DNA of 64,000 nt from Flavobacteriia bacterium (GTDB lineage Bacteria > Bacteroidota > Bacteroidia > Flavobacteriales_D > Crocinitomicaceae): assembly GCA_947446925.1 (NCBI GenBank), contig CANFHU010000002.1, positions 62,001 through 126,000 on the forward strand, read 5' to 3'. The first letter of the stretch is position 1, and each line of letters begins with the position of its first letter. The notes under the pieces are model-generated. The model ran no database searches, was not told the DNA's origin, and saw nothing but the letters and a program-made list of their open reading frames with translations. The translations under genes were made by a program, and so were the position numbers. Below are positions 1 through 64,000 of this stretch, piece by piece.

Positions 1-131
1 TAAATAAACATTTACCTAATCTAAAATTATTTTTTGGTTACCTGAACGATTTTAGTGAAAACGAAATGTATTATTATCCTGATGGAGAAAATCTAAATTA
101 TTTTATTTACAAATTTAAATTGCATAAATGA
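1..131 (+). CDS. C-terminal end of an unknown protein (partial)
   Basis: An open frame enters from the left edge (first full codon at 3) and ends with TGA at 129-131. The visible 42 residues are rich in Asn, Tyr, Phe and Lys, and no motif is recognised. The stop overlaps the ATG of the next gene in an ATGA arrangement, which suggests translational coupling and one operon. Too little is present to name a function. Confidence 0.55.
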   Translation, partial: NKHLPNLKLFFGYLNDFSENEMYYYPDGENLNYFIYKFKLHK

Positions 132-1060
132 GACATATTTTATTCATTTTATTGACCTTATCATCAGGGATATCAATCTCCCAAACCCATTTGATTTTCC
201 ATAAAAGTCATAGTGGGAGTTTGAAATCGTTTGATTATTTGATGCATTCAGGTTTGTTAGATAACAATTCATGCGGAGAGGGACTTGTATACGACGAAGA
301 AGCTCGTATTGTCAAATTTGATACGGTGAAAGTGATTGGGAAAAATCAAGTGGTTGTTTTGGGATTCGATGAATTCAAGCAACGAATTATTGATACCAAT
401 TATATCGAAAATATTCAAATGCATGCGTCTGAAAATAAGCTTAAAAAAATAATAAAAAACAATTATGGTGCATCTGTAAACGATAAAACTAAATTTATAA
501 AAGGGGAGAATAATCCAATTCCTTCTATAAATGAAAAATACATTCCTACCTATTTGGGAGGTAGACCTTTGTCTCAACTGCAAACCTTACTTTCAGAGGA
601 TAATACTCGATTTTTATCATTCACGAATACGACTGATATTCCGATTGAATTTCATCTGTATTTGAATAGTAAAATTATTGATTATCATATTCGTTTAGTT
701 CCTTCTGAGACTAAAAACATCAAAATAAACTTGTTTAAAGGGATAGAAAACAGATTGAGTTTTTATTTATTAAGTGATGATCAAACCTATTCAAAAATGA
801 TTTATGCTTCGTTAAATGTAACAGATACTAAAACAACAAAATCGGTGGGTGTAGATTTTAGTTTAGGATCATTTTCGTCTGTACAATTGTCAACATCTAA
901 AACTAAAAATGGCTCGGCTGTACCTACGAACATACCTACAGCAAATCCACCAAACAACAAAGGATGGTGGTTTTTGGGGCTTGCATTGATTTCGTTGATT
1001 CTTTCCGGTGTTTCAGTTTTGCGTACTCGATATAAATTGGCTTTCAAATCAGTAGGTTGA
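128..1060 (+). CDS. Secreted, C-terminally membrane-anchored hypothetical protein
   Basis: A 310-residue protein of unknown function. Residues 1-19 form a signal peptide (hydrophobic core LFILLTLSSGISIS, then SQ). Residues about 278-300 form one transmembrane helix (WWFLGLALISLILSGVSVL) followed by a short basic tail, so the middle should lie outside the inner membrane with the C terminus in the cytoplasm. The central part is soluble and beta-rich by composition, with no catalytic motif seen. It overlaps the preceding frame by 4 nt and is separated from the next gene by 1 nt, so the three are probably co-transcribed. I do not recognise the family. Confidence 0.8.
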   Translation: MRHILFILLTLSSGISISQTHLIFHKSHSGSLKSFDYLMHSGLLDNNSCGEGLVYDEEARIVKFDTVKVIGKNQVVVLGFDEFKQRIIDTNYIENIQMHASENKLKKIIKNNYGASVNDKTKFIKGENNPIPSINEKYIPTYLGGRPLSQLQTLLSEDNTRFLSFTNTTDIPIEFHLYLNSKIIDYHIRLVPSETKNIKINLFKGIENRLSFYLLSDDQTYSKMIYASLNVTDTKTTKSVGVDFSLGSFSSVQLSTSKTKNGSAVPTNIPTANPPNNKGWWFLGLALISLILSGVSVLRTRYKLAFKSVG

Positions 1061-1061
1061 T

Positions 1062-2135
1062 ATGCAGTTGAGTACCTCTATCAAAGACATTTTACTCTGG
1101 TTTGCATTTTTGGGAATCCTATTTATTCCGGTAGATTATACTTTGATTCCGTTCCAAAATAAAATAGGATTATTTTTTGGCGCTTCCTCGGATACGCCTG
1201 AAATGTTTTATTTCATTGCTGCCTTGCTATTGTTTTCTTGTGTGTTTGCAGTTTTCATACCTAAAATTAGCAAAGTGCAATTTAAATCCATGGTTTTTAG
1301 TCTTTTATATTGGTATTTATCTTTGCAGTTAATGCGTTACGGAGCGAATAAACTGTTTAAACATCAGTTTTATTTGCCAGAACCGAATACCTTATTTACG
1401 CGGGTTGGTAATTTAGATCGAGACATTTTGTATTGGACTTCCATGGGAACTTCCTACGAATACAATGTGTTTATGGGGATTATTGAAATTCTGCCTGCAG
1501 TATTATTACTAATTCCACGTTTTCGCTTTGTTGGATTGTTAGTGTCGGTTGGGGTATTTACTAATGTGTTAGCCGTAAATATTGGTTTTGATATCACCGT
1601 AAAATGTTTCTCTGGATTTTTATTGTTTTTGAGTGTGTTCGGGTTGTTGCCTTATAAAGATAAAATCATGTTTCTTTTTGGATTTCAAGCGAAAGAAATG
1701 GAGCTCCAGCAACTTAAAACTACAAAACACACCGCTTCCTTTCTAAAACGTTTCATCTCTATTTTTGCTGTGTTTTTCATTTTTGCAGAAACACTTTATC
1801 CTTATATTCAGACAAGTAATTTCAACGATGATAAAGCCCCACGACCATTTTTACACGGTGCTTATAAATCAATAGAACCAATTACGCATCCAAAGCAACT
1901 AGCATACGTTTTTATACACCGAAGAGGGTATCTCATTTTTCAAAACGCCTCTGAAAAACAAAGCGACTATCTCTTGCAAGTGGTTCCTAAACAGCATCTT
2001 TTTATCCTCACTGATTACAAACAACAAAAGAAAATAGTATCTTTTAGGTATGATTTAAAAAGGAAACGTTTGGTGTTGAAGGTAGGGAAGGGAAAAGTGA
2101 TGGAGTTTGAGAGGGTGGAGATTAACACTCGCTGA
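1062..2135 (+). CDS. Multi-pass membrane protein, DoxX-like
   Basis: A 357-residue protein. The first 240 residues carry roughly six to seven hydrophobic helices, and a soluble domain of about 100 residues follows the last helix (near residue 250). Two stretches, RYGANKLFKHQF around residue 92 and a helix preceded by YNVFMGIIEILPA, resemble the DoxX/DoxD-like membrane fold, but the match is loose and no redox residues can be assigned. It lies 1 nt after the gene for the secreted protein, so the two may act together at the membrane. Its last codons overlap the start of a weak repeat-like sequence. The function is unknown. Confidence 0.75.
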   Translation: MQLSTSIKDILLWFAFLGILFIPVDYTLIPFQNKIGLFFGASSDTPEMFYFIAALLLFSCVFAVFIPKISKVQFKSMVFSLLYWYLSLQLMRYGANKLFKHQFYLPEPNTLFTRVGNLDRDILYWTSMGTSYEYNVFMGIIEILPAVLLLIPRFRFVGLLVSVGVFTNVLAVNIGFDITVKCFSGFLLFLSVFGLLPYKDKIMFLFGFQAKEMELQQLKTTKHTASFLKRFISIFAVFFIFAETLYPYIQTSNFNDDKAPRPFLHGAYKSIEPITHPKQLAYVFIHRRGYLIFQNASEKQSDYLLQVVPKQHLFILTDYKQQKKIVSFRYDLKRKRLVLKVGKGKVMEFERVEINTR

Positions 2136-2165
2136 GTTAAATTTATATTTCTGCATCAAACCAAT
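2130..2165 (+). repeat. Weak partial copy of the dispersed dyad repeat
   Basis: The first about 20 nt (CGCTGAGTTAAATTT) match the left part of the repeat seen more fully at 4023, 5522, 5588 and 5633. The right part is not conserved. It overlaps the stop codon of the DoxX-like gene. The identity as a repeat copy is tentative. Confidence 0.3.
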
Positions 2166-2223
2166 GATCCACAATAAACTAAACCAAACTAAGACTAATC
2201 AACGAATACAAAATACCTACCCT

Positions 2224-2712
2224 ATGAAAAAAAGAATAAACGCTTTTTCAAACTACTTGTTTTATTGCCTTTTAGTAATTTTTATTATTAATCCAAATTC
2301 TTTATTTAGTCAAGATGGAATGATTTCGTTTGAAGAACTTCTAAAAGAAAAACAATATCGTACCAACGTATATGAAAATAATGAATATTTCATTGATATT
2401 AATTCGTATCACCCAGATGTATATAGAATTGAGATTTCGGCAGATACAGATATCGATGAATTTGCTTCTAAAAGTGCCAATTTTCCAAACCTACAAGAAT
2501 TAATAATTGTTGGTAATTTTATGTCTTTTCCTACTGGCGTTTTTAAATTTAACAAACTTCAGATTTTAGATATCTCTTTTTGCGTCGCTGATTTTTGTGA
2601 AGGAAAAAATGTAATTACGCTTTCCGAGGAAGATTTCAAAGAATTGCTACTTGAATGGAATGATTTTATAAGTATAGAGCCAAGTCAAACTTCAATTGAT
2701 TTAATTGTTTAA
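2224..2712 (+). CDS. Secreted chimera: LRR-like segment plus array-family tail
   Basis: The ATG at 2224 is chosen because it begins a good signal peptide (MKKRINAF..., hydrophobic core, then LFSQ). An earlier TTG in the same frame at 2107 adds an unlikely leader. The 162-residue product has one leucine-rich-repeat-like stretch (FPNLQELIIVGNF to FNKLQILDISF, about residues 88-121), then a C-terminal segment (EDFKELLLEW...) closely similar to the tail of the next gene. The last 84 nt match that gene at 75 of 84 positions. The rest of the two proteins is unrelated, so this looks like a gene fusion created by deletion between an LRR protein gene and a member of the downstream array. Confidence 0.65.
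   Translation: MKKRINAFSNYLFYCLLVIFIINPNSLFSQDGMISFEELLKEKQYRTNVYENNEYFIDINSYHPDVYRIEISADTDIDEFASKSANFPNLQELIIVGNFMSFPTGVFKFNKLQILDISFCVADFCEGKNVITLSEEDFKELLLEWNDFISIEPSQTSIDLIV
2629..2712 (+). repeat. 84-bp direct repeat, copy 1
   Basis: This segment encodes the C terminus of the LRR chimera and aligns without gaps to 3023-3106, with 9 differences by direct comparison. Both copies end at a stop codon. Confidence 0.85.
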
Positions 2713-2734
2713 CACTAATTATACAGTAATTGAT

Positions 2735-3106
2735 ATGCTGACAAAACGAGAACAATACGGATTAACATTCAGTAAATGGGTGGAACCTACAAATCAAAAG
2801 ATATATAATCTTTGTAGAAGGGATGAGGTAGGTATATATAGTCATTTAACTTTTATAGATTATTTAAATGTTGGTGAATTAAATGCTATAATTGAAGAAA
2901 TAACTAATGCACAAAATGGTCAGTTATATGATAGTCTACCGTCTTCTGATAGTTATGAGAATATTTCGTTGGAATTAATTTTTCCAAATGTAATTATTGA
3001 AGAAGTTTTAACGGTTTCGATGGAAGATTTCAAAGAGTTACTACTTGAATGGATTGATTTTATAAATATACAACCAAGTCAAACTTCAAGTAATTTAATT
3101 GTCTAA
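2735..3106 (+). CDS. Small array paralog 1, hypothetical
   Basis: A cytosolic-looking 123-residue protein. ATG 2735 is preferred over an upstream TTG at 2705: it gives MLTKREQYGLTF, which matches the remnant at 3525 (MTKREEFGLIF), and a length of 123 residues equal to the other members. The protein is acidic, with a C-terminal helix EDFKELLLEWIDFI. The related helices in the next genes keep an E/D-F-K/R-E...W-x-x/E-F pattern. No enzyme motif is visible. The size, tandem duplication and acidic character resemble immunity proteins of polymorphic toxins, but that is inference only. Confidence 0.65.
   Translation: MLTKREQYGLTFSKWVEPTNQKIYNLCRRDEVGIYSHLTFIDYLNVGELNAIIEEITNAQNGQLYDSLPSSDSYENISLELIFPNVIIEEVLTVSMEDFKELLLEWIDFINIQPSQTSSNLIV
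3023..3106 (+). repeat. 84-bp direct repeat, copy 2
   Basis: The 3' end of array paralog 1, matching 2629-2712 at 75 of 84 positions. Most of the differences lie in the second half. Confidence 0.85.
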
Positions 3107-3109
3107 AAT

Positions 3110-3481
3110 ATGAGTGCAATTGAAGATCAAAAAATCACATTTTACAATAGTATAGAAGATGGGAAAATATATAAAACTGCTGATTCTGAAGACCCAAAAA
3201 ATTCAGATATTGGTTTTATTACTCGATATAGAAGTCCTGTTGCAATGCAAAAAATTATTGATAATCTAACCCATGCTATAAATGGTAATTATAATTTAAT
3301 GAATGATTATGATATTTCAAATCAGATTGATATAGCTTTTATTGAAGATGGGCAAATTAATTATTATGATCAAGATGGGCAAGAAGTGCTTTATTCATCT
3401 CAATTAGTTGAATTTAGAGAAGTACTTATTGCATGGCGTGAATTTTTTCTAACACCACCTTTAAATGGTTCTCCTACGTAA
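3110..3481 (+). CDS. Small array paralog 2, hypothetical, probably shortened by a stop
   Basis: A 123-residue acidic protein starting 3 nt after the previous stop. Its C-terminal helix (EFREVLIAWREFFL) corresponds to that of paralog 1. Directly after the TAA at 3479-3481, the same frame reads SSDSNLIV and then TAA at 3506-3508. That matches the TSSNLIV end of paralog 1, so the present stop appears to be a later mutation that removed the ancestral tail. The first half (KITFYNSIEDGKIY) has the same spacing as paralog 3. The function is unknown, and immunity-like is only a guess. Confidence 0.65.
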   Translation: MSAIEDQKITFYNSIEDGKIYKTADSEDPKNSDIGFITRYRSPVAMQKIIDNLTHAINGNYNLMNDYDISNQIDIAFIEDGQINYYDQDGQEVLYSSQLVEFREVLIAWREFFLTPPLNGSPT

Positions 3482-3508
3482 AGTTCTGATAGTAATTTGA
3501 TTGTATAA
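3482..3508 (+). other. Ancestral in-frame tail cut off by a stop codon
   Basis: Nine codons in frame with the preceding gene, encoding SSDSNLIV and a second stop. It is similar to the C termini of the genes ending at 2712 and 3106. It is probably untranslated now, except by readthrough. Confidence 0.6.
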
Positions 3509-3524
3509 TAGTTATTCGAGAAAG

Positions 3525-3605
3525 ATGGTTGCTACAATGACAAAAAGAGAAGAATTTGGATTAATATTTATCCAAAAATTGAAAAATAATTTCTATTTAC
3601 CCTAA
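3525..3605 (+). pseudogene. Remnant of another array member
   Basis: A 26-codon open frame whose residues MTKREEFGLIF match the N terminus of paralog 1 (MLTKREQYGLTF). It ends soon afterwards at TAA 3603-3605, and no continuation was seen in other frames before the next gene. It is best read as the 5' fragment of a deleted or decayed paralog. Confidence 0.6.
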
Positions 3606-3622
3606 TATAAAGTTTTAAAATT

Positions 3623-3997
3623 ATGAATACAACATTAGAAAAATACGATATCACATTTTCTAATCAAATCACTGCTGGATTTATAAATAAAACTGTAAGT
3701 GGTAATAATATTCTTGCTACATTTTTAAGTTCGATGATTGATTTAGACAATATAAATCAAGGAATACAAAATGTCGAGTATTATTTAGATGGAGGAGAAT
3801 ATGATTCAGAAAAAGAATATATTACAACAGAAATATTTTCCGCAATTATAGATAATGAAAATGTTAGTGTTTTTTATGCAATTGGGAGCGACACATTTTC
3901 CCCTTTATTTATAATTCCTCTTGTTGATTTTAAAGAGATCTCAATTGCTTGGAGAGAATTTTTACTCACTACACCATTAAATGGTTCAAAAATTTAA
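3623..3997 (+). CDS. Small array paralog 3, hypothetical
   Basis: A 124-residue acidic protein with the same layout as paralog 2: an N-terminal KYDITFSNQI segment, a middle helix region, and a C-terminal helix DFKEISIAWREFLL followed by TPLNGS (paralog 2 has PPLNGS). It therefore pairs with paralog 2 as one subfamily, while paralog 1 and the tail of the LRR chimera form another. No signal peptide or enzyme motif is seen. No toxin gene is visible beside it, so an immunity role cannot be shown. Confidence 0.65.
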   Translation: MNTTLEKYDITFSNQITAGFINKTVSGNNILATFLSSMIDLDNINQGIQNVEYYLDGGEYDSEKEYITTEIFSAIIDNENVSVFYAIGSDTFSPLFIIPLVDFKEISIAWREFLLTTPLNGSKI

Positions 3998-4022
3998 ATT
4001 TTAGATAAAAAAATTCTTCCCT

Positions 4023-4070
4023 CGCTGAACTATATTTTATTCCGCGAAGCAACTACGAAGTTAATCCAAT
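4023..4070 (+). repeat. Dispersed dyad repeat, copy at the array/ATPase boundary
   Basis: This copy reads CGCTGAACTATATTTTATTC, then CGCGAAGCAACTACGAAGTT, then AATCCAAT. It shares most positions with 5522-5566 and 5633-5680. It sits between the paralog array and the convergent ATPase gene. Confidence 0.6.
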
Positions 4071-4096
4071 TCTGAAGTCAGATTTTTTTTGAAATC

Positions 4097-5380
4097 TTAA
4101 AAACTTGAATTCATAAAATTATGGTTGACAACCCATTTCCAAACTGGTAGAACTTTTATTGATTTCCCTTGGTATTCGATGTTTTCCTCTTGATCGTGAG
4201 TTAAAATGGTACCGTTAGGAATTGAAAATTCATTCATTGCAGCAATTAAACCATCAAATTCTCTTGGTTTGTTTGATTCATTTAGTTCAAAACAGACTTG
4301 AATTGCTAAGTCTAATTGGTTGTTTTTCTCAAAAATAAAATCACATTCTTTTTTGTTTTTATAGTAATATATTTTTCCTTGAGTTCTTAAAACGTTAGCA
4401 ACGATATTTTCTAATAACCAACCACTGTTTGAAGAATGTTTTGTTGTAATATACTGTATAAATCCTGTGTCCAATACGTATGCTTTTTTCTCTGATACTT
4501 GTTGTTTTTTTAAACTATAATCAAATCTTTGGATGGTATAAATGAAATACGTGTTTTCTAAATAATTGACATAGTTTTGAATGCTAACAGGACTAGCGTA
4601 TTTTGATGATTTAGTAAGTGAATTATAACTAAATAATTGACAATGATTTGTGATTATAAATCGATATAATTCTCTTAAATGTAGTGTGTTTTCGACTTTA
4701 TATCTTACAGCTATGTCTTTTAAAACTATATCTTCATAGGTTCTAGATAATATTTCTGGTTCTCTGTAAATGGTATATTCTGGCATTCCTCCTTGCTTCG
4801 TATATTCGTCAAAATACACTTTAAGTTGAATACGTTGTTGTGTGTCATAAATCGATGTTGGTTCTACTTCAACATTTTTGAATCTTAAAAACTCTTTAAA
4901 CGTAAAAGGTGGGACAAAAGTATCTATATGTCTTCCTGTTAATTTGGTAGCAATTTCACTGCTTAGAAAATTCGCATTTGAACCCGTAATTACAAATTTA
5001 TTTCCTTCTTCAGTAAGCCTACGTACAAAACTTTCAAAACCTTTAATATTTTGAACTTCATCTAAAAAAAAAGTAGTTTGATTTCCAAATAATTCTATTA
5101 GAGCTTCATGAAAAATATAGAAATTACTTGCCGAAAAATCTATTAATCTCTCATCTTCAAAGTTTATGTAATAGAAATTTCCTTCGCTAAAATGATTATG
5201 AATTATTTGCCTCATTAGTGAAGATTTTCCACTTCTTCTTAAACCTGTTAACACTTGTACGTGGGGTAAGTGAAGTTTGTCAATTACTTCGTTATAGCAA
5301 TCTCTTTCAATGAATGTACGTTTTGATAAAATACTATTTCGCTGATCTATAAGTATTTGTTTTATAAACTCTTTGTTCAT
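4097..5380 (-). CDS. AAA-type ATPase with DUF4143 C-terminal domain
   Basis: A 427-residue protein of the widespread AAA/DUF4143 group. The Walker A motif is GLRRSGKSS (residues 46-54) and the Walker B motif is FFLDEVQ near residue 100. VITGSNANFLSSEIATKLTGR matches the sensor and arginine-finger region of the family. The C-terminal part has the nuclease-like YYKNKKECDFIFE pattern common in DUF4143 proteins. The biological role of the family is poorly defined. It is not co-oriented with its neighbours and is flanked on both sides by copies of the dispersed repeat, which fits a mobile or frequently exchanged accessory gene. Confidence 0.9.
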   Translation of the reverse strand: MNKEFIKQILIDQRNSILSKRTFIERDCYNEVIDKLHLPHVQVLTGLRRSGKSSLMRQIIHNHFSEGNFYYINFEDERLIDFSASNFYIFHEALIELFGNQTTFFLDEVQNIKGFESFVRRLTEEGNKFVITGSNANFLSSEIATKLTGRHIDTFVPPFTFKEFLRFKNVEVEPTSIYDTQQRIQLKVYFDEYTKQGGMPEYTIYREPEILSRTYEDIVLKDIAVRYKVENTLHLRELYRFIITNHCQLFSYNSLTKSSKYASPVSIQNYVNYLENTYFIYTIQRFDYSLKKQQVSEKKAYVLDTGFIQYITTKHSSNSGWLLENIVANVLRTQGKIYYYKNKKECDFIFEKNNQLDLAIQVCFELNESNKPREFDGLIAAMNEFSIPNGTILTHDQEENIEYQGKSIKVLPVWKWVVNHNFMNSSF

Positions 5381-5521
5381 TATTATCTATTTATATAGTA
5401 AAAATACAAATTATATATTCATAATAAATACTTTTAATAAAAATTGTTTATTAGCGGTGAATGATTTTGATTAAAATTGTTTATTTGTAATAAATACTAT
5501 TGGTAATAAATGTTTATTTCC

Positions 5522-5566
5522 CTGCTGAACTGGATTTTTTACCGCGTATCAGCTACGAAGTTAACC
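5522..5566 (+). repeat. Dispersed dyad repeat copy
   Basis: This copy has CTGCTGAACTGGATTTTTTA, then CCGCGTATCAGCTACGAAG, then TTAACC. It contains an internal inverted repeat, CGTA-TCAGC-TACG. Confidence 0.65.
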
Positions 5567-5587
5567 CTGCGCTAAATCAACTCTTCC

Positions 5588-5610
5588 CGCTGAGCTGGAT
5601 TTGTAATCCT
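5588..5610 (+). repeat. Dispersed dyad repeat, partial copy
   Basis: Only the left part is recognisable (CGCTGAGCTGGATTTGTAAT). The sequence after it diverges. Confidence 0.5.
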
Positions 5611-5632
5611 GCTCCTAATAATTAAGTAAATA

Positions 5633-5680
5633 CGCTAAACTATATTTTTATCACGTAACAGTAACGAGATTAATCCAATT
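5633..5680 (+). repeat. Dispersed dyad repeat copy
   Basis: This copy has CGCTAAACTATATTTTTATC, then ACGTAACAGTAACGAGATT, then AATCCAATT. Its right end agrees with the copy at 4023, while the centre keeps a shortened CGT...ACG dyad. Confidence 0.6.
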
Positions 5681-5809
5681 TAACTTCCAACCAAATAAAT
5701 ACAAAAAATAACTTCCACACGAACCAACTAATCGAAAATATCATTTAGGATAGTACAATTAATTCTAATTTACCTTTTTCTAATTAATTTAGAGGATAAT
5801 ATAAATAGT

Positions 5810-7468
5810 ATGACAAAGCCACATTTAACGTTTAGTGACCGAAAAATTTCAATTGTTCTGTTAATTCTCATTCATTTTAGTAGTTTTTCTCAAAATGAAA
5901 TTTTAGTTCCTTTTCGTGTTGGGGATAAATTCGGTTTATCTGATTTAAAAGGGAAATTAGTTTATCCAGCAGAATTTGAATATTTCAAAACTAACGAGTT
6001 AGGTTCGTATGAGGCTAGTTTTGAAGGGGTAAAAGAGGGGAGATCCACCTTTTTTTATAAAGGTAAAAAAATTGTGGAACGTACTAAAAAGACAAAATAT
6101 AAAGTAATAAGAGAAAGTTTTATCACTGTTTCTGAGGAGAATAAAGGTTTTGAGATTTTTAATTTTAATGGTGAACAAATAACGGATAAGTCTTATGTAG
6201 AAATGATATTTTGTGATAATCTCTTACAACGAAATTTCTATTATACATGCACTCCAATCATTTTTAAAGATCAAAACGATAAGCTTACCTTACAGGTTTT
6301 TAACGCAAAAACTGAAAAATTCATAAATACGTTTGTTGAAAATGTGTCTTCGTTAAAATTGGATCCTTATGATAATTTATATAAAAATCGATTTACCATT
6401 TTTGTTCAAGAAAATTTAAATTCAAAAGAAGTCAAATTGGAGTTTGTATTTGATGGTGACTCGTTCGTGATTCTTGATCCTACTAATTATTTCAAAAAAA
6501 ATACCCAGAATAATCCTAAAAAAGGGAAGCCAATCATTTTGGAAGAAAATGAAAATGGAAATATGGAAAATTATAATGAGTTTGGAGTTCAGGCGCCTGT
6601 AGAAGCATATGTAGGGAGGGATGAAGAATACCAAGATTACCATAATAGTGGTAGAATTATAAAAAAAATAGATGGGTTATGTTTAACCATTTTTCAAGAA
6701 AACAATAAAACCTCGATAGAAAACGAGTTTGAATTACCACAGGATTTGGATGCGCGTTCCTTTCAAAATGTTAATATGAAATTAGTCATAGATAAGGTGA
6801 AATATTATTTGGATGAACTACTACTTTATAAGTCGAATGGAAAATATGGAGTCGTTTTAACGAAGGAATATTACCTTTCACCTAAATATGATTCCATTCG
6901 TTTGCTAGTATTAAATAAAAATTCAAGTAACCCTAACTATTATTTTCAAGTTGGAATTAAAGACAGTATTACAAATAAAATGAAATTTGGGTTAGTTGAT
7001 TTATCTGAAAAAACAATTTTTCCGATCGTTTATGATGTATTTAGAAATGCGATTGACAATCAAACGGGGGGATATAAATTCTCACTTCCCTTGCCGAACA
7101 ATGCAGAATTTATTGTTGCAAAAGAAGGTAAATATGGTATTGTTACATTGGATGAAGTAAAAGCACCTTTAATCTATGATGACATCTTTTATTTAGATTC
7201 TAAAAATTGTGTTTTAGTTAAATCTGGTTTGTATGGTATTTATTTTCAAGATAGAATGCTTGTGAATTTGAAAATGATAGAACCTGTTTTTACAAAGATT
7301 CCCTTCAATATCAATGTGAATGCTCAGTTACCAATTATAGAGTTATATGAGGCACAGAACACAACGAATGAATATAGTGACTTCTATAAACCAGATATTC
7401 TCAAAAGAACAGGTAATTTCTTCTGTTATGGAAACGTAAATGGAATGATGTATTACAAGGAAAAGTAA
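5810..7468 (+). CDS. Secreted WG-repeat protein
   Basis: A 552-residue protein with a signal peptide (hydrophobic residues about 14-26, ending FSSFSQ). It contains several WG-type repeats of the form K-x-G-x-x-D-x-x-G-x-x-x-x-P-x-Y-D: VGDKFGLSDLKGKLVYP near residue 37, GKYGVVLTKEYYLSPKYDS near 341, KFGLVDLSEKTIFPIVYD near 391, and GKYGIVTLDEV and GLYGIYFQ near 440 and 470. WG-repeat proteins are common secreted or outer-membrane-facing proteins of Bacteroidota whose function is mostly unknown. It is followed by another secreted unknown protein on the same strand. Confidence 0.75.
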   Translation: MTKPHLTFSDRKISIVLLILIHFSSFSQNEILVPFRVGDKFGLSDLKGKLVYPAEFEYFKTNELGSYEASFEGVKEGRSTFFYKGKKIVERTKKTKYKVIRESFITVSEENKGFEIFNFNGEQITDKSYVEMIFCDNLLQRNFYYTCTPIIFKDQNDKLTLQVFNAKTEKFINTFVENVSSLKLDPYDNLYKNRFTIFVQENLNSKEVKLEFVFDGDSFVILDPTNYFKKNTQNNPKKGKPIILEENENGNMENYNEFGVQAPVEAYVGRDEEYQDYHNSGRIIKKIDGLCLTIFQENNKTSIENEFELPQDLDARSFQNVNMKLVIDKVKYYLDELLLYKSNGKYGVVLTKEYYLSPKYDSIRLLVLNKNSSNPNYYFQVGIKDSITNKMKFGLVDLSEKTIFPIVYDVFRNAIDNQTGGYKFSLPLPNNAEFIVAKEGKYGIVTLDEVKAPLIYDDIFYLDSKNCVLVKSGLYGIYFQDRMLVNLKMIEPVFTKIPFNINVNAQLPIIELYEAQNTTNEYSDFYKPDILKRTGNFFCYGNVNGMMYYKEK

Positions 7469-7543
7469 TGCTTGATTCAGGATCATTTACCGTTCGGATA
7501 TTAGGTTTATAATGTGTATTTTTAGTTTACTATATTCATAGAT

Positions 7544-9187
7544 ATGAAAAATCTTCTTGTTCTACTATCCCTTCTTTGTTTCTTTAATGCAAATAGTGTT
7601 GCTCAACCTAAAAGTACTAGTTCAAAAAAACGAAGCATTTCATCAAGTATCAAAGATTCAATAACAACAACAGAAAAGAAGAATAATACAACGAAGAGCA
7701 TTTTAAATAATTATTACGATGAGAATGGATATTTGTTGTTTGATAAAGAATATCCCAAATTATTAGGTTATAATCCAAATCAACCAATATTAGAAAATGA
7801 AGAGAAGGAATTAAGTTTTATTCTTACAAATATTCACTTAATAGGGGAGTATCATCCAGGAAAATGGAGAGATTATCAAATTTTTAATTTTAGTATCCAA
7901 TATGGAAAAATTACAAGTGTAACTTGTGGGGGTAAAAAATATATAAACGTAAAAGATTCATTATTCTTCCATAAAATTAAAGTGAACCAAAAGAACTTAA
8001 CGCATTTTTATATACCTGTATTCTACAAATCAAAAAATAAGGATTCTGATACAAGTGCTAAATTTATTACGTTAAAAGGTATTGAAGTGATTGGAATGGA
8101 TAGGGAAATGGAACGGTTGTACGATTCTATTAGACTAAAAAAAGAAATCAAGAGAAATTTCATTTCAGAAAGATATAAAGCTTTATCTTCTAAAGAGTTG
8201 AATTTAATTAATCGATTAAATAGAACATACAAGACTAATATAAATCCAATTCATTGTATTATAGAACATAATGATTACCTCATTGATACAACAAAAATTG
8301 ATAGACAAATAAAATATGGATGTTATAGTTCTGATGAAGATGGGTATCGTTTTAAAATCATTTATAATTATCAAAATAATAATAAATTGCATTTAAACAA
8401 TGGAAAACATTTTGAGTATAATGATATTGTTTTTTATAATGATTCCACGTTTCTAACCATTTCAAAAAGAACAGATTTTTTCAGGCAAAATCTTTCTTAT
8501 TCTCCTATTATTATTCGTTCAAATAATTCAATTATTTTTGATAAACAAGATACCATCCCAGGAAGTTATTTAATTCAAAATCCATTATTTAAGGATAGTT
8601 TAATTTTTATTCATAGTGAATTTCAACGGTATGAAAATCCATTTCAACTAATTAAAATTGAGTCGTATAAGAAAGTGAAAACATTTCGATTCGGTTTTTT
8701 TAAAAGGTCTTACTTATTGGAACTGAAAATAAAAGGAAGTTTTCCTAAGATGGTAGATTCAAGTATTTATTTATTTGTTTCTAAAAAGGGTAAAAAAAGT
8801 ATCGTGAAAAATAAAATTCTTGATGTTTTTCAAGTTATGTCAAAGTCTGATTCCCTTAAGGTTAATTATTTTGTAGTAAGATACAATCACAAAATAAATT
8901 ACCTCTGTGATAGTGTAAATGTACGTTTGTCAGCTATTGGTATTCAATATAATACTTTGATACCAGATAAATACAATCAATCAAAGTTTAAAGAAAACAC
9001 ACCAGGCAAATCTAACTTAATTAGCAGGGAAATAGTTGGTTATATTTATTATAGACCAGTAAATTTATATTATAAATCCATAAATTATCTAAAATACCAA
9101 TGTAGGGTTGGTTTTAATGCAAAGCAAAATGACCCAACGGGTAAATACAAAGATCCGATTATTTATTATTTAGAAAAACGATTGTAA
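7544..9187 (+). CDS. Large secreted hypothetical protein
   Basis: A 547-residue protein with a clear signal peptide (MKNLLVLLSLLCFFNANSVAQ). A low-complexity Ser/Thr/Lys-rich linker follows (about residues 22-52). The rest is Lys-, Asn- and Tyr-rich with no recognised domain and no T9SS sorting domain at the end. The A+T-rich codon use is like the other accessory genes in this part. It lies 75 nt downstream of the WG-repeat gene and may share its transcript. Confidence 0.7.
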   Translation: MKNLLVLLSLLCFFNANSVAQPKSTSSKKRSISSSIKDSITTTEKKNNTTKSILNNYYDENGYLLFDKEYPKLLGYNPNQPILENEEKELSFILTNIHLIGEYHPGKWRDYQIFNFSIQYGKITSVTCGGKKYINVKDSLFFHKIKVNQKNLTHFYIPVFYKSKNKDSDTSAKFITLKGIEVIGMDREMERLYDSIRLKKEIKRNFISERYKALSSKELNLINRLNRTYKTNINPIHCIIEHNDYLIDTTKIDRQIKYGCYSSDEDGYRFKIIYNYQNNNKLHLNNGKHFEYNDIVFYNDSTFLTISKRTDFFRQNLSYSPIIIRSNNSIIFDKQDTIPGSYLIQNPLFKDSLIFIHSEFQRYENPFQLIKIESYKKVKTFRFGFFKRSYLLELKIKGSFPKMVDSSIYLFVSKKGKKSIVKNKILDVFQVMSKSDSLKVNYFVVRYNHKINYLCDSVNVRLSAIGIQYNTLIPDKYNQSKFKENTPGKSNLISREIVGYIYYRPVNLYYKSINYLKYQCRVGFNAKQNDPTGKYKDPIIYYLEKRL

Positions 9188-9201
9188 AATTCAACACTTC
9201 T

Positions 9202-9229
9202 ATAATCCATAATTCATAATCCATAATTC
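9202..9229 (+). repeat. 14-nt tandem duplication upstream of holA
   Basis: ATAATCCATAATTC occurs twice back to back (9202-9215 and 9216-9229), just before the -7 box of holA. It occupies the place where a -33 element would be expected. Confidence 0.8.
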
Positions 9230-9235
9230 TTTTCT

Positions 9236-9243
9236 TATCTTTG
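9236..9243 (+). promoter_or_regulatory. Bacteroidota-type -7 box for holA
   Basis: TATCTTTG matches the TAnnTTTG consensus. It ends 4 nt before the holA ATG, so the mRNA would begin at or very near the start codon. No clear TTTG element is seen 19-21 nt upstream. Confidence 0.45.
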
Positions 9244-9247
9244 ATTC

Positions 9248-10246
9248 ATGGATTTCAAGTCGCTTTTACAAGCCATCAAGAATAAGGATTTTAAGCCGGT
9301 GTATTTATTGCATGGGGAAGAACCGTATTACATTGATGTCTTAACCAAAGAAATTCAATTACAGGTGCTCGAAGATCACGAACGTGACTTTAATGAAACG
9401 GTGGTGTATGGAAAAGATGCGGATGTATTAGCAATTATTTCGGAGGCTAAAGGCTATCCCATGATGGCGGAACGACGATTGGTGATTGTCCGTGAAGCGC
9501 AAGACTTGAAAGACATCGATAAGTTGGAGAGTTACCTCGAAAACCCAAATCCTACGACGGTATTAGTGTTGGCGCACAAGTACAAAAAAGTAGATGCCCG
9601 CAAAAAGTTTGTCAAATCTATCCCAAAAGTAGGGGAGGTATTCGTTTCGGAAAAGGTCCGCGACTATCAATTGGTCGATTGGATTACGAAATACTTAGCT
9701 ACGACCGATTACAAGATTACTTCTAAAGCGAGTATGTTGCTTGCCGACTTTTTAGGAAACGACCTTGCGAGAATTACCAATGAATTAGATAAATTGGCAA
9801 TTCTGTTAGAGAAAGGAACGACGATCAACGAGGTACACATCGAGGAGAATATTGGGATTTCCAAAGATTACAATGTGTTTGAAATGACCAAGGCGCTTGG
9901 CGATAAAGATTTTTATAAAGCAATGCAAATCATTCATTACTTTAAAAACAATCCAAAATCGGGACCATTGGTGGTAGTAATTTCATCGTGTTACACCTTT
10001 TTTAGTCAACTGATGCGTGTGCATTTCGCTACCGATAAATCACAGAATGGAATTGCGCAATCTGTGAAAGTTCATCCTTTTGTGGCTGGTGAATTAATAA
10101 AAAATGCGCGTATGTATAATCCGAAAAAAGTCGCTGCGAATATTTCCGTGTTGTACGAATACGACTTAAAGTCGAAAGGAATTAATAATTCGAATTTTAC
10201 AGAAGCACAGTTAATGGAAGAAATGATGTTTAAATTAATTCATTAA
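9248..10246 (+). CDS. holA: DNA polymerase III subunit delta
   Basis: A 332-residue protein of normal length for HolA, the clamp-loader subunit that opens the sliding clamp. The N-terminal segment (FKPVYLLHGEEPYYID) is the family signature for the degenerate nucleotide-binding region. The middle contains LADFLGNDLARITNELDKLA, typical of the delta-subunit lid region. It starts a tight run: rsmE begins 1 nt after its stop. Confidence 0.93.
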   Translation: MDFKSLLQAIKNKDFKPVYLLHGEEPYYIDVLTKEIQLQVLEDHERDFNETVVYGKDADVLAIISEAKGYPMMAERRLVIVREAQDLKDIDKLESYLENPNPTTVLVLAHKYKKVDARKKFVKSIPKVGEVFVSEKVRDYQLVDWITKYLATTDYKITSKASMLLADFLGNDLARITNELDKLAILLEKGTTINEVHIEENIGISKDYNVFEMTKALGDKDFYKAMQIIHYFKNNPKSGPLVVVISSCYTFFSQLMRVHFATDKSQNGIAQSVKVHPFVAGELIKNARMYNPKKVAANISVLYEYDLKSKGINNSNFTEAQLMEEMMFKLIH

Positions 10247-10247
10247 G

Positions 10248-10946
10248 ATGCATTTATTCTACGTTCCAGAACTAACATCAACTACAAAATCGATCTATTT
10301 ATCAGAAGATGAATCCAAACATGCGTGCCGTGTCTTGCGTTTGAAGATGAACGATGAGGTAAGTTTGTTGGATGGAGTAGGCGGTGTATATCATGCACGT
10401 ATCGAAGAAGATAATCCAAAAAAATGCTTGTTGCAGATTATCGCTGTAACACACGATACAAAACCAACGCACGAAGTACATATTGCGATTGCCCCAACCA
10501 AAAACATGGACCGCATAGAATGGTTTGTAGAGAAGGCAACAGAAATAGGAATGACGGAATTGACCTTGCTAATTTGCGACCATTCAGAACGAAAAATAGT
10601 GAAAACGGAACGCTTGGAGAAAATTTTGATTTCAGCAATGAAACAATCGAAACGTACGTTTATTCCCAAATTAAATGCCGTTATTACGTTTTCTGAATTT
10701 ATGAAACAACATACGCAAGGTGCTTTGGCGCATTGTGAAGAGGGAGAGAAAAAGTCCTTGCAAACAGTTTGTCAAGCAAGTAATTATCCGATTCTCATTG
10801 GACCCGAAGGAGATTTTTCTTCCAAAGAAATAGCATCTGCGAAAACGAATGGGTTTGATTTTGTTGTTTTGGGGAATACGCGTTTACGTACGGAAACAGC
10901 AGGACTATACGCATGTGTACAAGCTAAAATGATAGCCGATGCGTAA
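10248..10946 (+). CDS. rsmE: 16S rRNA (uracil(1498)-N(3))-methyltransferase
   Basis: A 232-residue SPOUT-class methyltransferase that uses SAM to methylate U1498 of 16S rRNA. The C-terminal knot motifs are plain: LIGPEGDFSSKEI (about residues 177-189) and LGNTRLRTETAGLYA (about 207-221). The N-terminal PUA-like part has DESKHACRVLR. Its 3' end overlaps the next gene by 8 nt, consistent with coupling in the holA-rsmE-DUF4159 run. Confidence 0.95.
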   Translation: MHLFYVPELTSTTKSIYLSEDESKHACRVLRLKMNDEVSLLDGVGGVYHARIEEDNPKKCLLQIIAVTHDTKPTHEVHIAIAPTKNMDRIEWFVEKATEIGMTELTLLICDHSERKIVKTERLEKILISAMKQSKRTFIPKLNAVITFSEFMKQHTQGALAHCEEGEKKSLQTVCQASNYPILIGPEGDFSSKEIASAKTNGFDFVVLGNTRLRTETAGLYACVQAKMIADA

Positions 10947-11586
10947 ATTTCTTATTGCTTTTATGTTGCTATTTACTTCGTTTGTTGGAGCACAGTATAC
11001 GTATCAATTGGCGGTGTTGAAATACCATGGCGGTGGTGATTATTATGCGAACCCGACTTCGTTACCCAATTTGATTTCTTTTTGTAATACGAATTTGAAA
11101 ATGAAAATCAATCCCGAAGTGCCGTATGTGGATGTGGGAAGTAAAGAATTATTTCAATATCCATTTATCCACATGACTGGACACGGAAACGTGGTTTTTT
11201 CTGCTTCTGAATTAGACAATTTACGAACCTATTTACAAGGGGGAGGATTTCTACATATTGATGATAATTATGGAATGGATTCCTATATTCGTTCGCAGTT
11301 AAACAAACTGTTCCCAAATGAAGGTTTAGTAGAATTACAATTTAATCATCCAGTTTTTCATCAGAAATACGATTTTAATGGTTTACCCAAAATCCATGAA
11401 CACGACGATAAAGCACCCAAAGCTTTTGGAATTATTGTGAAAGGAAAATTAGTGTGTTTATACACGTATGAAACAGATTTGGGAGATGGCTGGGAGAATC
11501 AGTCAGTACATAATGATGCACAAGAAAAAAGAACACAAGCATTGCAAATGGGAGCAAATATACTCCAGTATGCATTTTCAAGATAA
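10939..11586 (+). CDS. DUF4159 domain secreted protein
   Basis: A 215-residue protein with a signal peptide (MRKFLIAFMLLFTSFVGAQ). The body is DUF4159-like, with PFIHMTGHGNVVFS, a flexible GGGFLHIDDNYG segment and a C-terminal DLGDGWENQ. The fold is thought to be related to glutamine-amidotransferase-like proteins, and the enzymatic role is unknown. Overlap with rsmE places it in the same transcript. The likely cell location is the periplasm. Confidence 0.85.
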   Translation: MRKFLIAFMLLFTSFVGAQYTYQLAVLKYHGGGDYYANPTSLPNLISFCNTNLKMKINPEVPYVDVGSKELFQYPFIHMTGHGNVVFSASELDNLRTYLQGGGFLHIDDNYGMDSYIRSQLNKLFPNEGLVELQFNHPVFHQKYDFNGLPKIHEHDDKAPKAFGIIVKGKLVCLYTYETDLGDGWENQSVHNDAQEKRTQALQMGANILQYAFSR

Positions 11587-11598
11587 GAGAAATAAAAT

Positions 11599-12504
11599 AT
11601 GGCAGTACGAAAAAAAATAACTCCAAAAGGAGCAGCACCAAGCATACAAACTTTTAAGGTAACCAAAGAGCATACGCTTTTCGCTTTCTTGAGTGAAGCA
11701 ATGCCGCATAAAGCGCGTACAGCATTAAAACTGATTCTTAAAAATCAATTAATATCTGTAAATGGAATCGGTCAAACGCACGTGAATTTTGCTTTGAAAG
11801 CGGGTGATACGGTAACGTTTGGAAAGAAAGCAGAAAAAGCAATAGAGATTCCAATTAAACTAGATGTTTTATTTGAAGACGCTTCTATTATTGTAGTGAA
11901 TAAACCAGAAGGTTTATTGACAATGGGAACAGACAAAGAGAAGCGTAAAACCATGTATGCATACTTGAGTACCTATGTAAAAACCAAGGACCCAAATGCA
12001 AAAATATTTATTGTTCACCGTTTAGATCGTGAGACTTCCGGATTATTGGTGTTTGCTAAGTCTATGGATATCAAAAATGTATTACAAAACACTTGGAATG
12101 ATGATACAAAACACCGTAAGTATTTAGCAATGGTAGAAGGATTGGTGAAAACACCAGTAGGTACAATTACTTCTTATTTACGAGAGAGTAAAGCACTGAA
12201 AGTTCACTCTAGTAAAAATGCGACTTACGGAAAAGAATCCATTACACATTATAAAGTGGTAGGAACGAAAAAGAATACCACTTTGTTGGAGGTTGTATTA
12301 GAAACTGGGCGTAAAAATCAGATTCGAGTGCACATGGAAGAAATTGGTCATCCTGTAGTAGGAGATAAAAAATATGGTGCTAAAACAAATTCAATTGGTC
12401 GTTTGGGATTACATGCATTGGAACTCGGATTTAAGCATCCAGTTACTGGGAAAGTAGTTTCTTTTAAAACGAATGTTCCAGCTAAGTTTGTAATAAAAAA
12501 TTAA
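11599..12504 (+). CDS. RluA-family pseudouridine synthase
   Basis: A 301-residue RNA pseudouridine synthase. The N terminus contains an S4-like RNA-binding domain (TALKLILKNQLISVNG). The catalytic motif HRLDRETSGLLVFAKS (about residues 138-153) contains the conserved Asp of the RluA family, and the C-terminal GRKNQIRVHMEEIGHPVVGD is also family-typical. The target uridine (rRNA or tRNA) cannot be told from sequence. It is 12 nt after the DUF4159 gene and ends at a strong terminator. Confidence 0.92.
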   Translation: MAVRKKITPKGAAPSIQTFKVTKEHTLFAFLSEAMPHKARTALKLILKNQLISVNGIGQTHVNFALKAGDTVTFGKKAEKAIEIPIKLDVLFEDASIIVVNKPEGLLTMGTDKEKRKTMYAYLSTYVKTKDPNAKIFIVHRLDRETSGLLVFAKSMDIKNVLQNTWNDDTKHRKYLAMVEGLVKTPVGTITSYLRESKALKVHSSKNATYGKESITHYKVVGTKKNTTLLEVVLETGRKNQIRVHMEEIGHPVVGDKKYGAKTNSIGRLGLHALELGFKHPVTGKVVSFKTNVPAKFVIKN

Positions 12505-12521
12505 GTATGTAATTATATTCT

Positions 12522-12577
12522 AACACCAAACAAAAAGGTCCGAAATATTTTTATTTCGGACCTTTTTGTTTGGTGTT
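12522..12577. terminator. Bidirectional terminator, 25-bp perfect stem
   Basis: Left arm 12522-12546 and right arm 12553-12577 are perfectly complementary over 25 bp around a 6-nt loop. The arm ends AACACC/GGTGTT are followed by T-rich sequence, with an A-rich segment inside. It lies between the convergent pseudouridine synthase and fabD genes and can serve both. Confidence 0.92.
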
Positions 12578-12585
12578 TTTATCTA

Positions 12586-13479
12586 TTAATTTACAAGTTC
12601 TATACTTGCAGAAGAAGAAGGGAAAGAGCGATCTACTTTTTTGAATAAACCTTGTAAAACTTTCCCTGGTCCAACTTCAACAACTTCTGTTGCACCATCT
12701 GCAATCATTTCTTGCATCGTTTGAGTCCAACGAACAGGAGCTGTTAATTGTTCAATTAAATTCTTTTTAATTTCATTTGGGTCAGAAACTGCAGATGCAG
12801 TTACATTTTGGTAAACTGGACAAATAGGAGTAGCAAATTCGGTTGCTTCAATTGCTTTTGCTAATTCTTCACGCGCAGATTCCATTAAAGGAGAATGGAA
12901 AGCACCACCAACTTGTAATAATACCGCCATTTTAGCTCCTGCTTCTTTGAGTTTCGCACAAGCTTCTTCTACAGCAGTTGTTTCTCCGGAAATAACTAAT
13001 TGTCCGGGACAGTTATAGTTTGCAGCTACAACAACACCATCAATTCCAGCACAAATATCTTCGATTACATGATCTTCTAATCCAATAATTGCAGCCATAG
13101 TAGAAGGAACGGATTCACATGCTTTTTGCATCGCTAATGCGCGTTTATGCACCAAGTTTAAACCATCTTCAAAACGTAAAGTTTTATTCGCAACTAATGC
13201 AGAAATCTCCCCTAATGAGTGACCCGCAACCATGTCTGGTTTAAAAGAATCTCCTAAACAAGCTGCCAAAATCGTTGAATGTAAAAAGATAGCAGGTTGT
13301 GTAATTTTAGTTTGTTTTAATTCTTCATCAGTTCCGTAAAACATGATTTTATGAATTTCAAATCCGAGAATTTCATCTGCTTTTAAGAATAATTCTTTAG
13401 CAATTTCAGATGAATCAAATAGGTCTTTACCCATTCCTGAGAATTGAGCGCCTTGACCTGGGAATACATATGCTTTCAT
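12586..13479 (-). CDS. fabD: Malonyl-CoA-ACP transacylase
   Basis: A 297-residue FabD that moves the malonyl group from CoA to acyl carrier protein for fatty acid synthesis. The N terminus has VFPGQGAQFSGMG. The nucleophile is Ser88 in GHSLG (86-90), and the catalytic His is His195 in GGAFHSPLM. The start at 13479 gives MKAYVFPGQG, the usual family beginning. It is read as the last gene of the minus-strand block and ends at the shared terminator at 12522-12577. Confidence 0.96.
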   Translation of the reverse strand: MKAYVFPGQGAQFSGMGKDLFDSSEIAKELFLKADEILGFEIHKIMFYGTDEELKQTKITQPAIFLHSTILAACLGDSFKPDMVAGHSLGEISALVANKTLRFEDGLNLVHKRALAMQKACESVPSTMAAIIGLEDHVIEDICAGIDGVVVAANYNCPGQLVISGETTAVEEACAKLKEAGAKMAVLLQVGGAFHSPLMESAREELAKAIEATEFATPICPVYQNVTASAVSDPNEIKKNLIEQLTAPVRWTQTMQEMIADGATEVVEVGPGKVLQGLFKKVDRSFPSSSASIELVN

Positions 13480-13541
13480 GATCTATATTTTTCTAATTTG
13501 ACGTGCGCAAATATACTCTTTGTGAAGTTTATATCAAAAAA

Positions 13542-13571
13542 AAACTCCCCGACAATACTGTCGAGGAGTTT
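13542..13571 (-). terminator. Terminator of the T9SS cargo gene
   Basis: The arms AAACTCC/GGAGTTT and CGAC/GTCG are separated by one C-A mismatch around the 6-nt loop AATACT. On the minus strand it is followed by a run of T. It lies 20 nt after the stop of the cargo gene. Confidence 0.85.
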
Positions 13572-13591
13572 CGTAGTAGATTAAAAACTAC

Positions 13592-15493
13592 TTATTGCAT
13601 TACACTAAATTTCTTGGTTACAACAGAGTTGTTAGAAACTACATTTAATACATACATTCCATTGTTGAATGCTTTTGTGTCAATGGTAACTTGGTTTACA
13701 CCAGAAAGACCTTTAACTGCATTCATAGAATAAACTACTTTTCCAGATAAATCTGTTACTGAGATGCTTAATTCGCTAGCATTTTGTAATTCAAACGTTG
13801 CGTCTATAGAAGTAGAAGCAGGGTTTGGATATAATTTCATGGAACGATTTAACATATCTAATTCGTTAATAGATGCCTTTTTTTCTGATAAATCAATTGT
13901 CATCGCTAATGGGTAATTTGAACCAAAAATTGATGGATATACTTTAGTATCAACAAATCCTAAAGTATATGGAGTTTTATAAAACGAAGATGTTATAAAA
14001 ACCGAATTAGGAACAGAGTAACCAAAATTTATTTTGTCGCTAGATGGAGTGATACAAAATGCATATTTCTTATTATCTTCTAACGGAATATTATCATCAA
14101 ATTTTACATGTTGATAAATAGTAGAAAGGGATTCTGTAAAAGTGAAAGATTGATTTTCAATAAGTGCAACATTCTTATCTTTCGTGAAAACAACATTTGT
14201 TTTAGGGAAATCAAATACGTCATTCCATTCCCAAACGGTGTAACTAATTTTATCGTCTTTTAGTAACGCATTTGCATTGTTTACATCTGCTGCTTGTACC
14301 CAAAATGATATTCCATTAGCTTGCAATCTACTAGCATTTGGATCCTGAAAAACAATACAGTCAGTCCAGTTAGTGAAATCTAACGTTGCTGATTTAGTTA
14401 ATTTGTCAAAGAAATATAAGTCTGCATTATCTTTATATGCTTTTGTAGTTTTTGTTACAGGGTCAGTAAATGTTGTATTAGCTAATGGTGCAATTCCAAA
14501 TAAAGAATCTGAAACATAAAAATTAGAAATTAATTTGTTATCCACAGGATAATCTTCTACAATGCTATCTAATTTGGTAGAATTATTATCATAATTTAAT
14601 ATTTCCAATGTCAATGTATATTTCCCAGAAACTAAATCATTTTTTGGATTGAAATTTTTATTGAAGAACAAATAGTTTGTAGTATCTCCAGCATTTATAG
14701 TATCAGGAACTAATTTTTTATTACTATCTAACGAAGCAAAGAAAATAGTATCCGAATAGATAACACTATTTTTTTCGTTTTTGATTACAGCGCTATAAAG
14801 AACATTTGTTTGTTTCAATTTTCCTTTGTTAAAAATTCTAACAGCTAACGTGTCGTTTACTTCTCCCTCTAATGTTAATTTGGAATTTCTAGTAAAATAT
14901 CTAGGCTGAATAGTATATTTCCAACTTAAAGCAAGATCATTATCGTATACTAATTTTTTACCTATGTAGGCATTAACAGGTTCTTTTTTTAGTACATTTT
15001 TTAATTTTATTCCATCTTTAAGTGTAATAATAATTACTGGTATTTTCACTTGTAATCCACTTAAATCTGGACTAACCGAACCTTGTAAGTTAATAATGTT
15101 ATTGGAATCTTTTTTAATCACATTTCCTTTATCATCAAAGATGTTTTCATGGTTTATGATCACAACAGCAATTGCACCCGCGTTTTGTGCCATTAATGCT
15201 TTTGTAACAAAAGGACCTCCTCCTCTATGAACTACAGCAATTTTACCTGTGTAATTACCAACTAAAGCAACTAATGCTAAAGAGTCTGCGCCTAGTGCTA
15301 ATTGTAAATCACCAGTAACACTTACATTTTTTATTGTATCATTCCCCCAAGTTTTTCCAGGTTGAATAGTAGGGTCACCATAACCAAAACTATAAAATCC
15401 TTTAATGGATGCTGGAGATTTAATTTCAAACACTGCTTGAGCGTTTGCAGCCAGTCCCAAGACTAACATCGTAAATAGTAAAATAATTTTCAT
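13592..15493 (-). CDS. T9SS cargo protein with PA domain and type A sorting domain
   Basis: A 633-residue secreted protein. It has a signal peptide at residues 1-19 (ends ANAQA). A protease-associated (PA) domain covers about residues 70-160, with GKIAVVHRGGGPF and AGAIAVVIINHE. A long beta-rich middle follows, then a C-terminal type A sorting domain (KLYPNPASTSIDATF ... DLSGKVVY ... NNGMYVLNVVSNN) over the last about 80 residues. The sorting domain predicts export through the type IX system whose genes lie at 48107-56096, followed by cell-surface attachment or release. No peptidase catalytic motif was found, so the PA domain here probably has a binding or structural role. Confidence 0.88.
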   Translation of the reverse strand: MKIILLFTMLVLGLAANAQAVFEIKSPASIKGFYSFGYGDPTIQPGKTWGNDTIKNVSVTGDLQLALGADSLALVALVGNYTGKIAVVHRGGGPFVTKALMAQNAGAIAVVIINHENIFDDKGNVIKKDSNNIINLQGSVSPDLSGLQVKIPVIIITLKDGIKLKNVLKKEPVNAYIGKKLVYDNDLALSWKYTIQPRYFTRNSKLTLEGEVNDTLAVRIFNKGKLKQTNVLYSAVIKNEKNSVIYSDTIFFASLDSNKKLVPDTINAGDTTNYLFFNKNFNPKNDLVSGKYTLTLEILNYDNNSTKLDSIVEDYPVDNKLISNFYVSDSLFGIAPLANTTFTDPVTKTTKAYKDNADLYFFDKLTKSATLDFTNWTDCIVFQDPNASRLQANGISFWVQAADVNNANALLKDDKISYTVWEWNDVFDFPKTNVVFTKDKNVALIENQSFTFTESLSTIYQHVKFDDNIPLEDNKKYAFCITPSSDKINFGYSVPNSVFITSSFYKTPYTLGFVDTKVYPSIFGSNYPLAMTIDLSEKKASINELDMLNRSMKLYPNPASTSIDATFELQNASELSISVTDLSGKVVYSMNAVKGLSGVNQVTIDTKAFNNGMYVLNVVSNNSVVTKKFSVMQ

Positions 15494-15518
15494 AGATTTT
15501 ATTTTTTAAATGAACACT

Positions 15519-15526
15519 CAAAAATA
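15519..15526 (-). promoter_or_regulatory. -7 box of the T9SS cargo gene
   Basis: On the minus strand the sequence is TATTTTTG, matching TAnnTTTG, 25 nt before the ATG. No clear -33 TTTG is visible. Confidence 0.4.
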
Positions 15527-15674
15527 GAAATAAATGTTAAGAAATCATAAATATAATAGGCAAATAATTTAACATTGTCCTAGTGATTTATATGAGTTAA
15601 TTGTTTTTTATCTCTTTCTGTTAAATTATGACGAATGTATTTAAGTATGGTTGCCTTTTTTTTACTAATAAAAA

Positions 15675-15692
15675 AAGGGACCGAAGTCCCTT
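15675..15692 (-). terminator. metK terminator
   Basis: The minus strand reads AAGGGAC-TTCG-GTCCCTT followed by a T run: a 7-bp stem with a stable UUCG tetraloop, about 30 nt downstream of the metK stop. Confidence 0.9.
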
Positions 15693-15723
15693 AGATAATT
15701 TTGTGTTTAAAAGTTTATGATTA

Positions 15724-16980
15724 CTACAACGAAAAAGCACTTTTAACTTTATCTACGAAATCTAATTTTTCCCACGTAAATAATTCTACTTCTTTTTCTA
15801 TGATTTCACCAGAAGGACCTGTAAATCTTTTTGTTACAATTTCATTTTTTCTTCCCATGTGACCATAAGCAGCGGTTTCACTATAAATAGGATTACGAAG
15901 TTTTAAACGTTGTTCAATAAAATATGGACGCATGTCAAAAATCGATGCTGTAATTTTAGCAATTTCACCATCAGTTTTATCAATTTTACTTGTTCCATAT
16001 GTATTTATGTATAATCCACATGGTTCAGCAACACCAATTGCATAGGATACTTGAACTAATACTTCGTCACAAAGTCCTGCAGCTACTAAGTTTTTTGCGA
16101 TATGTCTAGTTGCGTATGCCGCTGAACGATCTACTTTACTTGGGTCTTTTCCAGAGAAAGCGCCTCCACCATGGGCTCCTTTTCCACCGTAAGTATCTAC
16201 GATAATTTTACGTCCAGTCAAGCCTGTATCACCATGAGGTCCTCCAATTACGAATTTACCTGTAGGGTTAATGTGATAAGTAATTTTGTCTGTGAATAAT
16301 CCTTGTAATTCCGTTTTTAATTTTGATTTAACACGAGGTATAACAATGTTTACAATATCTTCTTTAATTTTAGCTAACATAGTTGGTTCGTCTGCAAAAT
16401 CATCATGTTGTGTAGAAACTACGATAGAGTCAATTCGCTGTGGGATATTGTCGTCTGAATACTCAATAGTTACCTGAGATTTAGCATCTGGACGTAAATA
16501 GCCAATTAAATTAGGTTCGTTGTTACGAATAAAAGAAAGTTCTTGCAAGATTTTATGTGCAAGATCTAATGCCAGTGGCATATAATTCTCAGTTTCCTTA
16601 GTTGCGTATCCAAACATCATCCCTTGGTCACCAGCTCCTTGTTCCTCTGGGTTTGAACGGTCTACTCCTTGATTTATATCATCAGATTGATCGTGTATAG
16701 CAGAAAGAATACCACAAGAGTTTGCTTCAAACATGTATTCCGATTTGGTATACCCAATTTTCGAAATAACTTCACGTGCAATTTTTTGCACATCTAAGTA
16801 TGTTTTTGTCTTAACCTCACCAGCTAATACTACTTGACCTGTTGTTACTAATGTTTCACAAGCGACTTTAGATGATGGGTCAAACGCCATGAAATTATCA
16901 ATTAAGGCGTCTGAAATTTGATCCGCGATTTTATCTGGATGCCCTTCAGATACCGATTCTGATGTAAACAAATAAGACAT
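15724..16980 (-). CDS. metK: S-adenosylmethionine synthetase
   Basis: A 418-residue enzyme that makes SAM from methionine and ATP. Family motifs are present in order: [20 protein letters not shown] near the N terminus, [12 protein letters not shown] (about residues 115-126), and [19 protein letters not shown] (about 272-290). Length and start are as expected. No SAM-riboswitch-like structure was recognised in its 200-nt leader region. Confidence 0.97.
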
Positions 16981-17160
16981 ATGTTTCCTTTTATAAATTA
17001 ATTTTGGTCACGAAAGTAATAAAAATGTGTGGAATTTATCTATCATCAAATAAATAGATTTAAAATAATTTAAAATTTATTCTGTAGGAATAGTAGAACT
17101 ATCTTTTTTGTTTTATGTTTAAAACAAGGATTTAACTATTTTTCATTCGCTTTAATATTG

Positions 17161-17168
17161 TATTTTTG
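17161..17168 (+). promoter_or_regulatory. -7 box for the Nfu gene
   Basis: TATTTTTG matches TAnnTTTG, 24 nt before the ATG at 17193. No good -33 element was seen. Confidence 0.4.
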
Positions 17169-17192
17169 TTTTGTCTTTAAAAATAAATAAAT

Positions 17193-17792
17193 ATGCAAGT
17201 TCCAGTTAATATATATTCGGAAATGACTCCAAATCCTTCAACAATGAAGTTTGTTGCTAATAAATATTTATTACTTACAGGGGAGTCGGTAGAATTTACC
17301 TCTGCGTCAGATGCAAAGGGATTCTCCCCATTAGCGGAAGAATTGTTCAAGTTTCCATTTGTGCATGGTGTCTTTATGGCAAGTAATTTCGTGACGATTA
17401 CAAAGAGTGATAATATTCCATGGGATTTTATAACGATGGAGTTAAGAGAATTTATAAAATCCTGGATTGCAGATGGGAAAGATATTTTGATTCAAATGCC
17501 AGCACCCAAACCAACAGCAGAAGCAACCGATGAAACTCCTAAAAAAATATATGCCGCTTCCGAGTATGATGATGTTATTCGTAATTTGTTAGATGAATAT
17601 GTAAAACCAGCAGTTGAAACTGATGGTGGAGCTATTGAGTTTAGAGGGTTTGATCAAGGTGTTGTCACTGTATTACTTAAAGGATCTTGTGCAGGTTGTC
17701 CATCTTCTACTGCTACGCTTAAAGGTGGTATTGAAAATTTATTAAAACAACATTTACCGGAAGTTACAGAAGTGGTAGCAGAAAATAATTAA
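17193..17792 (+). CDS. NifU-like (Nfu) iron-sulfur scaffold protein
   Basis: A 199-residue protein with two domains. The N-terminal Nfu_N scaffold domain (residues about 5-95) begins SEMTPNPSTMKFVAN. The C-terminal NifU domain (about 105-190) has the cluster-binding pair Cys166 and Cys169 in GSCAGCPSS. It is expected to carry Fe-S clusters to apo-proteins in the cytoplasm. It is followed at 85 nt by a glycosyltransferase gene, with no obvious functional link. Confidence 0.93.
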   Translation: MQVPVNIYSEMTPNPSTMKFVANKYLLLTGESVEFTSASDAKGFSPLAEELFKFPFVHGVFMASNFVTITKSDNIPWDFITMELREFIKSWIADGKDILIQMPAPKPTAEATDETPKKIYAASEYDDVIRNLLDEYVKPAVETDGGAIEFRGFDQGVVTVLLKGSCAGCPSSTATLKGGIENLLKQHLPEVTEVVAENN

Positions 17793-17877
17793 TATCACTA
17801 AGATAATAAGGTTTCATTTTCTCACTTTTAATACCTACAAATTTGTCAATTTCCTTCTAGTGTCTTAATTTATTGAA

Positions 17878-19167
17878 ATGAATTATCCAAAAGTTTTAAT
17901 AATCACTTATTACTGGCCTCCAAGTGGTGGTTCGGGGGTTCAACGTTGGATGTATTTTGCAAAATACCTTGCTGACTTTGGAATTACACCTACGGTTATT
18001 ACAGTGGATGAAAAATACGCTTCCTACCCGAGCAAAGATTTTTCATTTAATTCCTTAGTAGAAAATATAAAAGTCCATAAAACAAAAACATTAGAACCTT
18101 TAAGTTTTTATTCTTTTCTTAAAAGTGGAAATTCGGATAAAATAGTCCCGCAAGGTAATGTTGGAGGTAAAAAAAAAGGATTGTTTGACAAAGTAGCCAC
18201 TTATATTCGAGCAAATTTTTTTATTCCAGATGCTAGAGTTGGTTGGAATACATATGCTTATAACAAAGCAAAATCGTTAATACTGCAAGAACATTTTGAT
18301 TTAATTATTACAACCGGTCCTCCACATTCGACACATTTAGTTGGACAAAGATTAAAAAAAGAGTTTGCTATTAAGTGGATGGTAGATTTTCGAGATCCAT
18401 GGACAGAAGTATATTACAATAATTTATTTAAACGTACACCTAAAAACGAAGCGTTAGATAAAAAAATGGAACTAGATGTGCTAGTGCAATCGGATGTTGT
18501 TTTGACAGTTGGACCTTCTATGTCTGCGTTGTTGTCGGATAAAGTTCCTACTCAAAAAGCAAAATTTCATTTTATTTATAATGGCTTTGACGCTTCGAAA
18601 TTTCAGGGGCTAAAAAAACAAAAAAATGAAGTTTTCACCATTCGTTATGTTGGAACTTTAACTGAGAATTATCCTTATAAAGAGTTTATAGAAGCAGTTA
18701 ATTTACTTGAATTTGAGGCGATAAAAATTAACATTGAACTTATAGGTAATATTGAAGCATCTGTTCTTTCCTATTTTCGAAAAAACACGAAATGTAATGT
18801 TGAAAACATACCTTCTGTGTCGCACACACGAGCAATTCAATATATGAAAGATGCAGATGTTCTATTGTTACTTCTTCCTTTTATGGAAAATTCTCAAATT
18901 ATGTTGACGGGTAAATTGTTTGAATACCTTGCTTCTGAAAATCCGATTCTTTGTATTGGAGATCGAAAAGCAGATGCGGTGAAAATTGTGGAACAATTGG
19001 GTAATTCGAAATCTTTTCTATCCAATGAAATAACTCAAATTAGAGATTTTCTATACTTAAATTATAAGAATGAAGGGGTAGGGTCTGATCATGCGTTGAA
19101 TACGATTAAGTTTAGTCGTTATGAAACTACTAGAGAACTAAGTGAATTAATAAAAGGTCTGCTTTAA
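17878..19167 (+). CDS. Group 4-type glycosyltransferase
   Basis: A 429-residue protein with a GT-B type layout. The N-terminal half starts VLIITYYWPPSGGSGVQRW, a typical glycine-rich donor-side loop, followed by MVDFRDPW (about residue 169). The C-terminal half has IRYVGTLTENYP and a GKLFEYLASENPILCIGD segment with the conserved acidic region of family 4 transferases. The sugar and acceptor are unknown; cell-surface polysaccharide or lipid glycosylation is likely. The next gene begins directly after its stop. Confidence 0.85.
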   Translation: MNYPKVLIITYYWPPSGGSGVQRWMYFAKYLADFGITPTVITVDEKYASYPSKDFSFNSLVENIKVHKTKTLEPLSFYSFLKSGNSDKIVPQGNVGGKKKGLFDKVATYIRANFFIPDARVGWNTYAYNKAKSLILQEHFDLIITTGPPHSTHLVGQRLKKEFAIKWMVDFRDPWTEVYYNNLFKRTPKNEALDKKMELDVLVQSDVVLTVGPSMSALLSDKVPTQKAKFHFIYNGFDASKFQGLKKQKNEVFTIRYVGTLTENYPYKEFIEAVNLLEFEAIKINIELIGNIEASVLSYFRKNTKCNVENIPSVSHTRAIQYMKDADVLLLLLPFMENSQIMLTGKLFEYLASENPILCIGDRKADAVKIVEQLGNSKSFLSNEITQIRDFLYLNYKNEGVGSDHALNTIKFSRYETTRELSELIKGLL

Positions 19168-20796
19168 ATGGTAGTTAAACATTGTGTTTTTATAGTGGTA
19201 ATTCTATTGAATTATACGTTATTTTCTCAAACTAAATTTTCAAAACAAGATACCTTACGAGGTTCAGTTACTCCGGAACGTTCATGGTGGGATGTCAAAC
19301 GATATGATTTAGAAATAGAGACTTTTTATTCGAAGCAAAAAATAATAGGAAGAAATACCGTTACATTTTTTACCATTAGGCCTGGTCAAAAAATGCAAAT
19401 TGATTTACAAGAGCCGATGGAATTAGATTCTGTGATTTTTGCAGAAGAAAAAACTACTATTGAAAGAATTCATAATGTGTATTATTTAGTTTTCGAAAAT
19501 GAACTTTTAGAAGATAAAATTTACGAAATCACGTTGTATTTTTCTGGAAAACCAAGAAAAGCGATTAATGCACCTTGGGATGGTGGATGGATTTGGTCGA
19601 AAGATACAAATGGAAATCCATGGATGACAGTGGCTTGCCAAGGATTAGGTGCGAGTTCTTGGTATCCATGTAAAGACCATCAAAGTGATGAGCCAGACTT
19701 AGGTGCTAAAATATCGATAAAAGTACCTTCCGATTTTGTTGCTGTTTCGAACGGTAAATTTGTTGGTAAAAAAGAAATTGCGAACAATAAAACGATTTAC
19801 TATTGGGAAGTTAAAAATCCAATAAATGCATATAATATCGTTCCTTATATCGGGAAATACGTGCATTGGTCGGATTATTACATGGGGGAAAAAGGAAAAC
19901 TACTATTAGATTATTGGGTGTTAGAGGGAAATTTAGATCGATCTAAAAAGCAATTTGAACAGGTTAAATCTATGCTTTCCTGCTTTGAAAAATGGTTTGG
20001 TCCTTATCCGTTTTATGAAGATGGATATAAACTGGTAGAATCACCGCATCTTGGAATGGAACATCAAAGTGCAATTGCGTATGGTAACAAATACAAAAAT
20101 GGGTATGAAGGTTCTGATCTATCGCAATCTGGTACTGGACACAAGTGGGATTTTATTATTGTGCATGAGAGTGGTCATGAATGGTTTGGAAATAGTATAA
20201 CCTCCAAAGACATTGCAGATATGTGGATTCACGAAGCATTTACAAGTTATTCAGAAGTTTTATATACAGAATGTTTATTTGGTAAAGAAGCAGCAAATAA
20301 TTATTTAATCGGTATTCGAAATCGGATAAAAAATGACGTTCCTATTATTGCTACCTACGGAATTAATCAAGAGGGAAGTGGTGATATGTATTTTAAAGGA
20401 TCCAATTTAATACATATTATTAGGCAGTTATTGAATGATGAAGTACAATTTCAAAACTTATTACGCGCAATAAACAAGAAGTTTTATCATCAAACAATTA
20501 CTTCTACACAACTAGAGAGATTTATTCTTGAAGAAACTAGTTTACCACTTGAAAAAGTTTTTGATCAATATTTGAGAACAACCCAGATACCAACACTTGA
20601 AATTAAGTCAATTGGCGATGGGTTTCAGTACCGTTGGGTTAATTGTGTTTCTGGTTTTGCGATGAAAGTTAGAAATTCAAAAGGACATTGGATTTCACCA
20701 ACAGAGGAATGGAGTGTAGTAACTAAATGGCCTGTAGATTTTGGAGAGCAACTTTTTGATCACTTATTTTATATTAAACAAACACGTATTCAATAA
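19168..20796 (+). CDS. M1-family metallopeptidase, exported
   Basis: A 542-residue zinc peptidase with a short signal peptide (VFIVVILLNYTLFSQ). The zinc motif is H333-E-S-G-H337 with the third ligand Glu356 in WIHEAF, 18 residues on, as in M1 enzymes. In place of the aminopeptidase GxMEN motif it has GMEHQ (296-300), so its exopeptidase specificity may differ. It is shorter than classical M1 enzymes because the C-terminal helical domain is absent. It shares a boundary with the glycosyltransferase gene with no spacing. Confidence 0.9.
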   Translation: MVVKHCVFIVVILLNYTLFSQTKFSKQDTLRGSVTPERSWWDVKRYDLEIETFYSKQKIIGRNTVTFFTIRPGQKMQIDLQEPMELDSVIFAEEKTTIERIHNVYYLVFENELLEDKIYEITLYFSGKPRKAINAPWDGGWIWSKDTNGNPWMTVACQGLGASSWYPCKDHQSDEPDLGAKISIKVPSDFVAVSNGKFVGKKEIANNKTIYYWEVKNPINAYNIVPYIGKYVHWSDYYMGEKGKLLLDYWVLEGNLDRSKKQFEQVKSMLSCFEKWFGPYPFYEDGYKLVESPHLGMEHQSAIAYGNKYKNGYEGSDLSQSGTGHKWDFIIVHESGHEWFGNSITSKDIADMWIHEAFTSYSEVLYTECLFGKEAANNYLIGIRNRIKNDVPIIATYGINQEGSGDMYFKGSNLIHIIRQLLNDEVQFQNLLRAINKKFYHQTITSTQLERFILEETSLPLEKVFDQYLRTTQIPTLEIKSIGDGFQYRWVNCVSGFAMKVRNSKGHWISPTEEWSVVTKWPVDFGEQLFDHLFYIKQTRIQ

Positions 20797-20910
20797 AAAT
20801 GGATATAAATGTATGTTGGTTAATAATACGTATATATTTTTACTTTTTTAATAAAAATAGATAGGTAGACTTTAGAATATTCCTATTTTTATATTCATAA
20901 TTTATTTGGC

Positions 20911-21624
20911 ATGTCAAGCAGTATTGTAATTATCCCTACGTACAATGAAATCGAAAACATTGAAAAAATGATTCGTACCGTGATGCGTTATGAAAAGGGA
21001 TTTCATATTTTAATTATTGAAGACGGATCTCCAGATGGTACTGCATCTAAAGTAAAAGAATTACAACAAGAATTTCCAGGTCGACTTTTTATGGAAGAGC
21101 GTGCTGGTAAATTAGGGTTAGGTACCGCTTATATTCATGGTTTTACATGGAGTTTAGCACATGGGTATACCTATATTTTTGAAATGGATTGTGATTTTTC
21201 CCATAATCCAGATGATTTGGTTCGTCTGCTTTTACCATTAGAATTGGGGACACATCAGTTAAGTATTGGCTCGAGGTATACAAAAGGGGGTAAAACAATT
21301 AATTGGCCAATGGGTAGAATTTTAATGTCTTATTTTGCTTCTGTTTATGTCCGAATGGTGTTATTTATAACTATCAAAGATACTACTGCTGGTTTTAAAT
21401 GTTACCATCGAGATGTGTTAGAAAAAGTGAATTTTCAGAACATTCCTTTTAAAGGATATGCTTTTCAAATTTGCATGAAATATGCCGCTATTCGTCATGG
21501 ATTCAAATTAATTGAAGTACCAATAACGTTTATTGATCGTGAATTTGGGACATCTAAAATGAATGCCAGTATTTTTAAAGAGGCGCTTTATGGTGTTTGG
21601 AAAATGCGTGGAATGAAATTATAG
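20911..21624 (+). CDS. Polyprenol monophosphomannose synthase-like glycosyltransferase
   Basis: A 237-residue GT2 enzyme of the DPM1 type, expected to transfer a sugar from a nucleotide donor to a polyprenyl phosphate at the inner membrane. VIIPTYNEIENIEKM opens the fold. EDGSPDGTA and EMDCDFSHNP (the DxD-like metal site) follow, and DTTAGFKCYHR and EVPITFIDRE are DPM1-specific. There is no C-terminal membrane anchor. It starts a tight group with dihydroorotase and a DUF4296 lipoprotein, an order I recall from other Bacteroidota. Confidence 0.9.
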   Translation: MSSSIVIIPTYNEIENIEKMIRTVMRYEKGFHILIIEDGSPDGTASKVKELQQEFPGRLFMEERAGKLGLGTAYIHGFTWSLAHGYTYIFEMDCDFSHNPDDLVRLLLPLELGTHQLSIGSRYTKGGKTINWPMGRILMSYFASVYVRMVLFITIKDTTAGFKCYHRDVLEKVNFQNIPFKGYAFQICMKYAAIRHGFKLIEVPITFIDREFGTSKMNASIFKEALYGVWKMRGMKL

Positions 21625-21645
21625 TTTCTTTACAAAAAATCTATT

Positions 21646-22980
21646 ATGAAAAAACTACTTAAAGGTGCAACCATCGTAAATGAAGGGATATCGTTTGTGG
21701 GTGATATTTTAATCCATAACCATCGTATTGAAAAAATAGCAGAAGATATTACACCAACCTCAGGAATGGAAGTACATGATTTGACTGGTAAAATAGTATT
21801 GCCAGGTTGTATTGATGATCAAGTCCATTTTAGAGAGCCAGGTTTGACGCATAAAGGTACTATTCTTTCTGAATCGCGTGCAGCAGTTGCAGGTGGGATT
21901 ACATCCTTTATGGAGATGCCAAATACTGTTCCAAATGCATTGACACAAGAATTATTGGAAGATAAATATACAATCGCTCAACACAATTCACCAGCAAATT
22001 ATTCATTCTTTATGGGTGCTTCTAATGATAATTTAGAAGAAGTATTAAAGACCAATGAAAAAAATGTTTGTGGTGTTAAAATATTTATGGGGTCTTCCAC
22101 TGGAAATATGTTAGTGGATAATGAGTCAACATTAAATAATTTATTTTCTCAAGTACCTTTATTAATCGCTACACATTGTGAAGACGAAGCTACAATCAGA
22201 CATAATACAGAGTTATATAAAGAAAGATACGGGGAAAACATTCCAATTTCTGCCCATTCACTAATTCGATCTGAAGAGGCGTGTTATTTGTCTTCTTCTA
22301 TGGCTGTAGCTTTAGCGAAAAAGCATAATACGCGTTTACACATTCTTCATATATCAACGGCAAAAGAAGTGAGTTTGTTTGATCCTAAAACTCCTCTGGC
22401 AGATAAAAGAATTACTGCAGAAGCTTGTGTGCATCATTTATGGTTTAGTGATAAAAACTATGAAGAAAAAGGAAACTTTATCAAATGGAATCCCGCAGTA
22501 AAAACAGAACAAGATCGGGATGGTATATGGCAAGGATTATTGGATAATCACATTGATATTATTGCTACCGATCACGCTCCACATACTTTAGACGAGAAAT
22601 CAAAATCGTATTTACAAGCTCCTTCTGGTGGTCCACTCGTGCAGCATGCTTTATTAGCAATGTTAGAAAAAGTGAAAGAAGGTGTTTTGAGTATGGAAAA
22701 AGTAGTAGAGAAAATGGCACACGCACCTGCAGTTTGTTTTCAATTAGCGGAAAGAGGTTTTATTCGTGAAGGTTATTATGCGGATATTGTTGTGGTGGAT
22801 CCAAATCAAACCGTAAAAGTAGATAAATCGAATATTTTATACGCATGTGGTTGGTCTCCTTTTGAAGGGGTTACATTTTCAAATAAAATTGTTGGAACAT
22901 TTGTAAACGGAAATTTGGTTTGGAATGGTACAGAAATTTGTTCGGAGGAGAAAGGAATGCGCCTTTTATTTAATCGTTAA
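21646..22980 (+). CDS. pyrC: Dihydroorotase
   Basis: A 444-residue amidohydrolase of the type I dihydroorotase/allantoinase group, acting in pyrimidine synthesis. The metal motif DDQVHFREPG (about residues 57-66) contains the HxR pair with a Gln in the usual His position (DxQVH rather than DxHVH). ATHCEDEATI, LHILHISTAKE and the catalytic Asp in IATDHAPHT follow. VKIFMGSSTGNM carries the Lys usually carboxylated. Allantoinase is the alternative, but no purine-breakdown genes are nearby. Confidence 0.88.
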   Translation: MKKLLKGATIVNEGISFVGDILIHNHRIEKIAEDITPTSGMEVHDLTGKIVLPGCIDDQVHFREPGLTHKGTILSESRAAVAGGITSFMEMPNTVPNALTQELLEDKYTIAQHNSPANYSFFMGASNDNLEEVLKTNEKNVCGVKIFMGSSTGNMLVDNESTLNNLFSQVPLLIATHCEDEATIRHNTELYKERYGENIPISAHSLIRSEEACYLSSSMAVALAKKHNTRLHILHISTAKEVSLFDPKTPLADKRITAEACVHHLWFSDKNYEEKGNFIKWNPAVKTEQDRDGIWQGLLDNHIDIIATDHAPHTLDEKSKSYLQAPSGGPLVQHALLAMLEKVKEGVLSMEKVVEKMAHAPAVCFQLAERGFIREGYYADIVVVDPNQTVKVDKSNILYACGWSPFEGVTFSNKIVGTFVNGNLVWNGTEICSEEKGMRLLFNR

Positions 22981-22983
22981 TAA

Positions 22984-23343
22984 ATGAGTTTCTCAAAAAA
23001 AATAATCGTTGGTTTAGTTCTTTTATTTATAGTTAGCTGTCAATCAACTAATGAATTCTCAAGAGATGAAGCACCAATAGGGCTGTTAAGTGAAGAAAAA
23101 TTTATTACTGTTTTTAGCGAAATGATTCTGTTAGAAACTAAAGTTATCCAACAATCACCAAATTTACTGCATGCTCAAAAAACAATGGAGATTTCAAGTC
23201 CAACTATTCTTAAAAAGTATCAGATAACAAAAAAAAGATATGAAGATGCTTTTGCATACTATGCAGATGACAAAGAAAAAATGAATGAAATTTATACGAA
23301 GATTTTAGAAGATTACAATATTCGATTGAGCAAAATTAAATAG
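22984..23343 (+). CDS. DUF4296 lipoprotein
   Basis: A 119-residue protein with a lipobox: the hydrophobic segment VGLVLLFIVSC places the lipid-carrying Cys at about residue 19. The rest is helical and matches DUF4296 (EEKFITVFSEMILLE, then YEDAFAYYADDKEKMNEIY). The function is unknown. It begins 3 nt after pyrC and ends the DPM1-pyrC-DUF4296 group. Confidence 0.85.
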   Translation: MSFSKKIIVGLVLLFIVSCQSTNEFSRDEAPIGLLSEEKFITVFSEMILLETKVIQQSPNLLHAQKTMEISSPTILKKYQITKKRYEDAFAYYADDKEKMNEIYTKILEDYNIRLSKIK

Positions 23344-23351
23344 TAAATTTA

Positions 23352-23783
23352 TTAATTATCCTCTGGAAGTTCCGCTTCTTTGTACGCTTTTGCTTTTGGT
23401 TTTAATTTATCTACAAAAATTACGTGTATTTTCATTCCGTTTTCTGTAATAATTAAATCCGAAATACCATTTTCAAACCGAGGAACTTCGTTTTTAGTAT
23501 TTGTAAATTTTTTCGTTAATTCTTCAAAAGTACCATCCTCTAATTCTGTGAATATTTTAGAGATAGCACCATTTTCAACAATTACTTTCCCATTGTAACA
23601 AACATTTCCTGCTGGTTTTGAATAGGATACTATAACGTGGTAATGTATTCCATTTTCTATAGGGTTACTTCCGCGTTTACTGAATAAGTATTCCATCTTC
23701 TTTAAACAATCATTTGTTTGTGTAAAAGAGAAGAAATTTAAGGTTAAAAGCGCAAGTGCGATAAGGTATTTGTTACGTTTCAT
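23352..23783 (-). CDS. Small secreted hypothetical protein
   Basis: A 143-residue protein. ATG 23783 is chosen because it starts a proper signal peptide ([22 protein letters not shown]). The frame stays open further upstream to 23909, but that extension overlaps the start of gmhA and has no signal. The mature part is beta-rich with no known motif ([27 protein letters not shown]). A -7 box at 23813-23820 supports the chosen start. Confidence 0.7.
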
Positions 23784-23812
23784 ATAAATCAAATTTGTAT
23801 TAATCTTCGCCT

Positions 23813-23820
23813 CAAATATA
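23813..23820 (-). promoter_or_regulatory. -7 box of the small secreted protein gene
   Basis: The minus-strand sequence TATATTTG fits TAnnTTTG and lies 29 nt before the ATG at 23783. Confidence 0.45.
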
Positions 23821-23860
23821 CTAAGTTTGCAGTAAACGTGAATATTCGATTGGAAATAAT

Positions 23861-23868
23861 TATTTTTG
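23861..23868 (+). promoter_or_regulatory. -7 box of gmhA
   Basis: TATTTTTG matches TAnnTTTG and ends 14 nt before the ATG at 23883, implying a very short leader. No -33 element was identified. Confidence 0.4.
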
Positions 23869-23882
23869 GTAAAATTAATCTC

Positions 23883-24452
23883 ATGAAACCGATTTCGATA
23901 GCATCTCATTTTACAGAAGCAGCTAAAATTTTAAATGAATTTTCTATTGAGGAAAATTTTAATAAAATACTAAGTGCTGGAGAGATATTGGTAAGTAGTA
24001 TTGCCCAAGGAGGTAAAATTATTTCGTGTGGAAATGGAGGTTCTATGTGTGATGCGATGCATTTTGCGGAAGAATTAACTGGACGTTATCGTGGGGATCG
24101 AAAAGCTATACCCGCAATGGCAATCTCGGATGTTAGTCATATGTCTTGTGTATCGAATGATTATGGATATGATTATGTTTTTTCACGTTACTTGGAGGCT
24201 TTTGGTAATCAAGGGGATGTTTTAGTTGGGATATCCACTTCAGGAAACTCTAAAAATGTTTTGAATGCAATTCAGGTGGCAAAAAACAAAGGAATGAAAG
24301 TGATTGGATTAACTGGTAAATCCGGTGGAGAAATGGCTCAACATTGTGATGTTGAAATTCGTGCTCCGTATTCAGAATTTGCAGATAGAGCGCAAGAAAT
24401 TCATATTAAGGTAATCCATTCCTTGATAGACTTTGTGGAAAACAATCTATAG
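23883..24452 (+). CDS. gmhA: Phosphoheptose isomerase (SIS domain)
   Basis: A 189-residue SIS-fold enzyme, expected to turn sedoheptulose 7-phosphate into D-glycero-D-manno-heptose 7-phosphate for the LPS core. ATG 23883 gives a length close to that of E. coli GmhA and follows a -7 box; the frame opens earlier at 23838 but without support. Motifs are [23 protein letters not shown] and [13 protein letters not shown] DiaA-type role is less likely given the LPS-related company (OstA-like gene next door). Confidence 0.88.
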
Positions 24453-24479
24453 TTAGTTGTTTTTCTTTCAGACAAAAAA

Positions 24480-26105
24480 TTATTTTTTTCGTTTTCCTTT
24501 TTTTCCTTTTTTTTCTTTTTGAATCTGTTTTATTGTAGAATTCGATTTTTCTGATTGTTTAGGAAATACATCCATTTTATCTGTAGGTCTTAGTGTTGGG
24601 TTCCAGTTGAAGCCAGTTATAAATTGTTCTTCTTTATTTATTTTTTCCATAGGATAGAATATCCCATCCGCCTGATCTACATAAACTACTTTTGTAAATT
24701 CATTGTTTTCAACATAGATTTTAATGTCGCTCGAATATAAACGAGACATCCCTTTTCGCTGAATTTCGATGATACTATCTTTCTTTATACTTTCTTCTGG
24801 GAAATAGATTGTTTGCGCATTTCCATTTACATCTACTTTTGTTAATTCGTTTAAACTATTAAAATAAGCAAGCATATTTTTCCCTCCAACTTGATTGTAG
24901 AGTTGGAGTTTTTCAACTTCGGTAATTAATGTTGCGTTTTGTTTAATTTCTGCTCGATCTAAAATGCTGTCTTTAAAATAGATTTCTATTTTTTCACCTT
25001 TTAACTCTGCTTTATTACTCCATACAATTGGTTTCTTGAACATTTCCAATTTACCAAGATTTCGTTGGTAAATTAAGCTGTCACATACCCCTTGTGTTTT
25101 ATGACTAAAAAATTTGGCCAAATGATATCCTTTTACGTGGGATAATTGATTCAAACTATCTGTGAATGTAAATAAGGTATCTGCATGTATAAATAAAGTG
25201 TCATTTTTCAGTTTGTATTCAATAACTGCTCTGCCTGTCAAGTAACTTTTGTTGTTTTTTTTGGAGGAATAAAATTTATCTCCTCTAAAACCTATCCCTT
25301 TCTGATTGTCCGAAAAATAAACGTTTCCTTTACCAATAGAAATACCTTTTAACTCGTTGAAATACAAACTATCTCCAGATATATATTGATGTTCTTTTGA
25401 TATAGTCGCATGATTTTGTAATACACCTTCTTCCGTATCTAATTTATACCAACCTTTACCTCCAACTATTTTGGTTTTATCGGTACGTAAAATCTTGGTA
25501 GGTCCAAAGAAATACGCTTTTTTGGATGCGTAATGATATCGTAAACTATCCGAGTACATTGTAGTGGATTCATTTTTAAAAAGCACATTACCACTGACGG
25601 TAATGTTTTTGGATTTAGGAAAAAAATATCCAGCTTTACTATGTAATGTTTCTTTTTTTAACGTGCTCTCAATACGACCACCATTATGATAAACTGCTAC
25701 ATCATTTTTAGAATCAAAATCAAGAGAATCCGTCGTAATTTTATAATCTCTGTCCCGAATTCGGACATTTCCCCATAATTTTGCTTTACGTGTTTTACTA
25801 TCATAATGTAGAGAATCACAAAACAAATTAAGTGTATCTTTTTTATTTAAGTGAACATTTCCATACATTTTCAGAATGGAAGCTTTTTCAAAATAAGAAG
25901 CGGAATCACAGTAGATTACGTTTGATTGAAATGTAATATGAATATTTCCTATTAAACGGTGTTCACCAGTCTCCTTGTTAAAAATTAATTTCTCTGCGCC
26001 AGGAGCCAACTCCATTAAATTAGTTTGACTAATTGTCGATTGGGACAACATAAAAAAAGCACTTATAAAAAGCGCTTTTAATAGAATATGGAGTGAAAAT
26101 TTCAC
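24480..26105 (-). CDS. OstA/LptA-like LPS-export protein
   Basis: A 541-residue protein with a signal peptide (ALFISAFFMLSQSTISQ). Repeated beta units of the OstA/LptA type make up most of it, e.g. IGNIHITFQSNVIYCDSASY, MYGNVHLNKKDT and LWGNVRIRDRDY, so it should form the twisted beta-jellyroll used in LPS transport across the periplasm. It is longer than LptA, as is common in Bacteroidota. The C terminus is an unusually Lys-rich tail (KEKKGKKGKRKK). It starts 2 nt after purA ends. Confidence 0.85.
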   Translation of the reverse strand: MKFSLHILLKALFISAFFMLSQSTISQTNLMELAPGAEKLIFNKETGEHRLIGNIHITFQSNVIYCDSASYFEKASILKMYGNVHLNKKDTLNLFCDSLHYDSKTRKAKLWGNVRIRDRDYKITTDSLDFDSKNDVAVYHNGGRIESTLKKETLHSKAGYFFPKSKNITVSGNVLFKNESTTMYSDSLRYHYASKKAYFFGPTKILRTDKTKIVGGKGWYKLDTEEGVLQNHATISKEHQYISGDSLYFNELKGISIGKGNVYFSDNQKGIGFRGDKFYSSKKNNKSYLTGRAVIEYKLKNDTLFIHADTLFTFTDSLNQLSHVKGYHLAKFFSHKTQGVCDSLIYQRNLGKLEMFKKPIVWSNKAELKGEKIEIYFKDSILDRAEIKQNATLITEVEKLQLYNQVGGKNMLAYFNSLNELTKVDVNGNAQTIYFPEESIKKDSIIEIQRKGMSRLYSSDIKIYVENNEFTKVVYVDQADGIFYPMEKINKEEQFITGFNWNPTLRPTDKMDVFPKQSEKSNSTIKQIQKEKKGKKGKRKK

Positions 26106-26107
26106 GC

Positions 26108-27382
26108 TTACTTTTTATTTTGTAAGGTTTGTTTTCTATCAGGACCAACGGATACCACAGTAATTGGAACCTCTAATTCTTTTTCTAAATACAAAACATA
26201 GTCTTTTAATGCTTGAGGACTTGATTCGTAATTATTTAAACCTGTTAAATCGCAATTCCACCCTTTTAATTCTTTATAAATCGGAGTAATTTCAACACCA
26301 TCAATATCAAATGGAAGGTAGTCAACGATTTCACTATTTATTTGGTAATGGGTACAAACTTTGATTGTTTCGAATACACTTAATACATCTGCTTTCATCA
26401 TAGAAAGTTCAGTAACTCCATTAATCATTATGGCATATTTTAAAGCTGGAAGATCAATCCATCCACAACGTCTTGGTCTACCAGTCGTTGATCCAAATTC
26501 ATTTCCTTCTTTACGGATAGTTTCTCCATCTTCTTCTAATAATTCAGTAGGGAAGGGGCCACTACCAACACGTGTGCAATATGCTTTAAAGATTCCGATA
26601 ACCGAACCAATGGTTGTTGGAGCAACACCTAATCCTGTGCACGTTCCTGCTGTTACTGTATTCGAAGAGGTTACAAAAGGATATGTTCCGAAATCGATGT
26701 CCAACATCGTACCTTGTGCTCCTTCTGCTAATATTTTTTTACCTGCTTTTAATTCTTTATTTAAAAATTGTTCACTATCAATGCATGTAAACGAACGAAG
26801 TAATTCGATACCTTCAAAGAAAGGACCTTCTAATTCTGCAAGATCATATTCAAATCCTTCGTGATGTTTTAATATTCCTACATGTTTTTCAACTAATGCG
26901 TCGTATTTTTCTTTGAATTTAGGAGAAAGAATATCACCAACGCGTAATCCATTTCTACCTGTTTTATCCATGTATGTTGGACCGATTCCTTTCAAAGTAG
27001 ATCCAATTTTATTGATTCCTTTCGCTGCTTCAGATGCTTGATCTAATAAACGGTGTGTTGGTAAAATTAAATGCGCTTTTTTAGAAATCAACAAATTCTT
27101 TTTAATGTCCATGTTGAAAGGTGCTAATTTTTCAATTTCTTTTTGAAAAATTACAGGGTCTATTACCACACCATTTCCAATTACATTGATTACATCTTTT
27201 CGGAAAATCCCAGAAGGGATGGTATGTAATACATGTTTTATCCCTTCAAATTCAAGCGTGTGTCCTGCATTTGGGCCACCTTGAAAACGTGCGATTATGG
27301 AATAATTAGGGGTAAGTACATCAACGATTTTACCTTTTCCTTCGTCTCCCCATTGAAGACCTAATAGTACATCTACTTTCAT
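26108..27382 (-). CDS. purA: Adenylosuccinate synthetase
   Basis: A 424-residue enzyme that joins IMP and aspartate using GTP in AMP synthesis. The start at 27382 gives MKVDVLLGLQWGDEGKGK, the normal N terminus with the GTP-binding GDEGKGK loop, and leaves 1 nt to the previous stop. A start at 27394 would add four residues and overlap the STAS gene. Other motifs are GGPNAGHT and TGRPRRCGW. It lies between the STAS gene and the OstA-like gene in a tight minus-strand run. Confidence 0.95.
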   Translation of the reverse strand: MKVDVLLGLQWGDEGKGKIVDVLTPNYSIIARFQGGPNAGHTLEFEGIKHVLHTIPSGIFRKDVINVIGNGVVIDPVIFQKEIEKLAPFNMDIKKNLLISKKAHLILPTHRLLDQASEAAKGINKIGSTLKGIGPTYMDKTGRNGLRVGDILSPKFKEKYDALVEKHVGILKHHEGFEYDLAELEGPFFEGIELLRSFTCIDSEQFLNKELKAGKKILAEGAQGTMLDIDFGTYPFVTSSNTVTAGTCTGLGVAPTTIGSVIGIFKAYCTRVGSGPFPTELLEEDGETIRKEGNEFGSTTGRPRRCGWIDLPALKYAIMINGVTELSMMKADVLSVFETIKVCTHYQINSEIVDYLPFDIDGVEITPIYKELKGWNCDLTGLNNYESSPQALKDYVLYLEKELEVPITVVSVGPDRKQTLQNKK

Positions 27383-27383
27383 G

Positions 27384-27734
27384 CTAGTGTGCATTAACGT
27401 TGTTTAGTGCTTCTGTTATAGAAGGACTAAATGTGAATATTTCATTTAATTTAGAAATTGCAAAGAGTTTTTCTACGTTTCCTTGAATTCCACAGAGGGT
27501 AACTTCTGCGCCTACATTTCTTGTTCTTGTCAATATTCGAACAAAGAAGTTTAAGCCTGAACTTGTTATATATTCTAGTTTACTCAAGTCAAAATAGAAT
27601 AGCATTTTATTATCCTCGATATTTTCTTGAATTTCTTTTAATAAATCAGCGGTGTCATTATCGGTTACAATTCTTCCTTCGATAGAAATAATAACAGCTT
27701 TCGCTTCGTTGCGTAATATATGTTTTATACTCAC
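27384..27734 (-). CDS. STAS-domain (anti-sigma-factor antagonist-like) protein
   Basis: A 116-residue single STAS domain. FYFDLSKLEYITSSGLNFFVRI (about residues 56-77) has the loop with Ser residues that is phosphorylated in SpoIIAA/RsbV-type proteins. No cognate kinase, phosphatase or sigma factor is present nearby, so the partner is unknown. It is 6 nt downstream of the Fur-family gene and 1 nt upstream of purA. Confidence 0.88.
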   Translation of the reverse strand: MSIKHILRNEAKAVIISIEGRIVTDNDTADLLKEIQENIEDNKMLFYFDLSKLEYITSSGLNFFVRILTRTRNVGAEVTLCGIQGNVEKLFAISKLNEIFTFSPSITEALNNVNAH

Positions 27735-27740
27735 AATAAA

Positions 27741-28184
27741 TTATTTATCAGATTTTTTAATCCCGTAAAAATATAACGAATGGTGTTGAATTTCTACATT
27801 AAATACTTCCTCGATAGTAGCTTTTATTTGTTGTATACGTGGGTCACAAAACTCAATAACTTCCCCTGTATCGGTAAGCATGACGTGATCATGCTGTTTA
27901 GAGCCATGTGATTTCTCAAATTGAGCAATGTTTTTACCAAATTGATGTTTACGTACTAGATTACAAGCAAGTAAAAGTTCGATTGTATTGTATAATGTCG
28001 CGCGTGAAACGCGATAATTTTGCATTTTCATTTTGTTGTATAATGTTTCTACATCAAAATGTCCTGGGTATGCATATATTTCTGCAAGTATAGCAAAACG
28101 TTCAGGCGTTTTTCTATGGCTGTGTTGTTCTAAATACGCTGAAAAAATATTTTTTACAGTATTTTGTAACTCTTCTACTTGCAT
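27741..28184 (-). CDS. Fur-family transcriptional regulator
   Basis: A 147-residue metal-responsive repressor. The winged helix contains RKTPERFAILAEIY and the recognition-helix region RVSRATLYNTIELLLA. The metal region has KQHDHVMLTDTGEVIEFCDP, with HxH-type ligands. The C-terminal CxxC structural zinc sites of some Fur proteins are missing. Ferric uptake, zinc or peroxide sensing cannot be separated from sequence alone. It leads a short run with the STAS gene and purA. Confidence 0.9.
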   Translation of the reverse strand: MQVEELQNTVKNIFSAYLEQHSHRKTPERFAILAEIYAYPGHFDVETLYNKMKMQNYRVSRATLYNTIELLLACNLVRKHQFGKNIAQFEKSHGSKQHDHVMLTDTGEVIEFCDPRIQQIKATIEEVFNVEIQHHSLYFYGIKKSDK

Positions 28185-28268
28185 TACATCTATTAAAAAG
28201 CGAAAATAACTATTATTATATGGAATACGACACGAATAATTAAAGATTTATTAACGAGTTTTTAACTA

Positions 28269-28300
28269 AAAAAGGCTGTCTATTTAGAGACAGCCTTTTT
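28269..28300 (-). terminator. spoT terminator
   Basis: The 13-bp stem AAAAAGGCTGTCT/AGACAGCCTTTTT has a 6-nt loop and lies directly after the spoT stop. The T run follows on the minus strand. Confidence 0.93.
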
Positions 28301-28303
28301 GGT

Positions 28304-30526
28304 TTATTTTGCTTGGATGATTTCTTGGTCTTCAAAATCCCAGCGTTCGATTCTTTCTACGCCTTCGATTTGTTCGAATTGTTTGGTTAATGCATCGAGA
28401 TGTTCGGTGTCATAGACCATTACTTTTATTAATCCTTCAAATATTCCATCGTTTGCTTCAAACGAAATAGATTTCATATCTACATTTAATTGGTTAGATA
28501 TGATTTCTGTTATTCTATTTACGATTCCTACGTTGTCAATACCTATCAGACGTAAGGATGCTAAATGTTCTATTAATTCGGTGTTTATCCAGTTTGCTTT
28601 TACACATCTAAAAGCCATTTTAGAATGTAGGTGTTCTGCATTAGGACAATTGTTTCTGTGAACTTTTATTTCGTCATGTCCACCTAAGTAACCGAAAATA
28701 GCATCTCCAGGTATTGGGTTACAACATTTTGCAAGTTTATAACCAAAACCATCATATTCAGTATCAAATTCAATGTTTTTACCTTCTTCTAAATCTTTTT
28801 GTCTTCTTGTTTCTGTTTGAATAAAAGACTTGTCGATTACTAAATTTCCTTTATTATCTTCTAATTCACGTAATTTATTTAGGTCAATTTTAGCTTTCGC
28901 GATGCGAATAAACAAATCCATTTGATTTTGGATACCAAAATAGCGTTCTATTGCAGTGATGTTTTCTTTATTGTTGTTTAGATTGAATTGTTTTAATTTT
29001 CGTTCAAGAATTTCCTTACCATCCTGAACAATAATTTTTCTTTGTTCGTTTAACGTACCGCGAATTTTTTGTTTTGCTCTTGCTGAATACACAAAGTTTA
29101 ACCATTCTTCTGTTGGTTTTTGTTTTTCAGAGGTGATTATTTCTATTTGATCACCATTGTGTAATTTATAACTTAATGGAACTAACTGGGTGTTTACCTT
29201 TGCTCCGATACATTTATTTCCAATACTTGTATGGATATCGTAAGCGAAATCTAGTATGGTTGCACCAGTTGGTAATACACGTAATTGTCCTTTAGGTGTA
29301 AATACATAAATTTCATCTGAAAATAAGTTCATTTTGAACTCATTAACAAAGTCCATTGCACTTAAGTTGTGATTTTCCATTAAATCACGAATCTCTGCTA
29401 TCCAACGATCAAATTTGGAGTCTTCGGAATCATTTTCTTTGTATTTATAGTGTGCTGCAAGTCCTTTTTCAGCAATTTCATCCATGCGTTTAGAACGAAT
29501 TTGTACCTCAACCCATTTTCCTAAATCGGACATTACGGTTGTATGTAGTGATTCATATCCATTAGCACGCGGTGTGGAAATCCAATCGCGTAAACGTTCA
29601 GGACTTGGTTGGTAAAAGTCAGTTACCATGGAATATATTCTCCAACAATCTGGCTTTTCTAATTCCACAGGTGTGTCTACGATTACGCGAATTGCAAATA
29701 AATCATATACTTCTTCAAATGGAAGTACTTTTGTTTGCATTTTCCTCCAAATCGAGGAGATAGATTTTGTTCTAGCTTTAACCTCATATACATATCCCTC
29801 ATGATCCAATGTTTCTTTAATTGGTTTCACAAATGATTTGATAAAACGATCACGCGATTCTTTGGTAGATTTTAATTTGCTTTCGACCAAATGATAATTA
29901 TCTGGATCTGTATGTAAGAATCCAAGGTCTTCTAATTCACTTTTAATGGAGTGTAAACCCAATCGATGAGCCAATGGCGCATACAAGAATTTTGTCTCAG
30001 AAGCAATTTTCAAACGTTTGTCTGCGCGCATACTTCCAAGCGTACGCATGTTGTGTAAGCGATCGGCTAATTTGATTAATACAACGCGAATATCATCTGA
30101 AATGGTTAGAATCATTTTACGGAAATTTTCCGCTTGTATCGATGAATTTTCGTCAAAAATTTCCGGAATTTTTGTTAATCCATCAATAATTCGTCTGCAT
30201 TTATCCCCGAATAATTCTTCAATATCCTCAAGAGTTATATAGGTATCTTCCACAGTGTCATGTAATAATGCGCAAGCAATACTTGTGGCACCTAATCCCA
30301 TCTCTTCAGAAACAATACGTGCAACTGCAATTGGGTGATAAATATATGGTTCACCGGACTTACGACGCATGTCTTTATGTGCTTCTACAGCAATGTCAAA
30401 GGCTTTACGAACCATTTTTAAATCTTCTTTGGAAAGGTTTTTTGCAGTTTTTAGTAAGCCTTTAAACGCTTGTAGAATTTCTTTTCTTTCTTTTTCTAAA
30501 TCAATTCCTTCTGGTAATGTTGACAT
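28304..30526 (-). CDS. spoT: Bifunctional (p)ppGpp synthetase/hydrolase (RelA/SpoT family)
   Basis: A 740-residue enzyme that makes and breaks the alarmone (p)ppGpp. The HD hydrolase domain is intact (His64 in YIYHP, His89-Asp90 in LLHDTVEDT). The synthetase domain (about residues 250-370) has FEEVYDLFAIRVIV and RPNGY-like PRANGYESLHT. TGS (FTPKGQLRVLPTGATILDFAY) and C-terminal ACT (RLIGIDNVGIVNRITEI) domains follow. As both catalytic halves look complete, a dual-function Rsh role is likely. Confidence 0.95.
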   Translation of the reverse strand: MSTLPEGIDLEKERKEILQAFKGLLKTAKNLSKEDLKMVRKAFDIAVEAHKDMRRKSGEPYIYHPIAVARIVSEEMGLGATSIACALLHDTVEDTYITLEDIEELFGDKCRRIIDGLTKIPEIFDENSSIQAENFRKMILTISDDIRVVLIKLADRLHNMRTLGSMRADKRLKIASETKFLYAPLAHRLGLHSIKSELEDLGFLHTDPDNYHLVESKLKSTKESRDRFIKSFVKPIKETLDHEGYVYEVKARTKSISSIWRKMQTKVLPFEEVYDLFAIRVIVDTPVELEKPDCWRIYSMVTDFYQPSPERLRDWISTPRANGYESLHTTVMSDLGKWVEVQIRSKRMDEIAEKGLAAHYKYKENDSEDSKFDRWIAEIRDLMENHNLSAMDFVNEFKMNLFSDEIYVFTPKGQLRVLPTGATILDFAYDIHTSIGNKCIGAKVNTQLVPLSYKLHNGDQIEIITSEKQKPTEEWLNFVYSARAKQKIRGTLNEQRKIIVQDGKEILERKLKQFNLNNNKENITAIERYFGIQNQMDLFIRIAKAKIDLNKLRELEDNKGNLVIDKSFIQTETRRQKDLEEGKNIEFDTEYDGFGYKLAKCCNPIPGDAIFGYLGGHDEIKVHRNNCPNAEHLHSKMAFRCVKANWINTELIEHLASLRLIGIDNVGIVNRITEIISNQLNVDMKSISFEANDGIFEGLIKVMVYDTEHLDALTKQFEQIEGVERIERWDFEDQEIIQAK

Positions 30527-30614
30527 TTATTCTAAATTAAATTTCAGTTTAATATACGAATTTTAATGCAGTAATCTGCATTTCTAATTTCTTTCTTTGT
30601 GTTGTTGAATGCAA

Positions 30615-30650
30615 AAGAGTCTTCTAAAATGGTTTAGAAGACTCTTTTTT
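30615..30650 (-). terminator. Fumarylacetoacetase terminator
   Basis: A 16-bp perfect stem (30615-30630 with 30635-30650) has a 4-nt loop (ATGG). On the minus strand it is downstream of the fahA stop and ends in a T run. Confidence 0.92.
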
Positions 30651-30665
30651 ATCGTAATTTTTTAA

Positions 30666-31949
30666 TTATTTCGCAGGTAAAATTTTCGCGGCAACTTCTC
30701 CAAATCCGATGCGTACGCCATTACTTTCACAGTAACCACGCATGATTACAGTGTCATGATCTTGGATGAATTTACGCTCTGTACCATCGTTTAATTGTAA
30801 TGGTTTAGTTCCTTTCCAAGCTAATTCTAACATAGAACCATAGGAGTTTGGTGTTGGACCAGAAATAGTTCCAGACCCCATTAAATCTCCACAACGCACA
30901 TTGCAACCATTCACTGTATGGTGTGCTAATTGTTGTGCCATATTCCAATACATGTATTTAAAGTTGGATTCACAGATTAAGTTCTCTGTTCCATTTTCAG
31001 GTTGAATCAATACTTCTAAATTAATATCATAACTTTTTTCTCCTTCAAATTCTAAATAAGAAAGTACTTCAGGATGTTGTTCTGGACCAGCAACTTTATA
31101 TGCTTGTAAAGCGTCCATTGTTACTACCCAAGCAGAGATGCTTGATGCAAAGTTTTTGGATAAGAAAGGTCCTAGTGGAACATATTCCCATGTTTGGATG
31201 TCACGAGCAGACCAGTCATTAAACAATACCATTCCAAAGATAAAGTCTTCCGCTTCGTTTGGTGTGATTGAATCTCCTAATGGTTTTCCATCATAGGTAA
31301 TGAATGCAGTTTCTAATTCGAAATCTAAATTACGACATGGTGCGTAAATCGGATCTTTTTCTGGATCTGGTTTGATTTGTCCTTTTGGTCTGTGGATATT
31401 TTGTCCTGAAAGAATCACAGAACTCGCTCTACCATGGTATCCAACAGGAATCCATAACCAGTTTGGTAATAATGCGTTGTTTGGATCACGGAACATAGTA
31501 CCAACGTTTGTAGCGTGCTCACGGCTAGAGTAGAAATCGGTATAATCTCCAATTTTTACAGGCATTAGCATAATCACACTTTTATTTGGAATTAATACTT
31601 GTTCTGCGTGGTGTGTGTTTTTTTGCAATTCATCATTAGCTGTATCCAACAAGTAAGAGATTCTATTTCTCAATTCTCTCGTAGCTTGTTTTCCTTTCCC
31701 CATTAAATGGTTTAGTGCATCTGTATCAAAGTCAGTTGCATCGAACGCTAAATTGTCCAAATAACCTAGTACGTGTAATGTTTTTAAGTCCAATACGTGG
31801 TTACCGATACGTACCCCAACACGTGCACTTAAAGAGGAGGTTTTAAAAACTCCGAAAGGTAAATTTTGAATAGGGAAGTCAGAACCTGCTGGTACATTTA
31901 CCCAAGATTTCAATGCTGGATTATTTGCTGCAATTGTTGAATTTGCCAT
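30666..31949 (-). CDS. fahA: Fumarylacetoacetase
   Basis: A 427-residue enzyme of the last step of tyrosine and homogentisate breakdown, giving fumarate and acetoacetate. Family signatures are LPFGVFKTSS near the N terminus, YTDFYSSREHATNVGTMFR (active-site region), WIPVGYHGRASSV and MVLFNDWSARDIQTWEYVPLGPFL. The other genes of the pathway are not in this window. It is a single-gene unit with its own terminator and -7 box. Confidence 0.96.
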   Translation of the reverse strand: MANSTIAANNPALKSWVNVPAGSDFPIQNLPFGVFKTSSLSARVGVRIGNHVLDLKTLHVLGYLDNLAFDATDFDTDALNHLMGKGKQATRELRNRISYLLDTANDELQKNTHHAEQVLIPNKSVIMLMPVKIGDYTDFYSSREHATNVGTMFRDPNNALLPNWLWIPVGYHGRASSVILSGQNIHRPKGQIKPDPEKDPIYAPCRNLDFELETAFITYDGKPLGDSITPNEAEDFIFGMVLFNDWSARDIQTWEYVPLGPFLSKNFASSISAWVVTMDALQAYKVAGPEQHPEVLSYLEFEGEKSYDINLEVLIQPENGTENLICESNFKYMYWNMAQQLAHHTVNGCNVRCGDLMGSGTISGPTPNSYGSMLELAWKGTKPLQLNDGTERKFIQDHDTVIMRGYCESNGVRIGFGEVAAKILPAK

Positions 31950-31987
31950 ATTTTTTTAAGATTAATTTCTTTGTTCTTTACTTGTTA

Positions 31988-31995
31988 CAAATATA
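31988..31995 (-). promoter_or_regulatory. -7 box of fahA
   Basis: The minus-strand sequence TATATTTG matches TAnnTTTG and lies 38 nt before the ATG. No clear -33 TTTG was found. Confidence 0.45.
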
Positions 31996-32075
31996 GAAAT
32001 ATTATTTTTTTAGTTTGACTTTTTTATCTTCGAATGAAAACGTAACGATTGTTCATCATTTTTCATTTTTTAATC

Positions 32076-32107
32076 TTGTTTTTGATTATTTATTTATCTT
32101 ATATTTG
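32076..32107 (+). promoter_or_regulatory. Promoter of umuDC
   Basis: TATATTTG (32100-32107) matches the -7 consensus, and TTG at 32076-32078 lies 21 nt upstream as a -33 element. The start codon is 18 nt after the -7 box. No LexA box could be recognised. Confidence 0.5.
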
Positions 32108-32125
32108 TTTAAATTTTAATCAAAA

Positions 32126-32575
32126 ATGAAGTTGTTGTCAAAAATCACTACAAGAACCTTGGATATTTTTCCAGTTTCAGTAGATACAGTTTTAGAAATC
32201 CCAGTTGTTTCAACAGCTATTTCGGCAGGATTTCCTTCTCCTGCGTTGGATTTTATTGATTTATCCATTGATATGAATAAACATTTGATTAAGAGACCTT
32301 CATCTACCTTTTACGGTCGTGTTAAAGGTCAGTCTATGAAGGATGTAGGTATTACAGATGGTGACTTATTAGTTATCGATAAAAGTATTACTCCGAAAGA
32401 CGATCAAATTGCAGTTTGCTATGTCGATGGTGAATTTACGATCAAAAAAATTAAATTCGAACAAGATGTGTGTTGGTTAATCCCGGCGAACGATGCCTAT
32501 CAACCGATTCGTGTGACGAGTCAAAATGATTTTTTAATTTGGGGAATTGTTACGCATGTAATAAAAGCCTTTTAA
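32126..32575 (+). CDS. umuD: UmuD-like S24 autoprotease
   Basis: A 149-residue LexA/UmuD-fold protease lacking a DNA-binding domain. The Ser-Lys dyad is Ser70 (GQSMKD) and Lys107 (DGEFTIKKI). A likely self-cleavage site Ala34-Gly35 in ISAGFPSPA matches the UmuD pattern. Cleaved UmuD' would join the neighbouring UmuC to form a translesion polymerase after DNA damage. It overlaps umuC by 1 nt (TAATG). Confidence 0.93.
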
Positions 32576-33834
32576 TGTTTGCTTTAATTGATTGTAATAA
32601 TTTTTATGCATCGTGTGAGCGTGTATTTCGGCCAGAGTTGGTAGGAAAACCAATTGTTGTTTTGTCGAATAACGACGGAGCAGTTATCGCGCGTAGCAAT
32701 GAGGCAAAAGCCTTAGGAGTTCCTATGGGAGCGATTGCTTTTGAATACGAATCTTTTTTTCTCAAAAATAATATACATGTTTTTTCAGCCAATTTTGCGT
32801 TGTATGGAGACATGAGTAGTAGGGTAATGAATCTCCTTGGTGAATATAGTCCAGAGATCGAAATTTATAGTATCGATGAAGCATTTTTGAAATTAAAAGG
32901 CTTTGATTATGTGGATTTAGATGTGTATGGAAAGGATATGCAACGACGTGTCACGAAATGGACGGGGATTCCAATTAGTGTAGGAATTGCACCTACGAAA
33001 GCACTTTCGAAAGTCGCAAATCGCATCGCTAAAAAATACCCAGACAGGACAGGAAGTTCGTATGTGATAGATTCGGAAGAAAAACGATTGAAAGCGTTGA
33101 AATGGTTACAGGTGGAAGATGTGTGGGGGATAGGTAGACAACATACAACACGGCTCAAGTCCTATGGTGTACGAACAGCATTTGATTTTACACAACTGAA
33201 TGATGCATGGGTACGTCGTAACATGAGTGTGGTGGAGTTACGTTTAAAACATGATTTGTCCGGTATAGTTACGTTAGATTTAGAAAAAGTGAAGCCGCGA
33301 AAAAATATTGCGACAACGCGCTCTTTTGAACGGAACCTAGTTCATTTTAGTGATATTCAAGAACGAGTAACCACTTTTGCAGTTGCATGTGCAGAGAAAC
33401 TTCGTCGGCAAAACGATTGTTGTAATTCTTTACTAGTGTTTTTGAGAACAAATGCACACAGACAAGAATTAGAGCAGTACTCTAATAGTACCGTTGTAAA
33501 GTTTCCTTTTGCAACGAACTCGAGTATTGAATTAGTTAAGTTTGCGACAGAAGGACTTAAACGTATTTTTCGACAAGGATATCAATACAAAAAAGCAGGT
33601 GTTGTCATCCTAGATTTTAAACCTGAAAATGAAATCCAATTAAATTTATTTGAAAACAGTAATCCTAAACACATTGAATTAATGAAAACAATGGATGTAA
33701 TAAATCATTGTTATGGTCAACAAAAAATTAGATTAGCTAGTCAGGATCAAAAACGTGTATGGAAGATGAAGCAAGAGCGACTTTCCCCAAGGTATACAAC
33801 CCGTTTACAAGATATTATTGTCGTTAAAGCGTGA
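32575..33834 (+). CDS. umuC: Y-family DNA polymerase UmuC
   Basis: A 419-residue translesion polymerase. ATG 32575 is chosen because it gives [18 protein letters not shown], the standard start with the first catalytic Asp; an upstream in-frame start at 32539 lies inside umuD. The second acidic pair is in [30 protein letters not shown] and the helix-hairpin region [17 protein letters not shown] are also typical. The C terminus keeps the little-finger and tail regions. The TAATG overlap implies coupled translation with umuD. Confidence 0.95.
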
Positions 33835-33860
33835 CTTGAAATAAGTTTTACAAGATAAAA

Positions 33861-35477
33861 TTATACTTGTCTTGATTTATACATATAGTTTCTTAATATC
33901 TTACCAAGCGTTATTACTAATAATACTAATGCACCTGCACCAAAAGTTCTACCAATTAAATCCCCGTTCGTAGCATAAAATGTTTTTTCTTGGTTACGTT
34001 TTAATGTCCCACGTAAACTTGTTTCTTTCCACCAAGATGTTTCGGATAAAATGTCACCACGTTGGTTGATAAAACAGGAAATTCCAGTGTTTGCAGAGCG
34101 CGCTACAGATTTCCTGTTTTCAATTGCGCGTAATTGAGAAAAAGCACGATGTTGTTTATAGCCAGGAGTATTACCCCACCAACCATCATTCGTTATGACG
34201 AACAATAATTCAGCACCTTTATGGCATTGTTCTGCAACAAAACTTCCATATAGAGATTCGTAACATACAATAGGTGCAATTTTCATTCCTTTTGTATGGA
34301 ATACTTGCGCGTAGTCTTCAATTCCTAATGTACCAGAAGCACCGCCGTTATCAATGGAAAGTTGTTCTAAAGCAGGAAAAACATTCGAAAAAGGAACTTT
34401 TTCAACACCAAGTACAAGCTTTGATTTATGTAAAAAACGAGGTTTATCATGTTGATCAATTAACATGGAAGAATTGTAATATTCTTCATAGCCAGGCCCA
34501 CCTTCGATTTTTCGTGATGCACGGGAATGTTTGTCTTTAAAAAATTTACTTGTCGATGCGCCAATCAATAAAGAGGAGTTATTCCACTTAGCTTTACGCT
34601 CTACCAAATAATGATAATGAATAATACGCTCCACTTCATCTTCATAAAAATTGAAAGGAAGTGCAGTTTCAGGTGCTAATACAAATTCCGTTTTTGGAGT
34701 AATTAAGGAGTCTGCTAAATCACAAATTCGATCGAGTTGATTTTCAATACTTCCAGTGAATTTTTCATTGTAAGGATCAACATTAGGTTGAGTAACAATA
34801 ATTTCAGTGTTTTTTCCGATTTGATCATAACTGTAATATTGGATAAGTGAAAATACAATTGGAAAAATAAGAATCGACGCCAAAAATAAAAGTAAGTTAC
34901 GTTGAGAATCGAAAGATTTTTTTTGAAAATAAAGATGTTTTACTAAAAAGAACACTAGGAGATTTACAAGTAAAATCCAGAAAGAACCACCTAAAACTCC
35001 TGAAATAGAATACCATTGAATAAGTTTAGGAGAAGAAGCAAATACATTACCAAAATTTAACCAAGGCCAAGAAAGTTCCCATTCATAATGAATGTATTCA
35101 AAACCAATCCAAAATAATATAAATGCAATATATCCTTCACGTATACCAACTCGTTTTTTTGTGATGTGAAATAACTGAAATACAGCAGCCATAATTAAAG
35201 AGTTTAGAACAAATGCTAATATTGCCCCACCAGCGCTTGCATTCCAAATCCACCATGTTGTACCAAGATTATACAGGAAAAAAGTAATGTAACTATGTAT
35301 AAAAAGTTTGGAGGATTTATATTTATTACTAAAAATAGAATCTTCGATAAGTAATAATGGTGCCAAGCCAAGAAAAGCCAAAAAAGGAATACTTCCTGTG
35401 AATGGAAAGGATAAGATTAGAATAATACCTGCAGATATACTTAAGGTAAATCTTTGATTTTTTGTTAATTGTATCAT
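33861..35477 (-). CDS. lnt: Apolipoprotein N-acyltransferase
   Basis: A 538-residue inner-membrane enzyme that adds the third acyl chain to lipoproteins. About six to eight membrane helices precede a periplasmic nitrilase-like domain. The catalytic triad fits Glu270 (LAPETALPF), Lys350 (LHKSKLV) and Cys404 (IVCYES). A final helix follows near residue 515. It overlaps the upstream gene by 4 nt, which suggests co-expression with that unknown protein. Confidence 0.94.
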   Translation of the reverse strand: MIQLTKNQRFTLSISAGIILILSFPFTGSIPFLAFLGLAPLLLIEDSIFSNKYKSSKLFIHSYITFFLYNLGTTWWIWNASAGGAILAFVLNSLIMAAVFQLFHITKKRVGIREGYIAFILFWIGFEYIHYEWELSWPWLNFGNVFASSPKLIQWYSISGVLGGSFWILLVNLLVFFLVKHLYFQKKSFDSQRNLLLFLASILIFPIVFSLIQYYSYDQIGKNTEIIVTQPNVDPYNEKFTGSIENQLDRICDLADSLITPKTEFVLAPETALPFNFYEDEVERIIHYHYLVERKAKWNNSSLLIGASTSKFFKDKHSRASRKIEGGPGYEEYYNSSMLIDQHDKPRFLHKSKLVLGVEKVPFSNVFPALEQLSIDNGGASGTLGIEDYAQVFHTKGMKIAPIVCYESLYGSFVAEQCHKGAELLFVITNDGWWGNTPGYKQHRAFSQLRAIENRKSVARSANTGISCFINQRGDILSETSWWKETSLRGTLKRNQEKTFYATNGDLIGRTFGAGALVLLVITLGKILRNYMYKSRQV

Positions 35478-37660
35478 TTATTGTCCAATTTATATTGAAT
35501 AATTAAATTTTTACCTTTTGTGGTAATGAGAATTCCTTCCGGTGTTTCCGAAAGACAAAATATCTCTTGGCCTTCAAATTCAGTACTAGTAATCTTTTTA
35601 CCTTGGGTAGTGTATAAATAGATAGTGTTTTCAATGTTATCTAAAAACCCAACAATGGAACTTCCGTCTTCCAATGTCAATACTTGATAATAGGAAATAT
35701 TCGAAGTAGGTAAGGTTACAGTACGTATTTCTTTCCCTGCACCATTAAAAATATGGAATTTGTTGTCACTTAGAAAAGAGATGAAGTTTCTTGTACTTCC
35801 CTTTATTGTTTGTAATAATTGAATAGTTGGATAATTACCTGAAATCGATTTTTTTCCGTTGAAATCATTCCGAATTAACTTTCCTTTTTCGGGATAAAAG
35901 AAAGCAGGGGTAGTTTCTGTTGCGCAAAATACAGTGTTTTCATTTAATGTTGGAAATGAATTTTGCGTAGATAGATTATCCAGTTGGAGTAGTTGTCCTC
36001 CATTTTTGCCAGAAATAACAGAAAAATTTTGTTTGTCATTTTTAAACACGAATGGAACTGTAGCGTTAGGAGTGATGGATAATTTTGTTGATCTTAAACG
36101 TTTTCCTTGACCGTTATATTTAGTAACAATATTATTTGTACTTACATAAATTAAATTTTTCCCTTTTTTTCCATCGAAAAATACCGCTTCTGAACTAGGT
36201 TTGTTTTGAAGAAGAATAGGGAAACCCTTGTAGTTATTTCCTTTTAAATCGATTAGATATATTTTGCTACTTGTAGTGAAAAAAAGTTGAGAATCTCCAT
36301 TTTTCAACAAATCCTCACAAACAGGAGAACCTGTAATAATTCCTTGATATGAGTTATCCCATAGTTTTTTCCCATTTTGTATTCCAAAGACTTTGTTATC
36401 GGTGAAACAAATTTGAATAGTGTTAGCATGAATAATGTGTGTGACATTTTCGGAAATAGCGAATGTAAATGTATTTTCTTTTTCGGTATCTATTTCTTTT
36501 GTGTTAGTGAGTAATTGTGATTTATTTACGGTAATAAGTTTATTATTTGTAATGCTTTTGGTAAATTTTTTGTCTTCCATAATGTGACGTTCACAAACTT
36601 CAGATGGTAAATTTTCATAAATTGATTTTTTTGCTTTTTCAGATAGTGCAAGTGTCCTACCAGTTTCATAATATGCTAATACTTGATTAACAGTTTCTGC
36701 ATTTTCAGAGATAACAACTTTGTCTTCTAGGTATTTTATAAAAAATGAACCGGTTGCTGTTTGTGGGAATTGACTTGAAATTTTAATCCCCGCATATTCA
36801 CTTTTACTTCCAGAGACTAATTCTTCTTCTTCCGTTTCTTCATTCAATAATTCAAATGGATCTGCCGTTAACTTAAAATCAGAAATTAAAACTTTTATAC
36901 CGTCAATTTCAAACGTTACATATCCTTTATCACACCATTGATATAATAAATCTTGTTTTTTAAGATTTTTAGTGGATAAAGCATAATTTTTACTCAGGAA
37001 ATGGTAATTTGAAATGCCTTTTGGTAATACAGAAGCGAAAAGTTCAAAATCATTGACTTTATCGTGTTTTTTTAAAGATTGATAGTTACTTTGAAAAATG
37101 GTAGTCGTACTGCCTTTACAATATAAGTCTTGACTGTATGGATTAGAAGTAAAATGTAAAATATTACAACTTGCCATTTTATCCCGAGGTGGCCAATTGA
37201 TTTTCTCCCAATAATTGGTAGAAATAATTTCTTTGCCAATTATTAATAAGTTATTAGTAAAGTAAGCAACGAAACCATTTTCAATATGGTAAATTTCAGC
37301 ATTTGCTTTGTATGAAATGTTTTTATGATTAAAATATCGTTGAATTAATAGAGGGTTCCAATCTGTAGAAAGTTCAATAACTATTCTATTGCGTAACGAG
37401 GAGATTAAAACTCTTTCGGAATAATAAGAAGTACTTATAATTTTTCGGATAAGTTTACTTTCGTTAATTGGATAACTAAATGAAATCGCTTCAAGAGTTG
37501 TTTCGTTGAGATTATTAATGATTAAAACGTTTCCATCTTTTTTGTTGAAAATAGATTCAGTAGTAATTGTATCTTGATTATGAATAAGTTGGTATCCAAA
37601 AAAGAAAATACAACAAAAACTAATGATGCCTGCAAAAATAAAAAATACGCGACTTATCAT
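35474..37660 (-). CDS. Large membrane-anchored protein, beta-propeller-like C-terminal half
   Basis: A 728-residue protein of unknown function. One N-terminal helix (residues about 4-24) anchors it, and the rest should be periplasmic. Residues about 40-380 loosely resemble the DUF3352-type substrate-like region (ISSQFPQTATGSFFIKYLEDKV). Residues about 400-728 hold repeated beta units such as GSPVCEDLLKNGDSQLFFTT, DLKGNNYKGFPILLQNKPSS and TEFEGQEIFCLSETPEGILI, suggesting a propeller. No catalytic site is seen. It is translationally coupled to lnt, so an envelope role is plausible. Confidence 0.75.
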   Translation of the reverse strand: MISRVFFIFAGIISFCCIFFFGYQLIHNQDTITTESIFNKKDGNVLIINNLNETTLEAISFSYPINESKLIRKIISTSYYSERVLISSLRNRIVIELSTDWNPLLIQRYFNHKNISYKANAEIYHIENGFVAYFTNNLLIIGKEIISTNYWEKINWPPRDKMASCNILHFTSNPYSQDLYCKGSTTTIFQSNYQSLKKHDKVNDFELFASVLPKGISNYHFLSKNYALSTKNLKKQDLLYQWCDKGYVTFEIDGIKVLISDFKLTADPFELLNEETEEEELVSGSKSEYAGIKISSQFPQTATGSFFIKYLEDKVVISENAETVNQVLAYYETGRTLALSEKAKKSIYENLPSEVCERHIMEDKKFTKSITNNKLITVNKSQLLTNTKEIDTEKENTFTFAISENVTHIIHANTIQICFTDNKVFGIQNGKKLWDNSYQGIITGSPVCEDLLKNGDSQLFFTTSSKIYLIDLKGNNYKGFPILLQNKPSSEAVFFDGKKGKNLIYVSTNNIVTKYNGQGKRLRSTKLSITPNATVPFVFKNDKQNFSVISGKNGGQLLQLDNLSTQNSFPTLNENTVFCATETTPAFFYPEKGKLIRNDFNGKKSISGNYPTIQLLQTIKGSTRNFISFLSDNKFHIFNGAGKEIRTVTLPTSNISYYQVLTLEDGSSIVGFLDNIENTIYLYTTQGKKITSTEFEGQEIFCLSETPEGILITTKGKNLIIQYKLDNK

Positions 37661-37718
37661 ACTTTGTAAATAAAACTTAAAATTAAAGAAAATATGCCTA
37701 TTGAAGAAGTAATTTAAG

Positions 37719-38318
37719 TTACAAATCTAATTTTGTTTGGAAAGAAGCTTTGACATTGAATGTCTTACGATGAAATGGAGTAGAACCATGAATTTCAATG
37801 GCTTTACGATGATCATTCGTAGGGTAACCTTTGTTTTTCTTCCAATGATATTCTGGATATTTTACATCTAATTCTTCCATAAAATCATCCCGATATGTTT
37901 TTGCTAGTATAGAAGCTGCTGCTATCGATAAATATTTCGCGTCGCCTTTTATAATACAAATATGTGTGATTTCATGTTGTTGGAATCGATTCCCGTCAAT
38001 AAGTAACAACTCAGGCTTGATTGTAAGTTGATTCACTGCTTGATGCATTGCTAAAAAACTAGCGTTTAAAATATTTATTTCGTCAATTTTTTGATGGTCT
38101 ACATAGGATACAGCGTAGGATAAAGCCTCTTTTTCAATTATAATACGTAATTCTTTGCGTTTTTTTTCGGAAAGTTGTTTAGAGTCATTAAGCCATTCAT
38201 GTTTAAAATCTTGCGGTAAAATAACTGCTGCTGCAACAACTGGACCTGCTAAACAACCTCGACCGGCTTCGTCACAGCCAGCTTCTATAGTATTTGCTTG
38301 GTGATAGGGTAGTAGCAT
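37719..38318 (-). CDS. rnhB: Ribonuclease HII
   Basis: A 199-residue enzyme that cuts RNA in RNA-DNA hybrids and at single embedded ribonucleotides. The catalytic Asp16-Glu17 pair lies in [15 protein letters not shown] further Asp is in LLLIDGNRF, and the last acidic region is around [15 protein letters not shown]. Length and start are as usual. It lies upstream of the large membrane protein, with a tRNA gene just before it. Confidence 0.96.
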
Positions 38319-38333
38319 GGATATTAAATGAAA

Positions 38334-38359
38334 AAAGCCTTAGATTTCTCTAAGGCTTT
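38334..38359 (-). terminator. Terminator after tRNA-Val
   Basis: An 8-bp stem GCCTTAGA/TCTAAGGC with a TTTC loop, extended by A/T pairs. On the minus strand it lies 8 nt after the tRNA 3' end and ends in T. Confidence 0.88.
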
Positions 38360-38367
38360 CGTTTCTG

Positions 38368-38442
38368 TGGGAGATGAGGGGCTCGAACCCCCGACCCCCT
38401 GCTTGTAAGGCAGGTGCTCTGAACCAACTGAGCTAATCTCCC
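38368..38442 (-). tRNA. tRNA-Val (anticodon UAC)
   Basis: The 75-nt cloverleaf reads on the minus strand. The acceptor GGGAGAT pairs with ATCTCCC. The D arm is GCTC...GAGC, the anticodon stem CCTGC/GCAGG holds the loop CTTACAA with anticodon TAC (38405-38407), and the T arm is GGGGG-TTCGAGC-CCCTC. The discriminator is A, and CCA is not encoded. It reads GUA valine codons and, by wobble, others. Confidence 0.97.
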
Positions 38443-38493
38443 ATTTTTTTAACAGCGTTTCTGTTTTGGTGTGTGCAAATATAAGCAACTTTT

Positions 38494-39729
38494 TTATTTC
38501 TGCAAGCGTTTTAAAGAAAAAAGTTTAATAAAATCACTAATTAAAAAAAAACTCCCGGTGATTAAAAGTGTATCTTCTTTATTTACAATAGTTTTTGTAT
38601 ATCTTGTTGTTTCTTCTAAAGAATCAAAAAAAAGTATATTTAAATTCGTATTTCTACTTTTTTCGATTAATTCTTGTTTCGTACAACTTCGATTACTTGA
38701 AAAAACGGTGAAATAATAGGATGCATTTTTTGGAAATAAGACTAATATGTCTTTTAGATTTTTATCCGAACTAGCACCGAAAATGATGTGTAACCTACCT
38801 TTTTCAATTTTTTTTAGCAATTCAAACGTTTTTTTTAATCCTGCTTCGTTATGAGATACATCGATAATAGTTTGAGGATTTTGTTGTATTAGTTGAAACC
38901 TTCCGACGAAACTTCTGTTTTTTAATAGATTAATAATTCCGTTTGAAATATGATTATCAGAAATGGTAAATCCAAGGAAATTTAATTGTTTTATACAGCA
39001 TTTAACGGTTCTTTCGTTTATCTTTTTATAATTATTCGTCTCTTCTAATTCAAATTCTTCATATGCCAAATGAAATTTAGAATTTGAACGAATTGCTTTT
39101 TCTTTGAAAATCTGAATTGTATCAGAATGGTATTCACCGATTACGACAGGGACATTCGTTTTTATGATGCCTGCTTTTTCAAATGCTATTTTGGATAATG
39201 TATCACCTAATAAATCGGTGTGATCTAAACTAATATTTGTAATTAAGGATAAAATCGGAGTGATAATATTAGTTGCGTCTAGCCGACCACCTAAACCTGT
39301 TTCGATAACACATAGGTCGCAACTTGTTTCGATGAAATGTTTCAATGCCATGGCAAAGGTAATTTCAAAAAAGGAAGGTTCGAAATTTAGATGTTGTTCT
39401 TGTACTAACTTACAAAAAGATATTACGTGATCCTCTGGTATTAATGTATCGTTAATTGCAATCCGCTCTCGAAAGTCAATAAGATGAGGTGATGTAAATG
39501 TCCCAACCTTATATCCTGCCTCCATGAGTATGGAAGAAAGCATATTAGAAGTAGAGCCTTTTCCATTAGTTCCTGCAACGTGAATGTACTTTAGATGACT
39601 ATGATTAATCTGAAGAATTTCACAAAGTTGTTCTATGTTACCTAAATCAGGTTTGTAAGCAGATTTTCCTATGTTTTGATAGGAGGGGAATTGTTGAAAT
39701 AACCAATCGATTGCTTCTGAATATTGCAT
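38494..39729 (-). CDS. folC: Folylpolyglutamate synthase / dihydrofolate synthase
   Basis: A 411-residue ligase of the Mur superfamily that adds glutamate to folates and makes dihydrofolate. The P-loop is GTNGKGST (about residues 53-60), FTSPHLIDFRERI is the folate-loop signature, and SLDHTDLLGDTLSKIAFEKAGIIK follows. The start overlaps the stop of the TonB-like gene by 1 nt, which couples folate metabolism to the exbB-exbD-tonB run, probably by gene order alone. Confidence 0.95.
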   Translation of the reverse strand: MQYSEAIDWLFQQFPSYQNIGKSAYKPDLGNIEQLCEILQINHSHLKYIHVAGTNGKGSTSNMLSSILMEAGYKVGTFTSPHLIDFRERIAINDTLIPEDHVISFCKLVQEQHLNFEPSFFEITFAMALKHFIETSCDLCVIETGLGGRLDATNIITPILSLITNISLDHTDLLGDTLSKIAFEKAGIIKTNVPVVIGEYHSDTIQIFKEKAIRSNSKFHLAYEEFELEETNNYKKINERTVKCCIKQLNFLGFTISDNHISNGIINLLKNRSFVGRFQLIQQNPQTIIDVSHNEAGLKKTFELLKKIEKGRLHIIFGASSDKNLKDILVLFPKNASYYFTVFSSNRSCTKQELIEKSRNTNLNILFFDSLEETTRYTKTIVNKEDTLLITGSFFLISDFIKLFSLKRLQK

Positions 39730-40514
39730 TAAGATGCTTTTACACTAATCGTTATTTTTTGTGTTTGTGGTTTTGTACCCGGCATTTTATTGAATCTAAC
39801 CGATGATTTTACATTTGAAATATATTGATTAATAATACGTGCGTCTGTAATGGTTGATTCCCCGTTAATATTGTTTGCTTTTACCACTGTACCTTCAGCA
39901 TTTATCGTAACCATTAAAACTACAATTCCAGAATAATTAGATTCTACAGGTGCAGGATCGCTTAAGCGTTGACGTGGTTCTCTACGTGTTTGACCACTAC
40001 CACTTCCTTTTCCTCCAGTTCCATCTCCATCACCATTATCCTTACCAAACGGTCCATCACCACCTCGGCCAGCACCTTTTTCTCCACCTGATCCACCACT
40101 TCCAAATGGATTTGGTGATTTAGCGGTAGAACTAGAAGTATTTGTATTATTGTTGTCTGTATTGTTATTTTCCGATTTACCAGAAAATACTTGGTTATCC
40201 GGATTACTTGTTTGTGTAAGTATTTCCTCTGTTTGTTCTTGTGGATCGTCAAGTTTATGATTAGAGGCTGAACCTCCTTCCATACCTGCGCTACCTCCAT
40301 TATCGGTTACCTCTACGTTGGTGCGTTCTACAATAAACTCTTCAATTACTTCATCCGATTTTAAAGGCGGTAAATCTACAGGAAGCGGAGGAGAGATTGT
40401 AAATTTGATTAATATGGTTACGACAATAAATAACATGATTGAACCAATAGAACTAAAAAGCGCTACTTTTCTATCTTTTTTTGATTCGTTATTTTGAATG
40501 TCCAGAGTAATCAT
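39729..40514 (-). CDS. TonB-like energy transducer
   Basis: A 261-residue protein. ATG 40514 is chosen because it gives MITLDIQNNESKKDRK followed by a membrane helix (about residues 18-38); the upstream extension runs into the end of exbD. After the helix comes a Pro-containing segment, a long Gly/Ser/Asn-rich linker (about 75-185), then a small TonB-C-like domain (GIVVLMVTINAEGTVVKAN...). Together with the adjacent ExbB and ExbD it should transmit proton-motive force to outer-membrane transporters. Confidence 0.8.
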   Translation of the reverse strand: MITLDIQNNESKKDRKVALFSSIGSIMLFIVVTILIKFTISPPLPVDLPPLKSDEVIEEFIVERTNVEVTDNGGSAGMEGGSASNHKLDDPQEQTEEILTQTSNPDNQVFSGKSENNNTDNNNTNTSSSTAKSPNPFGSGGSGGEKGAGRGGDGPFGKDNGDGDGTGGKGSGSGQTRREPRQRLSDPAPVESNYSGIVVLMVTINAEGTVVKANNINGESTITDARIINQYISNVKSSVRFNKMPGTKPQTQKITISVKAS

Positions 40515-40533
40515 GTTTCTACAAGTATTTTGT

Positions 40534-40932
40534 TTATGCTGTAGCTTTTGTAGCAATAATCATTTTCAAATTATTATCCAAACCAATTCTAAGAATGTCT
40601 ACTAATTCTTGTACTTGAGAATCAAAAGGAATACGTACCACTACTGAATTATCTCCAAGTTTTTTTGTTTCAACAACTAAAACGCCTTCAATTTCACTAA
40701 AAGCAACTTCTTTTTTATCTACAAAGTATTTTTTATCCTGCGTGATTGTTAAACTTACATGTTGTTTGTTTGTCTTTTCATTCGCTTTAGATTCTGGAAG
40801 CGGAACTTTAATTACATTAGGATTAGCTAACGTTGAAATAATTAAGAAAAACAACAATAAGAAGAACATGATGTCACTTAATGCGGAAGTTGCTACCTCT
40901 GCATGGAACCTTCTATTTCGCTTAATTGCCAT
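40534..40932 (-). CDS. exbD: ExbD/TolR biopolymer transport protein
   Basis: A 132-residue protein with one N-terminal membrane helix (about residues 17-36, IMFFLLLFFLIISTL) preceded by the conserved Asp of the family (LSDIMFF) and followed by a periplasmic domain. It forms the proton-driven motor with ExbB. It overlaps exbB by 11 nt. Confidence 0.94.
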   Translation of the reverse strand: MAIKRNRRFHAEVATSALSDIMFFLLLFFLIISTLANPNVIKVPLPESKANEKTNKQHVSLTITQDKKYFVDKKEVAFSEIEGVLVVETKKLGDNSVVVRIPFDSQVQELVDILRIGLDNNLKMIIATKATA

Positions 40933-41668
40933 TGCTTGGACGTTGAATTAAGTTGATAAACTCTAAATTCATTTTTTGAACTTGTAATGTATATTTATCA
41001 ATCATTCCAAGTAAAATATGGTAAATAGAATAAGCGATAATACCAACAACCAATCCTGACCCAGAACTAATCATTTTTTCATATAAACCACCAGAAATAT
41101 TACCGATAGATACGTTTTCAGTGATCGAAATTTTGTAGAAAATCTTAATTACCCCAGAAATAGTACCGATAAATCCTAATGTTGGTGCAACCCCAGCAAT
41201 TAGTCCTAAATGGCCTAACTTACTTTCCATTTTACCAATCTCAATGTTAACAACTTTTTCCATGTTGGACTCCACTTCACTAATTGGCTTTCCAATAGTT
41301 AACACTCCTTCTTTTAAAACACTACCATATGCTGTCACATCTCTAGAAACAGTTTCCTCAACAGGTTTTAAGTTACCTGCTTGTAAATTTGTTTTTATAT
41401 CTGATAACAATTGATTGTTATATTTCGACATTCTAGAAATATATCTGAATTTTTCCACTGCAAAAAAGATAGTGTAACCTAGTAAAATTGCAATTGGAAT
41501 TAAAAAAACTCCACCTTTCATTACAAAATCAAACGCAGAGACTTCTTCTGTTAGTTTAACAGCGTTTTCAGGTACAGCTCCCGCTGCTGTAACATCTCCT
41601 TGAGAAAAAAGTAAAGTGGTAGTTAAGACGCTACCAAGAATAAGAAAAGTTTTTTGTGAGATTTTCAT
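40922..41668 (-). CDS. exbB: ExbB/TolQ/MotA proton-channel protein
   Basis: A 248-residue inner-membrane protein with three helices. The second and third lie in GLIAGVAPTLGFIGTISGVIK and GSGLVVGIIAYSIYHILLGM, which carry the conserved channel residues. An extra N-terminal segment (MKISQKTFLILGSVLTTTLLFSQ) looks like a signal peptide ahead of the first true helix (about 52-70), an arrangement seen in Bacteroidota. It heads the exbB-exbD-TonB-folC run. Confidence 0.92.
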   Translation of the reverse strand: MKISQKTFLILGSVLTTTLLFSQGDVTAAGAVPENAVKLTEEVSAFDFVMKGGVFLIPIAILLGYTIFFAVEKFRYISRMSKYNNQLLSDIKTNLQAGNLKPVEETVSRDVTAYGSVLKEGVLTIGKPISEVESNMEKVVNIEIGKMESKLGHLGLIAGVAPTLGFIGTISGVIKIFYKISITENVSIGNISGGLYEKMISSGSGLVVGIIAYSIYHILLGMIDKYTLQVQKMNLEFINLIQRPSNGN

Positions 41669-41775
41669 AATGAATCATATTTATGCGTAAAATTAAACAT
41701 AGAGTAGCCAAATGATTTTAAAGCTATCTATTAATATCCACAACAAAATGTTAATTGGGGGGACTTTTATTATTT

Positions 41776-43107
41776 TTACAGATTCAGAAGGAAAAAGATA
41801 GCGCCTGAAATATATCCTATCAATGCTAGTAAGGTGATGTTTTTAAGATACCAGCCAAAACTTATTTTTTCCATTCCCATTGCAACAACTCCCGCTGCAG
41901 AACCAATTATTAAAATACTTCCTCCTGTTCCTGCGCAATAGGCAATATAATGCCATACAGGTGCGTCGATTGGATTTGAAAACATGCCAATACTTGCAGC
42001 TACCAATGGTACATTGTCTATGATTGCAGAACCTATACCTAATAACGTAACAAATGTATATTCTGGTATAATGGCACGAATGTTTTCTCCAAATTTAAAA
42101 ATTAATCCAAGTGATTCCATGGCTGCTACAGTCATTAAAATCCCAAGGAAGAATAGGATGGAGGGTATTTCAATTTTAGAAAGTGCTTTTAAAGTAGGTC
42201 CTTGACTAATAGGTGCATTGTCGCTACCTCCATAGGTGAATTTTATTTGTCGATGACTGAAAAATTCTGCGATACAAGCGAAAATTGCTAAAGAAAACAT
42301 CATGCCAATGTACGGAGGTAGGTGCGTAAATGTTTTAAATATTGGAACAAATACAATGGCTATTAATCCTAGAATTAGAATTAAACTGGCATATTTAGGA
42401 TTCTTTTTATTGGATGTTTCTGTTACAAATGCATCCTTAAAAGCAGGCAGAAACGATGCAATACATAATGGAACCAATATATTAAGTAGAGAAGGTATAC
42501 CTAATAGTACACACAATTTGATGGTTGATACCTTATTCGCCATCCAAAGCATTGTGGTTGTAACATCTCCTATTGGTGTCCACGCTCCACCTGCATTTGC
42601 TGCGATAATAATAAATCCTGCAAACCACATTCTATCTTTACTTTCTGGAATTATTTTTCTAAGTATCGCTATTAATACAATCGTCGCGGTTAGATTATCA
42701 ATGATTGCGGAAAGAAAAAATGCTAAGGTGGAGATGATCCATAATAAAATGACTTTTCTTTTTGTTTTGATTAGTTTATTAATTACTGAAAAACCTTCGA
42801 AATGATCAATCATTTCTACAATAGCCATCGCTCCCATGAGGAAGATTAATATTTCAGCTGTTTTTCCGAAATGATGAAGTAGAGTTTCTTCTAATAGATG
42901 GCTTCTATCTCCAAGTTCTGAGCCAGAAATCAATTTAACTTTGGTTGGATCGAACCAGGTTGTAATATTTTGAATACCAAAAGCAATTGCAGTCCAACAC
43001 AAAGTCATCATTAATAAAGCGGGTATAAGCTTGTCGATTTTGAGCGTATGCTCCATCGTAATTGCTACATACCCTAAGATGAATGTGAGGACTACAAAAA
43101 CTTCCAT
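41776..43107 (-). CDS. nhaD: Na+/H+ antiporter NhaD
   Basis: A 443-residue inner-membrane protein with about 12 helices, belonging to the ion-transporter/NhaD family. Typical segments are the intramembrane IIDNLTATIVLIAILRKIIPE, NAGGAWTPIGDVTTTMLW and GIGSAIIDNVPLVAASIGMF, with acidic residues near helix ends expected in ion binding. It exchanges Na+ for H+. It starts 7 nt after the glutamate dehydrogenase gene, though no clear functional link is known. Confidence 0.92.
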   Translation of the reverse strand: MEVFVVLTFILGYVAITMEHTLKIDKLIPALLMMTLCWTAIAFGIQNITTWFDPTKVKLISGSELGDRSHLLEETLLHHFGKTAEILIFLMGAMAIVEMIDHFEGFSVINKLIKTKRKVILLWIISTLAFFLSAIIDNLTATIVLIAILRKIIPESKDRMWFAGFIIIAANAGGAWTPIGDVTTTMLWMANKVSTIKLCVLLGIPSLLNILVPLCIASFLPAFKDAFVTETSNKKNPKYASLILILGLIAIVFVPIFKTFTHLPPYIGMMFSLAIFACIAEFFSHRQIKFTYGGSDNAPISQGPTLKALSKIEIPSILFFLGILMTVAAMESLGLIFKFGENIRAIIPEYTFVTLLGIGSAIIDNVPLVAASIGMFSNPIDAPVWHYIAYCAGTGGSILIIGSAAGVVAMGMEKISFGWYLKNITLLALIGYISGAIFFLLNL

Positions 43108-43114
43108 GTATGTT

Positions 43115-44344
43115 TTACACTAACTGCTTTAAAGCGATTTCAAAGGCAGTTTTTGCAATATGTGTTTTATTTGAATTTGCTTTGTGTGCATTTTCTAAAG
43201 CTACTTTAATCGTGTTACTAATATCCTCAAAGATTCCTTTGTCAGTAATTGCTTTTAAGTCATTACTCATTAAATAAGCAAAAACACGTGCCATTCCACA
43301 ATTAGAAATAAAATCAGGAATAACAGCTATTTTAGAATCTGCATGCTCAGCAATAGGTCCGAAGAAAATTTGTGGATCTGCAAAAGGAACGTTTGCTCCT
43401 GCAGCAATTACTTCTACACCAGCTGAAATCATTCTATTTAATTGGTCTTCTGTAATCAAACGTGATGCAGCACAAGGAATGAATACGTCCGCTTTTAAAT
43501 CCCAAACTTTCGCATTGATTTCCTCATAGGATAATAAATTAGGGTGAACTAATTCGTTTCCGTTTTTGTTTAAGAATAAATCTTTAATTTCTTCGAAAGT
43601 AAAACCATTTTCATTGATTAAACCACCAACTCTATCAATAATTCCAACTACAATTGCTCCTTGTTGTGCTAAATAATAAGCTCCAGCAGAACCAACATTA
43701 CCCCAACCTTGAACAATTACTTTTTTCCCTGCAACAGAACCTCCCCAAATTGAATAAAAATGTTTTACTGATTCAGCAACTCCATAACCAGTAATCATGT
43801 CTGCAACAACATATTTACGATCAATAGAAGGTGTAAAAGTTTCATCTTCTATTACTTTTAATACGCCATTTCTTAATTGACCAATACGGTTGATTTTTTG
43901 TGCTTCACGCGGTTGGAAATGTCCGTTGAAAACTCCTTCTTGTGGATGCCAAACACCACAATCTTCAGTCATCGGAATAACTTCGTGAATTTCATCTACG
44001 TTTAAGTCACCTCCTGTACCATAGTAATGTTTTAACAATGGAGTTACTGCTGAATACCATCTTCTTAACACGCCTTCTTTACGTGGATCTTTTGGGTCGA
44101 AGTTGATTCCAGATTTTGCGCCTCCAATAGCAGGACCAGCAACTGTAAATTTAACTTCCATTGTTTTTGCTAAAGACTCAACTTCTCTTTTATCTAAACC
44201 CGAGCGCATTCTTGTTCCACCTCCAGCAGCACCGCCACGAAGAGAGTTGATTACAACCCATCCTTCTGCTTCTGTTTCAGCATCTTTCCATTCAAAAACG
44301 ATTTCTGGTCTTTTATTTTCAAATTTTTCTAATAATTCTTTCAT
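43115..44344 (-). CDS. gdhA: Glu/Leu/Phe/Val dehydrogenase (probable glutamate dehydrogenase)
   Basis: A 409-residue oxidative deaminase. The N-terminal domain has GGGTRMRSGLDKREVESLA and the active-site Lys region AIGGAKSGINFDP. The Rossmann part starts KKVIVQGWGNVGSAGAY (about residues 205-221), followed by a C-terminal helix bundle. It is expected to interconvert glutamate and 2-oxoglutarate using NAD(P). Leucine dehydrogenase activity is an alternative. It is shorter than E. coli GdhA. Confidence 0.88.
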   Translation of the reverse strand: MKELLEKFENKRPEIVFEWKDAETEAEGWVVINSLRGGAAGGGTRMRSGLDKREVESLAKTMEVKFTVAGPAIGGAKSGINFDPKDPRKEGVLRRWYSAVTPLLKHYYGTGGDLNVDEIHEVIPMTEDCGVWHPQEGVFNGHFQPREAQKINRIGQLRNGVLKVIEDETFTPSIDRKYVVADMITGYGVAESVKHFYSIWGGSVAGKKVIVQGWGNVGSAGAYYLAQQGAIVVGIIDRVGGLINENGFTFEEIKDLFLNKNGNELVHPNLLSYEEINAKVWDLKADVFIPCAASRLITEDQLNRMISAGVEVIAAGANVPFADPQIFFGPIAEHADSKIAVIPDFISNCGMARVFAYLMSNDLKAITDKGIFEDISNTIKVALENAHKANSNKTHIAKTAFEIALKQLV

Positions 44345-44377
44345 TTTTTATGTTTTGATTGTTTTATTTTCGTGCCA

Positions 44378-44385
44378 CAAAAGTA
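44378..44385 (-). promoter_or_regulatory. -7 box of gdhA
   Basis: The minus-strand sequence TACTTTTG fits TAnnTTTG and lies 33 nt before the ATG. No good -33 element was seen. Confidence 0.4.
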
Positions 44386-44416
44386 ATAAATTTTATCAAT
44401 GTTTTACTTGCTTTTT

Positions 44417-45493
44417 CTAGTTAGGTAAGTGTAAAACACCACTGCATGAATTTCGGAATGCTCCTGTTACATCTTTTAGACAATTTACCCGTTTTTCTAA
44501 GTATAATGCCCCCAGGAACCCGAATATTATAGCTTCTTTAAATTCAATAATTTGATTCTTTGGAATAATTATCTCACCATTAAAATTAGCTGAAATACAA
44601 GAAATAAGATGAGAGTTGTGTGCTCCACCACCTGTAATTAATAATTTTTTTATTTTTTGCTGTGTTGTAATTTTACCTATTTGAATACCAATGTGCGCAC
44701 AAATAGTTGCTAGTTTGTTGGCTATTGAATCTTCAAAATGCTCTATTACTGGAGAAAAACATTCATTAATCCATTCAATGCCTAATGATTTTGGTGGATT
44801 CTGTGTGTAGAAATCCAAACTATTTAATGCTTCAAGTAATGCAATATTTACGTTACCGGAAGCTGCGATTTCTCCCTGATTATCGTACGGTTTTCCCATC
44901 GTATTTATAAGTAAATTCAATGGTAAGTTCCCCGGACAAATATCATAAGCCTGAATTCTCTGATTTTGGAAATAAGAAATGTTACTGATACCACCAATAT
45001 TTAGAAAACCATCTGCTATGGAGTTAAATAATTGAAAATCTCCAACAGGAACTAATGGGGCTCCTTGTCCTCCAAGAAGTACATCTTTTGTTCTGAAATC
45101 ATTGATTACCGGAAGATTTGTTGTTAAAGCTATATTTGTACCGCAACCAATTTGATAAGTAAACCCTTTTTCTGGTTGATGAAAAACGGTATGGCCATGA
45201 GATGCAATTGCATGAATATTTTGTTTATTAATTAAAAATTCCTCTAAAAAAAGCAGTACACATTCTCCAAATAGTTTTCCTAATTGCTTATCCAGTTGAA
45301 TTAAATCAGTGGCTGAAAGTAGGGGAGCGTTTTTTAAACTTTCAGTATGTTCTTTGGAGTATTTGTATGTTTTACAGTACTTTAAATCAAAACGCCACAG
45401 ATTTTCCTTCCAAATATATTCAGTACATGTAATATCAATACCATCTAATGATGTGCCAGACATTATTCCGATAATAGTATAGTTAGATTTCAT
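44417..45493 (-). CDS. anmK: Anhydro-N-acetylmuramic acid kinase
   Basis: A 358-residue sugar kinase that phosphorylates anhydro-MurNAc during cell-wall recycling. The ATP-binding motif IGIMSGTSLDGIDI is at the start (about residues 7-20). SHGHTVFHQPEKG, LNIGGISNISYF and LLITGGGAHNSHLI follow. No other recycling genes are adjacent. It is about 70 nt upstream of gdhA on the same strand and may be a single-gene unit. Confidence 0.94.
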   Translation of the reverse strand: MKSNYTIIGIMSGTSLDGIDITCTEYIWKENLWRFDLKYCKTYKYSKEHTESLKNAPLLSATDLIQLDKQLGKLFGECVLLFLEEFLINKQNIHAIASHGHTVFHQPEKGFTYQIGCGTNIALTTNLPVINDFRTKDVLLGGQGAPLVPVGDFQLFNSIADGFLNIGGISNISYFQNQRIQAYDICPGNLPLNLLINTMGKPYDNQGEIAASGNVNIALLEALNSLDFYTQNPPKSLGIEWINECFSPVIEHFEDSIANKLATICAHIGIQIGKITTQQKIKKLLITGGGAHNSHLISCISANFNGEIIIPKNQIIEFKEAIIFGFLGALYLEKRVNCLKDVTGAFRNSCSGVLHLPN

Positions 45494-45555
45494 ATAAATA
45501 AGCCTAGATTATAAATAGAAATACAAATAAACGGATAAAATCAAAAATTATACTC

Positions 45556-45563
45556 TAAATTTG
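45556..45563 (+). promoter_or_regulatory. -7 box of the acyl-CoA dehydrogenase gene
   Basis: TAAATTTG fits TAnnTTTG and ends 21 nt before the ATG. No -33 element was recognised. Confidence 0.4.
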
Positions 45564-45584
45564 CTTGTATAAAATAATATCAAG

Positions 45585-46724
45585 ATGAATTTTGAATTAA
45601 CAGAAGAGCAAATTGCGGTAAGAGATGCTGCAAGAAATTTTGCACAAAACATTTTAAAACCTGGTGTAATTGAGCGTGATAACAATCAAAAAGTGGCACA
45701 TGAGGAATTAAAACAGTTGGGTGAACTTGGTTTTATGGGGATGATGGTTGATCCTGCTTATGGTGGAGGTGGAATGGATACCATATCCTACGCATTAGCA
45801 ATCGAAGAAATATCTAAAGTGGATGCTTCTGTTTCTGTTTGTTTATCCGTTAATAATTCATTGGTATGTTATGGTTTAGATAAATTCGGTACAGAGGAAC
45901 AAAAACAAAAATATTTAGTTCCATTAGCAACTGGGGAAAAGATTGGTGCATTTTGTTTATCGGAACCTGAAGCTGGTTCTGACGCGACTTCTCAAAGAAC
46001 CACTGCGATAGATATGGGCGATCATTATTTGTTAAATGGCACCAAAAATTGGATTACAAATGGCTCTACAGCATCTATTTATTTAGTAATTGCTCAGACA
46101 GATGTAGCAGCTGGACACAAAGGAATTAATGTGCTTATCGTAGAGCGTGGAATGGAAGGTTTCATTGTTGGTGCCAAAGAAGATAAAATGGGAATCAGAG
46201 GAAGTGACACCCATACTTTGTTGTTTAACGATGTTAAAATCCCAAAAGAAAATAGAATAGGGGAAGATGGTTTTGGATTTAAGTTTGCTATGAAAACATT
46301 ATCTGGTGGACGTATTGGAATTGCAGCGCAAGCTTTAGGGATAGCCGGAGGAGCATATGAACTAGCATTAGCGTATTCGAAAGAACGTAAAGCGTTTGGA
46401 AAAGAAATTTCGCAACACCAAGCAATAGCGTTTAAGTTAGCGGATATGGCTACTGAAATTGAAGCAGCACGTTTACTTGTGATGAAAGCTGCAGATGATA
46501 AAGATACTGGTAAAAATTATGATCAATCTGGAGCAATGGCTAAACTATACGCTTCAAAAGTAGCAATGGAACAAACTACAGAAGCTGTTCAAATACATGG
46601 AGGTTATGGTTTTGTAAAAGAGTATCATGTTGAACGTCTTATGCGTGACGCAAAAATTACGCAAATTTATGAAGGAACTTCAGAAGTTCAAAAAATTGTT
46701 ATTTCAAGAGGGATTTTAGCATAA
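45585..46724 (+). CDS. Acyl-CoA dehydrogenase
   Basis: A 379-residue flavoenzyme of fatty-acid beta-oxidation, most like short- or medium-chain types. Motifs are GAFCLSEPEAGSDA (FAD contact), NGTKNWITNG, and IYEGTSEVQKIVISR at the end, whose Glu is the catalytic base in short-chain enzymes. YALAIEEISKVDASVSV is also typical. It stands alone on the plus strand, with a -7 box before it and a shared terminator after it. Confidence 0.95.
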   Translation: MNFELTEEQIAVRDAARNFAQNILKPGVIERDNNQKVAHEELKQLGELGFMGMMVDPAYGGGGMDTISYALAIEEISKVDASVSVCLSVNNSLVCYGLDKFGTEEQKQKYLVPLATGEKIGAFCLSEPEAGSDATSQRTTAIDMGDHYLLNGTKNWITNGSTASIYLVIAQTDVAAGHKGINVLIVERGMEGFIVGAKEDKMGIRGSDTHTLLFNDVKIPKENRIGEDGFGFKFAMKTLSGGRIGIAAQALGIAGGAYELALAYSKERKAFGKEISQHQAIAFKLADMATEIEAARLLVMKAADDKDTGKNYDQSGAMAKLYASKVAMEQTTEAVQIHGGYGFVKEYHVERLMRDAKITQIYEGTSEVQKIVISRGILA

Positions 46725-46748
46725 TTATATTTCAAAAGTTATACATAC

Positions 46749-46778
46749 AAAAAAGGCGCTTGACAAAGCGCCTTTTTT
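46749..46778. terminator. Bidirectional terminator between acyl-CoA dehydrogenase and murF
   Basis: A 13-bp stem AAAAAAGGCGCTT/AAGCGCCTTTTTT with a GACA loop. It has T runs on both strands and lies between convergent genes, touching the murF stop codon. Confidence 0.93.
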
Positions 46779-48049
46779 TATAAATATTCCACTACATCTT
46801 CTAATCCAATACCTCGTGAGGCTTTTAACAAAATTAAAGTATGTTCTTTTGAATTCGTTTTTAAATATTCTATCAAATCTAATTTAGATTCGAAAAACAT
46901 GCAATTTTCAATTTGATTTTTTTCACTGTAGAACAAATTACCTACAAAATAACAATTTAATTTTTTGGATTTTATTGAATTAATTATCGCTTGGTGTTCC
47001 ATTTTTGAATCCCCACCTAGTTCAAACATGTCCCCTAGAATTAAAAGTTTATTTGGATGTTCCATTTCATTAAAACTCTCAATTGCATTTTTCATACTAC
47101 TTGGATTTGCATTATATGCATCCATAATAAGTGTGTTCTTATTCGTGTGTTGAACTTGTGAACGATTGTTTGTAGGAGAATAAGTTGTAATAGCTTCTGA
47201 TATTTTTTCGTTTTCAACGTGAAAATATTTTCCAATCGAAATTGCAGCCACAAAATTAGTAAAGTTATATTTACCAATCATTTTCGTTTCTAATTCTCCT
47301 GATGAGTATTCTTTACTTTTCCAACGCATGGAAACGAAAGGGGTCATTCTAATAAGTGAGCAAACTAAATTGTCGGAGTAGGGGATGTTTTGCGTCTTAT
47401 TTGGTAAAATGGATTTAAGCACTTCGTCTGAATCATTATAAAAAATAACAGCATTATTATTTTCCGCGTATTTATACATTTCGCCTTTAGTATTAATGAC
47501 ACCAGCATACGAACCAAAACCTTCTAAATGTGCTTTACCAATATTTGTTATTATACAATGTGTTGGTTCGGCTAATTCAACTAATTCTTTTATGTCACCG
47601 GGTTTATTAGCCCCCATTTCTATGATGGCTAAATCATGTTGTTTTGTTATTTGAAGAAGTGTAAGTGGTACTCCAATATGATTATTTAGATTCCCTTTTG
47701 TAGCATGTACTTTGTACTTTTGTTTAAGTACTTGGTATATTAGTTCCTTACTTGTTGTTTTTCCATTACTACCTGTAATACTTATAATTGGTAAATTAAA
47801 TTTTTTACGGTGATAGTTAGCTAATTTTTGTAAGTATTTGAGACAGTTTTCAACGATGTAAACATTTTTGAGATGTTCATTTTTTATACTATCACTGATA
47901 ACATATTTTGCGCCATTTTTTAGTGCAATCTCAGCATAATCATTCCCATTAAAGTTTTCTCCAGTTAAACAGATGAATAAACAATCTTTTTGAATGTTTC
48001 TTGTATCTGTACATATACCAGTTGTATTGTAATATAATTCAAATTCCAT
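46778..48049 (-). CDS. murF: UDP-MurNAc-tripeptide D-alanyl-D-alanine ligase
   Basis: A 423-residue Mur ligase that completes the peptidoglycan precursor. Features are the P-loop ITGSNGKTTSKE (about residues 95-106), the substrate loop ATKGNLNNHIGVPLTLL, the nucleotide-binding NIGKAHLEGFGS and a C-terminal MDAYNANPSSMKNAIE. Its place just beyond gldJ matches an order I recall from other gliding Bacteroidota. Confidence 0.96.
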   Translation of the reverse strand: MEFELYYNTTGICTDTRNIQKDCLFICLTGENFNGNDYAEIALKNGAKYVISDSIKNEHLKNVYIVENCLKYLQKLANYHRKKFNLPIISITGSNGKTTSKELIYQVLKQKYKVHATKGNLNNHIGVPLTLLQITKQHDLAIIEMGANKPGDIKELVELAEPTHCIITNIGKAHLEGFGSYAGVINTKGEMYKYAENNNAVIFYNDSDEVLKSILPNKTQNIPYSDNLVCSLIRMTPFVSMRWKSKEYSSGELETKMIGKYNFTNFVAAISIGKYFHVENEKISEAITTYSPTNNRSQVQHTNKNTLIMDAYNANPSSMKNAIESFNEMEHPNKLLILGDMFELGGDSKMEHQAIINSIKSKKLNCYFVGNLFYSEKNQIENCMFFESKLDLIEYLKTNSKEHTLILLKASRGIGLEDVVEYL

Positions 48050-48065
48050 AATTCTTGCGCATAAA

Positions 48066-48090
48066 AAAACCCACCTGAAAGATGGGTTTT
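48066..48090 (-). terminator. gldJ terminator
   Basis: The arms AAAACCCA and TGGGTTTT form an 8-bp stem with a 9-nt loop region, followed by T on the minus strand, just after the gldJ stop. Confidence 0.85.
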
Positions 48091-48106
48091 AAATATTTAA
48101 TAATTT

Positions 48107-50131
48107 CTATTTACCTTGTTTTCTTGCTTTTGCGTTAGCTTCTTGAGATTGTAAACTCATAGAACTACCTAATCTATCCATGGCACATCTAAATCCTAAA
48201 GTGGATAAAGATTGATCTTCATCTAGGTATCTACGTGTACCGCCACCTAACCAATATGCTCGATCTCTCCAAGAACCACCTTTGAATACGCGTGATTTAT
48301 CAGAAACAAGCGTAGTAGGCCAAGAAACTGTTGTTTTACTTTCTTCTGAGTAACCTTTTTTAATTTCTGTTCCATCTAATGAATATTGTTCATGTTGACT
48401 TTGGTACATTATTAAATTAGGATCACGTGTTGCTTGGTTAATAGCGTTCTTACGATTATTATTGTCGTAGTATATTGAACTTTCAATATCACCATCCATA
48501 TAATCTACGTAATCATCACGTCTGTAGTTTAATCGACCTATATTTTCTTCTTCTGTAACTGTTCTATATTTTAATTTACCAGGTGTATTCATTACATATG
48601 CACCGAATCCATCTCTTAATAACGTAATAACTTCAAAGTCATATTCTTGTTCTGGACCTTTACGCAAACTTTCTCCAAATATTTCTCCAAATATCTTCGT
48701 TTGAATGTGATTAGATGCTTCAATATCATATTTGTCATTTTTCAATTTAATTGCGACATCAATTTCTGCGCTGATTCGTTTTATTAAACCTAATTCAATT
48801 GTATCTTTTTCACTATTGTGAGACAAATACATAGGATCTGGTGCGTAACCACTTTTAACAGGATTTCGAGATTCATTTCTTTTCATTATACCAGTTGGTA
48901 ATGCTGAATCAGAGATGTCATGCATTTTGGCTGCAATACGTTGATAACGTACACGTTCAAATTCATTTAAATACTCTTTCATACCATGTACATCATACAT
49001 GATTTGACCGTTTTTAGCTGCAATTGAACCTTCGTTATTTAATACTTTCGTTGTAAATACGTTTCCTCTGAACGGTCTAAATTCATCAAAATCTTCTGAA
49101 GATAATGGTCGATATACATCCATCACCCATTCTGATACATTACCAGCCATGTTATATAAACCAAAATCATTTGGCCAATAATCATCTACTCTACCGGTAC
49201 AATCATATCCATCATTTAAGTGTCCAGAAACCCCCATGAAGTCTCCCTTACCACGTACAAAGTTTGCTCTAATTACACCTCTGAATTCTTCACCATCATT
49301 TCTAACCCAGTGTCCATCCCAAGGATATATTCTTCGTTCTGTATAGTTTTCTTGACCTGCATCTAAATTACCAATTAAACCATATGAAGCAAATTCCCAT
49401 TCAGCTTCAGTTGGTAGTCGGTAGCGAGGTAGCAAGAATCCATCCTCCATTTTAACTTTTCTTGTTCCTTCTGTATTTGTTGGATTTAAGTCTGGTACAC
49501 TTGCACCTCCTTCGTGTTGTCCGGATAGGTATGCTTCTGTATTAAATGTATTTTCACCTGTAGCTTCTACATTGAAACCATCTAAAATACCTTCTCTTAC
49601 TAAAATAAACTCATTCACACGGTCAGTTCTCCATTTACAATAGTCAGATGCTTGTAGCCAAGATACACCTACTACAGGATAGTCTCTGTATGCAGGATGT
49701 CTTAAATAATAATCGACAAACTTTTCATTGAAACCTAAAGGAGATCTCCAACACAATGTGTCAGGTAATGCATTTTTGTATACCATTGGAAATTCTGCAC
49801 TATATGCTCGGCTAATCCAATATAAATATTCTACCCAATGAAAGTTAGTAACTTCCGTTTGATCCATGTAAAAGGTAGAAACAGAAACACGAGCAGTACG
49901 ATTATTCCAATCGTACATAACATCTTGTTCAGATTTACCCATTGTGAATGTACCTCCTTCAATAAAAACTAATCCAGGACCAGTTTCTTGCTCAAAGTTT
50001 GTCGAACGTTCAAAACCACCGTTTGATGGGTCGTTATAGTCCCAACTCGTTGCGTTAGATGCTTCTCTAGCACATGATTGCATTAAAGCAATGGTTAGAA
50101 TTGAAATAGTAATTAAGTGATATAGTTTCAT
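48107..50131 (-). CDS. gldJ: Gliding motility lipoprotein GldJ
   Basis: A 674-residue lipoprotein with lipobox LMQSC (Cys at about residue 20). It has a FGE/SUMF1-like fold: GLVFIEGGTFTMGKSEQD, FYMDQTEVTNFHW, YRLPTEAEWEFASYG, NMAGNVSEWVMDVYR and, near the end, KGGSWRDRAYWLGGGTRRY with LGFRCAMDR. Catalytic formylglycine-generating residues are not expected. Long insertions between these blocks make it longer than the about 560 residues I recall for Flavobacterium GldJ. It is required with the T9SS for gliding and secretion in relatives. GldK is the alternative, but the neighbours favour GldJ. Confidence 0.9.
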   Translation of the reverse strand: MKLYHLITISILTIALMQSCAREASNATSWDYNDPSNGGFERSTNFEQETGPGLVFIEGGTFTMGKSEQDVMYDWNNRTARVSVSTFYMDQTEVTNFHWVEYLYWISRAYSAEFPMVYKNALPDTLCWRSPLGFNEKFVDYYLRHPAYRDYPVVGVSWLQASDYCKWRTDRVNEFILVREGILDGFNVEATGENTFNTEAYLSGQHEGGASVPDLNPTNTEGTRKVKMEDGFLLPRYRLPTEAEWEFASYGLIGNLDAGQENYTERRIYPWDGHWVRNDGEEFRGVIRANFVRGKGDFMGVSGHLNDGYDCTGRVDDYWPNDFGLYNMAGNVSEWVMDVYRPLSSEDFDEFRPFRGNVFTTKVLNNEGSIAAKNGQIMYDVHGMKEYLNEFERVRYQRIAAKMHDISDSALPTGIMKRNESRNPVKSGYAPDPMYLSHNSEKDTIELGLIKRISAEIDVAIKLKNDKYDIEASNHIQTKIFGEIFGESLRKGPEQEYDFEVITLLRDGFGAYVMNTPGKLKYRTVTEEENIGRLNYRRDDYVDYMDGDIESSIYYDNNNRKNAINQATRDPNLIMYQSQHEQYSLDGTEIKKGYSEESKTTVSWPTTLVSDKSRVFKGGSWRDRAYWLGGGTRRYLDEDQSLSTLGFRCAMDRLGSSMSLQSQEANAKARKQGK

Positions 50132-50163
50132 GATTTCAGGTGTTTAATCATTAATTTATTGTA

Positions 50164-50171
50164 CAAATATA
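50164..50171 (-). promoter_or_regulatory. -7 box of gldJ
   Basis: The minus-strand sequence TATATTTG matches TAnnTTTG and lies 32 nt before the ATG. It lies between gldJ and the upstream porP-like gene and implies separate transcription of gldJ. Confidence 0.45.
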
Positions 50172-50219
50172 TTAGGTTTAACGTAAATTTTGTAAAAAGT
50201 TACATTTCATTTTATTTTT

Positions 50220-51191
50220 TTAGAAAGATGGACAAGATAAACTTCTAAATGCAGTTGGTTTTTCACCACAACTTAAGTTGAACCCCATTGATACTTCTTG
50301 AGATCCATGGGATGTACCATTGTTTAATTTAGATACCGTTATATCATAACTATATCCAATTCGAAAAGATTTAGTTTGTATTCCTAATGAGAGAATAAAA
50401 GCATCTTTGTTTCTGAACCAAGTTCCAAATGTTAAGTTTCCATGTTTAACATATGTTCCTATATTCATTTCCATAAATCCTTGTTGGTATTGGAAGATAA
50501 TATTTGGCATTAAAGATGTTGATTTTGTACCTCTTGCACCTTTTATGAGCGATATTATTGCACCAGCATGAGCTGTAATTCTCATTTTTTGGGGTGAGTT
50601 ACCATTAGTAATCATGGACTCATTCGGTTGGTTAAGGTGATGAATTGCTAAACCTGCATAAAAGTTTTTTGAAAAACCTATCGCACCAATTGAAGCGTTA
50701 AAAAACTGTCTACCTGCGTTTTGTAGGATATCCCCAGTTTTGTAAATAAATCCTTTTCTTGGGTCTATCATGTCTCCAAAAGTTAATCTCGAAACATCTA
50801 AACTTTTTTGGTAATATGCTGCTCTTGCGCCAAAAAGCAGGGTGAATTTTCTATTTACTTTTAAATGATATGAATAAATTAAGCCCAGCATTGAAGTGTT
50901 AATTGTACCTCTACCTTGTTGGTCATATGTAGCTAATAATCCTATTCCACCTTTGATGTTTTTGACATATTTATCGTATGAAGCACTGTAGGTGACATAA
51001 TTCCCAGAAAGATTTGGCCATTCATTTCTGTAGTTCATACTGATTCTTGGACATTTATTAGACCCGGCAAAAGCTGGATTCAAATACAAAGGATTGGCAT
51101 AAAACTGTGTAAATGTCGGGTCTTGTGCATATATCTCTTGCTGGTATGTCACCAAGAAACACAAGATAAATAGGTACTTAATTTTTCTCAT
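50220..51191 (-). CDS. PorP/SprF-family type IX secretion membrane protein
   Basis: A 323-residue outer-membrane beta-barrel of the PorP/SprF family. A signal peptide (LFILCFLVTYQQEIYAQ) is followed by the family signature DPTFTQFYANPLYLNPAFAGS, then repeated amphipathic strands (e.g. SYDKYVKNIKGGIGLLATYD). Members act in T9SS function or in attachment of particular adhesins. It is transcribed away from porU across a 184-nt gap. Confidence 0.92.
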   Translation of the reverse strand: MRKIKYLFILCFLVTYQQEIYAQDPTFTQFYANPLYLNPAFAGSNKCPRISMNYRNEWPNLSGNYVTYSASYDKYVKNIKGGIGLLATYDQQGRGTINTSMLGLIYSYHLKVNRKFTLLFGARAAYYQKSLDVSRLTFGDMIDPRKGFIYKTGDILQNAGRQFFNASIGAIGFSKNFYAGLAIHHLNQPNESMITNGNSPQKMRITAHAGAIISLIKGARGTKSTSLMPNIIFQYQQGFMEMNIGTYVKHGNLTFGTWFRNKDAFILSLGIQTKSFRIGYSYDITVSKLNNGTSHGSQEVSMGFNLSCGEKPTAFRSLSCPSF

Positions 51192-51345
51192 CCAAACTGA
51201 AATTTATGACCAAATATTACATTTTTAATATGTAAATAGTCGACAATAATAGTAATTTTTTTTCTAATAACGAATTCTTAATTGACATATTATACTTTTT
51301 TCATTAAATATCCGTTATACTTTTTAATTTATAAGTTTAGTTGTT

Positions 51346-51353
51346 TAAGTTTG
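51346..51353 (+). promoter_or_regulatory. -7 box of porU
   Basis: TAAGTTTG fits TAnnTTTG and lies 22 nt before the ATG at 51376. No clear -33 TTTG was seen. Confidence 0.4.
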
Positions 51354-51375
51354 TCAGTATATACTATCTATTCAT

Positions 51376-54300
51376 ATGTTTATTCGGATATTTTATTTTT
51401 TTTTGTTTTTATTACTTCCTTACTTTATTTCTAGTCAGGTAGTAATTTCAAAAGATAAAAAATATGTGTCTCAATCCGTGCTTTCTGATAAATCAAGCGA
51501 ATGGTATAAGATTTCTGTTTCAAAAGATGGGTTTTATAAGTTAACATATGAAGATTTGGTTTCCTTTGGAATTTCTGAAAATTTAATTACACCTAATTCA
51601 ATTCATATATATGGGAATGCGGTAGGAATGCTTCCGGAAGACAACAATGTATTTATTCCAGATGATTTGCTTCAAAATGCTGTAACTTATTACGGTATGT
51701 CGGATGGTCAATTTAATCCGGGTGATTACCTTCTTTTTTACGGCTTTGGTCCTAATAGATGGTCTAATTCTAATGGCTTTTTTCAACGAAAATTGAATAT
51801 TTATTCCAGTCAGTCTTATTATTTTATTCGTGTTTCAAATAATATCAATGTTAAAACAGTTACACCCGCACCACCTATTATCAAAACTAGTAATTTGTCA
51901 TCTTCAAATTTTGATTTTTATACAATTCATGAATTGGAGGATACTTCTATTGTCAATGCTGGTCAACGTTGGTACGGTGAACTTTTCGATAACAAATTAG
52001 ATTATTCAATTTCTTTATCTACACCAACCTTACCTACATCTCTAATTTATATTCAATATTCTTTTGCTTCCAATGCACAACAATACGGAAATTATTTGAC
52101 TGTATCATCACATAATTCTTTGTTATCAAAAACATTTTTATCTTCAGTTAACTCAGATTATATAAGGAATCAAGGAAGTTTTAGTTTTAGTTCGTATGAC
52201 GCAAATATTTCTTTTGATTTGAAGTTAAATCGAATTTCACCCTCTACAAAGTTGTTTTTAGATAAGATTGAATTAAATACACGTTGTAGTAATTCGTATA
52301 TTGGAGAGCAGTACTGTTTTAGAGATTTGACAACTGTACAAAAAAATGGTGTGACTAGTTTTTTTATTTCGTCTAATCAATCGATTCTGGTATGGGATGT
52401 AAATGATAAGATATGCCCACGGTCAGTTGAATTGAATTCAGTACTTGGAGGGTATAATTTTATTTATGAGACAGATACACTTATTGAGTTTGCAGTTGCC
52501 GCACCTGCTGATTTTTATAAACCTATTTTTGTAAGTCCTGTTAAACATCAAAATGTACATGGTTTGGATTGGGCTAGTTTTATAATTGTGACCCCTGAAG
52601 ATTTTTTAGAACCTGCTAATCGGTTGGCAGTTATTCATAGAGATTTAGGAGAAAAAGTACATGTAATTACTTTACCCCAGATTTATAATGAATTTTCTTC
52701 GGGTAGTGTTGATCCGACAGCTATTAAGCGTTGTGTAAAGATGTTTTATGATCGTTTTGGCTCAGATACGTCCAAATGTTTACAAAACCTACTCTTGTTT
52801 GGTGATGGTACATTTGATCCGAAAAACAGAATAGCTAACAATAATTATTGGGTACCTACGTATCAGTTTCTTAATTCTGAAGATCATCTTAACGCAATGG
52901 TATCAGATGATTATTACGGTATTTTATCGGATGATGGATCAGTATATTACAAAGATTCTATGCAGATAGGAGTTGGTAGAATGTTGATTTCATCCATAAA
53001 GATTGCAAATGAGCAAATTGAAAAAATTGAACAATATCTCCGCACAGGTTTTGTTTCTGATTCTATCGATTGTTGTGGGGTAAAAACAAATACATCTTTA
53101 GGAGATTGGCGAACAAATATGGTTCAAATTGCAGACGATGAAGAAGATGGTTATTTTGTGAATAATGATGCAGAGCCTCAAAGTCAAGTTGTATTTTTTA
53201 ATCATCCTGAAATAAACATAGATAAGGTGTATTGTGATGCATACAAACAAATTACGATGGCCGGAGGTGAGCGATATCCTGACGTGAATCAAGCGATTGA
53301 TAATGCAATAAATAATGGCGCTTTATTAGTTAATTATATAGGTCATGGAGGAGAGGTTGGTGCTGCTGAAGAGCGAATAATAACTATACCACAAATTAAC
53401 TCATGGAATAATTTCTCTAAGTTGTGTTTATTTGTTTCTTCTACCTGTGAGTTTACCAAATATGATGATCCTAGTCGTGTTTCAGCTGGGGAATGGTTGT
53501 CTTTAAATCCGAATGGTGGCGCGATAGCTTTGATGACTACGACACGCCCTGTTTTTTTTAGTGTTAATACAGCTACAGGTTCAAATTTCTATAAAAATGT
53601 ATTTGAGCGAGATTCAAAAAATCGTCCATTGACTTTTGGTGAGATTTTGCGCCGTACAAAAAATAAGGTGAATTCAGATGTAAACAAACATAGTTTTACG
53701 TTAATTGGTGATCCTGCTTTACGATTGGCTTTACCAAAAATTAAAATAGTAATAGATAGCATAAATGGTTTTTCTACTTCTTTGAAGGTAGATACGATTA
53801 ATGCATTATCGCACGTAACAATAAAAGGGCATGTTGAAAATTATTACGGTGAAAAAGTGAATACGGATGGAGTTTTAAATATTCGCGTATTTGATAAAGA
53901 TAAGCAACTTCATACATTAGGACAGGATGTTAATTCTCCAATAATAACATTCAATAATCAGGAGAATATTTTATTTAAGGGTAGATCTAATGTTACAAAA
54001 GGTGTATTTGAAGTACAGTTTATTACACCAAAAGATATTGATTATTCATTTGGAAAAGGTAAGTTATCCTTGTATTATAATGATAGTATTATGGATGGTG
54101 TTGGTTCTGAAAATAGATTTATTGTAGGAGGTATTAGTAATAAACTTCAAGTTGACACATTAGGACCAAAAATAGTTATGTATGTTAATGACACACATTT
54201 TGTTTCTTCAGGTTTGACAAATGAATCTCCCAAATTGATTGTTCATTTAAGTGATGAAAGTGGAATAAATACGATTGGAAATGGAATCGGTCATGATGTT

Positions 54301-54813
54301 GTTGCTGTTTTGGATGAACAGGTGTCTTCACCGATAGTATTAAATAATTATTATTTATCTGACTTGAATTCCTTTCAAAAGGGGCGAATAGTGTATGATT
54401 TTAAAAATTTGGAGGAAGGTCGACATACGATTAAATTAAAAGTTTGGGATGTCTATAACAATCCTTCGGAGTCATCCATCGATTTTGTTGTTCAAAAAAA
54501 GAAAGATTTAGAATTATCACATGTATTAAATTATCCTAATCCTTTTACAACTTCTACTCAATTTTATTTTGAACATAATCAAATATGTAACCAATTAGAA
54601 GTACAAGTACAGGTACTAACTATTTCAGGTCGTATTGTTAAAACGATACATGATTATGTTGCTTTACAAGGTTTTAGATCTGAAGGGATAACATGGGATG
54701 GGAAAGATGATTTTGGAGATAAATTGGCAAGAGGTGTTTATGTTTATCGCATTCGAGTGAAAAATTCTTTAGGACAAAGTACAGAAAAGTTAGAAAAATT
54801 AGTAATCTTATAA
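51376..54813 (+). CDS. porU: Type IX secretion sortase PorU
   Basis: A 1145-residue gingipain-like C25 cysteine protease of the cell surface that removes sorting domains from T9SS cargo and attaches cargo to surface sugars. A signal peptide covers residues 1-20. The catalytic His is near residue 657 (NYIGHGGEVG) and the Cys near 691 (SSTCEFTKYDD), the spacing expected for C25. The C terminus (last about 90 residues, NYPNPFTTSTQFYFEH and later DFGDKLARGVYVYRIRV) is FlgD-like and of sorting-domain type. porV follows. Confidence 0.95.
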   Translation: MFIRIFYFFLFLLLPYFISSQVVISKDKKYVSQSVLSDKSSEWYKISVSKDGFYKLTYEDLVSFGISENLITPNSIHIYGNAVGMLPEDNNVFIPDDLLQNAVTYYGMSDGQFNPGDYLLFYGFGPNRWSNSNGFFQRKLNIYSSQSYYFIRVSNNINVKTVTPAPPIIKTSNLSSSNFDFYTIHELEDTSIVNAGQRWYGELFDNKLDYSISLSTPTLPTSLIYIQYSFASNAQQYGNYLTVSSHNSLLSKTFLSSVNSDYIRNQGSFSFSSYDANISFDLKLNRISPSTKLFLDKIELNTRCSNSYIGEQYCFRDLTTVQKNGVTSFFISSNQSILVWDVNDKICPRSVELNSVLGGYNFIYETDTLIEFAVAAPADFYKPIFVSPVKHQNVHGLDWASFIIVTPEDFLEPANRLAVIHRDLGEKVHVITLPQIYNEFSSGSVDPTAIKRCVKMFYDRFGSDTSKCLQNLLLFGDGTFDPKNRIANNNYWVPTYQFLNSEDHLNAMVSDDYYGILSDDGSVYYKDSMQIGVGRMLISSIKIANEQIEKIEQYLRTGFVSDSIDCCGVKTNTSLGDWRTNMVQIADDEEDGYFVNNDAEPQSQVVFFNHPEINIDKVYCDAYKQITMAGGERYPDVNQAIDNAINNGALLVNYIGHGGEVGAAEERIITIPQINSWNNFSKLCLFVSSTCEFTKYDDPSRVSAGEWLSLNPNGGAIALMTTTRPVFFSVNTATGSNFYKNVFERDSKNRPLTFGEILRRTKNKVNSDVNKHSFTLIGDPALRLALPKIKIVIDSINGFSTSLKVDTINALSHVTIKGHVENYYGEKVNTDGVLNIRVFDKDKQLHTLGQDVNSPIITFNNQENILFKGRSNVTKGVFEVQFITPKDIDYSFGKGKLSLYYNDSIMDGVGSENRFIVGGISNKLQVDTLGPKIVMYVNDTHFVSSGLTNESPKLIVHLSDESGINTIGNGIGHDVVAVLDEQVSSPIVLNNYYLSDLNSFQKGRIVYDFKNLEEGRHTIKLKVWDVYNNPSESSIDFVVQKKKDLELSHVLNYPNPFTTSTQFYFEHNQICNQLEVQVQVLTISGRIVKTIHDYVALQGFRSEGITWDGKDDFGDKLARGVYVYRIRVKNSLGQSTEKLEKLVIL

Positions 54814-54844
54814 CTTCACACAATAAATCTAATTTATTTACGTT

Positions 54845-54852
54845 TATATTTG
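54845..54852 (+). promoter_or_regulatory. -7 box of porV
   Basis: TATATTTG matches TAnnTTTG, 17 nt before the ATG, within the short gap after porU. It suggests porV has its own promoter as well as readthrough from porU. Confidence 0.45.
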
Positions 54853-54869
54853 CCTATCAAATAAAAATT

Positions 54870-56096
54870 ATGATGAAGAATATTTTTATAGTATGTCTTT
54901 TTTTATTTTCCTTATTCACTTTTGGACAAAAAAAAACGTATACTCAAAATGATTTACAGTTGAATACGATTACTACTTCGATGCCATTTTTAAGTATTAA
55001 TCCTGATGCTCGTTCTGGAGGTTTAGGGGATGCTGGAACAGCATTAAGTCCGAATGCCAATTCTGTTTTTTGGAATACTGCTGGTGTTAGTTTTTCTAAG
55101 AATCAATTTGAAATAGGTGGCTCTGTTACACCTTGGTTGAGACAATTAAGTCATGACATTAATTTATATTATATTTCCGGATATAGAAAGTTTAATGATC
55201 GTAATTCTTTCGTTTTTTCATTACGTCAATTTACATTAGGTGAGATTACTTATACGGATCAAAACGGAGCCGTCTTACGTCCTGATAAACCATCAGAACA
55301 GGAAGTAGTAATTGGTTATGCATTAAAATTGTCTGATAAATTTAGTTTGGGAGTAAATGGAAAATTTGCGTATTCGAATTTGACAGGTGGTATGATAGTT
55401 TCAGGGGCTCAGACCAAGGCAGGAATTGCAGGAGCAGCAGATATTTCGTTTATGTATTTTAATAATAATGTGAATTGGTTTGGGAAAACTGGAGAATGGA
55501 GATTGGGAGCTACTATTAATAATGTTGGGAATAAAATTTCGTATTCAACTACCGCATCAAGTGATTTTTTACCAATGTCATTAAAATTAGGAAGTTCTTA
55601 TTTATCTAAGATGGATGAGTATAATAGTGTTACATTCACTTTGGATTTACAAAAATTATTAGTTCCAACGCCTCCTATTTATTATCAGGGAAATATAATA
55701 GCGGGTAAGAATAACAATGTAGGTGTAATTTCTGGGTTGCTACAATCTTTTGCAGATGCCCCTGGGGTAGTAGTTTATGATGCATCCAATAAACCAGACT
55801 TGGTTGATGGTAGAGCTAAAATAGTAAAAGGTTCACGTTTGAAAGAAGAATTAAGTGAGATTACAATTTCGGGTGGTTTTGAATATAATTACAATAAAGT
55901 GTTTGCTGTTAGAGGTGGGTATTTTTATGAGAGCATTAATAAAGGGGGCAGACAATTTGCTACATTTGGTGCAGGATTAAAATACAATATTATGCAAATT
56001 GATATGTCTTATATTGTACCTGTTACTAGAAATAGTCCGTTAGCAAATACCTTACGTTTTTCATTGTTATTTAATATTTCAACAAAACAAGATTAA
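54870..56096 (+). CDS. porV: Type IX secretion outer-membrane protein PorV
   Basis: A 408-residue beta-barrel (FadL-like) with a signal peptide (NIFIVCLFLFSLFTFGQ). Family segments are PFLSINPDARSGGLGDAGTALSPNANSVFWN and a C-terminal run of amphipathic strands ending RFSLLFNIS. PorV shuttles cargo from the translocon to PorU. It is placed directly after porU and 1 nt before ispF, so the three may share transcripts. Confidence 0.95.
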   Translation: MMKNIFIVCLFLFSLFTFGQKKTYTQNDLQLNTITTSMPFLSINPDARSGGLGDAGTALSPNANSVFWNTAGVSFSKNQFEIGGSVTPWLRQLSHDINLYYISGYRKFNDRNSFVFSLRQFTLGEITYTDQNGAVLRPDKPSEQEVVIGYALKLSDKFSLGVNGKFAYSNLTGGMIVSGAQTKAGIAGAADISFMYFNNNVNWFGKTGEWRLGATINNVGNKISYSTTASSDFLPMSLKLGSSYLSKMDEYNSVTFTLDLQKLLVPTPPIYYQGNIIAGKNNNVGVISGLLQSFADAPGVVVYDASNKPDLVDGRAKIVKGSRLKEELSEITISGGFEYNYNKVFAVRGGYFYESINKGGRQFATFGAGLKYNIMQIDMSYIVPVTRNSPLANTLRFSLLFNISTKQD

Positions 56097-56097
56097 A

Positions 56098-56586
56098 ATG
56101 ACTTCATTACGAATAGGATATGGAATTGATGTTCATCGTTTGGGTGAAGGGTATAAGTTGATTGTAGGAGGAGTAGAAATTCCTTCAGTTTTTGGTGCAA
56201 TAGGTCATTCGGATGCAGATGTTTTAATACATGCAATTTGCGATGCATTGTTAGGTGCTGCCAATTTACGCGATATAGGTTACCATTTTTCGGATACCGA
56301 TCCTCAATATAAAGGAATAGATAGTACACTACTTTTGGAGCGTGTAGTTGAACTGATTGCAAATAAAGGTTTTTCTGTTGTAAATATTGATTGTACTGTT
56401 ATTTTGGAGAAACCTAAGGTAAATCCGCATGTACCTGCGATGCAAAAGATAATTGCTGCTATTTTAAAAGTTACAGAAGAAGAGGTTTCTATCAAAGCAT
56501 CTACACATGAAAAAGTGGATTCGTTTGGCGAGAGTAAAGCAATAAAAGCGTATGCTTCTTGTTTACTTGAAAAGAATATAGGATAG
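56098..56586 (+). CDS. ispF: 2-C-methyl-D-erythritol 2,4-cyclodiphosphate synthase
   Basis: A 162-residue enzyme of the MEP isoprenoid pathway. The metal site starts GIDVHRLGEG (Asp11, His13), with GHSDADVLIHAICDALLGAANLRDIG and STHEKVDSFGESKAI as further signatures. Length is normal. It begins 1 nt after porV and ends 4 nt before a convergent gene. Confidence 0.97.
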   Translation: MTSLRIGYGIDVHRLGEGYKLIVGGVEIPSVFGAIGHSDADVLIHAICDALLGAANLRDIGYHFSDTDPQYKGIDSTLLLERVVELIANKGFSVVNIDCTVILEKPKVNPHVPAMQKIIAAILKVTEEEVSIKASTHEKVDSFGESKAIKAYASCLLEKNIG

Positions 56587-56590
56587 TATA

Positions 56591-56881
56591 TCAGTTAGTT
56601 ACTAATTGCATACTCCATGCTTCTGCTTTTAGTTCAAACCAAGGTTTTATTGTTGGCCATATAGCTTTAAAAAGTTCAGAATTTCGATAATTGTTTAGAT
56701 CGTTTTCTGTTTCCCATTTACTATGAGTAATAAAAACAGCGGGATTATGTATGTCTTGAGTCATAAACATTTCGATACAACCAGGTTGCTTATTTACTTT
56801 AGTTACAACTTCGTTAAAGAGTTCTAAAAATGAACCGATTTTATTTGTTTGAAAGTGTAATTTTACAATTCTGTAAATCAT
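56591..56881 (-). CDS. ABM-family monooxygenase-like protein
   Basis: A 96-residue single antibiotic-biosynthesis-monooxygenase (ABM) domain, a dimeric ferredoxin-like fold. It contains NKQPGCIEMFMTQD and FITHSKWETENDLNNYRNSELFKAIWP, as in quinol monooxygenases of the YgiN type. The substrate is unknown. It overlaps the SAM hydroxide adenosyltransferase gene by 4 nt, so they are probably coupled. Confidence 0.88.
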   Translation of the reverse strand: MIYRIVKLHFQTNKIGSFLELFNEVVTKVNKQPGCIEMFMTQDIHNPAVFITHSKWETENDLNNYRNSELFKAIWPTIKPWFELKAEAWSMQLVTN

Positions 56882-57741
56882 AGGAATAGCGATTCTAACG
56901 TGTCTTTTGATCCTCTCGGAGTAAATTCTACTCTTATGATATCATTTATACTCATTCCGAAAAGTGCTGTAGCACTATTTCTTCTATCCGTTGCCCCTTG
57001 ATTTAAAGCAATTTCAAGATAGTCGTTAGAGTTAAAGATTGCTACCTTTTCTCCTTTAGGTACATCTGAATAGGAAATGGAGATAGTATCTATAAAATAT
57101 TCTTTTCTGCGGAAGAAAATAGTGAATGGAATATCTTTATCAAATTTATTAAAGTCAGCGCGCGTTATATTGGTTATTAAATTTCCAAAGTGATCAATAT
57201 GAATTACATTTCCTTTGATAACATTTTCTTCAAAAACGGGTTGGAAAGTATACGCTTTTTGGAAATCTTCAAATTCAGAGCAAAAAGAATCTATTGCTAC
57301 TCCAGAAGAAATTTTACATGCTGCAGGTACTAAAATGTTTTTTGTTGGAAATTTAAAAACATTTTTAGACGATAGTACATCATCAATTCTCCAAAATCCT
57401 TGATGTGTATCCTCGCCAATCAAAAGGCTAAAAAAACCATTATCATTCGAAATGAAAAAATGGTCTTTATATTTCATAATTGCTGGGTAAGAACTCAAAG
57501 AATCATCCATTAAATTAATCATTGGTTCGCTATTTACCCCCATGATATGAACGGTCCCTTTAGGGAATTCTTGGAAACAATTTTGAAGAACAAATGTAGC
57601 TTGTAGTATTGAAAAAGATTGAACTTCGTGCGTAATGTCAATGATCTGAATTTGGTCAATATGAGATAGAATTGCACCTTTTATAGCAGCAACATAATGG
57701 TCTTTCAAACCCATGTCTGTTGTAAGCGTAATTATTGGCAT
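56878..57741 (-). CDS. SAM hydroxide adenosyltransferase (DUF62 family)
   Basis: A 287-residue enzyme of the family that cleaves S-adenosylmethionine with water to adenosine and methionine, related to fluorinases and chlorinases. The N-terminal substrate loop is TLTTDMGLKDHYVAAIKGA, followed by IDITHEVQSFSILQATFVL and HIDHFGNLITNI. Halogenase activity is not expected without the characteristic loops. Its role in the cell is unclear. It is upstream of the overlapping ABM gene. Confidence 0.9.
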   Translation of the reverse strand: MPIITLTTDMGLKDHYVAAIKGAILSHIDQIQIIDITHEVQSFSILQATFVLQNCFQEFPKGTVHIMGVNSEPMINLMDDSLSSYPAIMKYKDHFFISNDNGFFSLLIGEDTHQGFWRIDDVLSSKNVFKFPTKNILVPAACKISSGVAIDSFCSEFEDFQKAYTFQPVFEENVIKGNVIHIDHFGNLITNITRADFNKFDKDIPFTIFFRRKEYFIDTISISYSDVPKGEKVAIFNSNDYLEIALNQGATDRRNSATALFGMSINDIIRVEFTPRGSKDTLESLFL

Positions 57742-57776
57742 CTTTAATTATTGATGTGTGATTGACAAAAAAAATA

Positions 57777-57784
57777 TAACTTTG
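57777..57784 (+). promoter_or_regulatory. -7 box of the PhoH-like gene
   Basis: TAACTTTG matches TAnnTTTG, with a possible TTG -33 element at 57751-57753 (23-nt spacer). It lies about 60 nt before the TTG start codon. Confidence 0.4.
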
Positions 57785-57845
57785 GTGTAAAATTAAGATT
57801 TATTCTAACAAGAAAGTTCAATTACACATTTTATAACGAATATTT

Positions 57846-58805
57846 TTGGAGAAAATTTGCACATTAGAAGGGATTAATCCAGTTGATTTTTTTGGAGTTA
57901 ATAATGTTTATTTACAAATACTTAAACGTTATTATCCGAAATTAAAAATAGTATCAAGGGGAAATGATTTGACATTAATCGGAGATGATGAAGTAATTGC
58001 TTTGTTTGAACGAAAATTAAATCAATTGATGGACTATTATCATCGTTATAACACTTTGAATGAAAATATTATAGAACAAATTCTCTTAGAAGATCCAAGT
58101 TTAAAACCAGTAACACAAGGTGACGAAGTACTTGTACATGGAAATAACGGGTCGAAGATAAAGGCCAAAACAATTAATCAGCAAAAGTTAGTAGCGGAAA
58201 CGAATAAACATGCAATGGTGTTCGCTGTTGGTCCTGCTGGAACTGGTAAAACATACACGGCAATCGCTTTAGCAGTACGTGCATTAAAAGCAAAGGAGGT
58301 TAAACGTATTGTATTGACTAGACCAGCAGTGGAGGCAGGAGAAAATCTTGGTTTTTTGCCAGGAGATATGAAAGATAAACTAGATCCTTACATGATGCCA
58401 CTTTATGATGCTTTAAGGGATATGATTCCACCTGAAAAGTTAATTCAAATGATGGAATATGGTATTATAGAAATTGCGCCACTAGCATTTATGCGTGGTC
58501 GAACGTTGGATAATGCTTTTGTGATTTTGGATGAGGCTCAAAATGCTACCGTGATGCAAATGAAGATGTTTTTGACACGTATGGGGCAAACAGCACAGTT
58601 TGTAGTAACTGGAGATATGTCTCAAATAGATTTACCTTCTAAGCAACGATCAGGACTTTCCTATGCATTAGATGCATTGAAGGGAGTGGAAGGTATCGGT
58701 GTTGTTCGATTAAATCAAAATGACGTTATTCGTCATCCTTTGGTTAAAAAAATAATTGAAGCGTTTGAGAAGAAAGAACATTTAGATAAAAAAGAAGAAA
58801 AATAG
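57846..58805 (+). CDS. PhoH-family ATPase, TTG start
   Basis: A 319-residue P-loop protein of the PhoH family. The Walker A motif is GPAGTGKTYT (about residues 133-142), GENLGFLPGDMKDKLDPY follows, and the Walker B motif is FVILDEAQNA. The usual N-terminal segment DFFGVNNVYLQILKRYYPK is present. The start is taken as TTG at 57846, because an in-frame stop lies just upstream (57834) and no ATG precedes the conserved N-terminal region. It is probably an RNA-related ATPase. purC follows 6 nt later. Confidence 0.9.
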   Translation: MEKICTLEGINPVDFFGVNNVYLQILKRYYPKLKIVSRGNDLTLIGDDEVIALFERKLNQLMDYYHRYNTLNENIIEQILLEDPSLKPVTQGDEVLVHGNNGSKIKAKTINQQKLVAETNKHAMVFAVGPAGTGKTYTAIALAVRALKAKEVKRIVLTRPAVEAGENLGFLPGDMKDKLDPYMMPLYDALRDMIPPEKLIQMMEYGIIEIAPLAFMRGRTLDNAFVILDEAQNATVMQMKMFLTRMGQTAQFVVTGDMSQIDLPSKQRSGLSYALDALKGVEGIGVVRLNQNDVIRHPLVKKIIEAFEKKEHLDKKEEK

Positions 58806-58811
58806 AAAAAT

Positions 58812-59759
58812 ATGAGTAATACTATTAGTACCACTAATTATAATTTTCCTGGCCAGTTATCGGTTTACAAAGGAAAAGTGAGAGATGTTTATACATTAGA
58901 AAACGACCTTGTTGTAATGATAGCATCCGATCGTATTTCTGCTTTTGATCATGTATTACCTAAAGGTATTCCTTTTAAAGGGCAGGTTTTGAATCAAATA
59001 GCTACATTGTTTTTAAATGCTACGAAAGATATAGTTCCGAATTGGTTGTTAGCAACACCAGACCCATCCGTTTCCATAGGATTGAAGTGTGAACCAATTC
59101 GTGTAGAAATGGTAATTCGTGGTTATTTAGCAGGACATGCGGCGCGTGAATATGCGTTGGGTAAAAGAGAAGTGTGTGGTGTAACGCTACCAGAAGGTTT
59201 AAAAGAAAATGATCGTTTTCCGGAACCAATAATCACACCAACATTGAAAGCAGATGCTGGCCATGATGAAGATATTTCCAGAGAAGACATTATTGCTAAT
59301 AATTATGTATCAAAAGAAATTTATGAGCAATTAGAAGTCTACACACGAGCTTTATTTCAAAGGGGGACAGAAATGGCTTTGGAACGTGGATTATTATTGG
59401 TAGATACGAAGTATGAGTTTGGATTGAAGGACGGAAAAGTGATATTAATTGATGAGATTCATACGCCAGATTCTTCGCGTTATTTTTATGCAGATGGATA
59501 TGCTGAACGTCAAGCGAAAGGAGAGAATCAAAAACAATTATCCAAAGAGTTTGTGAGACAATGGTTAATTGATAATCATTTTCAAGGTTTGGAAGGACAA
59601 ACAATTCCGAATATGCCAGAAGAATTTGTACAATTAGTTACAGATCGTTACATCGAACTTTTTGAGAAAATTTCTGGTACAACGTTTATTAAAGCAGATA
59701 ATACATCTATTGAAACTAGAATTCAAAAAAATGTCGAAGAATATTTGAAATCGATTTAA
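58812..59759 (+). CDS. purC: SAICAR synthetase
   Basis: A 315-residue enzyme that joins CAIR and aspartate in purine synthesis. Motifs are [11 protein letters not shown] at the start, [41 protein letters not shown] and [13 protein letters not shown]. It is longer than the about 240-residue bacterial form and matches the larger SAICAR synthetase type. It lies directly after the PhoH gene and ends before a clear terminator. Confidence 0.95.
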
Positions 59760-59800
59760 TCTGAGATATTAGATTCTAGACATTAGACTTAAGATAACAT

Positions 59801-59830
59801 AGCCGTGAGATTATTCCCACGGCTTTTTTT
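59801..59830 (+). terminator. Terminator of the PhoH-purC unit
   Basis: A 7-bp GC-rich stem AGCCGTG/CACGGCT, extended by two pairs after one mismatch, is followed by a T run. Confidence 0.9.
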
Positions 59831-59918
59831 CTGATAATAATCAGTTTTTTTTCTAACAGCTGTCAACCTTTATTTTTATTGATTTTCAAATCTTTGCAGT
59901 ATACAAAATCAAATAAAA

Positions 59919-60203
59919 ATGGGAACAAGTAGTTTAGAAGCAAGTGTGATTAAAGAATCTGAGTTTAATCGTTTTGGATTAATTAGTATTATTTTATTAG
60001 TTGTAGGTTGTGTTGGAGGAGTAGCGGTTGGTTTAGGTGCAATTAAATATACTGGAACACTTATATTGTGTGTTCTTCCAACCATGACAACATTAAGTTT
60101 GTTGTTAGCTGTGGCTCCAATGAAATGGATTTGGAGATCCGCAACGTTAAGTTTGGCAATTGATTTTATTTTGATAATTTACTTTTTGTTTATTGAGAAA
60201 TAA
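59919..60203 (+). CDS. Small membrane protein of unknown function
   Basis: A 94-residue protein with three predicted membrane helices (about residues 20-40, 45-65 and 72-90). The short N-terminal stretch before the first helix is polar. No family is recognised. It has its own terminator hairpin downstream, so it is probably a single-gene unit. Confidence 0.7.
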   Translation: MGTSSLEASVIKESEFNRFGLISIILLVVGCVGGVAVGLGAIKYTGTLILCVLPTMTTLSLLLAVAPMKWIWRSATLSLAIDFILIIYFLFIEK

Positions 60204-60228
60204 GAATTGTTTGTAAATAGTTAGTTAG

Positions 60229-60257
60229 AACCCAAGATGAAATTCTTGGGTTTTTTT
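60229..60257 (+). terminator. Terminator of the small membrane protein gene
   Basis: The 9-bp stem AACCCAAGA/TCTTGGGTT is followed by a T run. An in-frame ATG at 60237 lies inside this hairpin and is not taken as a start. The T run also contributes the -33 element of the next promoter. Confidence 0.88.
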
Positions 60258-60285
60258 GTGTCTTTAATTTTGTATGTTAACTTTG
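60255..60285 (+). promoter_or_regulatory. Full Bacteroidota-type promoter, leaderless
   Basis: TTTG at 60255-60258 and TAACTTTG at 60278-60285 match the TTTG/TAnnTTTG consensus with a 19-nt spacer. The -7 box ends 5 nt before the ATG at 60291, so transcription should begin at about the start codon. Confidence 0.7.
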
Positions 60286-60290
60286 ATGAT

Positions 60291-60929
60291 ATGAAATTTT
60301 ATTGGTTTTTATATCTTGTTTTTTTGCTGTTTTCATGTCATTCAAAGGATAGAAAGGATGTTACTATGGATGATTTAAGTAAACCCTCTATACATTATAG
60401 ATTGAACGTAAAAAAACAACTTGTCAAATCACCAAAATCGAGAGCATATGATTCTATTTCTTTTTTTTCTAAAAAATTAGCAGATTCTTTAGGTATTACA
60501 AAAAATCAAATTCATCGTTTAAACAATTTGTTATTTCCAGACCGATTTAATCCAATAAAATCCGATAAGTGGTATGGAATTACGGCGAACGATTCCTTTG
60601 TATACAAACATTGGATGTACGTAGATTCAAATGTTGCTGAGAACACCTTTTACAATTGGTTAGATAATTTTGGAGATAAACATTTATCCTTGAAGTTTGG
60701 AGATAAAATGCGCGTTTCACCAAATGCTTTTGTACTTTTACTACAGCATCGAAGTGTTTTATTTTTGGAGTCTAAAAACCAACTAAACAAAAATAGAATT
60801 TTGTCACTAATAGATACTTTGGGTTTTGGGAGCACATGGAAATTTGTGCTGTTTCAAAATAAAGGAACAAAAACAGAATGGTTCGAAAAATTTAATATAA
60901 CCTCAAAAAATGAAAATCGTAAATCGTAG
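60291..60929 (+). CDS. Putative lipoprotein of unknown function
   Basis: A 212-residue protein starting at ATG 60291, which gives a short lipobox signal (FYWFLYLVFLLFSC). The frame also opens at 60237, but that ATG is inside a terminator hairpin. The mature part has a Ser/Lys-rich start and a globular region (IHRLNNLLFPDRFNP ... NWLDNFGDKHLSL) without a known motif. The promoter immediately before supports the start. The 3' end overlaps the next gene by 20 nt. Confidence 0.7.
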   Translation: MKFYWFLYLVFLLFSCHSKDRKDVTMDDLSKPSIHYRLNVKKQLVKSPKSRAYDSISFFSKKLADSLGITKNQIHRLNNLLFPDRFNPIKSDKWYGITANDSFVYKHWMYVDSNVAENTFYNWLDNFGDKHLSLKFGDKMRVSPNAFVLLLQHRSVLFLESKNQLNKNRILSLIDTLGFGSTWKFVLFQNKGTKTEWFEKFNITSKNENRKS

Positions 60930-61236
60930 TTACATTACAATTTATCCCAGACAAGCATTTTGGGATTGGGCAAATCAGTATAATTCTGACGTAAAATTTG
61001 ATGCAGAAGATGCAACCGAAGGAACAGTATATTTGGTTGAAGAAGATTTTTTTGATTTTGAACCAGTACTAGAGAAGAACTTTAAAAAGATGTTTAAAAA
61101 TGAACTTTCTAGTATAACGGATGAAGAAGAATATTGGCCAGTTAAACTATCGATGGAGTTGTTTTTAGAATGGTTTGTTATTGATTTTGGTTCGATTGTG
61201 GTTGATTTGGAGAAATCGGATTTGAGATCAGAATAA
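60910..61236 (+). CDS. Small acidic hypothetical protein
   Basis: A 108-residue acidic protein with a compact layout: RSYITIYPRQAFWDWANQYN, an acidic middle and a final helical stretch ending FVIDFGSIVVDLEKSD. Aromatic residues are frequent. No known domain is recognised, though similar small proteins occur in Bacteroidota. It overlaps the lipoprotein gene by 20 nt, so the two are probably coupled. Confidence 0.7.
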   Translation: MKIVNRSYITIYPRQAFWDWANQYNSDVKFDAEDATEGTVYLVEEDFFDFEPVLEKNFKKMFKNELSSITDEEEYWPVKLSMELFLEWFVIDFGSIVVDLEKSDLRSE

Positions 61237-61262
61237 CGGTCCTTCGAGAGCCTCAGGAACCG
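61237..61262 (+). repeat. Intergenic tandem repeat, copy 1
   Basis: CGGTCCTTCGAGAGCCTCAG followed by GAACCG. The ends CGGTCC/GGAACCG form an imperfect inverted repeat. It begins directly after the stop of the preceding gene. Confidence 0.8.
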
Positions 61263-61272
61263 AATTGAGTGA

Positions 61273-61297
61273 CGATCCTTCGAGAGACACAGTAACC
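61273..61297 (+). repeat. Intergenic tandem repeat, copy 2
   Basis: CGATCCTTCGAGAGACACAG followed by TAACC. It shares most positions with the copy at 61237 and is separated from it by 10 nt. Confidence 0.75.
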
Positions 61298-61312
61298 TAG
61301 ATATAAGATGAA

Positions 61313-62410
61313 ATGTATTTAAAGCATATTAATTTAATCAATTTTAAGAATTATGATCAGGCGGAATTTTCGCTTGAATCAGGAGTGAATTGCTTTGTAG
61401 GGAGGAATGGAATTGGTAAAACGAATGTGTTAGATGCAGTACATTACTTAAGTATGTGTAAGTCTTATTTGAATCCCATTGATAAGCAAAATATTCGCTT
61501 TGACGAGAAATTTTTTGTCGTACAAGGTCAATGGGATGTTGAAGGGGATGAGGTAGAAATTTATTGTGCAGTAAAGGCAGGAGAAAAAAAGGTTGTTAAA
61601 CGCAATAAGGTTACTTACGAAAAATTAGGAGATCACATAGGAGAATTCCCATCGGTGATTATTTCTCCGTATGATCGAGATTTGATTTCAGAGGGTAGTG
61701 AAGTAAGAAGACGTTGGGTGGATGGTATCATTTCCCAGTTTGATCGAGATTATTTATATGCATTGGTAAAATATTCCAAAGTACTTGATCAAAGGAATAT
61801 GTTATTGAAACAATTTTATGAAAATGGTTTTTTTGAACGGGAAAGTATTGAGGTTTGGGACATGCAGTTGGAAGCCATTGGGAATGAGGTTTATAAAAAA
61901 AGAATTTCATTTCTAGAAGAATTTATTCCTACGTTTCAATATTATTATGAATTTATTGGTAATGAAACGGAACACGTAAAACTGGAATATAAATCCCAAT
62001 TAAATGATACTTCGTTTGCAGATTTGTTGATTCAAAATTTGAAAAAAGATTCTTTTTCAGGGTATACGAATGCTGGGATTCATAAAGATGATTTTGTTTT
62101 CTTAATCAATGAACATTTAGTGAAAAAGTTTGGTTCACAAGGCCAACAAAAGTCTTTTGTGATTGCATTGCGATTGGCACAATTTGATTGGTTGAAAAAG
62201 CAATTGAATAAGAAGCCTATATTGCTTTTGGATGATATTTTCGACAAGTTAGATAATCATCGTGTGGAAAAATTGATGAAGTTGGTTTCTGATAATGTTT
62301 TTGGACAAGTATTAGTTACAGATACCGACAAAGAACGAGTTGCAACTATTTTTAATCGTATTTCCATGGATTACAAATTGTTTGACATGGTTGAATTAAT
62401 GGAGAAATAA
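61313..62410 (+). CDS. recF: DNA replication and repair protein RecF
   Basis: A 365-residue SMC-like ATPase that loads RecA at gaps with RecOR. The Walker A motif GRNGIGKTN is at residues 30-38. A signature-like SQGQQKSFVIALRLAQFD and a Walker B LLLDDIFDKLD follow. DFVFLINEHLVKKFGSQGQ is also typical. The next gene starts directly after its stop. Confidence 0.95.
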   Translation: MYLKHINLINFKNYDQAEFSLESGVNCFVGRNGIGKTNVLDAVHYLSMCKSYLNPIDKQNIRFDEKFFVVQGQWDVEGDEVEIYCAVKAGEKKVVKRNKVTYEKLGDHIGEFPSVIISPYDRDLISEGSEVRRRWVDGIISQFDRDYLYALVKYSKVLDQRNMLLKQFYENGFFERESIEVWDMQLEAIGNEVYKKRISFLEEFIPTFQYYYEFIGNETEHVKLEYKSQLNDTSFADLLIQNLKKDSFSGYTNAGIHKDDFVFLINEHLVKKFGSQGQQKSFVIALRLAQFDWLKKQLNKKPILLLDDIFDKLDNHRVEKLMKLVSDNVFGQVLVTDTDKERVATIFNRISMDYKLFDMVELMEK

Positions 62411-62713
62411 ATGGACGAACGAAAACGAATATCCAATCAAAGTACTCTTGGAGATGTGATTGATAAGTTAATGAAAGCGTATGGCTTAGATGGTCGCATG
62501 AAAGAAATGGAAATTATCAATAAGTGGGAAGAAATGATGGGTAGAGCAGTTTCTGCGCGAACCAAAAAGATTTATATCAAAAATCAGGTGCTACATTTAA
62601 CATTAGATTCATCTGTAATGCGCGACGAATTAATGCAAGGTAAATCAATTATTATTCAACGTGTAAATGAAACTGCAGGTTGCGTAATGATTAGAGATGT
62701 CTGGTTTAGTTAA
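62411..62713 (+). CDS. DUF721 (DciA-like) protein
   Basis: A 100-residue single-domain protein of the DUF721 family. STLGDVIDKLMKAYGLDGRMKE, then NKWEEMMGRAVSARTKKIYIKNQVL and SVMRDELMQGKSIIIQRVNE, are characteristic. DciA members help load the replicative helicase, but whether this shorter form does so is unknown. The recF-DUF721 adjacency is common across bacteria. Confidence 0.9.
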   Translation: MDERKRISNQSTLGDVIDKLMKAYGLDGRMKEMEIINKWEEMMGRAVSARTKKIYIKNQVLHLTLDSSVMRDELMQGKSIIIQRVNETAGCVMIRDVWFS

Positions 62714-62790
62714 ATCTTCCAAAAAAAACATTTACTTTTAAATAAATTCCTCAAAATTGCGTTAATTTTAATGCACTAATACCACTAACG

Positions 62791-64000
62791 ATGTTTCAAA
62801 AAATATTTACCTTTTCTATTTTATTATTTTCATTCAACTCCTATTCTCAGCAAAATGGGTTATTGAAAGATGCTAAAAAGATTGAAGAAATCTACAACTA
62901 TATACATTACATGTATGTGGACGATGTTAATTCTAAAGAAATTACAGAAACAGCAATTGTGGCTGCACTAGAGAAACTAGATCCACATTCCGTGTATATT
63001 TCCAAAGAAGATGTGGATGATGCAAACCAACAAATCAATGGAAGTTTCTTTGGTGTTGGCATTCGTTTTCAATTATTAAAAGATACTTTAATCGTGGTAG
63101 CAACAATTCCTGGTGGGCCATCAGAAAAAGTAGGCTTGCGAGCGGGGGATAAAATAGTGAAAGTTGGAACTGATAATATCGCAAATGTAAAGTTGAAGAA
63201 TTCTCAAGTACGTGAAAAATTGATGGGTGATTTGGGTAGTAAAGTAAAAGTAGAGGTAATTCGAAAAGGTGAACCGAATCTATTAAGTTTTGAGATTACA
63301 AGAGATAAAATTCCAATGCATTCTGTAGATTGTCATTATATGATTACTCCTGAAACTGGGTATTTAAAATTGAATAGTTTTTCACATACAACAACCGATG
63401 AAATCAAAGCAAGTTTAGTTGAGTTGACTAAAAAAGGAATGAAAAATTTGATTTTAGATTTGCAAGATAATGGGGGAGGTTTGATGTATGCAGCTAAAAC
63501 AGTAAGTGATGAGTTTTTGACAAAAGATAAGTTAGTTGTTTATTCTCAAGGAAAACACCAACCACGTCAGGATATGAATTGCGATACTAAAGGTTCGTTT
63601 GAAAAAGGGAAATTAATTGTATTAGTGAATGAAAATTCAGCTTCTGCAAGTGAAATAGTTTCAGGTGCAATACAAGACTGGGATCGAGGATTGATTGTCG
63701 GTCGAAGAACATTTGGAAAAGGATTAGTACAACGTCCAATAGATTTATCGGATGGTTCGCAAATCCGCTTGACGATTGCACGTTATTACACACCAACAGG
63801 TAGAAATATTCAAAAACCATATGGAGAAAATTCGGAAGAATATCACAATGATGTTTTGAAACGACTAAAACATGGGGAATTGATGAATCAAGATAGTATC
63901 AAATTTCCGGATTCTTTAAAATACAAAACGTTGGTTAAAGAGCGCACGGTATATGGTGGCGGTGGAATTATGCCAGATGTTTTTGTACCACTTGATACGA
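62791..64000 (+). CDS. S41 carboxy-terminal processing protease (partial, runs off the end)
   Basis: The first 403 codons of a tail-specific periplasmic protease; the stop is beyond the window. A signal peptide (IFTFSILLFSFNSYSQ) is followed by a short helical segment with KLDPHSVYISKED and a PDZ domain (about residues 85-160, VVATIPGGPSEKVGLRAGDKI). The catalytic Ser285 is in NENSASASEI and the Lys310 in RTFGKGLVQ. It starts 77 nt after the DUF721 gene. Confidence 0.93.
   Translation, partial: MFQKIFTFSILLFSFNSYSQQNGLLKDAKKIEEIYNYIHYMYVDDVNSKEITETAIVAALEKLDPHSVYISKEDVDDANQQINGSFFGVGIRFQLLKDTLIVVATIPGGPSEKVGLRAGDKIVKVGTDNIANVKLKNSQVREKLMGDLGSKVKVEVIRKGEPNLLSFEITRDKIPMHSVDCHYMITPETGYLKLNSFSHTTTDEIKASLVELTKKGMKNLILDLQDNGGGLMYAAKTVSDEFLTKDKLVVYSQGKHQPRQDMNCDTKGSFEKGKLIVLVNENSASASEIVSGAIQDWDRGLIVGRRTFGKGLVQRPIDLSDGSQIRLTIARYYTPTGRNIQKPYGENSEEYHNDVLKRLKHGELMNQDSIKFPDSLKYKTLVKERTVYGGGGIMPDVFVPLDT

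Follow-up and report, generated by a model that had tools for sequence, protein, structure and literature searches.

The locus lies on the plus strand towards the end of the window (the whole 64,000 nt stretch of contig CANFHU010000002.1 that was analysed). Beyond a PhoH-like gene and purC, an ORF of 94 aa (59919–60203), hydrophobic and judged by eye a probable membrane protein, is separated by an intergenic region of 87 nt from a predicted lipoprotein gene of 212 aa (60291–60929). The end of the lipoprotein gene is overlapped by an ORF of 108 aa (60910–61236), which is likely to be co-transcribed with it, and an SMC_N/recF-like gene and a DciA gene follow. None of the three proteins (212, 94 and 108 aa) matched a Pfam family at an E-value of 0.1 or below or exceeded the cut-off of an NCBIfam model. 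An Rfam search of 59600–61400 gave a sole, sub-threshold match, to STnc430 at 59791–59880 (23 bits; gathering score 47). After purC, a hairpin at 59801–59831 is followed by T7 on the plus strand, folds at -13.2 kcal/mol and is likely to be a terminator; the simple terminator scan reported it on the minus strand only. Two copies of a dispersed repeat of the TCCTTCGAGAGCCTCAG type lie at 61240–61292, after the 108-aa ORF and before the recF-like gene; the repeat occurs at 24 sites in the genome with at most one mismatch (reversed pattern: 0).

The predicted lipoprotein begins with a short signal peptide (MKFYWFLYLVFLLFSC) that ends at Cys16 and, judged by eye, follows the lipobox rule. The reading frame contains a second, upstream ATG at 60237, inside the hairpin described below and not mentioned before, from which the ORF is open in this species and in one relative (G009). 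As a start codon it is excluded by G008, G001, G005 and G010, in each of which an in-frame stop stands two codons upstream of the lipoprotein ATG. Since the frame is closed there in four relatives, we take the Met that corresponds to 60291 as the N-terminus. In the protein alignment, which excludes L016 and L022, all 10 homologues match from this Met onwards through signal peptide and Cys16, with Cys16 invariant.

Read directly from the sequence, the intergenic region contains, in order after the stop codon of the 94-aa ORF (60201–60203), a hairpin, a T run, a G at 60258, 19 nt, a -7 element, 5 nt and the ATG at 60291. The hairpin (60227–60254; 11 pairs, loop of 6) starts 23 nt from the stop codon and folds at -14.9 kcal/mol (z = -4.67), with none of 200 shuffles as good. 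The T7 run occupies 60251–60257, so that a GC-containing hairpin with an immediate T run, the make-up of an intrinsic terminator, spans 60227–60257. A terminator scan of 56000–64000 returned six terminator-like sites (3.2 in shuffles), this hairpin with its T tail among them. The last Ts and the following G form TTTG (60255–60258), a possible -33 element with a 19-nt spacer to TAACTTTG at 60278–60285, which has the form TAnnTTTG of the -7 element of sigma-ABfr promoters (TAHHTTTG in F. johnsoniae). All coordinates in the earlier note proved exact on this reading, and the packing of terminator and promoter into about 60 nt that it described is real, both the hairpin fold and the T run being confirmed.

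TAACTTTG ends 5 nt before the ATG. We took a gap of 4–5 nt between -7 element and start codon as the mark of a leaderless gene because, in the passages cited from the F. johnsoniae study, many of 434 putative promoters place the transcription start 4 or 5 nt after the -7 element (PMC6847099). Dinucleotide shuffling of the 87-nt region (20,000 shuffles) gave TAHHTTTG somewhere in 14% of cases and TAHHTTTG together with TTTG at a spacer of 18–21 in 1.4%. Only 0.4% placed TAHHTTTG 4–5 nt from the start codon, so the element exceeds chance at its position. The same spacing recurs in the genome. We sampled 864 kb of the 3.15-Mb genome (about a quarter, window included), which yielded 738 simple ORFs and 735 usable starts, all of them first-ATG calls of a simple ORF finder, and used 29 permuted motifs as control. 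TAHHTTTG stands at a gap of 4–5 nt in 18 of the 735 starts (permuted mean 0.76, maximum 3), at 6–13 nt in 7 (3.4, maximum 9) and at 14–40 nt, the leadered class, in 99 (13.8, maximum 36). Upstream of starts in this sample the motif thus falls into two classes, with gaps of 4–5 and 14–40 nt. The locus itself appears neither in the gap count nor in the automatic terminator–promoter counts given below, because the simple gene caller takes the ATG at 60237 as the start. In raw counts over 30 genomes of the family, coding DNA included, TAHHTTTG-N4-ATG occurs 2592 times (reversed 1199) against 2072 (reversed 1282) for the N9 spacing, and N4 outnumbers N9 in 24 of the 30.

The lipoprotein gene is present in 12 of 13 genomes of the genus searched, this species included; G004 gave no match. 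The DNA alignment comprises 11 loci, our own among them. The twelfth (L016 in G012) was omitted because its upstream region has neither a TAHHTTTG, none occurring in about 180 nt before its ATG, nor the 94-aa ORF. All 11 aligned loci, and hence 11 of 12 in the genus, carry a -7 element (TAAC, TACC or TACT followed by TTTG). The gap to the start codon is 5 nt in two of them, 4 nt in six and 15–17 nt in three, which makes the short gap a feature of 8 of the 11, one of these (G002) being uncertain as it counts only with a GTG start. As three loci have the longer gap, leaderlessness is not essential to the gene. Homologous hairpins were folded at seven of the 11 loci (our own and six others) and form at each; the other four were judged from the sequence, and the fold of L099, which covered the wrong, coding stretch, was not used. 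In the one more distant genus examined (L018), a gene for a beta-eliminating lyase, probably threonine aldolase, overlaps at its end with the lipoprotein gene. By eye, other distant lipoprotein loci resemble the L018 arrangement.

With the elements in place and conserved in the genus, and a leaderless class present in a quarter of the genome, we favour, at a probability of about 0.72, a terminator followed by a sigma-ABfr promoter that reads TAACTTTG and gives a leaderless lipoprotein mRNA, the sharing of the T run arising chiefly as a side effect of packing. Transcription of the 94-aa gene would terminate at the hairpin and T run. The sigma-ABfr-type primary sigma factor of Bacteroidota would recognize TAACTTTG, which lies about 20 bp downstream, and RNA would start at 60290–60291, 4–5 nt past the -7 element and on the ATG or 1 nt before it, with a predicted leader of 0–1 nt. 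The T run would fall in the upstream half of the promoter, where a weak -33 contact may occur, and its sharing would mainly follow from fitting a terminator and a leaderless promoter into 87 nt. Judged from the sequence, leaderless initiation of the lipoprotein mRNA is likely; it is well supported by the gap statistics, the conservation in the genus and published Flavobacterium work. The earlier expectation that the mRNA has almost no leader accordingly gains from the gap peak at 4–5 nt, from the related loci and from the spacing reported in the cited passages on F. johnsoniae (PMC6847099).

The earlier note had further held that the T run supplies the TTTG of the -33 element. By sequence, the last Ts of the run and the G after them do give a TTTG at 19 nt, and the -33 TTTG of sigma-ABfr promoters is found some 19–21 nt upstream of the -7 element. 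The stronger form of the claim, in which the T run is truly shared, TTTG at 19–20 nt is contacted by sigma region 4 and selection holds terminator and promoter in register, is possible but rather improbable. In its favour, TTTTTTTG stands at a spacer of 19 or 20 in 6 of the 11 aligned loci, the six closest; against this, TTTG is absent from the other five, where the T run lies 6, 22 or 24 nt away, and the T-run distance among the aligned loci as a whole spans 6 to 24 nt. Across the genome TTTG at this position is weak. Around 196 noncoding TAHHTTTG sites, spacer 19 is the joint commonest of 46 spacers for TTTG (6 sites, like spacer 12) and the third commonest for TTG (11, after 14 at spacer 0 and 13 at spacer 12). 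However, of 122 promoters near starts only 3 show TTTG with a spacing of 19 nt; the 19 other leaderless promoters include one with TTTG at 20 nt and none with it at 19 nt. No clear base-composition signal at -33 was seen in 124 noncoding promoters. In our genome, 20 of 83 matches to the longer TTTTTG, coding ones included, fall at spacers 19–20 where 9.0 are expected, an enrichment that is not significant in G001 (14 of 96 against 11.7). Only the spacer profile was used for TTTTTG, because reversed-pattern controls gave no excess in the total with a -7 element (44 + 39 against 49 + 39 in our genome, 46 + 50 against 46 + 45 in G001). That profile is weakened by a further, unexplained peak at spacer 12 (10) in our genome, and the profile of G001 is highest at spacer 16 (11). 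Moreover, terminator T runs in the sampled part of the genome end in G by habit (34 of 64), which makes TTTG less telling than the -7 element. In the passages cited on F. johnsoniae, the -7 motif stands out far more clearly than the -33 (PMC6847099).

The place at which a shared -33 element is better argued is not the lipoprotein locus but fabD (Acyl_transf_1), which lies in the same window on the minus strand with its ATG at 13479. Upstream of fabD, in 13480–13600 on the minus strand, the T run of a terminator gives TTTG exactly 19 nt from TATATTTG. In 8 of 12 loci of the genus, the end of the fabD T run lies exactly 20 nt upstream of the -7 element, and the spacers, each 19 nt long, share as little as 37% identity despite their fixed length; the gaps of L099 and L100, for which a wrong upstream ATG had been chosen, were not used. 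The remaining 4 of the 12 are off register (3, 16, 32 and none). Upstream of a gene we take to be uvrC (L107, on the minus strand of G000:C1 near 152853), only 3 nt lie between the end of the terminator T run and the -7 element of a promoter of the leaderless type, which counts against a shared -33. This distance is kept in 7 of 12 loci of the genus, one of which (L108, in G009) has no hairpin evident by eye. Taken together, the data speak only weakly for the T run as a working -33 element. Contact at -33 may occur here and at fabD; the conserved arrangement does not depend on it. That the T run is physically shared is true, and on the evidence from sequence this would be mostly a consequence of tight packing.

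Such packing is not confined to these genes. Among 218 co-directional gene pairs 40–400 nt apart, 13 combine a terminator with a -7 element, both no more than 60 nt from the start; the distance from T run to -7 element in these ranges from -1 to 210 nt and is 25 nt or less in 5 of the 13. A genome search for T6, 0–26 nt, TAHHTTTG, 4–5 nt and ATG gave 16 rows, corresponding to 13 places with the lipoprotein locus included, against 9 rows for the reversed pattern, the hairpin check covering a minority of the forward T runs. On the strength of the pair count and this search, the lipoprotein locus is probably one of several such packings, and since close packing recurs at fabD and uvrC it looks like ordinary compaction. 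At G000:C1:341780–341838, what by eye is a long hairpin has a T run that passes into the -7 element TATCTTTG, and an ATG follows this element after 4 nt. The overlap there is even tighter than at the lipoprotein locus, and the gene upstream is encoded on the opposite strand.

A different promoter could serve the gene in our own species. A second -7-like element, TAATTTTG at 60265–60272, had been overlooked. If it were the main one, transcription would start at about 60277 and leave a leader of about 14 nt. TAATTTTG is a full match to TAHHTTTG 18 nt from the ATG, a gap found at 5 of the 735 starts and falling among the leadered promoters. It is present in only 1 of the 11 aligned loci, as opposed to 11 of 11 for the downstream TAACTTTG, and its own -33 region would lie within the hairpin. 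We regard its use as the principal source of the mRNA as unlikely; it is nonetheless what most endangers the prediction of a leaderless mRNA, in this species only.

Still less probable is a leaky hairpin, with the lipoprotein made by readthrough from the 94-aa gene and extended at its N-terminus from the ATG at 60237. The frame open from that codon here and in G009 would allow it; against it stand the in-frame stops of G008, G001, G005 and G010, the onset of both homology and signal peptide at 60291, and a strong hairpin backed by T7. Least credible of all is a coupled module in which the polymerase, having released the 94-aa transcript, stays on the DNA and restarts at the ATG, so that expression tracks the upstream gene without a shared mRNA, fabD with its register fixed in 8 of 12 loci being the would-be second instance.

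We thus return to a terminator followed by a leaderless sigma-ABfr promoter. To our knowledge, the mRNAs of the phylum Bacteroidota lack Shine–Dalgarno sites. The promoter resembles the primary (sigma-ABfr) promoters of Bacteroidota, TTTG / TAnnTTTG, in its -7 element and in TTTG at 19 nt; it differs from a typical one in that this TTTG belongs to the T run of a terminator and is a putative -33 element only. In placing the -7 element 4–5 nt before the ATG, the gene resembles flavobacterial leaderless and short-leader mRNAs, from which it differs in that its start is predicted from the sequence and adjoins a terminator. Leaderless mRNAs are a known minority in flavobacteria. According to the passages cited, 87% of F. 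johnsoniae leaders exceed 10 nt, and hence about 13% are shorter (PMC6847099), and in F. psychrophilum leaderless genes account for 5.5% of the 890 CDSs mapped (PMC9723704). For B. thetaiotaomicron, the excerpt cited gives about 3.7% of 5' UTRs as shorter than 10 nt (PMC7366714). A large survey, as far as the portion cited goes, placed leaderless genes in 1 of 37 Bacteroidetes/Chlorobi genomes, by a method that detects Pribnow-like promoters only (PMC3160421).

A terminator beside a promoter, with local reinitiation as a possibility, also recalls the terminator-proximal promoters of E. coli, for which the cited parts of two studies describe post-termination recycling of RNA polymerase to nearby promoters in vitro (PMC6978380, PMC11347151). 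The present case differs in that the elements overlap within about 60 bp, and the E. coli recycling, demonstrated in vitro, has yet to be shown in vivo according to the cited part of the later paper (PMC11347151). Among the matches listed in a narrow literature search, no paper dealt with terminator–promoter overlap or recycling in Bacteroidota.

The arrangement looks like a compact, ordinary design for this group of bacteria. Terminators in this genus can adjoin or overlap the next promoter at conserved places, and TAHHTTTG followed by 4–5 nt and ATG is a clear sequence signature for leaderless genes in the phylum. If coupling of termination to reinitiation exists in the phylum, fabD, uvrC and the lipoprotein locus would be ready sites at which to test it.
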